Shown here: piece after piece, positions 1 through 50,335 of the stretch
Position numbering within the stretch: the first letter of the stretch is position 1
Layout: every line of letters starts with the position of its first letter
NCBI RefSeq assembly: GCF_030695525.1
Contig: NZ_JAUYSS010000014.1
Span: 1 to 50,335 of the forward strand
Direction of reading: 5' to 3'
DNA: 50,335 nucleotides
Source: Daejeonella sp.
Lineage (GTDB): Bacteria; Bacteroidota; Bacteroidia; Sphingobacteriales; Sphingobacteriaceae
Translations under genes and position numbers: made by a program
The notes under the pieces: generated by a model
Told to the model about the DNA's origin: nothing
Seen by the model: the letters and a program-made list of their open reading frames with translations, nothing else
Database searches by the model: none

Positions 1-87
1 TGAACAAATAAATCTATTTTTATCACACAAGATCAGCACTGAACTGAAAATCTTCGCCAGCAAAATTGGGAAGTCTACGCCAGCCTT

Positions 88-255
88 TTAGGTGGTCAGT
101 TTGCTCCGGTTTAGGGTGGTCAGTTTCACCGGTATTTCCACAGACTTGAGAGCTTTTCCTATTACCGTCAATGCCTTTTGGATCTTTCCCGCAATTATTT
201 CTTTAAGAATGGGTGCTGCTACACTAGTGTAGACTATTTTTTCAATATCTTCCAT
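88..255 (-). pseudogene. Small ORF running into the IS end (55 aa, chimeric)
   Basis: An ATG at 255-253 opens a 55-codon frame beginning MEDIEKIVYTSVAAPILKEI. Its last residues (VKLTTLNRSKLTT) are translated from the tandem IS-end repeats at 91-133, and it stops at 88-90. The first 40 residues have a helical, protein-like composition with no family I recognise. The simplest reading is a resident gene cut by the insertion, with the frame continuing by chance into IS sequence. It could also be an intact small ORF. Confidence 0.35.
91..133. repeat. Tandem GGTGGTCAGTTT repeats, probable IS21-family end
   Basis: The 12-mer GGTGGTCAGTTT occurs at 91-102 and 115-126, 24 bp apart. Each copy is followed by a CCGGT-type box. 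Tandem repeats at the ends are typical of IS21-family elements, and this motif resembles Bacteroidota IS21 ends as I remember them; no database was consulted. The body of the element would lie to the left, outside the window. On the minus strand the first 88 bases encode a short open tail ending at a TGA near position 21, which may belong to the element. Confidence 0.4.
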
Positions 256-359
256 AAAATGATTATCATTAATTGCAACAAGTGTTTTTTAGATTAACCA
301 TGAATATAATTATTTAATTTATAGAATTTGGAATTTTACGGGCAACTTGTTGTACCGGT

Positions 360-965
360 AGTTGACGCGAACATGCATCCACAAAGAATTTTAATCGTAG
401 CGACCTCCCGCGACTGAACGAAGGTCACTGGAGGAAAACTCGCAGAGTGATCCAGTGATATGTTTTCCCTTCAGAAAACACGAGGCTTGGCGGAATTATT
501 GAAACAAATGGAATTGTGGTTGGATGGTCAATAATTGTGACAAGCTGAAGCCTGAGTGATTCGCAGGTCGCAATGCTATTGAAGCGTGAAGACATAACAG
601 GATTTGGCGAAGCCATCGTGTTCTAGATTCAGGAGCTTCTACGAACAGCGTCGCTTGCCGAAAGCAAAGTGAATGACAGACTGCGAAGGGTGAGGCTTGC
701 CCTGGTTGATTAAACCAAGGCAACAGGGTTGGAGCATAGCGCATTCATTTGTAGCGAAGCACTAATGGAAAGCGTGGTCTGGCGTGAGCATTGCCGGCTT
801 AGTAGCAGTGAGTTCCGATCTTCGTGCGTCTGACGTACATAACCCACTGAACCCTCATCAAGGCACTTGCGAGCATTGGCTTTTAAAAGAAACACTGAAG
901 AACATACCTTCCAACACTTCAGACCAAGCCATCACATTCTCCCTGTAAGCCACTAGAGAGGATGG
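360..965. other. Gene-free, densely structured region (candidate large ncRNA or ssDNA structure)
   Basis: About 600 bp contain no convincing gene but at least ten local inverted repeats. They are: 427-432/451-456, 461-467/474-480, 483-488/548-553 enclosing 494-502/528-536, 605-608/612-615, 655-658/664-667, 697-707/713-723 with one internal mismatch, 746-767, 806-814/841-849 enclosing 824-829/833-838, and 895-900/917-922. Two hairpins carry the heptamer GCGAAGC (607-613, 754-760), known as an unusually stable DNA mini-hairpin. Overlapping ORFs of 60-94 codons are low-complexity shadows. This could be a structured RNA, an origin of replication or transfer, or a recombination site. The strand is unknown. 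Confidence 0.5.
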
Positions 966-990
966 GAATGGGTTGGGATGAATTAAAAAA

Positions 991-1009
991 GGGCAGTTGT
1001 TAGCTGCCC
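991..1009 (-). terminator. Hairpin terminator overlapping a stop codon
   Basis: GGGCAG (991-996) pairs with CTGCCC (1004-1009) across a 7-nt loop. On the minus strand the hairpin is followed by TTTTTTAATT, so it is a rho-independent terminator for the gene at 1000-1284. The stop codon of that gene lies inside the stem-loop. Confidence 0.75.
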
Positions 1010-1284
1010 TTATAACTTGGATTCTCATCGTACCACTTCGTAAGTTCCGAAAGAACTAGCAATTCATTTCCAGTTAAATCTTCACGCTTTTTGGAACTCA
1101 GCTCTGCTAGCACTTCATTGGAAGGCTTACTGAACATGATTTCTTCTAATGTACGATCACCTTCTGCTAAACGTCGGTATGGTCTCTCAATAATCTCAAA
1201 AGTTGAAACCAATTGTTTCTTGCGTTTACGAAAAATGAGGTAAAAGATTGCCAGGAATATGATTATAATTATAAAAATCTCCAT
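1000..1284 (-). CDS. Small single-pass membrane protein (94 aa), unknown function
   Basis: The protein begins with an isoleucine-rich membrane segment at about residues 2-18, followed by a basic stop-transfer stretch (RKRKKQ). That predicts an N-out, cytoplasmic C-terminal domain of about 70 residues that is charged and helical. I recognise no family. It is the last gene of the minus-strand series in the accessory segment and is followed at once by a terminator hairpin that overlaps its stop codon. The gene upstream (1337-2053) has its own terminator between them, so it may have its own promoter. Confidence 0.6.
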   Translation of the reverse strand: MEIFIIIIIFLAIFYLIFRKRKKQLVSTFEIIERPYRRLAEGDRTLEEIMFSKPSNEVLAELSSKKREDLTGNELLVLSELTKWYDENPSYKGS

Positions 1285-1302
1285 TCAAATTGATTTTAAA
1301 TG

Positions 1303-1329
1303 AACAAGGCAGTTGTTCGCTGCCTTGTT
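1303..1329 (-). terminator. Hairpin terminator after the lipoprotein gene
   Basis: AACAAGGCAG (1303-1312) pairs perfectly with CTGCCTTGTT (1320-1329) across a 7-nt loop. It lies just past the stop codon at 1337. Its core (GGCAGTTGTT, then GCTGCC) resembles the terminator at 991-1009, so the two may be related by duplication. Confidence 0.7.
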
Positions 1330-1336
1330 ATGTTAA

Positions 1337-2053
1337 TTACTTGCACATATACATTATAAGGTAAGGATTTGAATCACTACGCTTTACAGAAGTGATATTT
1401 CCATTCACATCTTTTGTATAGGTAAAACTCACTGAAGTGCCTAGTTCAGTCACCTTAGATACTAAGTTCTTAGATTGCTTTCCAAAGTATTTATCCACCT
1501 TGTATCGACTAAAGATGAACGGTTTCTCCATTGGAATACCAATCTCTGCAATGTTTGAGGCAAGTTCGGTTGAATGTTCAACTGTAATTGTAGGGTGATT
1601 GCTGAGCTTTCCGCTGCTATTCTTGGTTCCTTCGATTTTAGTTAGATTACCACCAGTATAAGAATAGGTATAAGTATGTACCTCACCTCCACTAAACATA
1701 ACAGCTTTACTCATGTAGCCATCCATATCATAGCTGAACTCATAGTTTGTAGTAGTGCTGCTTACTGTCGTAGCTTCAGTTACTCTACCATTTACCAATA
1801 TGAGCTTTATGTTGGGAATTTTGTTTGAACCAAGTATCGTTATCATGTCTTTACTGTAGGTGATGTTTACACCTGCCGGATCAGCACTATTTGATATATT
1901 GATCAGTCTTCCTTCTGCATCATACTTATGATTTTCATTAGCTGCTATTGATATCTGACAGGTCTTTCCTTCTACGGAAGGTTCTTCATTGGATTTGCCA
2001 CAGCTTAAGAAGATAAGGGCAATTGATAATGCTAATAATAGTGCATGTTTCAT
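1337..2053 (-). CDS. Putative lipoprotein with YD/RHS-like beta repeats (238 aa)
   Basis: The N-terminus is a lipoprotein signal peptide with a lipobox ending LIFLSC at about residue 18, so the mature protein should be anchored to a membrane by a lipidated cysteine. The rest consists of short beta-strand segments with motifs such as YDAEGRLINI, YDMDGYMSK and YTKDVNGNITSV, which resemble the single repeats of Bacteroidota lipoproteins related to the DUF4595/RHS-repeat type. That assignment is by motif only. It lies in the accessory segment between two small membrane-protein genes. Such proteins are often surface-exposed; any role in the element is unknown. Confidence 0.65.
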   Translation of the reverse strand: MKHALLLALSIALIFLSCGKSNEEPSVEGKTCQISIAANENHKYDAEGRLINISNSADPAGVNITYSKDMITILGSNKIPNIKLILVNGRVTEATTVSSTTTNYEFSYDMDGYMSKAVMFSGGEVHTYTYSYTGGNLTKIEGTKNSSGKLSNHPTITVEHSTELASNIAEIGIPMEKPFIFSRYKVDKYFGKQSKNLVSKVTELGTSVSFTYTKDVNGNITSVKRSDSNPYLIMYMCK

Positions 2054-2126
2054 CTTGTTAATTGGGTTTTGAGTTAATAAATGATTTGAGTGTGTTTACT
2101 TTTAAAAGAATATGCTTGAAAAGTGA

Positions 2127-2309
2127 TTAGCCAAAGCAAGCTTTGAACAAGAAGAGCATTAACATCAGTGGCAGGACTATCTTAACGATAATTCCAAAGA
2201 ATACTGCTCCACCAGTCACCGCACCTTCAATTGCTCCTTCTTTGCTGTCAGTCATAAAATAGGCTACTAAGCCACCTATGACTATAAATAATATTAGAAA
2301 TCCGATCAT
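2127..2309 (-). CDS. Small glycine-rich membrane protein (60 aa)
   Basis: The protein has two hydrophobic segments (about residues 2-18 and 37-57). They flank a short polar turn and a glycine-rich GAIEGAVTGGAVFFG stretch, like the packing faces of small membrane-active proteins. No cysteine motif or known family is visible. It lies between the lipoprotein gene (1337-2053) and an unassigned gene (2345-2761), all on the minus strand. Holin-like or membrane-pore roles are possible from size and shape alone, but nothing else supports them. Confidence 0.55.
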   Translation of the reverse strand: MIGFLILFIVIGGLVAYFMTDSKEGAIEGAVTGGAVFFGIIVKIVLPLMLMLFLFKACFG

Positions 2310-2344
2310 GCTTATATATCGTTTGTGTGAGTTGATTTTCTGCC

Positions 2345-2761
2345 TTATTTAAGTAGTGTTGCGACTTTTTTCTTATTCGCTTTCTGTAGCTGATGGGAGT
2401 ACATGATGTGTCCTGTTTCTCTGATTAGCACATAACATAATGGATTCTCATAAGCAGTTAACATTCCGTATATGAAGGTTAGAATGATTTCAAGAGTTGC
2501 AGGCTCTTTAAACCGAGAGGGAAAGGTGTAAATCTTTTGTAAAGCAGCTTTACAGTCAAGAGGATAGTTATTCATTCCATTACATATTTGATCACCCAAT
2601 ACTTCAACTGCTGCTCTTGTCTTATCCAGAAGGGTATTATCGGTAAAATTCAGAAATGGATCTTTCTCGATTTCTTTTAGGAAATTATTAATAATTGAGA
2701 TTGAAGTGATGATATCTGCAGCGATTCGATTAACTCGCTCAGGATTTAGAGTAGTGGACAT
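2345..2761 (-). CDS. Hypothetical protein (138 aa) of the accessory segment
   Basis: A soluble, mostly helical protein beginning MSTTLNPERVNRIAADIITS, with no signal peptide or membrane segment. I recognise no catalytic motif. Cysteines are scattered (ICNG, DCKAAL, LCYV) and do not form a metal-binding pattern. Its start lies next to the structured gene-free patch at 2790-2990, which would be its 5' leader if transcription begins upstream. The codon use and AT-rich composition match the other genes of the segment. Confidence 0.55.
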   Translation of the reverse strand: MSTTLNPERVNRIAADIITSISIINNFLKEIEKDPFLNFTDNTLLDKTRAAVEVLGDQICNGMNNYPLDCKAALQKIYTFPSRFKEPATLEIILTFIYGMLTAYENPLCYVLIRETGHIMYSHQLQKANKKKVATLLK

Positions 2762-2789
2762 TTGTTACTGTGTAGATTACCGAATAGTC

Positions 2790-2990
2790 CCACATCGGTT
2801 GGTTAGTAAACACAAATAGCGCAGGGAACTGAACCAATCCGCACTCAGAGGTTCCTAGGAGGACCCATTGCAACGGACGGCCCAGCACCTACGCTATTAT
2901 GCGCAGGCGTTGGATCAATCCGTTCTTGTTGCAATTTGAAATTTTCCTAGGATTCCTGGGTGCAAGAACTGATAGCTAACGCTATATTTT
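2790..2990. other. Structured gene-free patch with nested palindromes
   Basis: No gene is seen between 2762 and 3069. TCCTAGGA occurs at 2853-2860 and 2945-2952 and, being self-complementary, the two can pair. Nested inside, TTGCAAC (2868-2874) pairs with GTTGCAA (2928-2934). AATAGCG (2815-2821) is complementary to CGCTATT (2892-2898), and that helix would cross the others, giving a pseudoknot or an alternative fold. CAATCCG is repeated directly at 2835 and 2916, and ATAGC/GCTAT form a small hairpin at 2972-2985. It could be a leader RNA of the gene at 2345-2761, a small RNA, or a recombination site. Confidence 0.4.
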
Positions 2991-3069
2991 TAATAATTTA
3001 TGATGGTATTACTGTCTGTTTCTTAAAATGATGTCTATTTCCCCGAAATTAAGAAGAATAATTATCAAT

Positions 3070-3558
3070 CTAAAGAACAAAGACAGAACGAGGGTTATCA
3101 CTGCTCACCACAGCAAAATATCGAATCAAATCTAAATTGCTTCGCTCTCTCATATACTGCAACAATCCATCCTTCTTAAGTAACTCTCTGATCTGAGTTT
3201 CAACTGGGCAATTGTTAAATCCAAATTCAATCCACGCTTTTTTGTCAAACTCACAGATGAGATTGAAGCAAAGGTTAGGTGTGACGAAATCATGAATTGC
3301 TTCACAGCAAGTCCGGTCACCCTTTCTGTCCTTTTCATAAACTGTTTTTTCCCAAGGATCAGCATGATCAATTAACAGTTGTTTGATAGTATTCAAAATC
3401 CTGAAGTAAGCACCCTCAACAATTTCTAATCTCATTTCTTTTAATGGTTCGCCACAGGATTTGACTCTTTGGAAATTCTTTCTCAAGATACCTCTGAAGG
3501 TTAATGGTGGTGCTTCAGATATCTGGATCTTTGGCTGGTATAATGTCTCTTTTGCCAT
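3070..3558 (-). CDS. Hypothetical protein (162 aa) of the accessory segment
   Basis: A soluble protein beginning MAKETLYQPKIQISEAPPLT. It has four cysteines near the middle (TCCEAIHDF, NLCFNLICEF) and a further CPVETQ, but no spacing that I recognise as a zinc finger. No membrane segment, signal peptide or known catalytic motif is visible. Its initiation codon lies 26 bp downstream of the hairpin that ends the preceding gene (3614-4087). The function is unknown; linkage suggests it belongs to the same mobile element. Confidence 0.55.
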   Translation of the reverse strand: MAKETLYQPKIQISEAPPLTFRGILRKNFQRVKSCGEPLKEMRLEIVEGAYFRILNTIKQLLIDHADPWEKTVYEKDRKGDRTCCEAIHDFVTPNLCFNLICEFDKKAWIEFGFNNCPVETQIRELLKKDGLLQYMRERSNLDLIRYFAVVSSDNPRSVFVL

Positions 3559-3583
3559 TTTCTTTTATAAGTTAAGGAATGAT

Positions 3584-3607
3584 AAGAGCCTACCAAAGCA
3601 GGCTCTT
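3584..3607 (-). terminator. Intergenic hairpin between two element genes
   Basis: AAGAGCCT (3584-3591) pairs with AGGCTCTT (3600-3607) across an 8-nt loop, just past the stop codon at 3614. The T-run lies on the plus-strand side, so as a minus-strand terminator it lacks a strong U-tract. It may instead be a processing or stability hairpin. Confidence 0.5.
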
Positions 3608-3613
3608 TTTGAA

Positions 3614-4087
3614 TTATTGTTTGTACTCTTCCTCATGAATAGAGGTAAAGGCATTATCGCCATTTGCAAGACGCGATAAAAAGAACGATTGAACATTCCC
3701 GGGACTATTGATCCGTATACTGTCTTCAATGTTTGGCTTATTCTTCTCTTGCATTGTGCATTTAAATAGCTGCCTGATTGCCCGATTAGAAAGTCGTTGT
3801 CCGAACTTTGTGATTGATTCCTGGTCTGGAGTGAAGTATATGATTTTGTACCCAAATTTATTGGTCGTCAAAGTCAGATTCCAGAAATAGCAGATGCATT
3901 CGCTGTTCAGGTTCGTTTCCTTACCACTAGCTGAATGATCGACCTGGATAAAGGTTCTGTACTTCTTTGCTTCAAAGGAACCAAGCAATTTTGATGTTCC
4001 TTTAATGATCTGCAAAAAAGCTTTTTCAACCTCATTGTTTCTAGCTTGTAATTCAGCAGTCTTAGCTGCGTTGTCAGTTGTTTCCAT
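3614..4087 (-). CDS. Hypothetical protein (157 aa) of the accessory segment
   Basis: The protein begins METTDNAAKTAELQARNNEV with a short predicted coiled-coil-like helix, then a mixed alpha/beta body containing FIQVDHSASG and YKIIYFTPDQES. I recognise no family or active-site motif. It is the next gene after a 600-bp gap downstream of the helicase-like gene, on the same strand, so it needs its own promoter. I could not identify a clear one. Membership of the mobile element is inferred from position and strand. Confidence 0.55.
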   Translation of the reverse strand: METTDNAAKTAELQARNNEVEKAFLQIIKGTSKLLGSFEAKKYRTFIQVDHSASGKETNLNSECICYFWNLTLTTNKFGYKIIYFTPDQESITKFGQRLSNRAIRQLFKCTMQEKNKPNIEDSIRINSPGNVQSFFLSRLANGDNAFTSIHEEEYKQ

Positions 4088-4530
4088 GATTTAATGTCAA
4101 ATGGTTAATGAATAATAAATTGATTGAGTAGAAGGACTTAAAAGGGCATCAGAGAGGGACTGAAAGCAGGTTTGCTTGTAAAATAATAAGTTGAAAATGC
4201 CACTAAAAATGATTGGGAATCATTTGAAATAAATTTGTCAGGCACTACTTATTGAAGCTAAAATGAGAGGAATTTGAAGGTTTCCTATTAGGCGGGATTT
4301 TTTTGTTTGTAGACTGCCTCTGTGACCGAAACACTGATATAATAAATCGTTTTACTCGATAGAAGGTAAGGGGATAAGATCTAACTGGGCTATATGGTCG
4401 GAACACACATAAAATTATTGTAGAACTTCTATATATACTTTGAAGCCTAATTTATCGATACAGGAGGGGCTAACAGAATTGACAAGCTAGGGAGGATGTT
4501 TAAAAGGCTGACTTGCAGCAAAGAGAAACC
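4088..4530. other. AT-rich gene-free interval, nothing recognised
   Basis: Between the gene at 3614-4087 and the terminator at 4533-4560 there is no ORF of useful length on either strand and no repeat or RNA fold that I can support. It probably holds the promoter of the gene at 3614-4087. Confidence 0.4.
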
Positions 4531-4532
4531 AC

Positions 4533-4560
4533 ACAAAAAAACCTGCACTAAGGCAGGTTT
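4533..4560 (-). terminator. Strong rho-independent terminator after the helicase-like gene
   Basis: AAACCTGC (4539-4546) pairs with GCAGGTTT (4553-4560) across a 6-nt loop. On the minus strand the stem is followed by a run of seven T, giving a textbook terminator. It lies 130 bp beyond the stop codon of the gene at 4691-6523. Confidence 0.75.
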
Positions 4561-4690
4561 ATCTGTTATCAAATGAGAGGTACATTTAAGGGTCAAGCCA
4601 GAAAAATTGATTTTTTTGTAAACTCCCTATATAAATGTAATTTTTTTGTTTTTTGTGGCTTCTTAACATCTTAATAGATGGATAGATTGA

Positions 4691-6523
4691 TTATTCTAAT
4701 ACGTTTACATCCAACGAATAAGCTTCTATAATGATTCCAGATTGCCTAACACCTTTAACAGTCCTTCGGACATGTTTGAGCTTGAATCGTCCTTCAGAAC
4801 CTAAATCCGAAGGATGTGCCTTCTTTATCTCACTTGTTTTAGGATCTTTGATCCCCAATTTTTTATAGAATTCGTTTAGCTTCGATGTTATGTGAGCATT
4901 TGTGTAAAAAGTATCTTTTTTAAAAGCACCTTTACATAGCTTTAGGAATTTAATTTCAGCCGATCCATTTTCTCTTATGATAACCTCACGCTGAACTTTC
5001 TTCACATTATATTTTCGATCAGACATTTCTTGATCATTCATTAAAAGGAAGGCTTGATAGGCAAGAGGGTTGCTTTCTTTGATTAATTCCGTTTTCCCTT
5101 TCCCAAATGTGAACATTAACGACCCAGAAGTCTGACTTTGCAGTAGTTTTAATTCTTTATAATCTTCTTCCAGTATTTTAGCCGCTGACTTTCTTTCCTG
5201 TTCAGTTTTTGAAACCAGTTTTAGATCAGAATATTGAACCTCGACATCATAATATGCTGCTTCCCAATCCTCCTTAATGAACTTGATACTTTTATAAATC
5301 TCATTACTAGCCGACTCATTAATCTGCTGATCTAGTTTATAGAGATTTAATGTAGCCAATTTTGTTTTCTGATCTACATCCGCAAACTTCTCTGCTCTGT
5401 TATCACCTTTGAATTTATCGAATTCAGCATTCAGTATATGTTCATTGTTACTTTTAATAATTCTTAAAGCATCGCTTGTATATCCGGCTTTGTACTGTTC
5501 AAGAGATATTTTAGTATCCTTGTGCTCATGGTTACTTATATGTATAATTTGAAATGGTTCATTTCGTAATCTTCCAATAGCCTGTTTACCCTTACTGGCA
5601 ACTCCAACCTTAGTATGTTCTTTATGGCAGTCTGTAACTAGCACCATTGTAGCACCCTTATCGTAAAGATCCCAACCCTCGAAATATTTGCAGGTATAGA
5701 AGTTGATTTTCTTATATAATCCCTTTCGTGGTTCTGCTATGAAATGCTTTTGGAGATCCCCTAATTTTTGCATGTTTTGGCTATCCTTATCATCAGCACA
5801 GAATATATTGCATTCCTCGAGTTCTGATTGTAATACAGCTCTTTTAATTTCAGTCACTGAATTATAGAAGATGTGAATATTGCCTGGGAATTCGTTTCTA
5901 TTGGCTATTAGATACTCCAGAGTTGCAGTAACACTTACTGCATTGACAAGAGTTACCTTTCCAAGCTTCTCAGTAAATTTAATTTCATGATAATCCAAGG
6001 ATTTAAATCTAGGATCTGAAAAGAAATAGGGAGTAGCAGAGATGATAGATTTGTTATTGAAATCCCAAAAAAATTCGAATGGTGCTAATATATTTATTCG
6101 ATATAGCTCTGAGATAAATGTATGCGATTCGTCAAGAAGCAAGAACCAATTAGCTTTTATATGTTCTGCTTGTGATTTTGAAGCTAACCTCATAATGCGT
6201 TTCATCCCTTCAGGAGTAGACATAATCTTTATACCAACTTTATCATCGTTAAGAATCGATGAGATTTCAGAATCGCCAATATTTCCATACACAATGTAAT
6301 CGGGTCTATCCGAGATTCTTTCTGAGGTATATTTGCCTAGAATGATACTGATATTGGGTACTATTATCAATGTAGTTCTAGTCTTCTTTTCCAGTTCAAT
6401 TGATGTGCCTCGTATTGCACACCTTCCTTTGTGAATAAACGCATTGACTGGAAGTCCATCTCTGAATATATCGGACATGAATGTGTCTGTAGTTACCGTA
6501 TAATTAGTAGTTGTTTTAAACAT
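4691..6523 (-). CDS. DExH helicase-like protein with a non-canonical P-loop (610 aa)
   Basis: Several superfamily 2 helicase motifs can be read in order. LLLDESHT at residues 128-135 is the Walker B (DExH) motif. SATP at 162-165 is motif III. QAIGRLR at 314-320 is motif VI, with the arginine finger. The expected Walker A lysine-threonine is not seen: the matching place (residues 31-41) reads HKGRCAIRGTS, followed by a normal strand LIIVPN. Similar degenerate P-loops (GxGGTT) occur, as I recall, in helicase-like proteins of Bacteroidota mobile elements. The C-terminal 270 residues are charged and unassigned. It may act in element replication or transfer, or in defence. Confidence 0.7.
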   Translation of the reverse strand: MFKTTTNYTVTTDTFMSDIFRDGLPVNAFIHKGRCAIRGTSIELEKKTRTTLIIVPNISIILGKYTSERISDRPDYIVYGNIGDSEISSILNDDKVGIKIMSTPEGMKRIMRLASKSQAEHIKANWFLLLDESHTFISELYRINILAPFEFFWDFNNKSIISATPYFFSDPRFKSLDYHEIKFTEKLGKVTLVNAVSVTATLEYLIANRNEFPGNIHIFYNSVTEIKRAVLQSELEECNIFCADDKDSQNMQKLGDLQKHFIAEPRKGLYKKINFYTCKYFEGWDLYDKGATMVLVTDCHKEHTKVGVASKGKQAIGRLRNEPFQIIHISNHEHKDTKISLEQYKAGYTSDALRIIKSNNEHILNAEFDKFKGDNRAEKFADVDQKTKLATLNLYKLDQQINESASNEIYKSIKFIKEDWEAAYYDVEVQYSDLKLVSKTEQERKSAAKILEEDYKELKLLQSQTSGSLMFTFGKGKTELIKESNPLAYQAFLLMNDQEMSDRKYNVKKVQREVIIRENGSAEIKFLKLCKGAFKKDTFYTNAHITSKLNEFYKKLGIKDPKTSEIKKAHPSDLGSEGRFKLKHVRRTVKGVRQSGIIIEAYSLDVNVLE

Positions 6524-6550
6524 TACAAAAAATTTTTAATAAATAAAAAA

Positions 6551-6571
6551 GGGTGGAGAGAACCTCCACCC
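6551..6571 (-). terminator. Rho-independent terminator
   Basis: GGGTGGAG (6551-6558) pairs with CTCCACCC (6564-6571) across a 5-nt loop. On the minus strand it is followed by TTTTTTATTT. It lies 7 bp past the stop codon of the gene at 6578-7021 and isolates it from the helicase-like gene downstream. Confidence 0.8.
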
Positions 6572-6577
6572 AGATTG

Positions 6578-7021
6578 TTAATTTTCAGATTCAGTTCGCA
6601 CAGTCATGCTATCACCATCCTCGATCCTGGTGGCCTCCTCTAATAATTGTTGATGAGTAAAACGAATGCTCACTTGAGCTGTTTGATATTTCTGGAAGAA
6701 CTCAACCATCCTATCTGAAAGTAAGATAACTTTGTGCTGTTCAACTCCACGAGGAAGTTCAAACTCGATCCATAAATACTCCTTCTCATCCTTATCCAGA
6801 CCCGGTACAAGGATTCCTTTAATCTTTGTACCAGATCGAAGCCGATCCCAGAGAGCAGCTTCTTTCTGTCTCCGTTTCGGAGACATTGGTACGGTATAGT
6901 CTAACAGTAAAGTAGCACTGAATATACCTCTTTCAGGATTAGTTTCTAAAAACATATCCTTTGCATTGTAGACTGAATCCGAGCCTTGCTCAGATGTCAG
7001 TCGATTATTAGATTTTTGCAT
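6578..7021 (-). CDS. Hypothetical protein (147 aa) of the accessory segment
   Basis: A soluble alpha/beta protein beginning MQKSNNRLTSEQGSDSVYNA, with a basic patch (SPKRRQKEAALWDRLRSG) in the middle and an acidic C-terminus. I recognise no domain. It sits between the unassigned gene at 7069-8004 and the helicase-like gene, in the position where replication accessory or regulatory proteins are often found in integrative elements. A strong terminator follows it, so co-transcription with the helicase would need read-through. Confidence 0.55.
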   Translation of the reverse strand: MQKSNNRLTSEQGSDSVYNAKDMFLETNPERGIFSATLLLDYTVPMSPKRRQKEAALWDRLRSGTKIKGILVPGLDKDEKEYLWIEFELPRGVEQHKVILLSDRMVEFFQKYQTAQVSIRFTHQQLLEEATRIEDGDSMTVRTESEN

Positions 7022-7068
7022 ACTGCAATTATCTGGGTATAGTTTACTACAGAAAATGATTCTAAAAA

Positions 7069-8004
7069 TTATCTTATCGGATTGATAAACAATAGCTTAC
7101 GCTTATTTACTTTGCGAAGCAGCATTTTATCTAATGCATCCTTTTCATTTGCTGTTGGCTTTTCCGAGTGAAATTTATAGGGCAGTCTGGATTCTCTGGT
7201 TTGTAGACCCGTAAGGAAGAGTACATCAATGACAAAACCTAATTGATCGTAAGACCAATATTTATCAGATGTTTGTTTGATTGAGGTTTGATTCTGGAGG
7301 TAATTAATTATAGGTATTGCTATTGAAAGGATAGCTCCTTCTATAATAGCTTTTTCAGTTAATTTAATAAATGACTCTGTTGGTGCAGACAGAACGAATT
7401 TTTTTACTTCTCCGTCAGGAATTATAGATGAACTAATTAATTGCAAACCCAGTGACATTGGGAATTGACCCTTCTCAATTGCTTCAACAATAAGGTTTTT
7501 AATCCAGTCAGTAGTTTCTTTGTGAGTGAATTTAAATCGAACAGGCTTTCGTCGACTCTTAATAGGCTTAAGAAGATAATCAGACTCAATGTTTCCAACT
7601 TTCTCTTCAAACGTTATTGTGAAGTGGGAATTAATATTTGCTGCCAAAGCAGATATATTAGTATCAAATTCTTTTATGCGTTCCGTGCTCTCTCTTCCTG
7701 GTCGTTCTATGCCATTTACTCTTTGCATCGTATTAGAGTAAGTATAACTAATAATGAAAAATAGGTTGTTAATGTGCTCCTTAAGCTCATATTTATTAAT
7801 GATCTTTTCTAAATTACTACAATAACTTCTTCCTTTCTCCTGAGTTAAGAATGGAATGGATACTTTTCCAACAGATTTATACAATCTCACTTCTTTGTTA
7901 AATTCACCCTGACTCATGTTCGGAAATAGGTAAGGTTTAATAATTTTAAAGTCGGGCATGACATTGATCCATACTTCACCCAGTCTGTTAGTTTCGTTAT
8001 TCAT
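7069..8004 (-). CDS. Hypothetical protein (311 aa) next to the recombinase
   Basis: A soluble, largely helical protein with basic clusters (KSRRKPVRFKFTHKE near the middle, RKVNKRKLLF at the C-terminus) that could bind nucleic acid. No known motif is visible. It lies 80 bp downstream of the tyrosine recombinase gene on the same strand. The same composition and strand suggest it belongs to the element. I cannot propose a function. Confidence 0.55.
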   Translation of the reverse strand: MNNETNRLGEVWINVMPDFKIIKPYLFPNMSQGEFNKEVRLYKSVGKVSIPFLTQEKGRSYCSNLEKIINKYELKEHINNLFFIISYTYSNTMQRVNGIERPGRESTERIKEFDTNISALAANINSHFTITFEEKVGNIESDYLLKPIKSRRKPVRFKFTHKETTDWIKNLIVEAIEKGQFPMSLGLQLISSSIIPDGEVKKFVLSAPTESFIKLTEKAIIEGAILSIAIPIINYLQNQTSIKQTSDKYWSYDQLGFVIDVLFLTGLQTRESRLPYKFHSEKPTANEKDALDKMLLRKVNKRKLLFINPIR

Positions 8005-8084
8005 TTTTCAATGATTCAGTATTATTAGTGGACAAAGATATGCGCACAACTCTTATATTGGGTAATTGACACCCTCATATTCCT

Positions 8085-9326
8085 TTAAGATTCTAAAATA
8101 CTGAGAATGGAATCTTGTACTTTTTCATTCAATTCATCAATCACACTCTGCTCAAAGTTGTCCAGATAAATGTTGGTGATTTTGTTTCCGTATTCATGTC
8201 CCATTGCTTCAGCAATCAATTCATTTGAATAGCCTAATCGTTTTGCAGTAGTTGCCCAGCTATGTCGTGCAACGTAGGTAGTTATCGTTTCATTAATCTC
8301 GCATTGTTTTGCCAGCTCCTTCATCCACTTATTTGTCGTTTTAATCCACTGGTGTATTCTCTGATTTGCAATTAAAGAATCTTCGATTACAGAAACCGGT
8401 AGGATTGGCAATAGATACTTCTCATTTCTTCCCTTGTATTCATTGATAATTCGATGTGCTAATGCAGTTAATTTGATGCTGTATTCCTTCCTTGTTTTCC
8501 TCCTTCGGTAAACTATTCTTCCTTTTATGATATTAGATGGCTTGAGATAAGCAAGATCCGTGAACGAAACACCGATAAGTGAAAAGCTGAGGAAAAAGTA
8601 GTTCCTTGCATGCCATTCCCTTGTATTCTCTTTTAATTCATGTCGGTAAATCTTACCAAGGTCATTAGCTAATATTGCTCTCTTTGCTGTTCTTTCGGAC
8701 TTAATTGGGACCTCAGTAAAAGGATAATAGGATCTGTCGATGATCTTAGCCTTTATAGCTCGATTATAAATAGCTCTTATGGTTCTGAGGTAGTTACCAA
8801 TTGAATTCTGTTTAACACCTTTTGTTATGAGATGCCTTTGAAATGCCTCCAGAAACGTATAGTCTATCTCTTTGAATTTCAAATTTCTATTATTTCCGAA
8901 TCCAATCAATCTGTTTGAAGCAGTCTGATATACTAATGCGTTACCTACTTTATTGATTGCGAATAACTCATTTATAATCTGAGTTGAAAATTCATTAAAT
9001 GTGATGTTGGTGTTTATTTTATAAGGGTTAGCCTTTTCATCTAGGCTCTCTTTTAGAGTTGTAAATGAGAATTCACCTATATCATCTAATTGATGGATAG
9101 CCTTTTGAATCTTTAAATAGAATTCAGAAATCGTTTTATTTAGTAGCTGGAAGTTTGGATTTGACTTGTTGACTAACTGCGATTCTGAATCCCAGTGCTC
9201 TTTTTTAACTCGTATACCAGTTGTTAATGTAGTGTTGTTCTTGTTAAAAGTAACCCGGACAACAATCGGGTAAGTTTTCTCTTTTGTTTCTCTCTTATCG
9301 TTGAGAGTAAGTTTGTAATAGACCAT
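8085..9326 (-). CDS. Tyrosine recombinase / site-specific integrase (413 aa)
   Basis: It carries the three-part layout of Bacteroidota phage-type integrases: an N-terminal arm-binding domain (residues 1-100), a SAM-like core-binding domain (about 105-205) and a C-terminal catalytic domain. Catalytic boxes seen are TTYVARHSWAT at about residue 349 (box II arginine), MGHE about 25 residues later, and NIYLDNF with the nucleophilic tyrosine near 387. The length is normal for the family. It probably catalyses excision and integration of the segment to its left. It lies 270 bp from a tRNA-Val gene, a common target for such enzymes, and four iterated 9-mers lie directly upstream. No second attachment site was found in the window. 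Confidence 0.92.
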   Translation of the reverse strand: MVYYKLTLNDKRETKEKTYPIVVRVTFNKNNTTLTTGIRVKKEHWDSESQLVNKSNPNFQLLNKTISEFYLKIQKAIHQLDDIGEFSFTTLKESLDEKANPYKINTNITFNEFSTQIINELFAINKVGNALVYQTASNRLIGFGNNRNLKFKEIDYTFLEAFQRHLITKGVKQNSIGNYLRTIRAIYNRAIKAKIIDRSYYPFTEVPIKSERTAKRAILANDLGKIYRHELKENTREWHARNYFFLSFSLIGVSFTDLAYLKPSNIIKGRIVYRRRKTRKEYSIKLTALAHRIINEYKGRNEKYLLPILPVSVIEDSLIANQRIHQWIKTTNKWMKELAKQCEINETITTYVARHSWATTAKRLGYSNELIAEAMGHEYGNKITNIYLDNFEQSVIDELNEKVQDSILSILES

Positions 9327-9359
9327 AATTTAGGTGGTTATGGTCACCTGTAGACATAG

Positions 9360-9437
9360 AAAATTTACTATCTATTTACTATCGCTATACTCTTTTCAGC
9401 CTTTTATTCACCAAAATTTACTATCTATTTACTATCG
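9360..9437. repeat. Two 25-bp direct repeats holding four TTTACTATC iterons
   Basis: An identical 25-bp sequence occurs at 9360-9384 and 9413-9437. Each copy contains TTTACTATC twice, 11 bp apart, giving iterons at 9364, 9375, 9417 and 9428. They lie 34-111 bp upstream of the recombinase start. This spacing and position fit arm-type sites for the recombinase or operator sites for a regulator of it. Confidence 0.7.
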
Positions 9438-9556
9438 GTAAGTAGGTTATGTTCTAAGTTAAGCGCTCGTAATCAGTTGTTAAAAATGAGAATAAAGACG
9501 TCTATAGAGTCATAAATACCTCGTTTCAAGGCAATTAAACAAATTTGCAAATTAAT

Positions 9557-9587
9557 TTTGCAATCCACCTCGCTACTCCTATATTTG
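9557..9587 (+). promoter_or_regulatory. Bacteroidota promoter of the tRNA-Val gene
   Basis: TTTG (9557-9560) is followed by exactly 19 nt and TATATTTG (9580-9587), matching the Bacteroidota consensus TTTG-N19-TAnnTTTG. The tRNA body starts 13 nt after the -7 box. Confidence 0.8.
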
Positions 9588-9599
9588 CAGTCCCAAAGC

Positions 9600-9674
9600 G
9601 GGAGATTAGCTCAGCTGGTTCAGAGCACCTGCCTTACAAGCAGGGGGTCACTGGTTCGAACCCAGTATCTCCCA
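9600..9674 (+). tRNA. tRNA-Val (anticodon UAC)
   Basis: A complete cloverleaf folds. The acceptor stem is GGGAGAT (9600-9606) with ATCTCCC (9667-9673) and discriminator A at 9674. The D stem is GCTC/GAGC, the anticodon stem CCTGC/GCAGG, and the T stem ACTGG/CCAGT around TTCGAAC. The anticodon loop CTTACAA gives anticodon TAC, which reads valine codons. CCA is not encoded. A promoter lies directly upstream and a terminator 70 bp downstream. It is a likely integration target for the neighbouring recombinase. Confidence 0.97.
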
Positions 9675-9743
9675 CATCGGCCGCCGAAGCCTTAGCGAAG
9701 GAGGCCATCGGCCCACCTACCATGAGTAGAAGGTCTAAGAAAC

Positions 9744-9778
9744 AAAACCCTTCAGATTAATTTCTGAGGGGTTTTTTG
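9744..9778 (+). terminator. Terminator downstream of tRNA-Val
   Basis: AAAACCCTTCAGA pairs with TCTGAGGGGTTTT and runs into a T-tract ending near 9778. A near-identical hairpin at 10921-10958 follows the decayed tRNA copy, but its T-run is interrupted. Confidence 0.75.
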
Positions 9779-9960
9779 TTTTCAGCGGGTTCAGATCATT
9801 AAGATTATATCGGGAGTTATCACTGTTTGTACATAGTATCTCTCCCAAATAGTAAACAACGTACGAGAACTTAGCCCACCTTGTTTTTTTGTTTTTACCC
9901 CTCCCTATTGCTCCTGTATTATAGATAATTGAAGCTGTTTATATTATTGTAATTCTCAAT

Positions 9961-10020
9961 GTTGTTCCTGTCGTTGTTCCTGTCGTTGTTGTTGTTGTTG
10001 TTGTTATTATTGTTATTATC
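9961..10020 (+). repeat. GTT-rich microsatellite upstream of an orphan ORF
   Basis: Two 12-bp GTTGTTCCTGTC units (9961-9984) are followed by seven GTT triplets (9985-10005) and then ATT/GTT triplets. The tract ends inside the -7 element of the promoter at 9994-10024. Confidence 0.9.
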
Positions 10021-10024
10021 TTTG
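9994..10024 (+). promoter_or_regulatory. Promoter built from the GTT tract
   Basis: GTTG (9994-9997), 19 nt and TATCTTTG (10017-10024) match the Bacteroidota promoter pattern. The upstream element and most of the spacer consist of the triplet repeat. The start codon follows at 10043. Confidence 0.6.
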
Positions 10025-10042
10025 AATATATAACTTAAAGTT

Positions 10043-10324
10043 ATGGCAACAACAAAAGCATCTAGGACTAAGGCTTCTGATACACGTGCAACTGGTAGTC
10101 GGTCTGCAAGGATAGCAAAAGCGCTTAAAGGTGGCTGGATTCATGGGATTGCGAATGCAGCGCCTTATAATACTCGTTCAATGACGGAAAGAGATCCTTA
10201 TGAAGTGTCAACAGTGATTGTTTTAAAAGTCAATTCAAGTCTGGATAAAATAGCTGCTGGACCATTAAATGCAAAGGCTTTAGAAGCGAAAAACATGTTT
10301 GCAAAGTATCGCAAAAATCATTAA
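10043..10324 (+). CDS. Orphan basic protein (93 aa), unknown
   Basis: The first 30 residues are rich in Thr, Ser, Ala, Arg and Lys (MATTKASRTKASDTRATGSR), like a disordered basic tail that could bind nucleic acid. A compact part follows with GGWIHGIANAAPY and a basic end (FAKYRKNH). I recognise no family. A good promoter lies just upstream. Its end overlaps by 4 bp the end of a convergent ORF (10321-10560). Both sit between the intact tRNA-Val and its decayed copy, which suggests acquired DNA. Confidence 0.5.
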   Translation: MATTKASRTKASDTRATGSRSARIAKALKGGWIHGIANAAPYNTRSMTERDPYEVSTVIVLKVNSSLDKIAAGPLNAKALEAKNMFAKYRKNH

Positions 10325-10560
10325 TCCTCTTTTCGAGTGAATATTAATGCGGTATAGTTTTTTCCTGTTTTAAATTTCTCCCTGGTCTCAATATTATTGT
10401 CATTGTCGATTATTAGGCCTTCTATAAAAAAGGTTTTTGATAGTATTGACAGGTATTTATTTACACCTATTTGATATTTCCGGGAACGTACTGCGTTACT
10501 TCCCATAAAGAAAATTTTTCGGTCAGAGAGCCAGATTGTACAGTTGTTCCTTTTGATCAA
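10321..10560 (-). CDS. Orphan ORF (79 aa), unknown, convergent with its neighbour
   Basis: A basic protein beginning MIKRNNCTIWLSDRKIFFMG, alternating strand-like and basic segments, with no signal peptide or membrane span. No family is recognised. The stop codon overlaps that of the 93-residue ORF on the plus strand by 4 bp. Tail-to-tail overlap and small size leave open a two-gene module, but nothing in either sequence shows a toxin or antitoxin motif. It could be non-coding. Confidence 0.4.
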   Translation of the reverse strand: MIKRNNCTIWLSDRKIFFMGSNAVRSRKYQIGVNKYLSILSKTFFIEGLIIDNDNNIETREKFKTGKNYTALIFTRKED

Positions 10561-10773
10561 TACAGTTAAAAACCGCTCTTTTTTTTAAAATATTTTTACC
10601 TACACTTATGAAGTCAAAGACTTGGAAATCAGATGATGTCTCTAAGTTAATGTATGGGTTTATTGACATGAGCCAAATTTAATTAATTTGGTAGAGACCT
10701 TGAATATAGCTGAATAGAATTTGACTAAAAAGTACTCTTTTTATAAGTAGGTGCAATCTCATTTTTGGATTTA

Positions 10774-10960
10774 CCAAAGCGGGAGATTAGCTCAGCTGCC
10801 TGCCAGTAGGCAGGGTTCAGAGCATCCCGATTACATCGGGAGGGTCAAGGTTCGAACCCACTTCGACCGCCATAGCTTTAGCGAAGGAGGTCTTCGACTC
10901 TCGCTACAGGAGGTCCAGGAAACAAAACCCTTCAGATTAATTTCTGAGGAGTTTGTTGTT
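10774..10960 (+). repeat. Partial second copy of the tRNA-Val locus (period about 1,181 bp)
   Basis: A 25-bp block is shared by 9593-9617 and 10774-10798. A 31-bp block around the terminator is shared by 9739-9769 and 10919-10949. The offsets differ by 1 bp, so this is one diverged duplication, not chance. The intergenic part between the blocks is also alike (both contain TTAGCGAAGGAGG). No gene is seen in the rest of 10561-11147. Confidence 0.8.
10781..10872 (+). pseudogene. Decayed tRNA-Val copy with two palindromes in its body
   Basis: The first 17 nt, and the 7 nt before them, are identical to the intact tRNA-Val locus. Within the D arm an extra palindrome (CCTGCC, AGTA, GGCAGG, 10799-10814) is present. 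The anticodon arm has become the palindrome TCCCGAT, TAC, ATCGGGA (10825-10841), though TAC is still in the loop. The T stem no longer pairs well and the acceptor 3' strand (GACCGCC) does not match GGGAGAT. It should not give a working tRNA. Confidence 0.8.
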
Positions 10961-11147
10961 TTATCGCTAAGACACAACATCTCTAATCTCTTTTTGTTTG
11001 TACCTCTCTGGTTAATTAATTGTCAGGATGATAGCTTTCTGAATATTATTTTAGCCTTAATTGAAACTTTTATTATTTTTATTCATATAAAGGAAAGATA
11101 TCGGGTATAGTTAATTCAATATTTATAATTTCATAAGCCCTACTAAT

Positions 11148-12125
11148 ATGTTTGCCCGTTCAAAAAAGGCACAGTTTACACCTTCAGGCACTGGAACAGT
11201 ACAGCAAAAAGGTATCTCAATGCCCGCAGTGCCGTATTTAAATGCTTCTTTGGGTAAGAGCGAGAAGGTGACACAGCTTATGTATAACAACAGTGCAGGC
11301 CGTGGCCAATTCTGGCATGCCCGCAATGCTTTGGCACCCGGAGAACGCAGGTTTGATCCAACAGACTTACCTGCTGACTTTAAGCAGAAATCATGGCGTG
11401 GCAACCCCTTAGCTCAGGACCGGATTTCGGCATTTATAAGTAACGGAAGGCTTGATGCATCTTTACCGGATAATTTGGCAAAACAGGCTTATTTAGGACC
11501 TGCAGGACGTGGGGAGCGTGCAATAAACATAGAACTACACGACCGGATTTATTCTGAACATGTCGCTGAAACCAATGCAAAGGCAGAGGCTGAATCGCTT
11601 CGCAGATATAATGAAGCACCGGGTAGTTTAGGCCTAAATTATCCACGCACTTTCAGTTGGGTAATCGGTGGAGCAAAATCAGAATTCCGATCTGCGGCAC
11701 GTTCCCAGATTAATGCCGGAAAGGCAGTCGCTAGTATATATGGCGGAGCTCAGCAGCTTGGTCTTAACTTAACTTTGTCAACCCGTCAGGTGGACCTTGA
11801 ACGGAAGTCGTTTAAAACCCGGCCTGAAGCAATACATGCTGGTGCACAATCTATTTTGGCAGAAGAGGGAAGTTCAGTTAGGGTTACCGGTGTAGTAATT
11901 GAAAAAGGCGGAGGTAATGCAGTATCTTCATTTACCGGGCCATGGAATGTTGCAAATAATACATGGCAGGTCTATCACTATGCTGCGGGAGGTGCCAATG
12001 GAGCAGATGCTTTACTACCTGCAAACAAATTAGTAGGATATAGAAGTCCGGCTCATGGTACAGAAGCATTAATCAATGCTACAGAAATGCCACATGCAGG
12101 AGTTACAGAAGCTGGTTTTGAATAA
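11148..12125 (+). CDS. Orphan protein (325 aa), unknown
   Basis: A soluble, Ala/Gly-rich protein with no signal peptide and no membrane segment. It begins MFARSKKAQFTPSGTGTVQQ, resembling the lead-in of proteins carrying a DUF4157 (injection-system core) domain, but the HExxH motif of that domain is absent. The C-terminal third (GPWNVANNTWQVYHYAAGG, ending EMPHAGVTEAGFE) looks like a separate globular domain. Base composition appears richer in G+C than the flanks. It stands alone between a decayed tRNA duplication and a gene graveyard, consistent with recent transfer. No function can be given. Confidence 0.6.
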   Translation: MFARSKKAQFTPSGTGTVQQKGISMPAVPYLNASLGKSEKVTQLMYNNSAGRGQFWHARNALAPGERRFDPTDLPADFKQKSWRGNPLAQDRISAFISNGRLDASLPDNLAKQAYLGPAGRGERAINIELHDRIYSEHVAETNAKAEAESLRRYNEAPGSLGLNYPRTFSWVIGGAKSEFRSAARSQINAGKAVASIYGGAQQLGLNLTLSTRQVDLERKSFKTRPEAIHAGAQSILAEEGSSVRVTGVVIEKGGGNAVSSFTGPWNVANNTWQVYHYAAGGANGADALLPANKLVGYRSPAHGTEALINATEMPHAGVTEAGFE

Positions 12126-12648
12126 TCTAATTCGACATTCCAATTGGCATCAAATGTGGCATTTCCTTCTTTAGCTCCTTTCTTCTGTAAGTATTACTTA
12201 GAAATTGGAAATGAGTATGAAGCGAAACAAATCAGCGAATAGCCTAAATTCACAAAATACAGCACCGGGTAGGATCGCTGTGAAGACTCTTTTTTATCTA
12301 ACAATCCGAATAGACCGCTATGCTTAACTCTGCAGATTGGTTTCTGGCTTGAATGTAAAGCCGTAGTAGTTGTTACCGCTAAGACCTTTGTCGATTTGCC
12401 TGATAATCCTTAGAAGAATCCAGTTCACTTTACTCTTAGTATAAATACTTACTTTCTGATGTCATCAGGGATTTTAAAAATTACAGTTCAGTAGCATTTA
12501 GTGATACAATTAGAAGCAATCCAAAAGAAAGCGTATAAACTATACAACAGCGAATTACCAGCACCGGGCATTGCAGTATCATTTCACCATCTAGCCCTTA
12601 ACTTTATATAATTCCTTCTCCTTTTATGCGCCACCTCTATTAAACCCG
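12126..12648. other. Gene graveyard: short broken coding remnants
   Basis: No intact gene is visible, but short stretches read like protein. On the plus strand a frame from 12211 to 12327 encodes 38 residues including NTAPGRIAV. A frame ending near 12611 encodes AYKLYNSELPAPGIAVSFHH. On the minus strand a frame near 12320-12450 reads IIRQIDKGLSGNNYYGFTF and stops at TAA. The frames are broken by stops and shifts, so these look like decayed genes. The APG-IAV motif appears in both plus-strand pieces. Confidence 0.4.
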
Positions 12649-12736
12649 ATGACCCAAATCAATCCCATCAATGACCAATGTCATTATTATCAGGTATTTA
12701 AATCGCCAGATTTACAATCTGTAAAAGCTTTTATAG

Positions 12737-13090
12737 ATGAAGCACTCTCGCAAAGAGGAAACAAATTTAACCCTGATCAAAATTGCACATACCTTAATAT
12801 GGGTATTTTTCAATATTGTTATTTTCTATATGCTTTATGCTGTCATTATAAATAAACTGGATGTATGGCTTTGGCTGGGTTACGGACTCATTGTTTTAGA
12901 AGGCATCATCTTATTGATCTTTAATAAAATGTGCCCATTGACCATTATGGCCCGTAAATATTCCTCCTCCCAAAAACATAATTTCGATATCTATCTGCCG
13001 GAATGGCTCGCAAAGTATAACAAGCAAATCTATTCCGGCATTGTACTCATTACCCTGGTGCTTACAGTTTATCAGCTCTACATGAAATGA
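12737..13090 (+). CDS. DUF2784-like small membrane protein (117 aa)
   Basis: Three membrane segments are predicted: about residues 17-39, 42-63 and 96-115. The motif CPLTIMARKY after the second segment recalls the conserved CPLT of DUF2784 proteins, and overall length and layout agree, so I assign it there with moderate confidence. Its stop codon overlaps the start of the next gene as ATGA, suggesting translational coupling. An overlapping frame (12649-12855) runs into its start in another phase; its first 40 residues look protein-like and could be a separate remnant. Confidence 0.6.
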   Translation: MKHSRKEETNLTLIKIAHTLIWVFFNIVIFYMLYAVIINKLDVWLWLGYGLIVLEGIILLIFNKMCPLTIMARKYSSSQKHNFDIYLPEWLAKYNKQIYSGIVLITLVLTVYQLYMK

Positions 13091-13539
13091 AAACAAAAGC
13101 TTTATATTTTTTAATTTTTTTACTGGCTTTTTTGGGTTTAGGCGCCATTGGTGGTGGGGGAGTACTGATTCTTTCGCCTTCCGGCCAATTAATGGGAATG
13201 CCACTGTCTTTGTTGGAACATTCGCCTTTTACCAGTTTTTTGATACCGGGGATCATCCTGTTCACCATGCTTGGCCTCGCCCCATTTCTGCTGATATTCG
13301 CTTTATTAAAGAAACCCGAAAGCAGCTTCGCTGAAATGCTCAATTGCTTTAATGATATGCACTGGTCCTGGACTTTTAGCATCTACATGGCCTTTGTTTT
13401 AATTATCTGGATACAAGTCCAAATGGTCTTTTTACAAACGGTAAGCTGGCTGCATACCTTTTACATCTTTTTGGCCCTGCTTATACTTTTCGTTTGCTTA
13501 TTACCAGGATTGAGGAAAGAGTTTAAAAAGGCAGATTAA
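13087..13539 (+). CDS. Integral membrane protein (150 aa), unknown
   Basis: Four hydrophobic segments are visible: about residues 5-30, 50-73, 95-115 and 118-142. The first contains a glycine cluster (GLGAIGGGGVLIL). I recognise no named family. The ATG overlaps the stop codon of the preceding small membrane-protein gene, so the two are probably translated together and may form a complex. The short palindromic repeats that follow mark the end of the unit. Confidence 0.65.
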   Translation: MKTKALYFLIFLLAFLGLGAIGGGGVLILSPSGQLMGMPLSLLEHSPFTSFLIPGIILFTMLGLAPFLLIFALLKKPESSFAEMLNCFNDMHWSWTFSIYMAFVLIIWIQVQMVFLQTVSWLHTFYIFLALLILFVCLLPGLRKEFKKAD

Positions 13540-13572
13540 TAAATATCTGGATCATATTTTCTGGTTAGAATG

Positions 13573-13749
13573 AGGTTCCAGCTTTCGCTGGAATGACAAT
13601 CCGGGGGGTGGAATAGGGAGATTCCGGCCTTCGCCGGAATCTGAGTGGTATTGTTACTAGTGCTTTTTGGGCCCCTTCGATCCTGACGAAAGTCAGGATC
13701 TCCCCAATACTAAAAAAATGCATGTCATTCCAGCGAAAGCTGGAACCTC
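13573..13749. repeat. 27-bp inverted repeats around further palindromes
   Basis: The 27 bp at 13573-13599 are the exact reverse complement of 13723-13749, and each is itself a hairpin (TTCCAGC, 4 nt, GCTGGAA). Between them lie two more palindromes: ATTCCGGC/GCCGGAAT (13621-13640) and GATCCTGAC/GTCAGGATC (13679-13700). A frame at 13667-13927 is repeat sequence, not a gene. These are typical of the short palindromic families scattered through Sphingobacteriaceae genomes. Confidence 0.85.
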
Positions 13750-13845
13750 CCGACTCTTAAATAATGACATTTCCCCTTTCAGGGTCGAAGAACAAAATTT
13801 TTACCGGATCACCCAGATAATTGTCAACCCGATAACTATCAGGCC

Positions 13846-13880
13846 TCAATTGTCAATTGTCAACTGTCAATTGTCAACTG
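13846..13880. repeat. Five tandem heptamers TCAAyTG
   Basis: Units TCAATTG, TCAATTG, TCAACTG, TCAATTG and TCAACTG follow each other without gaps. A second array of the same family (TCAACTA, TCAACTG, TCAATTA, TCAATTA) lies at 31561-31588. No gene lies between 13540 and 13972. Confidence 0.85.
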
Positions 13881-13972
13881 GTTTGAATCCTATAATCAAT
13901 ATTTCAAAAAAATTAAAAATAATTTGAAATGTTTTAACACCTCAATCGTCTACTTAATAAACCCGCAATAAA

Positions 13973-14539
13973 TTGACAGCAGTCGTAATACCCAAGGAGA
14001 AGAACCAGCGTATTTTACAAACGATAAAATCGTATGGTAAGGGGCTCATGGGCTTTATCAGGAGCAAGGTTAATAGCGAAGAGGATGCGGAAGATATTAT
14101 TCAGGACGTTTGGTACCAGTTTACTGCAATAGTAAATTCTGAGCCGATTGAACAAACAGGCGCCTGGCTATACCGGGTGGCCCGGAACAAGATTATCGAC
14201 AAACATAAAAAGAAAAAAGAAGAGCTGTTTGATAACCTGAATGATGGCAAGGAGGATGATACACCGGATTTCAGGGCAATGCTCCTCACAGAGGCAAACA
14301 CTCCTGAAACTGAGTACTTCCGCAATATGTTCTGGGAGCAGTTATTTCTTGCTCTGGAAGAGTTGCCCAAAGAGCAGCAGCAGATCTTTATCTGGCAGGA
14401 GTTGGACAATATCCCCTTCCAGAAAATAGCAGAAACTACCGGGGAAAACATTCAGACCCTGGTGACACGCAAACGCTATGCTGTACTGCATCTGCGCAAG
14501 CGCTTAAAACAATTGTATAAAGAGATTAATGATTATTAA
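13973..14539 (+). CDS. ECF-type RNA polymerase sigma factor (188 aa)
   Basis: Region 2 is seen at about residues 25-95: DAEDIIQDVWYQF is the core-binding helix, and AWLYRVARNKIIDKHKKK covers the promoter -10-binding part. Region 4 is at about 120-180, with ALEELPKEQQQIFIWQELDN and a helix-turn-helix (PFQKIAETTGENIQTLVTRK). The start chosen is TTG at 13973 because no in-frame ATG lies before the conserved part. It should direct polymerase to a small regulon in response to an envelope or metal signal. The two small genes that follow closely are its likely partners. Confidence 0.9.
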   Translation: MTAVVIPKEKNQRILQTIKSYGKGLMGFIRSKVNSEEDAEDIIQDVWYQFTAIVNSEPIEQTGAWLYRVARNKIIDKHKKKKEELFDNLNDGKEDDTPDFRAMLLTEANTPETEYFRNMFWEQLFLALEELPKEQQQIFIWQELDNIPFQKIAETTGENIQTLVTRKRYAVLHLRKRLKQLYKEINDY

Positions 14540-14550
14540 ATTTTAGAATT

Positions 14551-14859
14551 ATGAAGAAGATATTTTACAAAGGCCGTTTTGTGTTTTTCCCCCTGATCGG
14601 GATTGCCTTCCTTTCACTGGTAAGCTATGTAGTGATGCTGCTCTGGAACAATTTGCTGCCCGAGATACTCGGTGTCAGGGCCATTACATTCTGGCAGGCG
14701 ATGGGAATATTTATCCTGTCCAAGATACTTTTTGGTTTCGGCAAGGGCGGCAAAATGGGCTCCTCCTGGAAGCGCGGAAGAATGGCCGAACGCTTTAAGG
14801 AAATGAGCCCCGAAGAGCAAGATCAGTTTAAAGCGAAAATGCAGCATTGGAAATGTTGA
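14551..14859 (+). CDS. Small membrane protein in the sigma-factor operon (102 aa)
   Basis: Two membrane segments (about residues 8-33 and 46-63) are followed by a basic linker (GKMGSSWKRGRMAERF) and a cytoplasmic tail (EMSPEEQDQFKAKMQHWKC) that resembles the helical ends of small periplasmic/regulatory proteins. It begins 11 bp after the sigma gene. Such partners of Bacteroidota ECF sigma factors are plausible anti-sigma or sensor proteins, though this one lacks a recognisable zinc anti-sigma motif. The role is inferred from position. Confidence 0.7.
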   Translation: MKKIFYKGRFVFFPLIGIAFLSLVSYVVMLLWNNLLPEILGVRAITFWQAMGIFILSKILFGFGKGGKMGSSWKRGRMAERFKEMSPEEQDQFKAKMQHWKC

Positions 14860-14861
14860 AA

Positions 14862-15077
14862 ATGGAAGTTTTGATATTTAAAACCAATGTAAGCAAGCAA
14901 TCCGACGTGAGCAGCCTTCAAAATCTGCTTAGCAGACATGCTCACATTCTACAGGTAAGCGTAGATCTGGAAGATTGCGATAAGGTGTTACGGATAGTAG
15001 GTAATAATCCTTCGCCCACACAGATTCAATTAGTGGTGAGTTCATTGGGCCTGACCTGTTTGGAGATGGAAGATTAA
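14862..15077 (+). CDS. HMA-like ferredoxin-fold protein without CxxC (71 aa)
   Basis: The predicted beta-alpha-beta-beta-alpha-beta pattern (VLIFKTNV, SLQNLLSRHAHI, VSVDLEDCDKVLRIVG, SPTQIQLVVSSLGLTCLEMED) is that of heavy-metal-associated domains, but the metal-binding CxxC of the first loop is absent (TNVSKQSDV). I chose the ATG at 14862, 3 bp after the stop of the upstream gene. Two earlier in-frame starts (TTG 14847, ATG 14853) would overlap that gene. Together with the sigma factor and the membrane protein it forms a three-gene operon. Confidence 0.7.
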   Translation: MEVLIFKTNVSKQSDVSSLQNLLSRHAHILQVSVDLEDCDKVLRIVGNNPSPTQIQLVVSSLGLTCLEMED

Positions 15078-15324
15078 TCTTGTCGGGGAAAATGAGGCAG
15101 CTGGCTGTTTGCTATTAAGAAACTCATTTTTAATTAAGGCCATATATTTTTACTTTTTGGGATGAAACCCTACCTACGCTTGTTTGACTTAACATAAAAA
15201 TATCAACCGATAAAAACTATTTATCAATACAATATTCCACCAAAGGGAATATCCAATTAGTTGAATCTTAAATTGGTACGAAGAATAAACAAGCTTATAT
15301 TACAAAAATACCAGTATAGAATAT

Positions 15325-15489
15325 TTATTCTGATTTTTTGACCAGTTTGGTAATTTCGAGAACACTATTCGTGATAGAACCGGTAATGGTTACTTCTTCG
15401 CCAACAAAGTTTTCTGCTTTTTTGGAGCCCTTGATCGCATAAACTTTATCGCCACTTACAAAAACAATTTTGGCGCCTTTCTTCCTTCT
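15325..15489 (-). pseudogene. Remnant of a small secreted-protein gene, in frame after the lyase stop
   Basis: Directly after the TAG stop of the heparinase-like gene (15490-15492), the same frame stays open for 54 codons. It encodes RRKKGAKIVFVSGDKVYAIK and onwards to ITKLVKKSE, then TAA at 15325-15327. This resembles the C-terminal half of small secreted proteins of the DUF5818 kind (KKGAK-VFV, GKKVTVTG). The N-terminal half and any start codon are missing. A deletion that joined two genes is the simplest reading; stop-codon read-through is the alternative. Confidence 0.6.
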
Positions 15490-18400
15490 CTATTTTACTG
15501 TCATGCTGGTTCTGCCTTTAGGGACCTGCAAGGTTAATTTTTTCGATGCCTGATCATATTTCCATGTTCGGATTGCGGATCCGTTCAGCAGTACTTGTGA
15601 AGGCTGTTTGTCATAAGTAATGGCAATTGAACCATCCTTCTCTGTACTTAGTTCAAGATTTGTTCCGTTTGATCCGAATTGGACTGCAAAAGTCACAGGC
15701 ACTTCACTCATTACATAAAGGCCATCACCGGAAAACTGACTGCCTTCAAAATAAGCTTTTAAGAGTTTTCCGGAACCATTATAGGATACGGTGAATTGCC
15801 TTGCATCTGTATTGAAACCTGCAATTGTACCTGAAGAATTGGATGCCGTTCTGAAATAGCCATGATCAACAGCGTCTGGCCGCTCAACTTTAGCGCCAAT
15901 CCAACCACCTTCATTAATGGCAGTTGTTTTTGGCCGGGCAGTATAAGTGCCGGAAGCTGGTTTTGCCTCAGGCATGATAACGGCAAGGAAATTTCCCGTG
16001 GTAAGTTTAGGCTTACTGGAAATTCTTACAAAGCTCTCCGAATCTTCGTATTTATCGGTAATCCTTCCATTCACTATATCAGAGGAGACTACATCAAGTG
16101 TAAGACGTGCATTAGGACGGTCAACCGTTAAACGTTGATCTGCAAACTTCATAGAGCTTTTACCATCATTCATTCCTGCATGAAATAGCCAGTCGTAAAC
16201 ATGGCCCTCCGGAGATTTGCTTTTTACCTGGTCGAACATGAAAAGAGGCCCAGTTTTCGTATATAACAAGGTACGGGTATACTTATCGAGTTTCCCCTTA
16301 TAAACCGACGACAGGTCGCCCGACATTTCATCTGTGATTTCACTTGTAAAGCTGTGGAATATCCTCGGCCATTCCCGAAGGGCAGCGATACCGTTGTCGT
16401 AATGTGCCGGCTTCTGACTTTCAGGGTCATGATCAACCAGCATTACATTGTGCCCGATAGCCTGAATATTGTAAGCAAGGTAATCGAAATCGTAATAATG
16501 CCCGCCACCGGCTCCCGGGTCAGTCAGAAGTGTTTCTCCATTGGTCATGATCTGGAAACTTCCCTGGTCATAATGAGCATGATTTGAATTGGGACCCAGC
16601 TTGGTACTGATTATGGTTGAGGCATCATCCCAGCCTGAGCGCATAAGAACTCCCTGTGCATTGAACAACTTTGATGTCGGCAGGTTTTCTCTTGTCTGCG
16701 GACTAATATCATCTCTGTACCAGAGGTAAGCAAAGTATCCACCATTTCCAGCTTCCCAGTACGGTTTTACCCAATTATAAATAAGAGGATTGCCGGTGCG
16801 CTTGGTTAACCACTGATAATGCAACTGACTTCCATACTGGGTACTTGAGCCATTGGTTCCGCCGCCGTCACCATAATCCTGCATTTTTCCGCTGGAATGG
16901 CTGGCCTGTATCGGATATTTATAAACATTCTGAAAGTTAGTTGTAGTGGTCAGGTCAAGTCCGAAATTCCGTTCGAGGGCTGGCAGAAGCTCTGCAATAT
17001 CTCTGGCTGCCATATTCAGGTATCCGCTCTTTGGCTCGGCGTAGCTTCCGTCCTCATAATAAGTTTTATCTAAAAAAGCTTTAGTTTTTGTGATAATACC
17101 TGTAAGGTAGGGCTCTAATGCCGGATTTGATGGATCATCACCGTAAATGGCGGTAGCTGCCAGGCCAAAACCTGCGACTATTACCGCAATATGATTGGTT
17201 TGCTGTGAAGGCATACGGTTCATCTCAACCATATCCCTGTGAAACATCTTTAAACCTTTTTCCATGATTGCATTCCTGACAAATGCACGCTCTTCTTCCG
17301 ACAGCAAATCATAAATCAGATCATATCCAATCCCAACCGGCTTGATAATGTAACCTACGGGGTAATAGGTCCAGAATTTACGTTCAAGCATCCAGTTATT
17401 GTTCCATTTTTTAAATGCACAAAGCTTCAAAAGCGCCTCTTTGGCCTTTTGCCCTGCAGCAAGATCACCTGCAAAGGCATATCTTAAACTTCCATCATGA
17501 ATGACATTGCCAAGCCTGTTGGCACTCGTCCTCCAGTTAGGCGGAGAGATTACAGAAGGTGCAAATGGCGGACCTGTTAATGTTTCGGTTGTATTATCCT
17601 CGGGCTCATTGATCGCACTGATGTCTACATTCATGAAATTTTTATTTTCCAGCGCTTTGTCCAGAATGCGCCTGGCGACCGGCGACTTTTCATTGGCTAT
17701 ACGGCTTTTAAGTTCATCAGCAGAGAAAAACAGACGCGGGTGTTCATTTACCTTTTTACCTGGTACCAGGAAGCGGAAGGCATGTTTTGTTGCTCCTCCC
17801 TGTTCATTTTGACCCTGCAGCCTCATTTCCCATTGTCCGCGCGCATCCTTTTCAGTCAGTTTGTAGATAGACTCATTGACCCATTCGTTTCCGCTTCGTG
17901 TAAATGAAATGTTGTCCTTAACAATTTTTCCCTTGCTATCAACAAGGGTGCCCTTTACTGATTTAAGTGAAATCCCATTCTCGGGAGCTGCTTTCAGACT
18001 GATGTTATCTCCGTAGAAAAAATGCCTGTTCAATATGGATATATCAAACATATCGAGATCAGTGGAAGCTGGGGCAGATGCGATAAAGCGGCTGTCCCGA
18101 TCTCCGGTGATCTGAATATTATCCATTAACATGGTGTACGTATATAAATAATAAACTGGAGGATAGGTACCCTCTAAGGTTATGACCTGAATATGCTCTC
18201 CGGGATTAAGAGCCTGGCCGTTCAGTTTGAATTCACTTGCCGGAATATCCAGCTCAAGCCAGCGATTCGCAACGGGATTCTTCATCGTATACATAAATCG
18301 TCGGCCATCAAAAGTTCCTAAAGAAATCTCCAGCGATTCCGGATTACGGTCGCCTTCAAAATAAATGGCAGCTTTTATCCTGGAAGCAGCGTTTGTATAA

Positions 18401-18678
18401 AAATTCAGGCGCTTAGTAAATCCGGTATACAGTTCTGTATGATAATAAGCTCGCACAGGTCGCGCGAGTGCATAACTGCTGTTATTATGTGTTGGTGTTT
18501 TCCGTGCAAAGTAAAGTGCATCAAACCCGATATCCTGCTGATATGGATAAGGCTCCCAGCCATACAATTCCCCTGTTTCAAAATCATTTGAAAGGGTATA
18601 CGGTGTGCGCAGGGAATTTTGTCCACAGACACTATTCAATAGTAAAAAGGAAAGGGCAAAGACATACAAATTTTTCAT
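15490..18678 (-). CDS. Secreted heparinase II/III-like polysaccharide lyase (1062 aa)
   Basis: A signal peptide (residues 1-19, cleaved near VCGQ) leads into an N-terminal beta-sandwich of carbohydrate-binding type (about 30-190) and a second beta domain (about 200-310). An alpha/alpha-barrel lyase domain (about 320-640) contains RMPSQQTNHIAV. A heparinase II/III-like beta domain contains SNHAHYDQGSFQIMTNGETL with the candidate catalytic His/Tyr, then a C-terminal beta tail. Enzymes of this layout cleave uronic-acid polysaccharides by beta-elimination in the periplasm or outside the cell. The substrate cannot be told from sequence. No SusC/SusD pair lies nearby. An unrelated gene remnant follows in frame. 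Confidence 0.85.
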   Translation of the reverse strand: MKNLYVFALSFLLLNSVCGQNSLRTPYTLSNDFETGELYGWEPYPYQQDIGFDALYFARKTPTHNNSSYALARPVRAYYHTELYTGFTKRLNFYTNAASRIKAAIYFEGDRNPESLEISLGTFDGRRFMYTMKNPVANRWLELDIPASEFKLNGQALNPGEHIQVITLEGTYPPVYYLYTYTMLMDNIQITGDRDSRFIASAPASTDLDMFDISILNRHFFYGDNISLKAAPENGISLKSVKGTLVDSKGKIVKDNISFTRSGNEWVNESIYKLTEKDARGQWEMRLQGQNEQGGATKHAFRFLVPGKKVNEHPRLFFSADELKSRIANEKSPVARRILDKALENKNFMNVDISAINEPEDNTTETLTGPPFAPSVISPPNWRTSANRLGNVIHDGSLRYAFAGDLAAGQKAKEALLKLCAFKKWNNNWMLERKFWTYYPVGYIIKPVGIGYDLIYDLLSEEERAFVRNAIMEKGLKMFHRDMVEMNRMPSQQTNHIAVIVAGFGLAATAIYGDDPSNPALEPYLTGIITKTKAFLDKTYYEDGSYAEPKSGYLNMAARDIAELLPALERNFGLDLTTTTNFQNVYKYPIQASHSSGKMQDYGDGGGTNGSSTQYGSQLHYQWLTKRTGNPLIYNWVKPYWEAGNGGYFAYLWYRDDISPQTRENLPTSKLFNAQGVLMRSGWDDASTIISTKLGPNSNHAHYDQGSFQIMTNGETLLTDPGAGGGHYYDFDYLAYNIQAIGHNVMLVDHDPESQKPAHYDNGIAALREWPRIFHSFTSEITDEMSGDLSSVYKGKLDKYTRTLLYTKTGPLFMFDQVKSKSPEGHVYDWLFHAGMNDGKSSMKFADQRLTVDRPNARLTLDVVSSDIVNGRITDKYEDSESFVRISSKPKLTTGNFLAVIMPEAKPASGTYTARPKTTAINEGGWIGAKVERPDAVDHGYFRTASNSSGTIAGFNTDARQFTVSYNGSGKLLKAYFEGSQFSGDGLYVMSEVPVTFAVQFGSNGTNLELSTEKDGSIAITYDKQPSQVLLNGSAIRTWKYDQASKKLTLQVPKGRTSMTVK

Positions 18679-18901
18679 CTGTGTACGGAATTTAATGTGA
18701 AAATTGAATATACCTCGTTTAGAATTTAAAATCGGCCATAAACACCCCCTTAATGATAAAGTTACAATTTGGTTGTTGCTTACAATGTAAGAGTGAATTC
18801 TGTTCCTATACCTACTTCGCTCGCAACAGTTATACTTCCGCCTGTTTTCTATTCTCCATTTCCCATTTCATTACCTTAACTTTACCTCAAATAAAATAAT
18901 T

Positions 18902-19126
18902 ATGTCAAAGACAAAACTTACTATCAATAATAATGGTTCAGTAAAAATTGAAGGCGATTTTGAGATCGTTGATCGTAATGGTGGAGTTTATGGTCTGCAG
19001 GGCCGGACTGTTCTATCCATTTGCCGCTGCGGACTTTCAAAAAACAAGCCATTCTGTGATGGATCTCATAACGGACATTTCGAGCATGATGCGATCGCTT
19101 TTGATCTTCCTCCAAAAAAGGTTTAG
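18902..19126 (+). CDS. CDGSH iron-sulfur protein (74 aa)
   Basis: The CDGSH signature is complete: Cys41, Cys43, Cys52 and His56 in CRCGLSKNKPFCDGSH, which bind a 2Fe-2S cluster with three Cys and one His. The length is typical of single-domain bacterial members, and no membrane anchor is present, so it is probably cytosolic. Family members act in redox or iron-sulfur transfer; the partner here is unknown. It stands as a single gene 64 bp before the OmpA-type lipoprotein gene. Confidence 0.92.
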   Translation: MSKTKLTINNNGSVKIEGDFEIVDRNGGVYGLQGRTVLSICRCGLSKNKPFCDGSHNGHFEHDAIAFDLPPKKV

Positions 19127-19189
19127 TCCTGTTTTTTCAAATACGGCACCTTTTTTGTATCTTCAAAATTATTAACCAAGTTTAATTAT

Positions 19190-20068
19190 ATGAAGATTCA
19201 AGGATTTATAGCGGTACTTATGTCAGTAGCATTAGTATCTGCATCTTGCGTCAGTACAAAGAAATATACTGCACTGCAAACCAGCCAGAGTCAGCTCCAA
19301 AGCAATTTTAACCTGCTCCAGGATAGCCACCGCGATCTGGAAAGGAAGTATCAAACCAGCCAGAATGAACTTTCAGCTTCAATCGTCCGGGTGAAAAGTC
19401 TGGAAGAACAGATAGCTTCAGAAAAGTCAAATATTGCTTCACTACAAGAAGCACTCAATAAATGTTTAACTACAAGCAGTCAGGGAAATGTAAATATTTC
19501 CAAACTTGTGGATGAGATTAACAGCTCCAATAAATACATTCAGCAGTTGGTAAATACCAAAAACAAGAATGATTCATTGAATCTGGTTTTAACCAATAAC
19601 CTCACCCGATCATTAAGCAGGGAAGAGATGAAGGATGTGGAAGTTCAGGTGCTGAAGGGAGTTGTTTATATTTCCCTTTCGGATAATATGCTTTATAGAT
19701 CAGGTAGTTATTCGATCTCAGATCAGGCCGGTGAGATTTTGGGTAAGGTTGCCAAAATCATCAGGGATTATGAAGGTTATGAAGTCTTGATTGAAGGTAA
19801 TACAGATAATGTGCCTATTTCTATGCCAAATATTCGCAATAACTGGGATTTGAGTACTTTGAGAGCCTCTTCAGTGGTGCAGTCATTACAGAATACCTAT
19901 GGTGTGGATCCTAAGCGACTCACGGCAGGCGGCAGAGGAGAATATAATCCGGTTGCAGGTAATGATACAGAGGCGGGAAAAGCTAAGAACAGAAGGACCC
20001 AAATTATCATTACACCAAAACTGGATCAGTTTATGGAGTTGATCGGTAAAGCTCCTGAGAGTAAGTAG
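19190..20068 (+). CDS. OmpA/MotB-type outer-membrane lipoprotein (292 aa)
   Basis: A lipobox (VSASC, lipidated Cys20) ends the signal peptide. A coiled coil of about residues 30-95 follows, then a linker and a C-terminal OmpA-like peptidoglycan-binding domain (about 150-275) with the typical EGNTDNVPI and LSTLRASSVVQSL motifs and the closing KAKNRRTQII. It should tether the outer membrane to the cell wall. The YiaD/Pal-like role is family knowledge; specific partners are not shown. Confidence 0.88.
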   Translation: MKIQGFIAVLMSVALVSASCVSTKKYTALQTSQSQLQSNFNLLQDSHRDLERKYQTSQNELSASIVRVKSLEEQIASEKSNIASLQEALNKCLTTSSQGNVNISKLVDEINSSNKYIQQLVNTKNKNDSLNLVLTNNLTRSLSREEMKDVEVQVLKGVVYISLSDNMLYRSGSYSISDQAGEILGKVAKIIRDYEGYEVLIEGNTDNVPISMPNIRNNWDLSTLRASSVVQSLQNTYGVDPKRLTAGGRGEYNPVAGNDTEAGKAKNRRTQIIITPKLDQFMELIGKAPESK

Positions 20069-20252
20069 AATTGGGTTTCTATATTGATGGGATGAGGTTT
20101 AATGGGATACTTTTCCAGGAAATTAGCAGGCATGATATTTGTTTTGTTTGAAAAGATATCCTGAATACACCTGATCTAATAGCCTCGGGCAATATGGATA
20201 ATCAGATTTTAGAAGGTTATCAATTACTTTTGAATAGATATTAAAGAAAATA

Positions 20253-20756
20253 ATGCGCTCCATATTTTTGATTTTTTTTCTGTTTCTGATCTCTGTTAAA
20301 TCATTTTCGCAGGCTCCGGTACTGGCAGTAGACAGGGTTGATAAACGCACTAATGAGCATATCAGGCAAACTTCCATGTATCTTTTTAAAGATGGTGGGG
20401 GTGTAAACAAACTGAGCTTCTCAATCCGGGCGCTTGATGATACTTATTTTTTGCTTTTGAACCTGCCAATTGCGGCAACAGTAAAAAGGGGAACCGAGGT
20501 CAGCCTGATCATGGATAACGGGCAGGTAATTAAGTTAGTTGCAAATAATGACGTAATTTCTTTGAATGAAGCCGATATCAGTAAGCGGATGATGGTATTT
20601 GATCTGGAACCTGATAAAGAGATAAAAGAACTTTTAAAGCAGCCGGTTAAATCTATTTCGATTCCTACAAGTAATAAAGGTACTGTGGTGGTTAATCTAT
20701 TAGCTAAAGATAAGGGTCTGATCAGATCAGGTATTATGCTGGCGCAGAAGAAATAA
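20253..20756 (+). CDS. Secreted hypothetical protein (167 aa)
   Basis: A cleavable signal peptide (about residues 1-19, ending KSFSQA) is followed by a beta-rich domain with no family I recognise. Alternating hydrophobic strands such as KLSFSIRALDDTYFLLLNL and the polar basic end (GIMLAQKK) fit a small periplasmic protein. It is preceded by 180 bp with no gene and followed on the other strand by a 55-codon ORF. Confidence 0.65.
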   Translation: MRSIFLIFFLFLISVKSFSQAPVLAVDRVDKRTNEHIRQTSMYLFKDGGGVNKLSFSIRALDDTYFLLLNLPIAATVKRGTEVSLIMDNGQVIKLVANNDVISLNEADISKRMMVFDLEPDKEIKELLKQPVKSISIPTSNKGTVVVNLLAKDKGLIRSGIMLAQKK

Positions 20757-20768
20757 GAACTTCACAGT

Positions 20769-20936
20769 TCAGTGCTGGATTTCCTTTTTTACAGGTGGAT
20801 TCATTGCTTGATTTAATCCCTGATCTTCAAGCTTATTGATCATTTCCGCAATCTCTTTTTTCATAAAAAAGCCAACCATTCTTTGCAGTTTTTTTAACAG
20901 GATTATTGCGGCTTTGATTTTTTCCTGATCAGTCAT
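20769..20936 (-). CDS. Small helical protein (55 aa)
   Basis: An ATG at 20936-20934 opens a 55-codon frame ending at TGA 20769-20771. It reads MTDQEKIKAAIILLKKLQRM, then FFMKKEIAEMINKLEDQG and a PPVKKEIQH end. The composition (regular Leu/Ile/Lys spacing, no low-complexity sequence) fits a real, amphipathic, mostly helical protein. No family is recognised. It is convergent with the secreted protein gene at 20253-20756. Confidence 0.6.
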   Translation of the reverse strand: MTDQEKIKAAIILLKKLQRMVGFFMKKEIAEMINKLEDQGLNQAMNPPVKKEIQH

Positions 20937-20989
20937 AGAGCAAAACTATGCTAAAAATATTAGTATTGCAAGGAAGATTTTTATTTTTT

Positions 20990-21759
20990 GGGATAGTGGA
21001 TATATTTGTGTTGGGAGGGAGATATAATAAGGGATTGTTCAGCTAAAAATTTTCTCCTGTAATACTTTCTTTACTTTTCCTGCAGCAGAAAAGTAACAAA
21101 ATGCCGCGGCTTCCCGGTATTTGTGGTAAAGCCATGCCTTCGGCATTGTAAATCCACACTTTATCCTATCGGTGCAATCCAAGCCGTGTTTTTGGCAGTG
21201 TAAGAGATGAATGAACTTGCAACACTTCTCCGGATTGCTTAAGTGCGGTGATCTATGAATGTTAATGCAGGGATAAAGCGCGCCTTTCCTGCCAAATCCC
21301 AGGAGGCCGATCCTGCAATCGGTGCAGACTGTAATTTATGATCGGTTGTAAGACAGAGTAATCCCAAAAACCACCTTAAGATAATCGTCAGTTGGTATCA
21401 TAATGTCATTCGGCCTAGATAGTATCTCTCCGTTAAGCTTTTTTCCGTCCCGATTGCCATCGGGAATGGTGCGGTAGAGAAAGGCCAAGCCCTAGCACTA
21501 AATTCGAAGCAGTCCCGAACCTTCGGGACAGCGGCGGTGTTTATTCGCTGTTGTATATTATTTTTAAGGCGCTCATGGTCTCGGAGGCACGACGAGACCA
21601 TGAGCGGGATAAACTATGATAGTTTAGTTGTTAATTAATAATTTCCACTTTGCGTCCTGATAAGTAACTGGAAAATATTTGTGTGTTCAGTGAGGTATAG
21701 AGAGTAGCAAGGTTAAAGTTAATATGAATCAATTTTCATATTTTTACTAACCCTAAATC
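20990..21759. other. Repeat-rich gene-free interval
   Basis: No convincing gene is seen. Palindromes are at 21448-21465 (TCCCGAT/ATCGGGA) and 21512-21529 (GTCCCGAA/TTCGGGAC), with a 13-bp stem at 21571-21605. Near 21130 there is a TTCG-loop hairpin (ATGCC/GGCAT). A 67-codon minus-strand frame (21398-21601) is made of this repeat sequence and is not listed as a gene. Confidence 0.7.
21571..21605. repeat. 13-bp stem palindrome
   Basis: GCTCATGGTCTCG (21571-21583) pairs perfectly with CGAGACCATGAGC (21593-21605) around a 9-nt loop. The core GGAGGCACGACGA (21583-21595) recurs inverted at 23088-23100, so both belong to one dispersed family. Confidence 0.85.
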
Positions 21760-21837
21760 ATGAAAGCCCTATTAATCCTCGCCATCCTTTTCATCATCAT
21801 CCTCATGCTCGCCAGGATGAAGAAATTTCCTTTTTAA
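21760..21837 (+). CDS. Possible micro-membrane protein (25 aa)
   Basis: ATG to TAA encodes MKALLILAILFIIILMLARM plus KKFPF: one uninterrupted hydrophobic helix with a basic tail, as in known bacterial single-pass micropeptides. The region around it is free of other genes. Upstream signals are weak, so it may be a chance frame in AT-rich DNA. Confidence 0.35.
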   Translation: MKALLILAILFIIILMLARMKKFPF

Positions 21838-21996
21838 CCCTGCCCGGGGCGGAATATTCTTATTTTAATTTCTGTTACGATAAAATGTTAATAACATAAG
21901 TTATTTATTATCAATTAGATGTCTTTTCATATTTTCAATATATCTTAACTTATTAACAATTGCTCGTATATTTATTCCTTAATTAACCAATTAATT

Positions 21997-22962
21997 ATGA
22001 CAGCAGAAGTAAATATCCCGCGTCTTGATCTTGACGATTATATAAAGGGTACACCTGAGCAGAAAAAGCAATTTTCTGATAATATCGGCAAGGCTTTTAA
22101 TGATACCGGTTTCGTAACCATTGCCAATCATGGAATGACTCAGGAGCTCATCAATGAGCTTTATACTGAAGTAAAGAAATTCTTTAGCATGCCTGATGAG
22201 CAGAAATTAAAATATGAAATCCCGGAACTTGCTGGTCAGAGGGGTTATACAAGCAAAGGAAGAGAGAAGGCAAAGGATTCAAAAACCCCCGACCTGAAGG
22301 AATTCTGGCAGAGCGGGCAGGTAGTTACTGATGGCGATTATGTGAAAGAGGAATATCCTGATAATGTCCAGGTGAATGAGCTACCCGGCTTTAATAAGGT
22401 AACCCGTGAGGTTTATCAGCGTTTGGAATATGCCGGAAAGCATTTATTGCGGGCTATTGCAGTTTATCTGAACCTTCCAGAAAATTATTTTGATGATAAA
22501 GTACATAATGGGAACTCCATCTTACGTGCTATTCATTATTTCCCAATCGAAAATCCCGATAGTATTCCTGCTGATGCGGTTCGTGCAGGAGCACATGAAG
22601 ACATCAACCTGATAACCCTGCTGATTGGTGCCAGTGCCGATGGTCTGGAGGTTTTAACCCGCGATGGCCGCTGGTATCCGGTAAAAGCGAATGTGGAAGA
22701 TATTGTAGTCAATGTAGGGGATATGCTGCAGCGCTTAACCAATAATAAACTGAAATCAACTACTCACCGTGTGGTAAATCCTCCGCGTGAGTTGATGAAG
22801 ACTTCCAGGTTTTCAGTCCCGTTCTTTCTGCACCCAAAAGCAGATATGGACCTGACAGCCCTGGATTCTTGTATCAATGCAGATCACCCGAAAGCGTATA
22901 CAGATATCACTGCCGGTGAATATCTGGATGAGCGGCTGAGGGAGATTGGATTGAAGATGTAA
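21997..22962 (+). CDS. 2-oxoglutarate/Fe(II) oxygenase, isopenicillin N synthase-like (321 aa)
   Basis: The N-terminal DIOX_N domain (FVTIANHGM at about 39-47) and the C-terminal 2OG-Fe(II) domain are both present. Iron ligands are His200, Asp202 (AGAHEDINLITLL) and His257 (STTHRVV). Arg271-x-Ser273 (RFSVPFFLHP) should bind 2-oxoglutarate. The length is normal. Such enzymes oxidise small molecules in the cytosol; the substrate cannot be read from the sequence and no pathway genes adjoin it. Bacterial members are often catabolic or biosynthetic hydroxylases. Confidence 0.9.
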   Translation: MTAEVNIPRLDLDDYIKGTPEQKKQFSDNIGKAFNDTGFVTIANHGMTQELINELYTEVKKFFSMPDEQKLKYEIPELAGQRGYTSKGREKAKDSKTPDLKEFWQSGQVVTDGDYVKEEYPDNVQVNELPGFNKVTREVYQRLEYAGKHLLRAIAVYLNLPENYFDDKVHNGNSILRAIHYFPIENPDSIPADAVRAGAHEDINLITLLIGASADGLEVLTRDGRWYPVKANVEDIVVNVGDMLQRLTNNKLKSTTHRVVNPPRELMKTSRFSVPFFLHPKADMDLTALDSCINADHPKAYTDITAGEYLDERLREIGLKM

Positions 22963-23014
22963 GTGGAATTGAAGTGTGGGGTGTCAATACGACCTTAGTG
23001 TTTTGTCATTGCGA

Positions 23015-23110
23015 GAGTGATGTTATGTCATTGCGAGCGCAGCGAAGCAATCTCATCAATAAGATTACTAAATGTCATAAGATTGCTTCGTCGTGCCTCC
23101 TACCCATGAC
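23015..23110. repeat. Dispersed palindromic repeat (CATTGCGAG family)
   Basis: GAAGCAATCT (23044-23053) pairs with AGATTGCTTC (23080-23089), and the flanks carry CATTGCGAGCGCAGC and CGTCGTGCCTCC. Pairs of such half-sites are common between genes in Sphingobacteriaceae. The interval 22963-23275 holds this repeat, a tandem array and an AACCAACC-rich end, but no gene. Confidence 0.8.
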
Positions 23111-23142
23111 AAGCAATACGCTTTAGATTAGAAACAAGGTAT

Positions 23143-23205
23143 GGGATGACATTCAAAACGTTCGGGATGACATGCAATACTTTCAGGATGACAGGTGGAA
23201 CGTTC
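23143..23205. repeat. 21-bp tandem repeat, three copies
   Basis: Units starting GGGATGACA at 23143 and 23164 and AGGATGACA at 23185 are spaced exactly 21 bp apart and end in AACGTTC or ATACTTTC. A fourth, degenerate unit may follow from 23206. Confidence 0.7.
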
Positions 23206-23275
23206 AGCAGGACTTATAACATTCTCAGAAGCAGGATTCACTAACAACCAACAACCAACCAACTAACCAACCACC

Positions 23276-23761
23276 CTAGTTCTTCATCTCCCTCTTAATA
23301 CTCTGCTCCAGCTCCGCCTGTCGGTGTGTTCCGATGATATATTTCAAGCCGTCACGGTCTGTGAGCATAACGGCATCCTTACCCCCTGCATAGAAACGAA
23401 CGGTTCCCTTCTGGTGCAGATTATAAACCGGGTTATTAATGATATAAGAGCTATAGGGAACAGCCTCAACTTTAATGATACTGTTCAGGTCGATTTTGAC
23501 CATTTTTGTAGTCCAGATTCCATCAAGCACAATACTTTTATTATTTACAGTAGTTTTGTAATGCAGTAAAAACATCATGACTACTGAGCCAATCAGTATT
23601 CCGAAACCTACAACCAGAAAAAGTTCTGCATTCTGACCCTGGCTTCCTGAAAGGTAGTAAGCACCAAAACAAAACAGAGCCAGCACCAAACGGATGCTGA
23701 TGCGACCGTAATCGCGACCCAGGTATTGTTTTTCTAAGAAAGCCGGTTCGTTTTCTTCCAT
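23276..23761 (-). CDS. Membrane protein with PH-like domain (161 aa)
   Basis: Two membrane segments (about residues 22-41 and 45-66) are followed by a cytoplasmic beta-rich domain of about 85 residues (residues 72-155), with strand pattern VNNKSIVLDGIW, VKIDLNSIIKVEAV, TVRFYAGG, VMLTDRDGLKYIIGT and a final helix. This matches the bacterial PH-domain layout (bPH2/YcxB-like). It starts 1 bp after the tilS stop codon, so they are probably co-transcribed. The function is unknown; membrane or envelope work is likely. Confidence 0.75.
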   Translation of the reverse strand: MEENEPAFLEKQYLGRDYGRISIRLVLALFCFGAYYLSGSQGQNAELFLVVGFGILIGSVVMMFLLHYKTTVNNKSIVLDGIWTTKMVKIDLNSIIKVEAVPYSSYIINNPVYNLHQKGTVRFYAGGKDAVMLTDRDGLKYIIGTHRQAELEQSIKREMKN

Positions 23762-23762
23762 G

Positions 23763-25100
23763 TCAGATCAATTGTTCTAAGATAAAAACTTTTTTTGTGT
23801 TGGGGCTAATTTTATAGCGCTCATCCACACGTAAACCGGCCAGCCATACAATATCACCATTGCTGCTTTCTAAAACCCCAATGTCTTTTTTATGATTCAG
23901 ACTAATCTTCCTGCCGACAAAAAAGTCACTTAGTTTCTTTTTTTGTTTTAAGCCAAGGGGTTGGAAATAATCTCCGTTTTTCCAGGTCCTTAATTTTAGT
24001 GGAAAGCTGAGCAAATCATAGTCGAGCTGGGCGATGTTTTCATTTTTGTTTAGTTCAAACTGATTGATTGCAACAATTTTACATACGAATTTCTGCTTGT
24101 TCCAGATGAAAATCTTAGCAGAGGATTCAAGCAATACATCCTCAGCTTTATCCTCGTTTGTCCGGCTCAGGATTATACGCCCACGATCTACAAGCAATTG
24201 ATATCCGGTAGAACGGAACACTTTTCCCGGTTTGCCATCCCATGCATGGGCAAGATCATTGAGCACCGTTTCTGTAAATCCGTAAGGATGAAACAGTCCA
24301 TAAAGGAGGGTATTTAATGGAATTAATTTCTTCAGTTCAGCAATACTAATCTCGAATTCATCCTCAGCCAGCTTAATAAACAAGCGCTCCTTTATCTCCT
24401 GAACATGCAGATCAAGTAAAATCTCAAGTTCAGCAAAACGCTTTCTGTTTGCCTCAAAAGTTTGCTCCAGTGCGGGGTTAAGCTCTTTCAGGATAGGAAT
24501 TACTTCCAGACGGAGTTTATTCCTGGAATATTTTACGGATAGGTTTGAGCTGTCTTCACGATAAGCATAAGCTTCATGCTTGACAAGTTCATCAATTTCA
24601 TCACGGCTCAAAAATAAAAGCGGGCGGATGAGTTTTCCTTTCTTTGGTAAAATACCATGCAATCCTGAAATTCCGGTTCCGCGGGTTAAGTTGAGTAGCA
24701 TCGTTTCAATCACATCATTCTGATGATGTGCAACTGCGATATACTGAAAGTTAAACTCAGTTCTGATCTTTTCCAGCCATTCATAGCGCAAATCCCTGGC
24801 TGCCATCTGAACAGAAATATGATTCGCAGAGGCATATTCCATGGTCTCAAAACGATGGGTATAGAAAGGGACCTCCAGTTCGTCAGCAAGATCTTCTGTG
24901 AAGCGTTCATCCAGTTCAGATTCCTCTGCCCTGAGATTGAAGTTGCAGTGCGCAATACCAAAACGATAAGCTGCAGCTTTGAACAGATGGGCCATCAGCA
25001 CAGAATCACGGCCGGCACTAACAGCAAGGAGAACAGACTCTTCTTTACGAAAAAGGGCATGCTGTTTGATGAATGATTGCAGTCGGCTAAGGGCTTCCAT
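23763..25100 (-). CDS. tilS: tRNA(Ile)-lysidine synthase (445 aa)
   Basis: TilS joins lysine to C34 of tRNA-Ile(CAU), using ATP, so that it reads AUA. The N-terminal PP-loop ATP-pyrophosphatase domain (residues 1-210) contains VAHHQNDVIETMLLNLTRGTG and HGILPKKGKLIRPLL, typical of TilS. Central and C-terminal tRNA-binding domains follow (KLRTWKNGDYFQPLGLKQKKKLSDFF). The PP-loop, usually SGGxDS, reads SAGRDS at residues 28-33. The length is normal. A promoter lies directly upstream with its -7 box only 5 nt from the ATG. It is divergent from the OstA-like gene and leads into the membrane PH-domain gene. Confidence 0.93.
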   Translation of the reverse strand: MEALSRLQSFIKQHALFRKEESVLLAVSAGRDSVLMAHLFKAAAYRFGIAHCNFNLRAEESELDERFTEDLADELEVPFYTHRFETMEYASANHISVQMAARDLRYEWLEKIRTEFNFQYIAVAHHQNDVIETMLLNLTRGTGISGLHGILPKKGKLIRPLLFLSRDEIDELVKHEAYAYREDSSNLSVKYSRNKLRLEVIPILKELNPALEQTFEANRKRFAELEILLDLHVQEIKERLFIKLAEDEFEISIAELKKLIPLNTLLYGLFHPYGFTETVLNDLAHAWDGKPGKVFRSTGYQLLVDRGRIILSRTNEDKAEDVLLESSAKIFIWNKQKFVCKIVAINQFELNKNENIAQLDYDLLSFPLKLRTWKNGDYFQPLGLKQKKKLSDFFVGRKISLNHKKDIGVLESSNGDIVWLAGLRVDERYKISPNTKKVFILEQLI

Positions 25101-25105
25101 AAGCT

Positions 25106-25137
25106 CAAAATTATTTAATTAAAAATCCTTAGCCAAA
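25106..25137 (-). promoter_or_regulatory. Promoter of tilS, very close to the start codon
   Basis: On the minus strand TTTG (25137-25134), 20 nt and TAATTTTG (25113-25106) match the Bacteroidota promoter consensus. The ATG begins at 25100, so the transcript would have almost no leader. Confidence 0.65.
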
Positions 25138-25153
25138 AAACTATTTTTGTAAT

Positions 25154-27172
25154 GTGAGGAAAGTCATATTTTCAGTTCTGTTTTCAATATTATCGCTTGC
25201 AGCCTTAGCTCAGGGGCGGCAGATTGAGATCAGGTCATCCGAATTGGTTAAAGGCTTCCAGGCGGCTGGTTTTGCGCGGATTATCCGACCGGTTTTTGTA
25301 CATGAAGGATCAACCCTAGCTTCAGATAGTGCTGATTTTAATCAGGCAGCAAATACTTTTGAAGCATTCGGGCATGTGGTCATCACTCAGCCATCCGGAA
25401 CCGTTATCTATTCAGATCATCTCAACTACGATGGAAATACCAAACTGGCAGTTCTGACCAACAAGGTAAGATTAATTGATGGGGATGCGACATTAACTAC
25501 TGACCATCTCACGTATAACATGACAACTAAAATTGGAACCTATAACGGTGGGGGTAAAATTGTCAATGGTAAAAATGTGCTGACCAGCAAGAACGGTTAT
25601 TATTTCGAGACTTCAAGGGATGCCTATTTCAGGTACGATGTAGTACTTACATCACCCGATGCATTAATCAAAACCGATACACTCAAGTATAATTCAACTT
25701 CGAAAATTGCTTACTTCTATGGCCCTACAAATATTTATGGCAAGGATGATACGCTTTACACCGAGAACGGGAACTACAATACCCAAAGTGATCAGGCCCG
25801 GTTCGGTAAGAAAAATCTGTATACCCAGGGTAGTAAATCACTTACCGGCGATAGCCTTTTTTACGATCGTAAAGCAGGTTTTGGCAGGGCAATAGGCAAT
25901 GTTTTCTTTGTGGATACCGCTGAAAAGGCTCAGCTCAGGGGAGGAATAGGCTTGTATAAGAAGGCAGATGAAAGTATTCTGGTAACGATTAATCCCTATG
26001 TGGTGATTATTTCTGAATCGGATTCTGCCAAGGTAGATTCCATCTGGATGACTGCGGATACCCTGTTCAGTAAGGTGATTTTTACCCGCGACCTGATCCC
26101 ATATAAAAAGGAAGAAATGGTTCCGGATGATCAGCTTGCCACTAAAGAAGCACCGGCAGCACTGCCTCAGGAAGGCCCGGCTGATCCCGAAAACATGCGG
26201 GCGGTAATTGTCGCCGATATAAGCACAGATTCAGCTGACTCACTTAAAACACCCGGTAAAATAAAGGAGCCCGAAAAGCTGATTCCGCCACCGGAAAAGG
26301 AAAACCCGGTGATAAAACCTGAGCAAAAGCCTCCTGCCAAATCAATTCCTGTTAAGGATGTAAAGAAAATTGATCCCCAAACTGAGAAGGGCAAATCAGA
26401 TACCCTAAAAAAAGTGGTATTACTTTCAGATTCAGTTTCAACAGATACCGCGAAATCTAGAATTGTGATTGCCTATCATCGGGCAAAAATATTTAAGTCT
26501 GATCTGCAGGCCAGGGCAGATTCTATGTTCTTCAGCTATGCTGATTCAACTGTAAGATGCTTTGTAAACCCAATGATCTGGGCTCAGGGCTCACAGCTAT
26601 CTGGTGATACAGTCTTTTTACAGATGAAGAATAAGAAAATGGATAATATGCTGCTGCAGCATAACAGCTTCATTGTTAATACAGAAGATGCCGATTCAAC
26701 CAACTTTAATCAGATAAAAGGCAAAATAATCACCGGTTATTTCAGGGATAATAAGCTGAATAGCATGTTTGTTGATGGTAATGCAGAAAGTGTTTATTAT
26801 GTAAAAGAGGATTCTTCTTACACTGGCTTGAATCATCTGGTTAGTGGCCGTTTAAAGATCTTGTTAAAGGATAGCAAACTCCAGAGTATTACCGCAATCC
26901 ACTCTGTTGATGCTTCTATTACGCCAATGGCAGACCTCAAAGAGGAAGAAAAGGTTTTAAAGGGCTTTATCTGGAAACCCAGGGATCGTCCTAAATCAAA
27001 GGAGGAAATCATCCCTCAGCTCGCAAAAGAAGAGAAAAAGGCCGAACCTGTAAAAAAGGCACCAGTAAAAGCTGAAACAAAGGCTCCGGTCAAGACTTCA
27101 GCAAAAGACGAAAGTGTTAAATCACAACCCAAAGCAAATCCTGAAAAGCCGCCACTTAAACAGCAGAATTAA
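25154..27172 (+). CDS. OstA/LptA-like envelope protein (672 aa)
   Basis: A signal peptide (about residues 1-19, ending LAALAQG) is followed by repeated beta-jellyroll strands of the OstA/LptA type. They cover about residues 40-310 (DHLTYNMTTKIGTYNGGGKI, DTLKYNSTSKIAYFYGPTNI) and again 440-620 (DSMFFSYADSTVRCF). LptA-like proteins carry lipopolysaccharide across the periplasm. The Pro/Lys/Glu-rich linker (about 340-420) and the basic C-terminal tail are typical of Bacteroidota forms. Start: GTG at 25154, because the nearby ATG is followed at once by TGA. A TATTTTTG box lies 5 nt upstream. It is convergent with rdgB, with a 4-bp overlap. Confidence 0.85.
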   Translation: MRKVIFSVLFSILSLAALAQGRQIEIRSSELVKGFQAAGFARIIRPVFVHEGSTLASDSADFNQAANTFEAFGHVVITQPSGTVIYSDHLNYDGNTKLAVLTNKVRLIDGDATLTTDHLTYNMTTKIGTYNGGGKIVNGKNVLTSKNGYYFETSRDAYFRYDVVLTSPDALIKTDTLKYNSTSKIAYFYGPTNIYGKDDTLYTENGNYNTQSDQARFGKKNLYTQGSKSLTGDSLFYDRKAGFGRAIGNVFFVDTAEKAQLRGGIGLYKKADESILVTINPYVVIISESDSAKVDSIWMTADTLFSKVIFTRDLIPYKKEEMVPDDQLATKEAPAALPQEGPADPENMRAVIVADISTDSADSLKTPGKIKEPEKLIPPPEKENPVIKPEQKPPAKSIPVKDVKKIDPQTEKGKSDTLKKVVLLSDSVSTDTAKSRIVIAYHRAKIFKSDLQARADSMFFSYADSTVRCFVNPMIWAQGSQLSGDTVFLQMKNKKMDNMLLQHNSFIVNTEDADSTNFNQIKGKIITGYFRDNKLNSMFVDGNAESVYYVKEDSSYTGLNHLVSGRLKILLKDSKLQSITAIHSVDASITPMADLKEEEKVLKGFIWKPRDRPKSKEEIIPQLAKEEKKAEPVKKAPVKAETKAPVKTSAKDESVKSQPKANPEKPPLKQQN

Positions 27173-27744
27173 ATTTGAGTTTTAAGGAAGCTGATCAGCC
27201 TGGCAACGGCAATGGCCCTGTGACTAATCCTGTTTTTTTCTGCTGGATCCATTTCTGCAAAGCTGATTTCATAGCCATCCGGTTGAAAAATGGGATCATA
27301 GCCAAAACCCTTGCTCCCTGATTGCTGCAGTCTGATCCTGCCTTCAATACTTCCTTCAAAAAGATGCTCTTCCCCGTTCAATATCAGGGAAATGACAGTT
27401 CTAAACCTTGCAGTCCGCTGGTTTTGTCCCTCAAGCCGATCCAAAACCATTTGCATATTCTGCTCAAAATCACGGCTGCCCGAGTAGTGGGCTGAATGGA
27501 CCCCGGGTTCGCCATCCAATGCATCGATCTCAAGCCCCGAATCATCAGCAAAACAATTACAATGATACCGTTCGAAAATATACCTGCTTTTCTGACCTGC
27601 ATTTTCTTCAAATGTGCTGCCTGTTTCAGGAATATCATCAAAGCAAGCGATATCATTAAGACTTTTCAGAATAATTGCTTCACCGGCTATGGCGCGGATC
27701 TCATTTACTTTATGCTCATTATTGCTTGCAAAAACTAGTTCCAT
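27169..27744 (-). CDS. rdgB: RdgB/HAM1 non-canonical purine NTP pyrophosphatase (191 aa)
   Basis: The protein hydrolyses dITP, ITP and XTP to monophosphates, keeping deaminated purines out of DNA and RNA. Family motifs are all seen: FASNNEHKVNEI at the N-terminus, ETGSTFEENA, the catalytic stretch FADDSGLEIDALDGEPGVHS, GFGYDPIFQPDG and the closing NRISHRAIA. The length is normal. It is preceded on the same strand, 1 bp away, by an unassigned conserved gene, and its stop overlaps that of the OstA-like gene on the other strand by 4 bp. Confidence 0.95.
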   Translation of the reverse strand: MELVFASNNEHKVNEIRAIAGEAIILKSLNDIACFDDIPETGSTFEENAGQKSRYIFERYHCNCFADDSGLEIDALDGEPGVHSAHYSGSRDFEQNMQMVLDRLEGQNQRTARFRTVISLILNGEEHLFEGSIEGRIRLQQSGSKGFGYDPIFQPDGYEISFAEMDPAEKNRISHRAIAVARLISFLKTQI

Positions 27745-27745
27745 C

Positions 27746-28351
27746 CTAAAAGTCTTTCATTACATTCCAAAACTCCCTTTTTTTCGTTGTATCCCTGATC
27801 ATTTCATCGATGCTGTAGGTACAGAGAATCTTTGCACTTTCCAGTTTTACAACCTGGTTCGAGCTTTGAGAGGATAAGGAGATTTGCTGAGGGTCAATTC
27901 CAAACAGTACTATTTTATTGAAACTAAAGAATTCTTTGAGCTCATTGTACTGTACTCCCGGGTACTGATTCAGGTTGAGAACCGCCAGATCACGTAGTTC
28001 CAGACCTTTTGCAGCCATAATCTTTAGTAGTGTTTCTTTATGGATGTTGCTGATTCCCTTTTGTTTAGATTCATTAATCAGGATTAGAAAATATTTATTG
28101 TTTTCACCCAGATAGGCAAATTCCCTGTTTTTTGCAGATTCAGTTGTTTTTTTAGACATTATTTCCTCCGCTTCCTGAACTGGAATTTCTGAAACAGGCT
28201 GTGCAGGAGCATAGACTGCTTTCTGACTGGATAGTTCCGGGGAGTACCCAGTTTTGATGGAGTTTATCGGCTCATTTTCAGTCAGAATATACAAATCCTC
28301 AGTCATCAAAAGCCTCAGGGCATTGCTATTCTGTGTAAGCAGGTTTGACAT
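27746..28351 (-). CDS. Conserved hypothetical protein upstream of rdgB (201 aa)
   Basis: A disordered, Pro/Glu-rich N-terminus of about 75 residues leads into an alpha/beta domain: KYFLILINES, ETLLKIMAAKGLELRDLAVL, FNKIVLFGIDPQQI, KILCTYSIDEM, and a helix ending KREFWNVMKDF. The order recalls the small psi (HolD) subunit of DNA polymerase III, whose C-terminus also ends in a helix with FW, but this is a weak motif-level resemblance. It lies 1 bp upstream of rdgB, so they form an operon. A TAAGTTTG box lies at 28380-28387, 28 nt before the start. Confidence 0.65.
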   Translation of the reverse strand: MSNLLTQNSNALRLLMTEDLYILTENEPINSIKTGYSPELSSQKAVYAPAQPVSEIPVQEAEEIMSKKTTESAKNREFAYLGENNKYFLILINESKQKGISNIHKETLLKIMAAKGLELRDLAVLNLNQYPGVQYNELKEFFSFNKIVLFGIDPQQISLSSQSSNQVVKLESAKILCTYSIDEMIRDTTKKREFWNVMKDF

Positions 28352-28529
28352 CTTTTATTCTTTTGCTATTGATATGATGCAAACTTAGTAAAGCATCTGT
28401 TAAAAATAGTTAAAAGCACCTTGCATCTTTTTCAAAAGCTTAACTTAGTTGCAATCATGAAGGTATTGATTCCTTCCTGTTGACTATAATTTTATTTTGT
28501 AGAATAATCGATACCTGTTCATTTAAATC

Positions 28530-28560
28530 ATTGATTTATGAATAATAACTGATAATTTTG
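28530..28560 (+). promoter_or_regulatory. Promoter of the SurA-type chaperone gene
   Basis: ATTG (28530-28533), exactly 19 nt and TAATTTTG (28553-28560) fit the Bacteroidota consensus. The start codon follows 115 nt later, leaving a 5' leader of about 110 nt. The rest of the 28352-28674 interval holds nothing else that I recognise. Confidence 0.7.
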
Positions 28561-28674
28561 CGGAATTCAGTTTTTATGTAGTCTCTGAGAAGAGACTTAT
28601 GTTTTTTATAGGGATTGAATTAATAAACGGGGATATTTTACGGAATAAACCCTAACACCAGAAGATAATTAGAA

Positions 28675-30039
28675 ATGAGAAAGACCTTAGGGATATTAAC
28701 TATACTGTTACTTATAAGCATTGTGCAGCTATATGCGCAGAATATTAAAAAATCCATTGATAAAGTCGCCGCGGTAGTTGGAAGTTCAATTATTTTGCAG
28801 TCAGAAATTGAATTACAATATTCACAATACCTGGCTCAGGGAAATCCTCCAAATACGGATGTGAAATGCAGTATTCTGCAGGGCTTGCTTTCACAAAAGA
28901 TCCTTGGACAGCAGGCAATTATTGATTCGGTTACAGTAACTGAAGACCAGATCGATGGAGAGATCGAGAGACGTTTGCGTGCAATGACAGGCCGTGCGGG
29001 CGGACAAGAGCGGCTTGAAGAATTTTTGGGCCGTTCATTAATCCAGTATAAGGATGAGATCAGGCCTGACATTAAGGAAATGCTGGTTGCTCAGAAAATG
29101 CAGGCTAAGATTACAGAAAATGTCGCGGTTACACCACTTGATGTAAAGCGTTATTTTGAGGCTATTCCGAAAGATAGTTTGCCTTTTTTTAACACAGAAG
29201 TCGAAATCGGAGAGATCGTAGTGTTTCCAAAACTCAATAAGGAAGAAAAGGAATCTTTTCATGATAAAACAGAAGTTTTACGATTGAGAATAAAGAATGG
29301 AGAAGATTTTTCAACACTTGCAAAATTATATTCCCAGGATCCAGGTTCTGCACGTGAGGGTGGTGACCTTGGATTTATGGACAGAACCAGCTTAGTCAAG
29401 GAGTTTGCAGCCACAGCTTTTAAGCTAAAGTCAGGTGAATTATCCCAGGTTATTGAAACTGAATTCGGATTCCATGTGCTTCAGGTTATTGAAAGACGCG
29501 GAGAACAGGTGAATGTGAGGCATATACTTATTAAAACCGAACCAACTCCGGCCAGTCTTGAGCGGGCAAAGGCGCATATTGACAGTATCTATCAATCTGT
29601 ATTGGACAAGAAAATTGATTTTGGAGCTGCGGCATCTCTTTATTCTGATAATAATGAAACCAAATACAATGGTGGTTTGATGTTAAATGCTGAAAATGTT
29701 CAGAGCCGTACTACTTTGATTCCAACAGATAAGCTTGACCCTCAGGTGTTTCTAACAGTAGATACTATGAAAGTTGGAAGTATCTCAAAACCTGCAATAT
29801 TCACACAGGCTGACGGTAAAACCGGCTATCGTTTTTTAATTCTAAAATCGAAGACTGGTCCGCATCAGGCTAATCTTGAGCAGGATTATCCGAAAATTAA
29901 GGAGGTTGCTTTCGAAGATAAAAACAACCGGACAATCAGTGAATGGTTTGAAAAACGCCGAAAAATAACGTTTATTAAGATTGATGCTGAGTTTCAGACT
30001 TGTCCTGAACTTTCAAACTGGACAACTGCAAGTAAATAG
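28675..30039 (+). CDS. SurA/PpiC-type periplasmic peptidyl-prolyl isomerase (454 aa)
   Basis: The signal peptide (residues 1-21, ending LYAQ) sends it to the periplasm. A SurA N-terminal chaperone domain (about 25-160, starting with IDKVAAVVGSSIIL and QSEIE) is followed by two parvulin-type isomerase domains. The first, about 170-275, holds YSQDPGSAREGGDLGFM and FGFHVLQVIERR. The second, about 278-385, starts VNVRHILIKTEP. Such proteins fold outer-membrane beta-barrels. The MoxR ATPase gene follows 3 bp later, so they share a transcript. Confidence 0.92.
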   Translation: MRKTLGILTILLLISIVQLYAQNIKKSIDKVAAVVGSSIILQSEIELQYSQYLAQGNPPNTDVKCSILQGLLSQKILGQQAIIDSVTVTEDQIDGEIERRLRAMTGRAGGQERLEEFLGRSLIQYKDEIRPDIKEMLVAQKMQAKITENVAVTPLDVKRYFEAIPKDSLPFFNTEVEIGEIVVFPKLNKEEKESFHDKTEVLRLRIKNGEDFSTLAKLYSQDPGSAREGGDLGFMDRTSLVKEFAATAFKLKSGELSQVIETEFGFHVLQVIERRGEQVNVRHILIKTEPTPASLERAKAHIDSIYQSVLDKKIDFGAAASLYSDNNETKYNGGLMLNAENVQSRTTLIPTDKLDPQVFLTVDTMKVGSISKPAIFTQADGKTGYRFLILKSKTGPHQANLEQDYPKIKEVAFEDKNNRTISEWFEKRRKITFIKIDAEFQTCPELSNWTTASK

Positions 30040-30042
30040 ATT

Positions 30043-31008
30043 ATGAAAGCATATCAGACTGATGTAGAAGCTGTAGATGCCCTGCACCTCTCTTACAAGA
30101 GGATTAGGGAAGAAATTTCACAGGTTATTATTGGTCAGGATGATGTGGTTAAATCAGTACTCATCTCTATTTTTAGTAATGGACATTGTTTGCTGGTTGG
30201 GGTTCCCGGTCTTGCCAAAACACTACTGGTACAAACTGTTGCACAGGTTTTAGACCTGAGCTATAACCGGATACAATTTACCCCCGATCTGATGCCATCT
30301 GATATTATTGGATCTGAGATTCTGGGGGAGGACCGTACATTTAAATTTATTCGCGGACCGATTTTTTCCAACATTATTCTGGCTGATGAGATTAACAGAA
30401 CCCCTCCAAAAACTCAGGCAGCCCTGCTGGAGGCAATGCAGGAAAAAGTAGTAACAGTTGGCGGACAGACCCATCGCTTACCGCAGCCATTCTTTGTACT
30501 GGCTACCCAAAACCCAATTGAGCAGGAAGGAACCTATCCCTTACCAGAGGCTCAACTTGATCGCTTTATGTTCAATGTATTTTTAACTTATCCTTCATTT
30601 GAGGAAGAGCTTCAGGTAGTTAGAAATACAACGGCTAATCGAAATGTGGAATTGAAAAAGATATTGAATGCACATGAGATCAGCTATTTTCAGCAGCTTG
30701 TCAGAAATATCCCCATAACAGATAATGTACTTGAGTATGCCGTATCACTTGCTGCAAAAACCCGTCCCGGGACTGCTTCAGCTACTGATGAGGTTAATAA
30801 ATTCTTAAGCTGGGGTGCTGGTCCGAGGGCATCTCAATTCCTGGTACTTGGAGCCAAATGCCATGCGGCGATTAGCGGTAAATACTCTCCTGACAAGGAG
30901 GATGTTATGGCCGTTGCCGAGTCAATACTCCGCCATCGGATTGTAAAGAATTACAAGGCTGAAGCTGAAGGCATCAGTACTGAAATGATAATCAGTAAAC
31001 TCCTCTAA
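30043..31008 (+). CDS. MoxR-family AAA+ ATPase (321 aa)
   Basis: Walker A (GVPGLAKTLLVQT at about 55), Walker B with its continuation (ILADEINRTPPKTQAALLEAMQE), sensor 1 (FFVLATQNPIEQEGTYPLPEAQ) and the arginine-bearing LDRFMFNVFL are all seen, with the C-terminal lid domain. MoxR ATPases act as chaperones for assembly or activation of protein complexes, usually next to a von Willebrand factor gene; none is found here. It follows the SurA-type gene by 3 bp. Confidence 0.92.
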   Translation: MKAYQTDVEAVDALHLSYKRIREEISQVIIGQDDVVKSVLISIFSNGHCLLVGVPGLAKTLLVQTVAQVLDLSYNRIQFTPDLMPSDIIGSEILGEDRTFKFIRGPIFSNIILADEINRTPPKTQAALLEAMQEKVVTVGGQTHRLPQPFFVLATQNPIEQEGTYPLPEAQLDRFMFNVFLTYPSFEEELQVVRNTTANRNVELKKILNAHEISYFQQLVRNIPITDNVLEYAVSLAAKTRPGTASATDEVNKFLSWGAGPRASQFLVLGAKCHAAISGKYSPDKEDVMAVAESILRHRIVKNYKAEAEGISTEMIISKLL

Positions 31009-31319
31009 TCAATCACTTCAATATTGGAAATAAAGGCAGCTATATGCTCGTCTGAATAAGCTCCATAAGCATCAATGATGAAACCTTTATGGCCCTGCTT
31101 GCTTTCTATTGCATAAATTACAGAATTATCTTCGGGATCACTCATGCCCTCAAAGCGATAGTACTCAGTAATCTTTAAATCACTCGCCTGAAATCTCTCA
31201 CTGATCATCTCACAGTAAAGACAGGCATTTTCGTACTTAAAATCATAAGTAAAACCTCTTTCACGAAGGCCGTTTACAGCTTCAAGAAGATTTCGGTAGT
31301 TGTATGGACTTGCACTCAT
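31005..31319 (-). CDS. Small conserved protein often mislabelled PRPP synthetase (104 aa)
   Basis: The sequence contains NGLRERGFTYDFKYENACLYC, then LKITEYYRFEGMSDPEDNSV, VIYAIESKQGHKGFIIDAYG and YSDEH. As I recall, this matches a family of about 100 residues found across Bacteroidota whose database label as phosphoribosylpyrophosphate synthetase is not supported by any catalytic motif. No ATP- or ribose-phosphate-binding loop is seen. It is convergent with the MoxR gene, overlapping it by 4 bp. The function is unknown. Confidence 0.7.
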   Translation of the reverse strand: MSASPYNYRNLLEAVNGLRERGFTYDFKYENACLYCEMISERFQASDLKITEYYRFEGMSDPEDNSVIYAIESKQGHKGFIIDAYGAYSDEHIAAFISNIEVID

Positions 31320-31390
31320 GAGATCGTTGTTAGTTGTTGGTTGTTAGTTTGTTGGTTGTATCCTGCTCCATTGGGAATTGATATCTTGTC

Positions 31391-31410
31391 AACCCGATTG
31401 CTATCGGGTT
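31391..31410. repeat. AACCCGAT/ATCGGGTT palindrome
   Basis: AACCCGAT and ATCGGGTT pair around TGCT. It belongs to the same CCCGAT/ATCGGG family as 21448-21465 and the palindrome in the decayed tRNA at 10825-10841. The surrounding interval (31320-31560) holds GTTGTTAGTT-like and GTAATTCGTAATT-like repeats and no gene. Confidence 0.8.
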
Positions 31411-31581
31411 TCAATTTTTCATTCTCAATTCTCTGGTTCTTGGCTCTTTGTTCTAACTCCGTAATTCCGTAATTCGTAATTCGTAATTTTTCCCCATTTC
31501 GCATTCTCTCATTGAACGAAGTGCAAGGCATAAATATTGTATTTACACCATTCTCCATTGTCAACTATCAACTGTCAATTA

Positions 31582-32454
31582 TCAATTACTTGCCGGAGTA
31601 TAAATTTCCAAAATCACATTCCACTTATGTTCTTCCTGTGATTCCCAGATTCTAACATAATGATATTTAGTGATTATTTTATTTCTTGTTATATAGGCAA
31701 TACCATAAGAGTAAGCCAGATCACTTCCCTGTGCACGGTCGGCACGAAGAGGCTCAGATTCAATACTGATCTGATTCTTGCCTACAAAATTGTTGATTCT
31801 GGCTTTCCCGATAATAGGTTCCTCCCCGGGGAATAAAAAGCGGGCATCCTCGGCCATAAATACATCATGGGCAAGAGCCTGATCTTTCATCAGGGTATTT
31901 GAAAACAGTCTGTCTGTTGTGGTGATAATCTCCTGACGCTGCCTTAATCTGGCCAGGGAATTTTGTTCATAGAATTTAATATTTTTGGGATCTGTAAAAT
32001 TTAGTTCAGGTTCAATAAGTGCTTTCTGATGCGAAATATTCAGATTCAAAGCTAATTTCCATACGCCTTTAAAATCTGTTTTCCATACAGAAAGATATTG
32101 GCCATAAGAGGGTTCGGCATTCGGGCCGCTTAAAAATGAATAAGGTCCTGTAGTGAATCCCCAATCACCGCTTTGGGAAATTTTTGCATATACCGGCACC
32201 CAGCTAAGTTCACCCGGGCCGTCCATTGTTCCCCTGCCATAAAAATTTTTAACTTTTACGGGATCCGGGCGGAAGATTATGGATTCATCGTCTGAGACTT
32301 TCAAAAAAGCTGCTTTTGAGCCATTTCTTTTGGTGAAAGCTGAGAAAAAGTTTTCTGCTGCAACGAGTGAATTTACTCTTCCATTGCTTTCCTGCCCAAT
32401 ACTATCTATTGAAATTAATATCAGCAGGCTGAAAATTATGGAAAATCGGTTCAT
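31582..32454 (-). CDS. Secreted double NTF2-like (SnoaL/DUF4440) protein (290 aa)
   Basis: A signal peptide (residues 1-20, ending DSIGQ) is followed by two cone-shaped NTF2-like domains in tandem (about 30-140 and 160-288). Each starts with a helix (SLVAAENFFSAFTKRNGS; QEIITTTDRLFSNTLMKDQA) and ends in strands with paired tryptophans or aromatics (VWKTDFKGVWKLALNL; RIWESQEEHKWNVILEIY). Members bind small ligands or act as enzymes; none is shown here. It is the last gene of the cysS side of the minus-strand block, 136 bp from cysS. Confidence 0.7.
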   Translation of the reverse strand: MNRFSIIFSLLILISIDSIGQESNGRVNSLVAAENFFSAFTKRNGSKAAFLKVSDDESIIFRPDPVKVKNFYGRGTMDGPGELSWVPVYAKISQSGDWGFTTGPYSFLSGPNAEPSYGQYLSVWKTDFKGVWKLALNLNISHQKALIEPELNFTDPKNIKFYEQNSLARLRQRQEIITTTDRLFSNTLMKDQALAHDVFMAEDARFLFPGEEPIIGKARINNFVGKNQISIESEPLRADRAQGSDLAYSYGIAYITRNKIITKYHYVRIWESQEEHKWNVILEIYTPASN

Positions 32455-32589
32455 TTGTTTTTATTATGTGACCAGAAGCCTGAGCATAAAATATGCCATT
32501 AAATTCGGGAAGATATATTTTTCCTGATTATTTTAGTTTTTTTTTAAGAAAAATTGAAGTTTTAAAATGAGATGTTTTCAGCTATTGTC

Positions 32590-34050
32590 TCAGATTTTAT
32601 TCCAGGTAGTACCTTCCTTGTTATCCTTTAGCTGTATTCCGATTGAGTTTAATCCTATGCGGATTTTATCTGAAGTGGCATAATCCTTATTCACTTTTGC
32701 TTCAGAACGCAGGTTAATAATGAAATCGAGCAGCTTGCCCATATCATCCGATTGATTGCTTTCTTCTTTCAAGCCTAAAACTCCGATAACAAAATCGTCC
32801 ATCAGCTTTTTCAGGGCTTCGATGTCAGTTGCTGTTGCCTCCGTTTTGCCATCATAAACGCTGTTGATGATATGTACGGCTTCGAATAGTTCGGCAATCA
32901 GCACCGGACTATTAAAATCATCATTCATGGCAGCATAGCATCGTTCTGTCAGGCCTTTCAGATCAATATTGGACTTCGGGGAAGGATTTAATTTGTCAAG
33001 CAGTGCATAGGCATTGATCAGGCGTTTAAATCCTTTGTCAGATGCCTCAAGTGCTTCATTTGAGAAATCAAGTGTGCTTCTGTAATGTGCCTGAAGCATA
33101 AAGAACCGAACCGACATTGGAGAATACCCTCTTGACAATAGTTCATGACTTCCGGTAAACAGTTCATGAGGTAAGAATCCATTTCCTTTGCTCTTCGACA
33201 TTCTTGTTCCGTTTACTGTCAGCATATTGGTATGCATCCAGTATTTTGCAGGCTGAACATGATTACAAGCCTGTGACTGTGCAATTTCATTGGTATGGTG
33301 CGTAGCGGCAAGATCCATGCCCCCGCCGTGTATGTCAAAACTATTTCCCAGGTATTTGCTGCTCATAGCAGAACATTCGATATGCCATCCCGGGAAACCG
33401 TTTCCCCATGGTGAAGGCCATTGCATAATGTGCTCAGGCTTTGCCTTAATCCATAAGGCAAAATCAAGTCGCCCGCGTTTTTCATTCTGCCCGCCAAGTT
33501 CTCTGGTATTTTCTAAAAGGTCGTCTAATTGCCTGTTAGTTAATATGGTATAATTAAACTCTTTGCAATATTTTTCAACATCAAAGTAGACAGTTCCATT
33601 TACCTCATAGGCATAGCCATTTTTCAGTATCTGCTTGACCATTTCAATCTGTTCGATGATATGGCCTGTTGCGGTTGGTTCTATTCCAGGAGGCAATGCA
33701 TTAAAAAGTCTCATGACATCATGAAAACCCAGGGTGTATTTCTGAACAATCTCCATTGGTTCGAGCTGTTCAAGCCTGGCTTTCTTGGCAAATTTATCAT
33801 CACCTTCATCCATATCTCCTTCCAGATGTCCGGCGTCGGTGATATTACGGACATACCTTACTTTATATCCAAGATGTAAAAGGTAACGGTAGATCAGGTC
33901 GAACATGACAAAAGTGCGGCAGTTACCTAAATGCACATCACTGTAAACTGTTGGGCCACAAACATACAAACCTACAAGCGGCGGATGAAGGGGCTCAAAC
34001 TTTTCTTTAGTTCTCGAAAGGGTATTGTATATGTAAAGGTTACTATCCAT
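32590..34050 (-). CDS. cysS: Cysteinyl-tRNA synthetase (486 aa)
   Basis: A class I aminoacyl-tRNA synthetase. The zinc-binding Cys in LYVCGPTVY, the HIGH-type motif (DVHLGNCRTFVMFD), the KMSKS motif (RMSKSKGNGFLP), ECSAMSSKYLG and the zinc-site HHTNEIAQSQA are all present, and the DALR-like C-terminal helices follow. It charges tRNA-Cys with cysteine in the cytosol. A TAAGTTTG box lies at 34055-34062, 4 nt from the ATG, with a weak partner upstream. The length is normal for the family. Confidence 0.96.
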   Translation of the reverse strand: MDSNLYIYNTLSRTKEKFEPLHPPLVGLYVCGPTVYSDVHLGNCRTFVMFDLIYRYLLHLGYKVRYVRNITDAGHLEGDMDEGDDKFAKKARLEQLEPMEIVQKYTLGFHDVMRLFNALPPGIEPTATGHIIEQIEMVKQILKNGYAYEVNGTVYFDVEKYCKEFNYTILTNRQLDDLLENTRELGGQNEKRGRLDFALWIKAKPEHIMQWPSPWGNGFPGWHIECSAMSSKYLGNSFDIHGGGMDLAATHHTNEIAQSQACNHVQPAKYWMHTNMLTVNGTRMSKSKGNGFLPHELFTGSHELLSRGYSPMSVRFFMLQAHYRSTLDFSNEALEASDKGFKRLINAYALLDKLNPSPKSNIDLKGLTERCYAAMNDDFNSPVLIAELFEAVHIINSVYDGKTEATATDIEALKKLMDDFVIGVLGLKEESNQSDDMGKLLDFIINLRSEAKVNKDYATSDKIRIGLNSIGIQLKDNKEGTTWNKI

Positions 34051-34100
34051 GCTGCAAACTTAAAAATTGAAAATCGATTTTTCGGGGATATTGAACGCTT

Positions 34101-35225
34101 TTATTTTAATTCCAGATCAGTTCTGACAGGAAAATGATCAGATAGTTTTTTGTTGATAATCAGATAATTCTTCACACTGAATTCAGGGGATGTGAAGATA
34201 TAATCTATCTGAAAATTCGGGAAGTCACCATTATAGGTTACTCCGAAGCCGCTTCCTTTCTCCCGAAAGCTGTTATTCATCCCTGAAGAGATGGTTTTTA
34301 CTGTATATGAGATTGGAGTATCATTAAAATCTCCGGCAACAATATAAGGTATGGTACAGGAATCGGTATGGCTTTTTAGCATTTTCGCCTGATTCCCGCG
34401 CTTGATAAAGGCTTGTTTTAGCCGGCTGCCGATTTTTTTGGTTGATTCCACATCGGTATTTATCTCCTTTTTTACCTTTTGCAGGTACATATAATCCTCA
34501 GGTTGAAAACTGATGGACTGGAAATGTACATTGTATATCCTGAAGGTCTTATCACCTTTTTTAAGATCTGCCCAGATTGCTTCATTCCAGTTCATTTTTT
34601 TTGCAAACTGGATATTCCCCTGGTTCACTATCGGAAATTTGGAGAAAATTGCCATTCCAATTGCCTCATAACCATTATCTGTTGATGGCTTGAAATAATA
34701 ATGCTCCGTATTGAGTATTTCCTGTATATGCTTACTGAAATTATATTCTCCTTTTTTTCTGCTAAAGAATTCCTGAAAGCAAATTACATCAGGCTGTTCA
34801 TTTTGGATTATATTCAGGATTTGATCTTTGGTGAACTTGTCGTTCTTATCGCCAAATTGTTTGAAATTATGAACATTATAAGTCATAACCCGGATAAAGC
34901 TCTCTGAAGATTTTGGAACCATTATCGCCGTATTTTCTCTGAACCCAATATAATTCAGAATCATACTCCAGCCGGCAAGAATGGCTATACCCGAAATTAG
35001 AGCTATTTTGGGCCAGCGGATCAGCCAGTAAAATACAAAGAGGAGGTTGATCATAAATATGGCCGGATAAGCAAGTCCGAAAAACTGACTTATCCAGAAA
35101 GAAGATGGATCTGAGTATGATGCCAGGTAGCTTAAGAGCAATGAAATGACCGCAAAAATATTGGCAATAAGCACGAACTTACTGAAGAGATGAATGCGAG
35201 GTCTTTTTCTGTTGAATTTTGCCAT
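34101..35225 (-). CDS. Membrane-anchored endonuclease/exonuclease/phosphatase-family protein (374 aa)
   Basis: Three N-terminal membrane segments (about residues 13-35, 45-65 and 73-92) precede an EEP domain. Its motifs are RVMTYNVHNF, DVICFQEFF (catalytic Glu), IVAGDFNDTPIS (Asp and Asn), FQIDYIFTSPEF and SDHFPVRTDLEL (catalytic His), the usual set for metal-dependent phosphodiester or lipid phosphatase activity. The substrate is unknown. Its ATG overlaps the stop of the upstream rhomboid gene by 1 nt (TAATG). Confidence 0.88.
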   Translation of the reverse strand: MAKFNRKRPRIHLFSKFVLIANIFAVISLLLSYLASYSDPSSFWISQFFGLAYPAIFMINLLFVFYWLIRWPKIALISGIAILAGWSMILNYIGFRENTAIMVPKSSESFIRVMTYNVHNFKQFGDKNDKFTKDQILNIIQNEQPDVICFQEFFSRKKGEYNFSKHIQEILNTEHYYFKPSTDNGYEAIGMAIFSKFPIVNQGNIQFAKKMNWNEAIWADLKKGDKTFRIYNVHFQSISFQPEDYMYLQKVKKEINTDVESTKKIGSRLKQAFIKRGNQAKMLKSHTDSCTIPYIVAGDFNDTPISYTVKTISSGMNNSFREKGSGFGVTYNGDFPNFQIDYIFTSPEFSVKNYLIINKKLSDHFPVRTDLELK

Positions 35226-36076
35226 TATTTTTTACTCGCTTTAAATAATGCCTCTTTTTCGGTTTTATTCAGACTATCATAGCCTGATTTGGAGATTTTA
35301 TCCAGAATCTTGTCAATGGTTTCCTGATCAGTAGGAATGATTTCTGGTCTTGAATTATTCTTATTCTGTACTACTTTAAGCCTTGATCTCTTCTTCAGGA
35401 TTTTACTCAGATCCCTTCCGCTATTCAACTGTTTTATAAATACAAAACCTACAATAGCACCCCCAATATGAGCGATACTGCCGCCCGGATTTGCGCCACC
35501 CATGCCTATTATATCAAGAATGAAATAGGCCATTGCCAGATACTTTAAGCGCACGTTCCCAAATAATAATAAGCGAATGCTAAAATCCGGAAGCAGGGTT
35601 GCGGTGCCAATCACAATTGCCATAACACTGGCAGAGGATCCTAAAAGGATAGAATTTTGGGATAGGCCGGCGAAAGCCGGTAAGGTATTATAGGCCAGCA
35701 GGTACAATAAGGCTCCTGCAATCCCACCTGCCAGATAGGTGAAGATAAACTGGCGCTTGTTCAGAAAATCAAGAAAGATCATTCCCATCCAGTATAACCA
35801 AAGCAAATTAAACAGAATATGGAACACATCCCGCTGTAGGAACATATAGCTGATTATGGTCCAGGGTTTATAAAGGAGACTCTCCAGGTTTGCCGGCATG
35901 GATAGTTGCCTGCTTAGCCAGTCAGCCACCGAAGTATTACGCGCGAATAAAAATTCAGCAACTGTAATTAGGCCGATAGCCAGAAATATAAGAATATTTA
36001 TTCCGATAAATAAAAAAAGCGGATTTCCTGAGCGAAATGCCTTAAAGTATAATTCGTTCAATAAATTCTTATTCAT
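35225..36076 (-). CDS. Rhomboid-family intramembrane serine protease, second copy (283 aa)
   Basis: Six or so membrane segments are visible. The catalytic serine is in the GSSASVMAIVIG segment and the histidine in SIAHIGGAIVGF, as in active rhomboids. A Lys/Arg-rich C-terminal tail with a helical end (DKILDKISKSGYDSLNKTEKEA) lies in the cytoplasm. Rhomboids cleave membrane-protein substrates inside the bilayer. It overlaps the first rhomboid gene by 4 bp (ATGA) and is followed by the EEP gene, so mutL, both rhomboids and the EEP gene appear to be one operon. Confidence 0.9.
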   Translation of the reverse strand: MNKNLLNELYFKAFRSGNPLFLFIGINILIFLAIGLITVAEFLFARNTSVADWLSRQLSMPANLESLLYKPWTIISYMFLQRDVFHILFNLLWLYWMGMIFLDFLNKRQFIFTYLAGGIAGALLYLLAYNTLPAFAGLSQNSILLGSSASVMAIVIGTATLLPDFSIRLLLFGNVRLKYLAMAYFILDIIGMGGANPGGSIAHIGGAIVGFVFIKQLNSGRDLSKILKKRSRLKVVQNKNNSRPEIIPTDQETIDKILDKISKSGYDSLNKTEKEALFKASKK

Positions 36077-36819
36077 AAAAAATTATCATGGCGTTTCAGG
36101 TGCCACATTTTTACTAAGATAAAACCAAATAGGGCTCCTCCCAAATGTGCAAAGTGTGCGACGGAATCGCCCGAGAATTGTTTAACCCCCAGAAATAACT
36201 CCAGTAATACATAAACCGGGATAATATATTTTGCTTTTACAGGCACAGGAATAAACATTATAAACAGTTCCGCATTTGGAAAAAGCATACCGAAAGCAAT
36301 CAGAACTCCAAAAATTGCGCCTGAAGCCCCAACCATTGGAGTTAGATAAATACCCAGAAGTGTGGATGCCTGATCTTTAGAAATCAGGTCGGGATTAAAA
36401 GAAATGGTTCTTTTCAATGAATCTACCATAAAAGAGCCATTGTTCACCGCGCTGCCTGTGATACTGTAAACCTCAAAACTTTGAACCAGTAATTGGAGCG
36501 CCAGGGCGCCCAGTCCGGTAATCAGATAAAAATTAAGGAATCGCTTTGAACCCATAATGTGTTCGATGGAAGACCCAAAGGTGTAAAGGGCGAACATGTT
36601 GAACAGAATATGGAATAAGGAAGAATAATCATGCATGAACATGTAAGTAATCACCTGCCATATCCTGAAATCAGGACTGTCAAAGTAGTGGACTCCTAAT
36701 ACCTTGGTCATCATCGGACCACCGAACATCATCGTGGCGATATAAAAAATGACATTGATGATCAGCAGGTTCTTAACTACTGGTGGGATATTGGTAAAAG
36801 GGGAAAGTCGCTCATTCAT
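36073..36819 (-). CDS. Rhomboid-family intramembrane serine protease, first copy (248 aa)
   Basis: About six membrane segments are seen, with the catalytic serine in GASGAIFGVLIAFG and the histidine in FAHLGGALFGFIL. An HxxxN-type helix (FHILFNMFALYTFGS) is also present. It lacks the cytoplasmic C-terminal tail of the neighbouring copy. The gene begins 17 bp after the mutL stop codon and ends in an ATGA overlap with the second rhomboid gene. The two copies differ well beyond recent duplication. Confidence 0.9.
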   Translation of the reverse strand: MNERLSPFTNIPPVVKNLLIINVIFYIATMMFGGPMMTKVLGVHYFDSPDFRIWQVITYMFMHDYSSLFHILFNMFALYTFGSSIEHIMGSKRFLNFYLITGLGALALQLLVQSFEVYSITGSAVNNGSFMVDSLKRTISFNPDLISKDQASTLLGIYLTPMVGASGAIFGVLIAFGMLFPNAELFIMFIPVPVKAKYIIPVYVLLELFLGVKQFSGDSVAHFAHLGGALFGFILVKMWHLKRHDNFL

Positions 36820-36836
36820 AACCTAATATGCTGGTT

Positions 36837-38693
36837 TTATTTTTCAAATCTTTGTAATAGTTCTTCAAGAGTAAAGGTGCTGATAACCGGTTTCCCATTG
36901 AGTGAGGTATTTGGCATTTCGCAGGCAAATAATTCGTCGATCAGCAGGTTCATTTCATCAACTGACAAAGTCAGCCCTGATTTTATTGAGGTATTGCGCG
37001 CCAGGGCACGGGCCAGACTGTCACGTTTATTTAATTTTAAAGCGCTTTGATTATTCTTAAACCCTTCGATCAGGTGTTCCAACATTTCAAGTTCACTAAT
37101 ATTTGATCCGATCTCTGCCGGGATACCCTCAATAATAAAGGTGTTTTTTCCGAATGTACGTATCTGGAAGCCCAGGGCATGGATATCCGGTAAAAGTTCT
37201 TTAACAAGCTCGAAATCACTGGTATTCAGCGTAACAGTTTGTGGAAACAGACTTTGCTGACTAGCACCCTGACGGTTTTCAAGATGCTGAAGGAAGCGCT
37301 CATACAATACCCGCTCATGTGCTGCCTGCTGATCTATCAGCATAAACCCTGACTTGATCTGTGAAATAATGAACCGGTTATGCAATTGAAAAATCTGTTT
37401 CCCGAGCACCTTGAGTACCTGATTATCAATTTCAACTTGGCGATTTCCTTCCAGCTCCATTCCGGTTTGCCTCGACTGGTCTGGTTGTACTATTTCATAC
37501 AGGGATCCCCAATTCTTGCTTACACTCTGTCTTTCCTCTCCGGTATTTCTAAGAAAGGGAATTTCACGTTCAGTTCTTCCCGGACTAAAGGGATTAAAAT
37601 CAGGGTTAAATGCAATTGAAGGAGGCACGATATCTTCATGTGCCTTAGGAGTAATCATCTGGCTGAAGCCGGTTTCCTGATTGAAGTCGAGCGTCGGACT
37701 GATATTGTATTTGCCCAATGATCGCTTTACTGCAGAACGGATGATCGCATAAATTGCTTTTTCATCCTGGTATTTGATCTCTGTTTTCGTAGGATGCACA
37801 TTGATATCGATTTTCGAAGGATCAATGTCGATGAACAAAACATATAGCGGAAAACTATCTGAACTTAAAACCTCTTCATAAGCATTCATTACCGCATGAT
37901 TCAGGTATGGATCTTTGATGAAACGATTGTTCACGAAAAAGAATTGCTCACCCCTGGTTTTTTTAGCAAATTCGGGTTTCCCAATATATCCTTTGAGGCC
38001 GATAATTGAGGTGTTCTCTTCAACCGGAACCAGTTTCTGATTATAGGCATTTCCAAAAAGGTGGATTACCCGCTGTTTTAGGCTTCCTTTTGGCAAATGG
38101 AAAACCTCATTACCATCGTGATGAAGAGTAAAGAATACTTCCGGATTAGCGAGTGCAAGGCGCTGAAATTCATCATTGATATGACGCATTTCTACGGGAT
38201 TACCTTTCAGAAAATTGCGTCTGGCGGGAGTATTGTAAAACAGATTTTTTACACTGATACTGGTGCCAGGGGGACATGAAACTGGCTCCTGACTGATGAT
38301 CTCTGATCCTTCAATCCGGAGACAGGTACCCAGTTCATCTTCATGCCGCTGGGTTTTTAACTCGACCTGAGCAATAGCAGCAATTGATGCCATGGCCTCA
38401 CCTCTGAAACCCATGGTTCGTATCGCAAAAAGATCCTCTGCTTTTCTGATTTTGGAAGTTGCATGACGCTCAAAACACATGCGTGCATCGGTCATGCTCA
38501 TCCCACATCCATTATCTATGACCTGGATGAGTGATTTTCCGGCATCCCTGATCAGGATCTGGATCTTATCCGCTCCCGAATCAATAGCATTTTCAATCAG
38601 TTCCTTCAATGCTGAAGCCGGTCTTTGCACCACTTCTCCCGCAGCGATCTGATTGGCAACAGAATCAGGTAAAAGCTGTATTATATCAGACAA
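36837..38693 (-). CDS. mutL: DNA mismatch repair protein MutL (618 aa)
   Basis: MutL couples mismatch recognition by MutS to strand removal. The GHKL ATPase domain is intact: ELIENAIDSGAD, DNGCGM, TMGFRGEAMASIA and GTSISVKNLFYNTPAR. The transducer domain and a C-terminal dimerisation domain follow. In the C-terminal domain the endonuclease-type motif DQHA-x2-E-x4-E reads DQQAAHERVLYE (near residue 450), with His replaced by Gln, and the later ACR and CPHGRP-type motifs are not recognisable. The length is normal. It leads the operon with the two rhomboid genes and the EEP gene. Confidence 0.95.
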   Translation of the reverse strand: MSDIIQLLPDSVANQIAAGEVVQRPASALKELIENAIDSGADKIQILIRDAGKSLIQVIDNGCGMSMTDARMCFERHATSKIRKAEDLFAIRTMGFRGEAMASIAAIAQVELKTQRHEDELGTCLRIEGSEIISQEPVSCPPGTSISVKNLFYNTPARRNFLKGNPVEMRHINDEFQRLALANPEVFFTLHHDGNEVFHLPKGSLKQRVIHLFGNAYNQKLVPVEENTSIIGLKGYIGKPEFAKKTRGEQFFFVNNRFIKDPYLNHAVMNAYEEVLSSDSFPLYVLFIDIDPSKIDINVHPTKTEIKYQDEKAIYAIIRSAVKRSLGKYNISPTLDFNQETGFSQMITPKAHEDIVPPSIAFNPDFNPFSPGRTEREIPFLRNTGEERQSVSKNWGSLYEIVQPDQSRQTGMELEGNRQVEIDNQVLKVLGKQIFQLHNRFIISQIKSGFMLIDQQAAHERVLYERFLQHLENRQGASQQSLFPQTVTLNTSDFELVKELLPDIHALGFQIRTFGKNTFIIEGIPAEIGSNISELEMLEHLIEGFKNNQSALKLNKRDSLARALARNTSIKSGLTLSVDEMNLLIDELFACEMPNTSLNGKPVISTFTLEELLQRFEK

Positions 38694-38877
38694 ATTAATT
38701 TAGTTTATTGTATTAATGAGAATTCTATGCCGTATTCTCAACGCAAATTATTCGAAAAACGCATTGGTAAAATAAGAGAAATCTTTCAGGCTTCCGAATA
38801 TTTTATGTTTTCCGAAACCAAAGATAAGGTGTTTTAATCTTAAGGAAGGTATAATAAGAATAATGGGAGAGTAGAAT

Positions 38878-38914
38878 GATAATTATGCCTGTTCATTAAA
38901 CAGGCATAATTATC
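38878..38914 (-). terminator. Perfect 16-bp hairpin after the cytochrome gene
   Basis: GATAATTATGCCTGTT (38878-38893) pairs perfectly with AACAGGCATAATTATC (38899-38914) across a 5-nt loop. It lies 27 bp past the stop of the cytochrome gene and probably ends its transcript. Confidence 0.7.
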
Positions 38915-38940
38915 AGAAGATTATTTTGTGCTTAACTGAA

Positions 38941-39930
38941 TTATTCAGCTTGTGCCGGGCTGAATTTCTCAACCTTGTTTTTAACAGGTTTTACTGTACG
39001 CAGATAGGCATAGATTGCTTTCAGATCTTCGGTTTTCATGTTTCCATACATCGACCATGGCATGACAGTATTAAAATCTCCTGGTTTAACATCAGCAGGT
39101 TTATACGTGCTATCGCTGTATGCTTTAAAACGATTTACAAACATTTCCTCTGTCCATTCGGCTATTCCGCTTTCCTTATCAGGGGTAATATTTGCTGACC
39201 GAACCACGCCGCCACCCGGCATTTTGAATTCAAAGCCTCCTGCCAGGTCCATTCCTGGTAATGGGGCACCTTTATCCTGCTTCGTATGGCAGGTAAAGCA
39301 ATCTGCAGCATTGAAAATATATGCACCATAAGCTACCGTATTACTCTGATCAGGTATTTTTACGAACTGAGGTTTTTGCGGGATCGTATTGATGATGAAA
39401 TTCATTGGAAAGTCTGGTTCTGACTCAGGAACTTTATTTTCAATTGGTTTCAAAGTTCGGATATAGGCAATGATTGAATAGATATCTTCACGGTCAGATT
39501 TTCCATAATTCGGATGCGGCATCAGCGGGAAAAGGGCCTTGCCATCTTTATTAACACCGGAGCTTATCGCTCTGAAAATTTCGCCGTCAGTCCAGTCCTT
39601 TAAGGCATAAGGGGTAATATTTTTAGCAAAAAATTTACCCGGAAATCCTAACTCCTGGTTAAATTCTTCACCGCCTTGTCCTAATGTGCCCTCAACTATC
39701 GGACCTGCTGTTTTCGTCCATTCCCGTTTCGAATGGCAATCCATACAGGCATTGACACTATGAGCAAGGTATTTGCCTCTTTCTACTCTTTCAGGAGTAA
39801 TTTCAATTGTTAAATTTTCGGGATCTCCGACATCAGGAAGTGCAAAACTTACATAGCTCAGCAATCCGACAATAGCCACTATGGCTATTAGAACAAGGTA
39901 TTTAATACCCTTTTTTAAGTTCTGTTTCAT
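38941..39930 (-). CDS. Membrane-anchored dihaem c-type cytochrome (329 aa)
   Basis: A single N-terminal membrane anchor (about residues 10-29) precedes two cytochrome c domains. Haem motifs are CMDCH (Cys62-His66) and CFTCH (near residue 211). The sixth ligands are probably the methionines in LMPHPNYG and TVMPWSMYGNM. The layout resembles the cytochrome subunits of membrane dehydrogenases, for example alcohol or sugar dehydrogenases, but no dehydrogenase gene adjoins it. It should carry electrons at the periplasmic side of the inner membrane. Confidence 0.88.
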   Translation of the reverse strand: MKQNLKKGIKYLVLIAIVAIVGLLSYVSFALPDVGDPENLTIEITPERVERGKYLAHSVNACMDCHSKREWTKTAGPIVEGTLGQGGEEFNQELGFPGKFFAKNITPYALKDWTDGEIFRAISSGVNKDGKALFPLMPHPNYGKSDREDIYSIIAYIRTLKPIENKVPESEPDFPMNFIINTIPQKPQFVKIPDQSNTVAYGAYIFNAADCFTCHTKQDKGAPLPGMDLAGGFEFKMPGGGVVRSANITPDKESGIAEWTEEMFVNRFKAYSDSTYKPADVKPGDFNTVMPWSMYGNMKTEDLKAIYAYLRTVKPVKNKVEKFSPAQAE

Positions 39931-40189
39931 TTTCAGTCATTTTAGTTTTTGATAATATTCGATAATTATATTTTCAAATTGTTACAGCTAAGTACTTAAA
40001 AGTCAGATCCTTTAATAAAAATAATTATTTTTATTAAAAAACAATAGCCTGAATATCAATAAATTATATGACGCTAAGATTTTTGTATTTTGAACTCCCG
40101 GGCAGGCTTTTTAATTGAGTTTTTACAGGGTAATTGCTTAATCATAATTTATATTTACTGATTGTAAGCATTTCTCAATTAAATCATAG

Positions 40190-41818
40190 ATGATCAGAAA
40201 AATCTTTGTAATAGCTATTTCAGTTCTGTTTTTTTCCTGTCATTCTCAAAAACAGGCTGATCTGATTGTTCACAATGCGGTGGTTTATACAGTGGATGAT
40301 AAATTTTCAGTTGCAGAGGCATTTGCTGTAAAAGATGGTAAGATAATAGAGACTGGAAATTCCGAAGAAATTCTGAAGAAATATACGGGCAGCGTGCTTG
40401 ATGCAGAAGGGAAGGCTGTTTATCCGGGCTTTATTGATGGACATTCTCATTTCTATGGGTACGGGCAAGGGCTGCAGCAGGTTGATCTTGTTGGAACCAA
40501 AAGCTGGGAGGAAATCCTTGAGAAATTACAAGAATTTAGTCAGGAAAATCCTAAAGGCTGGATCATTGGCAGAGGCTGGGATCAGAACGACTGGGCTGAT
40601 CGGGAATTTCCGGATAATGTAAAGTTGAATGAGCTTTTTCCAAACCGGCCGCTTATACTTGCACGGATTGACGGACATGCAGCGATCGCAAATAAAGCTG
40701 CACTTGAACTTGCAGGCTTGAAGCCCGGGCAGAAGATCTCAGGAGGGGAGGTAGAAACCATCAATGGAAAACTTTCAGGTATTCTGGTTGACAATGCGCA
40801 GGGGGCTGTTTACGCCAAAATTCCTGATCAAACGGCAGCACAGATTCGTGAATCGCTGATGGATGCTCAAAAAAATTGCTTTGCTGCGGGATTAACCTCG
40901 GTCACCGATTGTGGTATCAGTCATAATCTCATACCTGTCATTACTGAACTCCAACAAAATAAGCAGCTTAAGATGCGCATCTACGCAATGCTCAGTGATA
41001 ATCCAGAGAATTACGATTTCCTGTTTAAAAATGGAGCCATTAAATCAGATCGGTTAAACGTTCGTTCCTTTAAAGTTTATATGGACGGGGCTCTAGGATC
41101 GAGAGGGGCCTGCCTTCTTAAACCTTACTCAGATAAACCGGGCTATTCTGGATTCTTATTAAGTGATAAAAAGCATTTTGCAGAAGTAGCTCAGAAAATT
41201 GCTGATGCGGGATTTCAGATGAATACCCATGCTATTGGTGATTCTGCAAACCGTGAAATTCTGAATGTTTATGCGAAAGTTTTAAGAGGAAAAAATGATT
41301 TCCGCTGGCGGATTGAACATGCCCAGGTTGTGAATCAGGCAGATTTTAAACTGTTTGCTGAAAATAATATCATCCCTTCAGTACAAAGTACTCATGCCAC
41401 ATCTGATATGTATTGGGCTGCCGACCGTTTGGGCGCCGGGCGGGTAAAAGGGGCCTATGCCTTTAAGCAATTATTGGATCAAAATGGCTGGCTAGTATTG
41501 GGGACTGACTTTCCTGTAGAAAATATAAACCCAATGTACACGTTTTATGCGGCAGTGGTGAGGAAAGATATGAAAGGATATCCTGCAGGAGGTTATCAGA
41601 TGGAAAATGCAATTAGTCGGGAGGAAGCTTTACGTGGAATGACGATCTGGGCTGCAAAAGGTCAGTTTGAAGAGAAGGAAAAAGGCAGTATTGAAGCAGG
41701 GAAGTTTGCCGATTTTGTGATCCTGGATCAGGATATTATGAAAGCTGATGCTGAGCAGTTGTTTAATGCTCAAGTGTTAAAAACCTATATTAATGGCGAG
41801 AATGTTTATAGTAAATAA
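40190..41818 (+). CDS. YtcJ-like amidohydrolase lipoprotein (542 aa)
   Basis: The N-terminus is a signal peptide with a lipobox-like FFSC near residue 17, so the enzyme is likely lipid-anchored and periplasmic. Metal-ligand motifs of the amidohydrolase superfamily are clear: DGHSHFYGYG, FKVYMDGALGSRG, NTHAIGDSANR, RIEHAQVV and LGTDFPVENINP. Members of the YtcJ group hydrolyse amides or formamides; the substrate is unknown. The serine hydrolase gene starts inside its last 26 bp, so the two are coupled and may act on the same compound. Confidence 0.88.
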   Translation: MIRKIFVIAISVLFFSCHSQKQADLIVHNAVVYTVDDKFSVAEAFAVKDGKIIETGNSEEILKKYTGSVLDAEGKAVYPGFIDGHSHFYGYGQGLQQVDLVGTKSWEEILEKLQEFSQENPKGWIIGRGWDQNDWADREFPDNVKLNELFPNRPLILARIDGHAAIANKAALELAGLKPGQKISGGEVETINGKLSGILVDNAQGAVYAKIPDQTAAQIRESLMDAQKNCFAAGLTSVTDCGISHNLIPVITELQQNKQLKMRIYAMLSDNPENYDFLFKNGAIKSDRLNVRSFKVYMDGALGSRGACLLKPYSDKPGYSGFLLSDKKHFAEVAQKIADAGFQMNTHAIGDSANREILNVYAKVLRGKNDFRWRIEHAQVVNQADFKLFAENNIIPSVQSTHATSDMYWAADRLGAGRVKGAYAFKQLLDQNGWLVLGTDFPVENINPMYTFYAAVVRKDMKGYPAGGYQMENAISREEALRGMTIWAAKGQFEEKEKGSIEAGKFADFVILDQDIMKADAEQLFNAQVLKTYINGENVYSK

Positions 41819-43634
41819 ATCATTGAAAATTAGCAGTATACCAGCTGCAATCTGTATTCTAAGTTTTTTTACCTTGTGTGCTTGTGCACAGATGGCAGAA
41901 CACTTCAGGAATGAAGCCTTTTTAATGGAGTGGAAAAAAATTGAAAACTCTACAGTATTACTGAATAATGAAGATGAGCTTGTCCCAATAAAGGATTTGA
42001 TACCTTTAAGTATAGCAAGTGTTAATATTGGTTCGGCTTATGCCACCGAATTTGACAGTATCTTAAACAAATATACCCGGGTTAAGTCCTTTGCCTCAGC
42101 ATTATACAATCATGATATGCTTAGCTTCAATGATCTGAATGATGATTTGAAGTTTTTTAATACCATCATTGTTCAGGTAACTGACCAGTCATTAAATGAT
42201 CCGAGGACGATTCCGCTATTACTCGATCTCCAGTTAAATAAAAGTTTAATAATTAGTTTATCTGGTGAGGCAGGAAGCCTGAAACTTTTGGACCCTCTAC
42301 ATTCTGCTATTATCTGGTCTGAAAAGAAATCAGCAATATCAGCGAATTTTGCCGCACAATTGGTATTTGGTGGAGTTTCTGCAAATACACGGCTGAATCA
42401 GGAAATTTCTGCCAGATATGCATCGGGTTCAGGCTTTTCCACTATTCCTATCCGCTTAAAATATTCGGTGCCAGAGGAAGTGGGAATCAATAGTGCTGAT
42501 CTGAAAAGAATTGATGATATCGCAGAAGAAGCAATTCGTCAGAGAGCCACTCCTAGTGCAGTAGTGCTCGTAGTAAAGGATGGGCGAATAATCTTTAACA
42601 AGGCTTATGGTACCCGTACTTATATTGACCGAACCCCAACCCGGATCACCGACATCTATGACCTGGCTTCAGTCACAAAGATTTCGGCAACAACCATGGC
42701 GGTAATGCGCTTATTTGAGCAGGGTAAACTTAAACTTGATACCAATGTCGGAGCCTATATTCCGCGATCAAGAAATACTAATAAAAAGGATATTTCTGTG
42801 AGGGATGTAATGCTTCATCAGGCCGGGTTCATTCCTTTTATCCCTTTTTTCAGAAATTTATCAGATACAGATTATAGTCGTGATTCGTCCGGAATACATC
42901 CTTTAAAAGTAGCTGATAATTATTACTTGCGGAAGGATTATTTCAAACAGGTGATGTGGCCGCTTATGCTCAATTCTAGTCTGTCGAATCAGGGAAAGTA
43001 TGTTTACAGCGATTTGAGCATGTATTTCATGAAGGATATGGTTGAACGCCAATCGGAAAAGCCAATGGAAACCTATGTAATGAATCAGTTTTACACGCCT
43101 CTTGGTATGAGCAGGGCAGGGTTTAATCCTCGTCTGCGTTTCCCAAAGGAGGAGATAATACCTACTGAGGATGACAGGGAATTCAGAAAGACGCTGCTTG
43201 AAGGCTATGTTCATGATCAGGGTGCCGCTATGGTTGGGGGAGTATCTGGTCATGCCGGACTCTTTTCCAGTGCAAATGACCTGGCAATACTGTATCAGAT
43301 GATATTGAACGGAGGAACATATGGAGGAACGCAGTATTTTAAACCCGAAACGGTAAATATGTTTACTGCAAAACAATCAGCCATTAGTCGCCGCGGACTT
43401 GGTTTTGATCGATGGGATGAGGAAAGTACTAAAGGCTATCCTTCCAAACTGGCATCTCCGCTTACATTCGGACATACCGGATATACTGGAACCTGCGTTT
43501 GGGTGGATCCCAAGTACAATCTGGTTTATGTGTTTTTATCGAACCGGGTTAATCCGGGAGTAACTTCGAAGCTTATTGACCTGAATATCAGGGGTCGGAT
43601 TCAGGACGTGATTTATGAAGCAATTGGGAAGTAA
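41793..43634 (+). CDS. Serine hydrolase with a GH3 C-terminal-like domain and a beta-lactamase domain (613 aa)
   Basis: After a signal peptide (about residues 1-30, ending TLCACAQ) comes a domain of about 45-200 that looks like the C-terminal half of glycoside hydrolase family 3 (NSTVLLNNEDELVPIKDL, then SIASVNIGS). Next is a class C beta-lactamase/AmpH-type serine hydrolase domain (about 225-600) with the SxxK motif SVTK near residue 292, YSD in place of YxN, and a HTGYTG segment. Fusions of a complete GH3 to this domain are known in Bacteroidota; here the GH3 catalytic barrel is absent. It may act on peptidoglycan. Start: ATG 41793; ATG 41802 is also possible. Confidence 0.85.
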   Translation: MARMFIVNKSLKISSIPAAICILSFFTLCACAQMAEHFRNEAFLMEWKKIENSTVLLNNEDELVPIKDLIPLSIASVNIGSAYATEFDSILNKYTRVKSFASALYNHDMLSFNDLNDDLKFFNTIIVQVTDQSLNDPRTIPLLLDLQLNKSLIISLSGEAGSLKLLDPLHSAIIWSEKKSAISANFAAQLVFGGVSANTRLNQEISARYASGSGFSTIPIRLKYSVPEEVGINSADLKRIDDIAEEAIRQRATPSAVVLVVKDGRIIFNKAYGTRTYIDRTPTRITDIYDLASVTKISATTMAVMRLFEQGKLKLDTNVGAYIPRSRNTNKKDISVRDVMLHQAGFIPFIPFFRNLSDTDYSRDSSGIHPLKVADNYYLRKDYFKQVMWPLMLNSSLSNQGKYVYSDLSMYFMKDMVERQSEKPMETYVMNQFYTPLGMSRAGFNPRLRFPKEEIIPTEDDREFRKTLLEGYVHDQGAAMVGGVSGHAGLFSSANDLAILYQMILNGGTYGGTQYFKPETVNMFTAKQSAISRRGLGFDRWDEESTKGYPSKLASPLTFGHTGYTGTCVWVDPKYNLVYVFLSNRVNPGVTSKLIDLNIRGRIQDVIYEAIGK

Positions 43635-43730
43635 AATCCCCGGTGTCTGGCATAGCTTTTGATTTGTTACACTTTACTAACATTAATCTCCTTTTAAAGA
43701 ATTTACTTTGTAATCTAATACAGGATACTA

Positions 43731-44867
43731 ATGAAAATTGGAATAGTTTGTTATCCTACCTTCGGTGGCAGTGGGGTGGTAGCCACAGAATTAGGTAAAG
43801 GATTAGCTGATAATGGACATCAGGTGCATTTTATTACCTACAGGCAACCTGCCAGGCTGGATTTCTTTTCTGAAAACCTGTTTTACCATGAAGTCTCTGT
43901 TTCAAACTATCCTTTATTTGATTATCCGCCATATGAGCTTGCTCTGGCAAGTAAACTGGTAGATGTGGTGAGGTTTGAGAAACTTGACCTGCTGCATGTA
44001 CATTATGCTATACCCCATGCATCTGCAGCTTTTATGGCAAAGCAGATTCTTGCTACTTATGGCATTCATATTCCTGTTGTGACAACCTTACATGGTACTG
44101 ATATTACATTGGTGGGAAAGGATCCGACATATAAACCAGTTGTGACGTTTTCTATCAATCAGTCTGATGGCGTTACCGCTGTTTCCGAAAACCTGAAGGA
44201 GGATACTTACAAGCATTTTGATGTAGTCAAAGAGATCAGGGTAATTCCGAATTTTATTGATTTGCAGCGTTTTAGCCTCAAGGCAAAAGATCACTTTAAA
44301 TTGGCTATTGCTCCAAATAATGAGCGTATAATTGCGCATACCTCAAACTTTCGGAAAGTGAAACGGACGCAGGATGTGGTTCATATCTTTGAAAAAATTC
44401 AAAAGGAGATTCCGTCCAAATTGTTAATGGTTGGCGACGGACCTGAAAGGGTATATTGTGAGCAGCTTTGCCGCGATCTGGAAATATGTGATAGTGTGAG
44501 ATTCCTTGGCAAGCAGGATGCTGTAGAAGAGATTCTTTCGGTTTCAGATCTGTTTATTATGCCTTCTGAATCTGAAAGTTTTGGTTTGGCGGCTTTGGAA
44601 GCAATGGCCTGTAAGGTTCCGGTAATCACCTCAAATGCAGGGGGATTGCCCGAACTTAATATTAATGGCGTTACCGGATTTATGGATAATGTGGGTGATA
44701 TCGAAGCGATGGCTCAACACTCAATATTTATTTTAAAAGATGATGAACAACTGGCTGTATTCAAGGAAGGAGCACTTAAACGTGCTCAGCAGTTCGATCT
44801 GAGTCTAATATTACCGGTTTATGAGCAGTATTATATGGATGTATTGAAAGAGGCTGCTGTTAAATAA
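43731..44867 (+). CDS. bshA: N-acetyl-alpha-D-glucosaminyl L-malate synthase BshA (378 aa)
   Basis: BshA is the first enzyme of bacillithiol synthesis, joining N-acetylglucosamine from UDP-GlcNAc to L-malate. It has two GT-B domains. The N-terminal signature MKIGIVCYPTFGGSGVVATE and the loop HVHYAIPHASAAFMAKQ are characteristic of BshA, followed by TLHGTDITLVG. In the UDP-sugar site, GDGPER and the ExxE stretch SESESFGLAALEAMACKVP are present. The length is normal. bshB and bshC are not in the window. It follows the serine hydrolase by about 95 bp and stands alone. Confidence 0.95.
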   Translation: MKIGIVCYPTFGGSGVVATELGKGLADNGHQVHFITYRQPARLDFFSENLFYHEVSVSNYPLFDYPPYELALASKLVDVVRFEKLDLLHVHYAIPHASAAFMAKQILATYGIHIPVVTTLHGTDITLVGKDPTYKPVVTFSINQSDGVTAVSENLKEDTYKHFDVVKEIRVIPNFIDLQRFSLKAKDHFKLAIAPNNERIIAHTSNFRKVKRTQDVVHIFEKIQKEIPSKLLMVGDGPERVYCEQLCRDLEICDSVRFLGKQDAVEEILSVSDLFIMPSESESFGLAALEAMACKVPVITSNAGGLPELNINGVTGFMDNVGDIEAMAQHSIFILKDDEQLAVFKEGALKRAQQFDLSLILPVYEQYYMDVLKEAAVK

Positions 44868-45103
44868 TTCAGGACTGTGCTACCTTAAAACTCCGTCATT
44901 TCGAGCGATAAGGATTGTTGTACTTAAAAATATTTTAAACGCGATGAGAAATCTCATGGTCAAAAGCACAGCCTCACATCAACAGATTTCTCCACAGCGC
45001 AAATTCCAAGCTTAAGAAGAAAATACTGGCGCTGTGTTCGAATTGAAGGATCCTTATGACGAATAGGCTGACAGGGTTTTAAAGCCTGTCAGCCATCATA
45101 AAG

Positions 45104-45137
45104 AAAGCCCTTCCTGGATATTCAGAAAGGGCTTTTT
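45104..45137 (-). terminator. Terminator of the FKBP lipoprotein gene
   Basis: AAAGCCCTT (45104-45112) pairs with AAGGGCTTT (45127-45135) across a 14-nt loop, and T-runs flank it on both strands. A second hairpin (CTGACAGG/CCTGTCAG, 45068-45092) follows. The 44868-45100 interval otherwise holds dispersed repeats (GTCATTTCGAGCG-like) and no gene. Confidence 0.7.
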
Positions 45138-45154
45138 GATAATAAAGGACTGTA

Positions 45155-46093
45155 TTATTGCTGAGGAGCAGCAGCCACAGGCGCTGTTCCAGGAATGATG
45201 TTAACTACATCCAATTCAAAAACCAGCGGTGAATATGGAGGGATTCCCTGATTTCCCTGCTCACCATAAGCTAGTTTCGAAGGCAGAATCAAAGTAGCTT
45301 TTGAACCCTTGTTTAAGAGCATTAACCCTTCTTCAAAGCCTGGTATTGAACCACCTAAGCCAACAGGAAGTTTCAAGGGCTCATATGGACGTTGAGGGTT
45401 AAAAGTTCCGTTTTTCTTGGCGACTTCGGGCAGACTACTATCAAATACTTTTCCACTTAAAAACATGCCGGTATAGTTTACTACTACTGTATCACCCATA
45501 TTAGCTTTTGCTCCTGTACCTTCTTTGGATATAACATAGTTCAGGCCTGATGCAGTTACTGTCGGTTTCAGACTTTTTGAGGAAACATAAGCCTTTACTT
45601 TAGCGACTTCTGCAGTTTTAGCCTGCTCCATTTCTGCTTTCAGGAATTCGTCGATTTTTCCGCGGAAAAGACTATCGTTTAAGGATCCTTTTGGAATTAC
45701 TTTGTCAATTTTAATGGTGTATACAAGGTACTTTTTAGTGGTATCAGAAGGTTGCGGACGACCCATTTTTTGTACCATTGAGTCGATGTTGATTTTAAAG
45801 GTTGCGCTATCACCTTCACTTAAAAGGCCAAGAGCTGCAAAAAGATCACCTTTGAAGACAGATTTTTCTTTCACCAGCAAGGAAGGACGATCATAGTCAT
45901 AAGAACTGTAAAGAACTGAATCGCCTTCAGTTTTCTCAATTGCTTTGAAAGCTACGAAATCACCTTCTTTTATTGTTTCACCAGATTTGTCAGTGTGGAT
46001 CTTATACAACATATCCCCTTCACCTTTGTCAAAATTGTTGCAAGCCGTTAATCCCGTAACTGCCAGCCCTAATACGATTACTAATTTTTTCAT
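45155..46093 (-). CDS. FKBP-type peptidyl-prolyl isomerase lipoprotein (312 aa)
   Basis: The lipobox LTAC (Cys at about residue 18) anchors it to a membrane facing the periplasm. A long N-terminal region (about 25-190) precedes one complete FKBP domain (about 185-300), seen as VVVNYTGMFLSGKVFDSS, LPVGLGGSIPGFEEGLMLL, KSTL-like KATLILPSKLAYGEQG and PPYSPLVFELDVV. A short Ala/Pro tail ends it. It catalyses proline isomerisation in exported proteins. A promoter-like ATTG-N19-TATATTTC lies upstream at 46140-46110. Confidence 0.92.
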   Translation of the reverse strand: MKKLVIVLGLAVTGLTACNNFDKGEGDMLYKIHTDKSGETIKEGDFVAFKAIEKTEGDSVLYSSYDYDRPSLLVKEKSVFKGDLFAALGLLSEGDSATFKINIDSMVQKMGRPQPSDTTKKYLVYTIKIDKVIPKGSLNDSLFRGKIDEFLKAEMEQAKTAEVAKVKAYVSSKSLKPTVTASGLNYVISKEGTGAKANMGDTVVVNYTGMFLSGKVFDSSLPEVAKKNGTFNPQRPYEPLKLPVGLGGSIPGFEEGLMLLNKGSKATLILPSKLAYGEQGNQGIPPYSPLVFELDVVNIIPGTAPVAAAPQQ

Positions 46094-46109
46094 TTGTTTT
46101 TATTTGTTT

Positions 46110-46140
46110 GAAATATACATTGTTTTTTAATTGAATCAAT
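46110..46140 (-). promoter_or_regulatory. Probable promoter of the FKBP gene
   Basis: On the minus strand ATTG, 19 nt and TATATTTC match the Bacteroidota consensus with one mismatch in the -7 box. It lies 16 bp upstream of the start codon. Confidence 0.5.
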
Positions 46141-46239
46141 CAGGTGATGAACATTTTCTTTTTCTAAAAAGCGCCTGAAAGCTTCTTCTATATTGATTTA
46201 TTGTTTTTTTATGTTATAAAATTAATTCTATTTAAATTG

Positions 46240-47253
46240 TTAGTTATGTACCAGTTGTGTTTTATATTCTGGCAATATCAAATCAAACTTTTCCCTAACA
46301 GCTTCTACTTTCTCATTTGAAAAGCCTCCTGCTGCATTTCTATGACCACCACCATTAAAATATTTCTTACATATTTCATTTGCAGGAAAATCTCCTGTTG
46401 AACGTATTGACAACTTTACAACATCCTGCCGTTCAATAATAAGGATTGCAAGACGGATTCCGGTTATCGAGAGGGCATAATTTACGATACCTTCGGTATC
46501 CCCTGTTGAAATTTTATATTCTTCAAGCTCCTGTTTTGTGATCACAATAATTGCTGAATTATACTCATTTAATACTTCCAGCTTATTCAGGAGGCAATGA
46601 CCAAGAAACCTTAATCTGGTCTCTGAGAAATCATCATAAACCAATTGATGAATCAATGTGTTATCAGCCCCACAGTCAATCAGGTCGGCCACAATCCGGT
46701 GTACATTTGAAGTAGTTGATCTGAAGCGAAAAGACCCCGTATCGGTCATTATTCCGGTATAAAGGCAACTAGCAATATCTTTATTTATCAGCTGTCTTTC
46801 ACCCATCACATTCACAATAAACTCATATACTAATTGAGCAGTAGCGCAGGCACCGGTAGTCCAGAGGCGATAATCTTCAAAACCTTCGGGTTCCAGATGA
46901 TGATCAATCAAAACTTTTTTAGCTTTTGATTCACGCACATAATGGCCCATTTCGTTGATGCGCACCAGGGAATTAAAGTCAAGACAAAAGATCAGATCAG
47001 CCGATGCAACCAAATGCTGTGATTGTTCAGGTTTCTCTGTATAAATGATGACATCAGAATTGTTGGGCAGCCATTGTAAAAAGCTTGGATAATCTGTAGG
47101 AGTAATTACACTAACCTGATGCCCATTCAGGATCAGATAATTGTATAAGCCCAAAGAAGATCCCATCGCATCACCGTCCGGTTTAGGATGTGTGGTAATG
47201 ACAATGTGCCTTGATTCAGCTAAAAACTCTTTTAGGGAGGCTAATTCTAACAT
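46240..47253 (-). CDS. nrnA: DHH-family oligoribonuclease/PAP phosphatase, NrnA-like (337 aa)
   Basis: The DHH domain contains VITTHPKPDGDAMGSSLG (metal-binding Asp residues), a CLDFNSLVRI Asp site and VLIDHHLEPEG, and the DHHA1 substrate-binding domain ends with FNGGGHRNAAGG. Such enzymes degrade short RNAs and convert 3'-phosphoadenosine 5'-phosphate to AMP. I start it at the ATG at 47253 (MLELASLKEF) because the longer frame begins at a TTG with no support. It is divergent from ndk. Confidence 0.9.
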   Translation of the reverse strand: MLELASLKEFLAESRHIVITTHPKPDGDAMGSSLGLYNYLILNGHQVSVITPTDYPSFLQWLPNNSDVIIYTEKPEQSQHLVASADLIFCLDFNSLVRINEMGHYVRESKAKKVLIDHHLEPEGFEDYRLWTTGACATAQLVYEFIVNVMGERQLINKDIASCLYTGIMTDTGSFRFRSTTSNVHRIVADLIDCGADNTLIHQLVYDDFSETRLRFLGHCLLNKLEVLNEYNSAIIVITKQELEEYKISTGDTEGIVNYALSITGIRLAILIIERQDVVKLSIRSTGDFPANEICKKYFNGGGHRNAAGGFSNEKVEAVREKFDLILPEYKTQLVHN

Positions 47254-47318
47254 GTATAGTAAAAAGAAATGCAAAGTTATTAAAATAAAGCTTCAAAACC
47301 GCTCATTTATTAAAATCC

Positions 47319-47349
47319 TTTATCCTTTAATTAATTAGCAGTACTTTTG
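47319..47349 (+). promoter_or_regulatory. Promoter of ndk
   Basis: TTTA (47319-47322), 19 nt and TACTTTTG (47342-47349) match the Bacteroidota pattern, with the last base of the -33 box changed. The start codon follows about 20 nt later. Confidence 0.65.
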
Positions 47350-47371
47350 CAGCAATTTTGAATATATTATG

Positions 47372-47791
47372 ATGGCAACAAACAGAACTTTTACAATGAT
47401 TAAGCCCGATGCTGTAGCCAATGGCCACACCGGAGCAATTTTGGATGATATTATCAAGGGTGGATTTAAAGTGATTGCTTTAAAATATACCCGTTTGAGC
47501 AAAGATATTGCAGGGCAATTTTATTCAGTACACAGTGAGCGTCCTTTCTACAAAGATTTAGTTGATTTTATGTCATCCGGACCGATTGTAGCTGCAATTC
47601 TTGAAAAGGATAATGCGGTTGAGGATTTCCGAAAGCTGATCGGTGCAACTGATCCAAGCAAAGCTGATGCAGGAACTATCCGTAATAAATATGCAAAATC
47701 CATTGATGCAAACGCAATTCATGGATCAGATTCAGACGACAATGCTGAAATAGAAGGACGTTTCTTTTTTACCGCATTCGAGCGTTTTTAA
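47372..47791 (+). CDS. ndk: Nucleoside diphosphate kinase (139 aa)
   Basis: Ndk transfers a phosphate between nucleoside tri- and diphosphates through a phospho-histidine. The active site [15 protein letters not shown], with its His, and the N-terminal [17 protein letters not shown] are typical, as is [15 protein letters not shown]. The length is normal. Two ATG codons stand in tandem; the second (47372) gives the usual MATNRTF start. A clear promoter lies upstream and a long hairpin downstream. Confidence 0.97.
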
Positions 47792-47798
47792 TGCTCAA

Positions 47799-47837
47799 TA
47801 TATTGTCACCCTGTAATTTTTACAGGGTGACAATATA
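47799..47837 (+). terminator. Perfect 17-bp hairpin after ndk
   Basis: TATATTGTCACCCTGTA (47799-47815) pairs perfectly with TACAGGGTGACAATATA (47821-47837) across a 5-nt loop of ATTTT. It begins 8 bp after the ndk stop and ends 12 bp before the next start, so it could end ndk transcription or regulate read-through. Confidence 0.75.
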
Positions 47838-47849
47838 AAATTTCCAGTG

Positions 47850-48044
47850 ATGAAAATTCTTCAAGCCCGCTTTCTGATATTTTTTTTGGTGATGCTAATT
47901 GTGCCCGCTGCTATTTCTTATCTGGGCGGCTGGGATTCTAATGTGGATTATTTATTTGTTCTTAAGGCTATCTCAATTGCCTTTTTTATGACAGTTTTGT
48001 ATTACCTTCTGGTAAAAAACTACAACGAAAAAAAGAGTAGTTAA
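47850..48044 (+). CDS. Small membrane protein (64 aa)
   Basis: Two hydrophobic segments (about residues 7-25 and 32-54) surround a short polar loop (GGWDSNVDY), and a basic tail (KNYNEKKSS) ends it. I chose the ATG at 47850; a GTG at 47847 is in frame. No family is recognised. It follows ndk after a long hairpin, and its stop overlaps the convergent DUF721 gene by 4 bp. Confidence 0.55.
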   Translation: MKILQARFLIFFLVMLIVPAAISYLGGWDSNVDYLFVLKAISIAFFMTVLYYLLVKNYNEKKSS

Positions 48045-48337
48045 AGAAAGATTATTTCATCAATAATACTGCTCCCTGCGCGTTGATTCATCTTTTCTAT
48101 AATATTGGAGCGCATCATCATCAGATCATTTTTAATAACCGCAGATTCCAGACGGATAAATAGCTTTCGGTCGCGAATAAAGATATCCTTTGTCCGGTTA
48201 GCGATTGCCTTTCCCATCATTTCAGGCCAAGCCACAATCAGAGAAGTTTCATCGAACTTCCTTCTCAGTTTGTAAACCTGAAGCATTTGTTCAATAGCAT
48301 CTTTAAGTGGTTTGTCGTTTGTACGGCTCATAATCAT
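48041..48337 (-). CDS. DUF721 protein next to recF (98 aa)
   Basis: The sequence contains LKDAIEQMLQVYKLRRKFDE, then IVAWPEMMGKAIANRTKDIF and the strand pair DRKLFIRLESAVIKNDLMMM, which fits the DUF721 family. Members include the DciA-type helicase-loading proteins that lie beside recF in many bacteria. It is in the same orientation, 58 bp downstream of recF, so it is probably co-transcribed. A link to replication is family inference. Confidence 0.85.
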   Translation of the reverse strand: MIMSRTNDKPLKDAIEQMLQVYKLRRKFDETSLIVAWPEMMGKAIANRTKDIFIRDRKLFIRLESAVIKNDLMMMRSNIIEKMNQRAGSSIIDEIIFL

Positions 48338-48395
48338 GAGATTATCTAATCCCTGTTTTTAAATTTAAGAAAATCTGATACACTCGAAGGATTAT

Positions 48396-49496
48396 TTATT
48401 CAGCAATATTTCCTTTTTCGATATCAATGATATTTACCGGAACATCCAGCTTAACGAAAATATTCTCAATTCTGTCCCTGCTGGTATCGGTAATAAATAT
48501 CTGCCCAAAATCCTTGTCGGATACCATTTTCATTAGCTTGGTGGTTCGGGACTCATCCAGTTTATCAAAAATATCATCCAGAAGGAGCAAGGGTTCAAAT
48601 CCCTTTTGTTGATGCAGAAAGGTGTATTGTGCAAGTTTTAAGGCGATAAGAAAGGATTTTTGCTGCCCCTGGGAACCAAATTTTTTCAGCGCCATTCCAT
48701 GAATGCTAAAATTCAGCTCATCTTTGTGAATCCCGCTTGAGGTACGCTCCAGTATCCTGTCGCGCTCCAGATTCCTGCTTAATATAGTTGCAAAATCTTC
48801 CTGTAGCAGTGGCGAATCATAAACGAGTTCAACCTTTTCGGCATTTTCGCTCAGGTATTGATAATGTTTATTGAAGATACCCGTAAATATTTCCATGAAG
48901 GTCTTGCGCTTTTCGAAGATCTTATTGCCCGAAATTACAAGCTGATCATCGTAGATCTCCATTAATGCGGCATCATAATTGCCCGAAACAGCGATTTGCC
49001 TTAACAGGGCATTTCTATTCATCATGCTCCGGTTATAATTGATCAGTTCATCCAGATACAGGCTATCCGTTTGAGAGATTACATTATCGATGAACTTTCT
49101 GCGTTCTTCGCTGCCTTCAATAATCAGGCTGATATCATTTGGAGAGATCATTACCAGAGGGAAGAGGCCAATATGATCGGCCAGACGCTGGTATTCTTTT
49201 TTGTTACGTTTGAATTTCTTTTTTTGATTTCGTTTTAATCCGCAGTAGATTACTTCATCTGTATCTTCTTTCATGAATGTTCCCTGGATCATAAAAAGAT
49301 CTTTGCCCTGCATAATCTGTTGACTATCAATAGGATTGAAATAGCTTTTGCAAAGGGATAAATAATGGATTGCGTCGAGCAGGTTGGTTTTTCCGGCACC
49401 GTTATTCCCAGTAAAGGCATTGACAGAATCAGAAAAAATCAACTCGGCTTCAGAATAATTCTTAAAATTAAGGACGGATAATTTTTGAAGCCACAT
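48396..49496 (-). CDS. recF: DNA replication and repair protein RecF (366 aa)
   Basis: An SMC-like ABC ATPase that helps load RecA at gaps. Walker A is GNNGAGKT (residues 30-37), after LQKLSVLNFKNY. The signature region (FGSQGQQKSFLIALKLAQ) and Walker B (LLLLDDIFDKLDESR) are intact, and a coiled region separates them. The length is normal. It heads an operon with the DUF721 gene and is divergent from the TPR gene. Confidence 0.96.
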   Translation of the reverse strand: MWLQKLSVLNFKNYSEAELIFSDSVNAFTGNNGAGKTNLLDAIHYLSLCKSYFNPIDSQQIMQGKDLFMIQGTFMKEDTDEVIYCGLKRNQKKKFKRNKKEYQRLADHIGLFPLVMISPNDISLIIEGSEERRKFIDNVISQTDSLYLDELINYNRSMMNRNALLRQIAVSGNYDAALMEIYDDQLVISGNKIFEKRKTFMEIFTGIFNKHYQYLSENAEKVELVYDSPLLQEDFATILSRNLERDRILERTSSGIHKDELNFSIHGMALKKFGSQGQQKSFLIALKLAQYTFLHQQKGFEPLLLLDDIFDKLDESRTTKLMKMVSDKDFGQIFITDTSRDRIENIFVKLDVPVNIIDIEKGNIAE

Positions 49497-49591
49497 AGTT
49501 GATGCCTGTGCTTGGAAGCGCTTTTACAAATTTAGTCTTTTCAGCTTGTTTTACTGCCCAAATAAAAAAAATCAATCTGTCTGATTTAAAA

Positions 49592-49622
49592 GTTGATACT
49601 TAGTACTAAAAATGTATTTTTG
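49592..49622 (+). promoter_or_regulatory. Promoter of the TPR-protein gene
   Basis: GTTG (49592-49595), exactly 19 nt and TATTTTTG (49615-49622) match the Bacteroidota consensus. The start codon lies 45 nt further on. Confidence 0.7.
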
Positions 49623-49666
49623 CGGAATTGGATTTATGGAAATGGTTTACAACTTTTAATATACAA

Positions 49667-50335
49667 ATGTCAAAAGATCAAAAAGATAACGTAACAGAAA
49701 CTGACAATCAGCTTGGAAATACAAGCAAATTTGTTCAGGAAAATGCAAAAAGCTTAGCTGTAATTGCTGCTGCCATTATTGCTTTAGTGCTATTATATTT
49801 TGGTTACCAAAATTTCTACCTTGCCCCAAGGGCAGAAAAAGCAGCCAATGAAATGTTTAAGGCTGAAGAGTATTTGGCTATTGATTCCCTGAAAGACAGG
49901 GCAATAAAAGGGGATGGTTCATATCCAGGTTTTGAAATAATAGCGGATGAATATTCCAGTACTAAATCTGCCAATCTTGCAAACGCATATCTTGGAGGTC
50001 TTTATCTACAAAAGGGCGAATATCAAAAAGCAGTTGACGCTCTTGGAAAATATAGCAGTACCGGTAGCCCTGTTATTGATCCGCTTGTATTGGGCATGCT
50101 TGGAGATGCTTACAGTGAATTGAAAGACTACAATAAAGCCATTACTTTCTATAAGAAAGCTGCTGATAAAAACAAAAATACCTTCACTACTCCCCTTTTT
50201 CTTAAAAAGTTAGGTTTGGTTTATGAAGAGAAAAAGGAATTAAAATCTGCACTGGATACTTACAAGAAAATCAAAACTGATTATCCGGAAAGTGTTGAAG
50301 CAGCCTCAGTGGATGCCTTTATTGCAAGGGCTGAA
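49667..50335 (+). CDS. Membrane-anchored TPR protein, cut by the window edge (223 aa seen)
   Basis: One N-terminal membrane segment (about residues 30-50) follows a polar start (MSKDQKDNVTETDNQLG). The remainder holds helix pairs of TPR type, for example AYLGGLYLQKGEYQKAVDAL, LGMLGDAYSELKDYNKAITF and KKLGLVYEEKKELKSALDTY. It resembles YfgM/tol-pal-type periplasmic scaffold proteins of Bacteroidota. The C-terminus lies beyond the window. A good promoter lies upstream. Confidence 0.85.
   Translation, partial: MSKDQKDNVTETDNQLGNTSKFVQENAKSLAVIAAAIIALVLLYFGYQNFYLAPRAEKAANEMFKAEEYLAIDSLKDRAIKGDGSYPGFEIIADEYSSTKSANLANAYLGGLYLQKGEYQKAVDALGKYSSTGSPVIDPLVLGMLGDAYSELKDYNKAITFYKKAADKNKNTFTTPLFLKKLGLVYEEKKELKSALDTYKKIKTDYPESVEAASVDAFIARAE

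Follow-up and report, generated by a model that had tools for sequence, protein, structure and literature searches.

A conserved, folded non-coding element of integrative islands in Bacteroidota

In this study, we describe a structured non-coding element of integrative islands, named here element A, in a contig of Daejeonella sp. (the window: the whole stretch of 50,335 nucleotides that was analysed). Judged by its sequence and its relatives, element A is a member of a family of mobile-island elements in Bacteroidota, and no catalogued family matched it. It recurs in integrative islands that carry a tyrosine integrase, an SF2-type helicase, RadC, and cargo genes. Compensatory base changes indicate that its fold is kept by selection. 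The type of its hairpin loops, together with the lack of a visible promoter, suggests a folded single-stranded DNA (ssDNA) rather than an RNA.

Results

Position and parts of the element

An earlier note, made from the letters alone, had marked positions 360..965 as a densely folded and gene-free region at the edge of a mobile segment. The feature is real, and it ends slightly further on, at about 979 (Table 1). The stems named there were recovered: 483-488/548-553 and 494-502/528-536 both pair perfectly, 806-814/841-849 pairs except for one A.C mismatch, and 824-838 is self-complementary apart from one G.T. The hairpin heptamer GCGAAGC occurs twice, as described, and the mobile segment is represented by the integrase and the tRNA-Val of Table 1. 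No gene fits the region: the only listed ORF of at least 80 aa overlapping 400-979 is an 82-aa minus-strand frame (496-744). Homologues do not keep the sequence as an ORF either, since a frame of at least 100 aa covering more than 200 of the first 340 bases was present in 3 of 43 copies. ORF content in the window and in these copies ruled out a coding region as the identity of 400-979.

We infer that the + strand is the one that folds. The closing stem of the 5' domain (helix 1) is poorly aligned in alignment A6, with 66.4% paired. The internal motif TTGGCG / GTGACAA of the long hairpin is near-invariant, and the same motif appears in reversed order in helix 675-681/777-783. The optional 3' domain gave a distinct match to a simple rule in 20 of 68 copies, at least one of which (locus L092) looks spurious.

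Table 1. Coordinates of element A, its parts, and neighbouring features in the window
Feature	Position	Strand	Basis or remark
Element A, whole (about 580 nt)	400..979	+	Homologue searches and alignment; boundaries judged by eye
5' domain of element A	400..571	+	Models R1 and R2; compensatory changes
Closing stem of 5' domain	400-405 (GCGACC) with 566-571 (GGTCGC)	+	Judged by eye from alignment
Stem 425-432/451-458 with C(GCA)G mini-hairpin 438-448	425..458	+	Helices 3 and 4, compensatory changes
Long hairpin 485-502/528-545	485..545	+	Helix 5, compensatory changes
Hairpin 581-585/635-639 with GCGAAGC at 607	581..639	+	Alignment, by eye
Helix 675-681 (GACAGAC) with 777-783 (GTCTGGC)	675..783	+	Alignment, by eye; GCGAAGC at 754 inside
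Optional 3' domain, hairpin around loop TAAGC	922..979	+	Simple-rule scan of copies
Structured element B of such islands	2812..2996 (blastn region 2790-3010)	-	Fold z, two-sided changes
Two small proteins, 162 and 157 aa	3070..4087	-	Families in 7 and 13 of 41 loci; no Pfam, NCBIfam or PHROG match
SF2-helicase-like protein, 610 aa	4691..6523	-	Recurring island gene; structure model
147-aa protein	6578..7021	-	Family in 6 of 41 loci; no Pfam, NCBIfam or PHROG match
311-aa protein	7069..8004	-	Family in 4 of 41 loci; nothing above curated cut-off (Pfam, NCBIfam, PHROG)
Tyrosine integrase of island	8085..9326	-	Pfam, PHROG
tRNA-Val, adjoins integrase	9600..9675	+	Rfam tRNA match; possible attachment region

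Folding far beyond chance was not seen in the single sequence, where stems and minimum free energy (MFE) lie near those of shuffles. Perfect stems of at least 6 (loop up to 70) numbered 11 vs 8.5 +- 2.9 in shuffles, with 17 of 100 shuffles reaching 11, and those of at least 7 numbered 4 vs 1.83, matched by 12 of 100. For 355-985, the two strands had MFE z values of -1.58 (+) and -1.75 (-), and 2 of 20 shuffles were equally good in each case. The 5' domain of the window copy taken alone gave z -2.9 with RNA energies and -3.7 with DNA energies (+ strand). The structure of element A is convincing by comparison only, and not from the window sequence alone.

Copies in other genomes

Of 150 genomes searched at the DNA level, 11 had matches; the own genome is among them and holds a second copy (G000:C41). 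Twelve aligned sequences, some of them without the 3' part, have a common architecture from the stem GCGACC/GGTCGC onward, and in the longer copies it extends to the 3' hairpin around TAAGC. A covariance model of the 5' domain (R1) gave 58 matches in 36 of 200 genomes, own one counted, with a maximum of eight per genome and one in the window; two of the 58 span the inner hairpin only. With a broader model (R2), element A was found in 8 members of a phylum-wide set of 395 genomes, again with the own one counted. A degenerate pattern matched 87 stretches of named genomes, many of them from Sphingobacterium, Pedobacter, and Mucilaginibacter. Pattern matches in other phyla were taken for chance, and two Methylomonas stretches had no model match in a scan covering 57 of the 87 stretches.

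The inner hairpin (TTTTGGCG...GTGACAAAA) also recurs alone in intergenic DNA of other Bacteroidota (loci L155, L157, L128, and L114). In L128, it appears about every 300 bases, among other hairpins.

Both contigs that hold element A in its own genome start with GGTGGTCAGTTT-type repeats (window 90-140; L002 1-140). These are perhaps insertion sequence ends where the assembly broke.

Covariation

Compensating base changes, named beforehand as the support to look for, are present in two alignments. An ordinary MAFFT alignment of ten copies presented two-sided changes in 18 of 32 pairs. When 68 distinct copies were fitted to R1, 90.7% of cells paired and 24 of 32 pairs presented two-sided changes. 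The 68-copy alignment contained 400 compensatory cells vs 112.7 +- 12.5 after shuffling (0 of 500 shuffles reach 400), which argues that the fold has been selected; sliding the alignment left 12-68. Element A has the covarying secondary structure expected of a structured non-coding RNA, and covariation does not separate RNA from DNA.

The core pairs, defined as those >70% Watson-Crick (25 of 32), comprised 1573 Watson-Crick cells, 28 G.T, 5 A.C, and 45 others in the 68 copies. The excess of G.T over A.C points to the + strand as the one more likely to fold. Of the seven pairs left out, two are G.T in almost every copy and four belong to the closing stem, where the alignment is poor. Without the model, MAFFT and RNAalifold recovered just 10 pairs from 43 copies, so the full structure depends on model-guided alignment.

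DNA or RNA

We counted loops in perfect stem-4 hairpins of 43 copies, within the 5' domain plus 330 bases. GNA triloops made up 63 of 152 in the element vs 391 of 6442 (6%) in the flanks. Their closing pairs were mostly C-G or T-A (56 of 63: C-G 30, T-A 26, G-C 4, A-T 3), and the complement-type triloop TNC was seen once in the element copies. Among tetraloops, GNRA accounted for 6 of 100 (flanks 203 of 6684) and TNCG for 3 of 100. The C(GNA)G loop is an exceptionally stable DNA mini-hairpin, whereas RNA prefers GNRA and UNCG.

As RNA controls, we used RNase P (GNA 14/63, GNRA 22/118; five of the 30 sequences may be mis-cut) and LSU rRNA. The latter gave GNA 0/6 and GNRA 2/8 in Watson-Crick stems, and GNA 5/46 and GNRA 8/59 when G.U was allowed; an LSU search in the own genome found none, and genome G035 served as the source. 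The RNase P consensus fold (MAFFT + RNAalifold) had 8 pairs only and was used for loop counts alone. GNA loops are not exclusive to element A, but in the RNA controls the GNA-to-GNRA balance is the other way round. The loops are no proof of DNA, because GNA triloops also occur in RNase P.

At the level of folding energy, the 5' domain had a mean z of -3.48 (+) vs -2.72 (-) with DNA parameters, the + strand being better in 35 of 43 copies, and of -2.86 (+) vs -3.01 (-) with RNA parameters, with + better in 18 of 43. RNase P presented no strand preference under either parameter set (12/25 and 13/25), and thus the energy test has little power to recognise RNA. The DNA-energy test probably reads the same loops as the loop count. 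The rarity of G.U was dropped as an argument for DNA, since the pairs had been preselected as >70% Watson-Crick and a poorly aligned RNase P set yielded a similar figure.

For transcription, we scanned the 150 bases upstream of the copies for TTG-N17-23-TAnnTTTG, the full Bacteroidota promoter consensus. On the + strand, which is that of the element, it was present in 0 of 67 copies; with a background of just 1.1%, this is an absence and not a depletion. On the opposite strand, pointing outward, it was present in 6 of 67 vs the same background. The shorter TAnnTTTG was found in 5 of 67 on the element's strand and 16 of 67 on the opposite one (background 9.5%), and TAnnTTT in 34 and 41 of 67 (background 41%). 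Outward promoters are commoner than background, so the 5' flank may serve neighbouring opposite-strand genes. Terminator-like sites were seen in 1 of 66 copies on the + strand and 3 of 66 on the other (background 0.5%).

The earlier note had proposed either a large RNA not yet described or a structure of single-strand DNA. A selected fold with no Rfam match stands, and of the two alternatives ssDNA is favoured, though not proved.

Islands around the element

For the gene survey, we clustered 663 ORFs from 41 loci with 43 element copies. RadC was present in 19 loci, always on the strand opposite to element A (19/19), and its identity has a Pfam match in the two loci tested. The 610-aa helicase was present in 17 loci, in all 17 on the opposite strand and on the 3' side. 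Other recurring families were found in 4 to 13 loci. The integrase family of the window occurs in 7 loci with eight members, six of them opposite to element A; the same-orientation members are one of two in L065 and the single one in L070. Constant orientation counts as few events, because related islands share descent. Within the stretches fetched, none of the seven recurring families was found in 12 of the 41 loci, and other integrases as queries retrieved an integrase-like ORF in 11 of 41.

The structure model of the helicase (pLDDT 77.4) has an SF2-type fold. Its best PDB match is the HSV-1 origin-binding protein (E 1.7e-7, TM 0.40), barely ahead of RecQ and DEAD proteins, and on visual reading its probable Walker A stretch is without the lysine. 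We do not claim it as an origin-binding protein, for which Pfam and sequence profile gave no support.

Islands could be mapped in three other genomes, with one copy of element A each. The island of G047 spans 19.7 kb from one tRNA-Pro gene to another, and an integrase-family gene adjoins one of these. In G157, two tRNA-Arg genes enclose the island (12.7 kb), in which the integrase is followed by proteins of 348 aa and 137 aa, the helicase, cargo, element A, and RadC. In G035, tRNA-Lys is 0.6 kb from element A, and a Pfam integrase is on the far side. The tRNA-Val of the window is a possible attachment region. Overall, a tRNA was found within 1.5 kb upstream of the element in 8 of 59 copies vs about 3.4 expected from tRNA density, a modest excess.

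The cargo of the islands includes a GmrSD-type restriction protein, a subtilase beside an AAA protein (G047), and, by eye, toxin-antitoxin genes. No relaxase was found among the window proteins scanned (Pfam, NCBIfam, PHROG). L070 has a relaxase and a NikA/MobC protein 3' of element A, the sole such case found in the 41 loci by phmmer, within the stretches fetched.

Repeated copies

Among the Bacteroidales, Alkaliflexus imshenetskii carries five copies of a 1.1-kb unit that contains element A. Identity to the first copy is 92-94% for the other four, and the whole set shares one orientation and fits into 27 kb (1195400-1222360 of one contig). Its other eight matches are one 153-base piece inside the cluster and pieces of 37-78 bases. 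R2 recovers all five; these copies had contributed to its construction. Different genes separate the units, among them those for tyrosine recombinases, a Toprim protein, and proteins of AAA type, for which there were two matches, one slightly under its cut-off. The L131 copy diverges from the others near GTGGGGATTTAT, and the two L156 copies have some further sequence in common.

L092 (reverse complement) has two copies 5.7 kb apart, at 4971 and 10720, with 98.2% identity over 385 bases, 127 of these before the 5' domain. They agree through GGGTGACAAA and diverge beyond. Both present the same upstream repeats, TTGTCTCATTT twice, and the first copy is beside a tRNA-Met.

A second structured element

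Element B gave blastn matches in other islands; among those shown are L087/L116, L075, L058, L063, L081, and L057/L133. Judged by their coordinates, these matches have the orientation of element A and follow it on the 3' side at a distance of 2.4-8 kb. The minus-strand RNA fold of element B had z -6.23, and seven copies presented two-sided changes in 18 of 47 predicted pairs.

Window positions 12451-12532 are about 76% similar to DNA in L198 and L199, two of the loci around the Y1 transposase matches of the own genome. This stretch is possibly a REP-like repeat.

Searches of known families

As the earlier note had advised, we searched Rfam, and no match to element A was found among the 4227 families of Rfam 15. 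At the gathering threshold, the whole window contained tRNA only. At E<=5, window 1-3100 gave two sub-threshold matches, both outside element A. In 25 homologous loci, tRNAs were above threshold and two sub-threshold matches lay outside element A. Comparison with 72,556 plasmid records and 50,697 phage records revealed no known origin or element by similarity, and 0 IMG/VR contigs had an exact match to the hairpin pattern. Searches of open-licence literature brought up no account that was recognised as describing element A.

Discussion

With moderate confidence, we suggest that element A is a cis-acting site of an integrative-island family that folds when its strand becomes single-stranded. 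The + strand would be exposed while the excised island is replicated, transferred, or recombined, and would then fold into a multi-hairpin structure. Island or helper proteins could recognise the folded strand, the SF2-type helicase, the integrase, and RadC being candidates, and their recognition would start second-strand synthesis or strand processing. The step served would belong to replication, transfer, or recombination; if a single one is to be named, initiation or conversion of single-stranded island DNA, in an origin-like manner, would be the most likely.

The main rival is that the island transcribes the + strand into a large structured non-coding RNA comparable to GOLLD or ROOL. Length, multi-helix architecture, covariation, and the tie to mobile islands all agree with it, as does the preference for G.T over A.C, and GNA triloops are not absent from a true RNA such as RNase P. 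However, GNA triloops dominate over the GNRA and TNCG tetraloops, RNA energies give no preference for the + strand, Rfam holds no match, and the + strand has next to no terminator-like sites and no full promoter, although a promoter could be further upstream or of another type. On balance, we consider an RNA unlikely.

The boldest reading likens element A to a very large attC, a folded single-strand site where tyrosine recombinases would bring in or swap cargo; here too the step would be conjectural. The five Alkaliflexus units, in one orientation and with different genes between them, including tyrosine recombinases, fit this reading, and so do the L092 copies, which are nearly identical and then differ. 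Besides, 33 of 43 copies have their nearest 5' ORF of at least 100 aa on the opposite strand, so the presumed folding strand is mostly the non-coding strand of that ORF. On the 3' side, however, this holds for 24 of 43 only. The Alkaliflexus and L092 copies part at different places, the single copies in the G035, G047, and G157 islands indicate that long arrays are not the rule, and the window integrase is far below the integron-integrase cut-off (TIGR02249: 23.4 vs 265 bits). An attC-like site is thus quite improbable in our judgement. A dispersed REP-type repeat, moved by an IS200-like (Y1) transposase, would explain why the inner hairpin alone is dispersed in other Bacteroidota, and six Y1_Tnp matches are present in the own genome. 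Nevertheless, the loci around these six (18,639 bases) contain no element A (one match, E 0.79), and a fixed architecture of 350-580 nt with island association does not fit REPs, which leaves this explanation with very little credit.

Returning to element A as a folded ssDNA site, a wider and rather doubtful extension is that islands of Bacteroidota carry unrecorded giant ssDNA sites of 350-1100 bases, on which a tyrosine recombinase and a helicase/primase partner would act in a strand-specific manner. Islands and their cargo might then move through a folded ssDNA intermediate, much like integron cassettes but by way of sites of many times the size. If the DNA reading is true, it would help to explain how such small islands replicate or move. 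Element A is a conserved non-coding part of islands that have a GmrSD-type restriction protein among their cargo, and models R1 and R2 allow finding further such elements. It offers a testable case of evolution keeping a very large fold in DNA rather than in RNA.

Among known systems, GOLLD and ROOL are large ornate RNAs linked to mobile elements. Element A resembles them in size, ornate fold, and mobile-element link, but it has no Rfam match, no promoter found, and DNA-type loops.

Integrative elements have single-strand origins (sso) and transfer origins (oriT). Element A resembles these as a long non-coding DNA rich in hairpins, located in an integrative element that encodes a helicase, and the L070 copy is near a relaxase. 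However, in the island of the window neither a nick site nor a relaxase was found, and the plasmid and phage sets gave no match.

In the attC sites of integrons, one DNA strand folds into imperfect hairpins with conserved mismatches. Element A is several times longer and has one copy in each of the three mapped islands. It shares the one-strand folding and the imperfect hairpins with their conserved mismatches, and it has tyrosine recombinases nearby and one-orientation repeats in Alkaliflexus.

From the same bacterial family as element A, PMC2864571 describes the Pedo-repair motif (RF01715) of Pedobacter, a structured motif of 211 positions. Its model matched no element A copy: the one match in 100 genomes (E 0.141) lay elsewhere, and 0 of 25 element loci had any. 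Element A gave no Rfam match as the STAXI motif either. STAXI is found near integrases, as element A is, and its authors likewise weighed ssDNA against RNA by loop type (PMC2864571). There, UUCG loops spoke for RNA (PMC2864571), whereas the GNA loops of element A speak for DNA.
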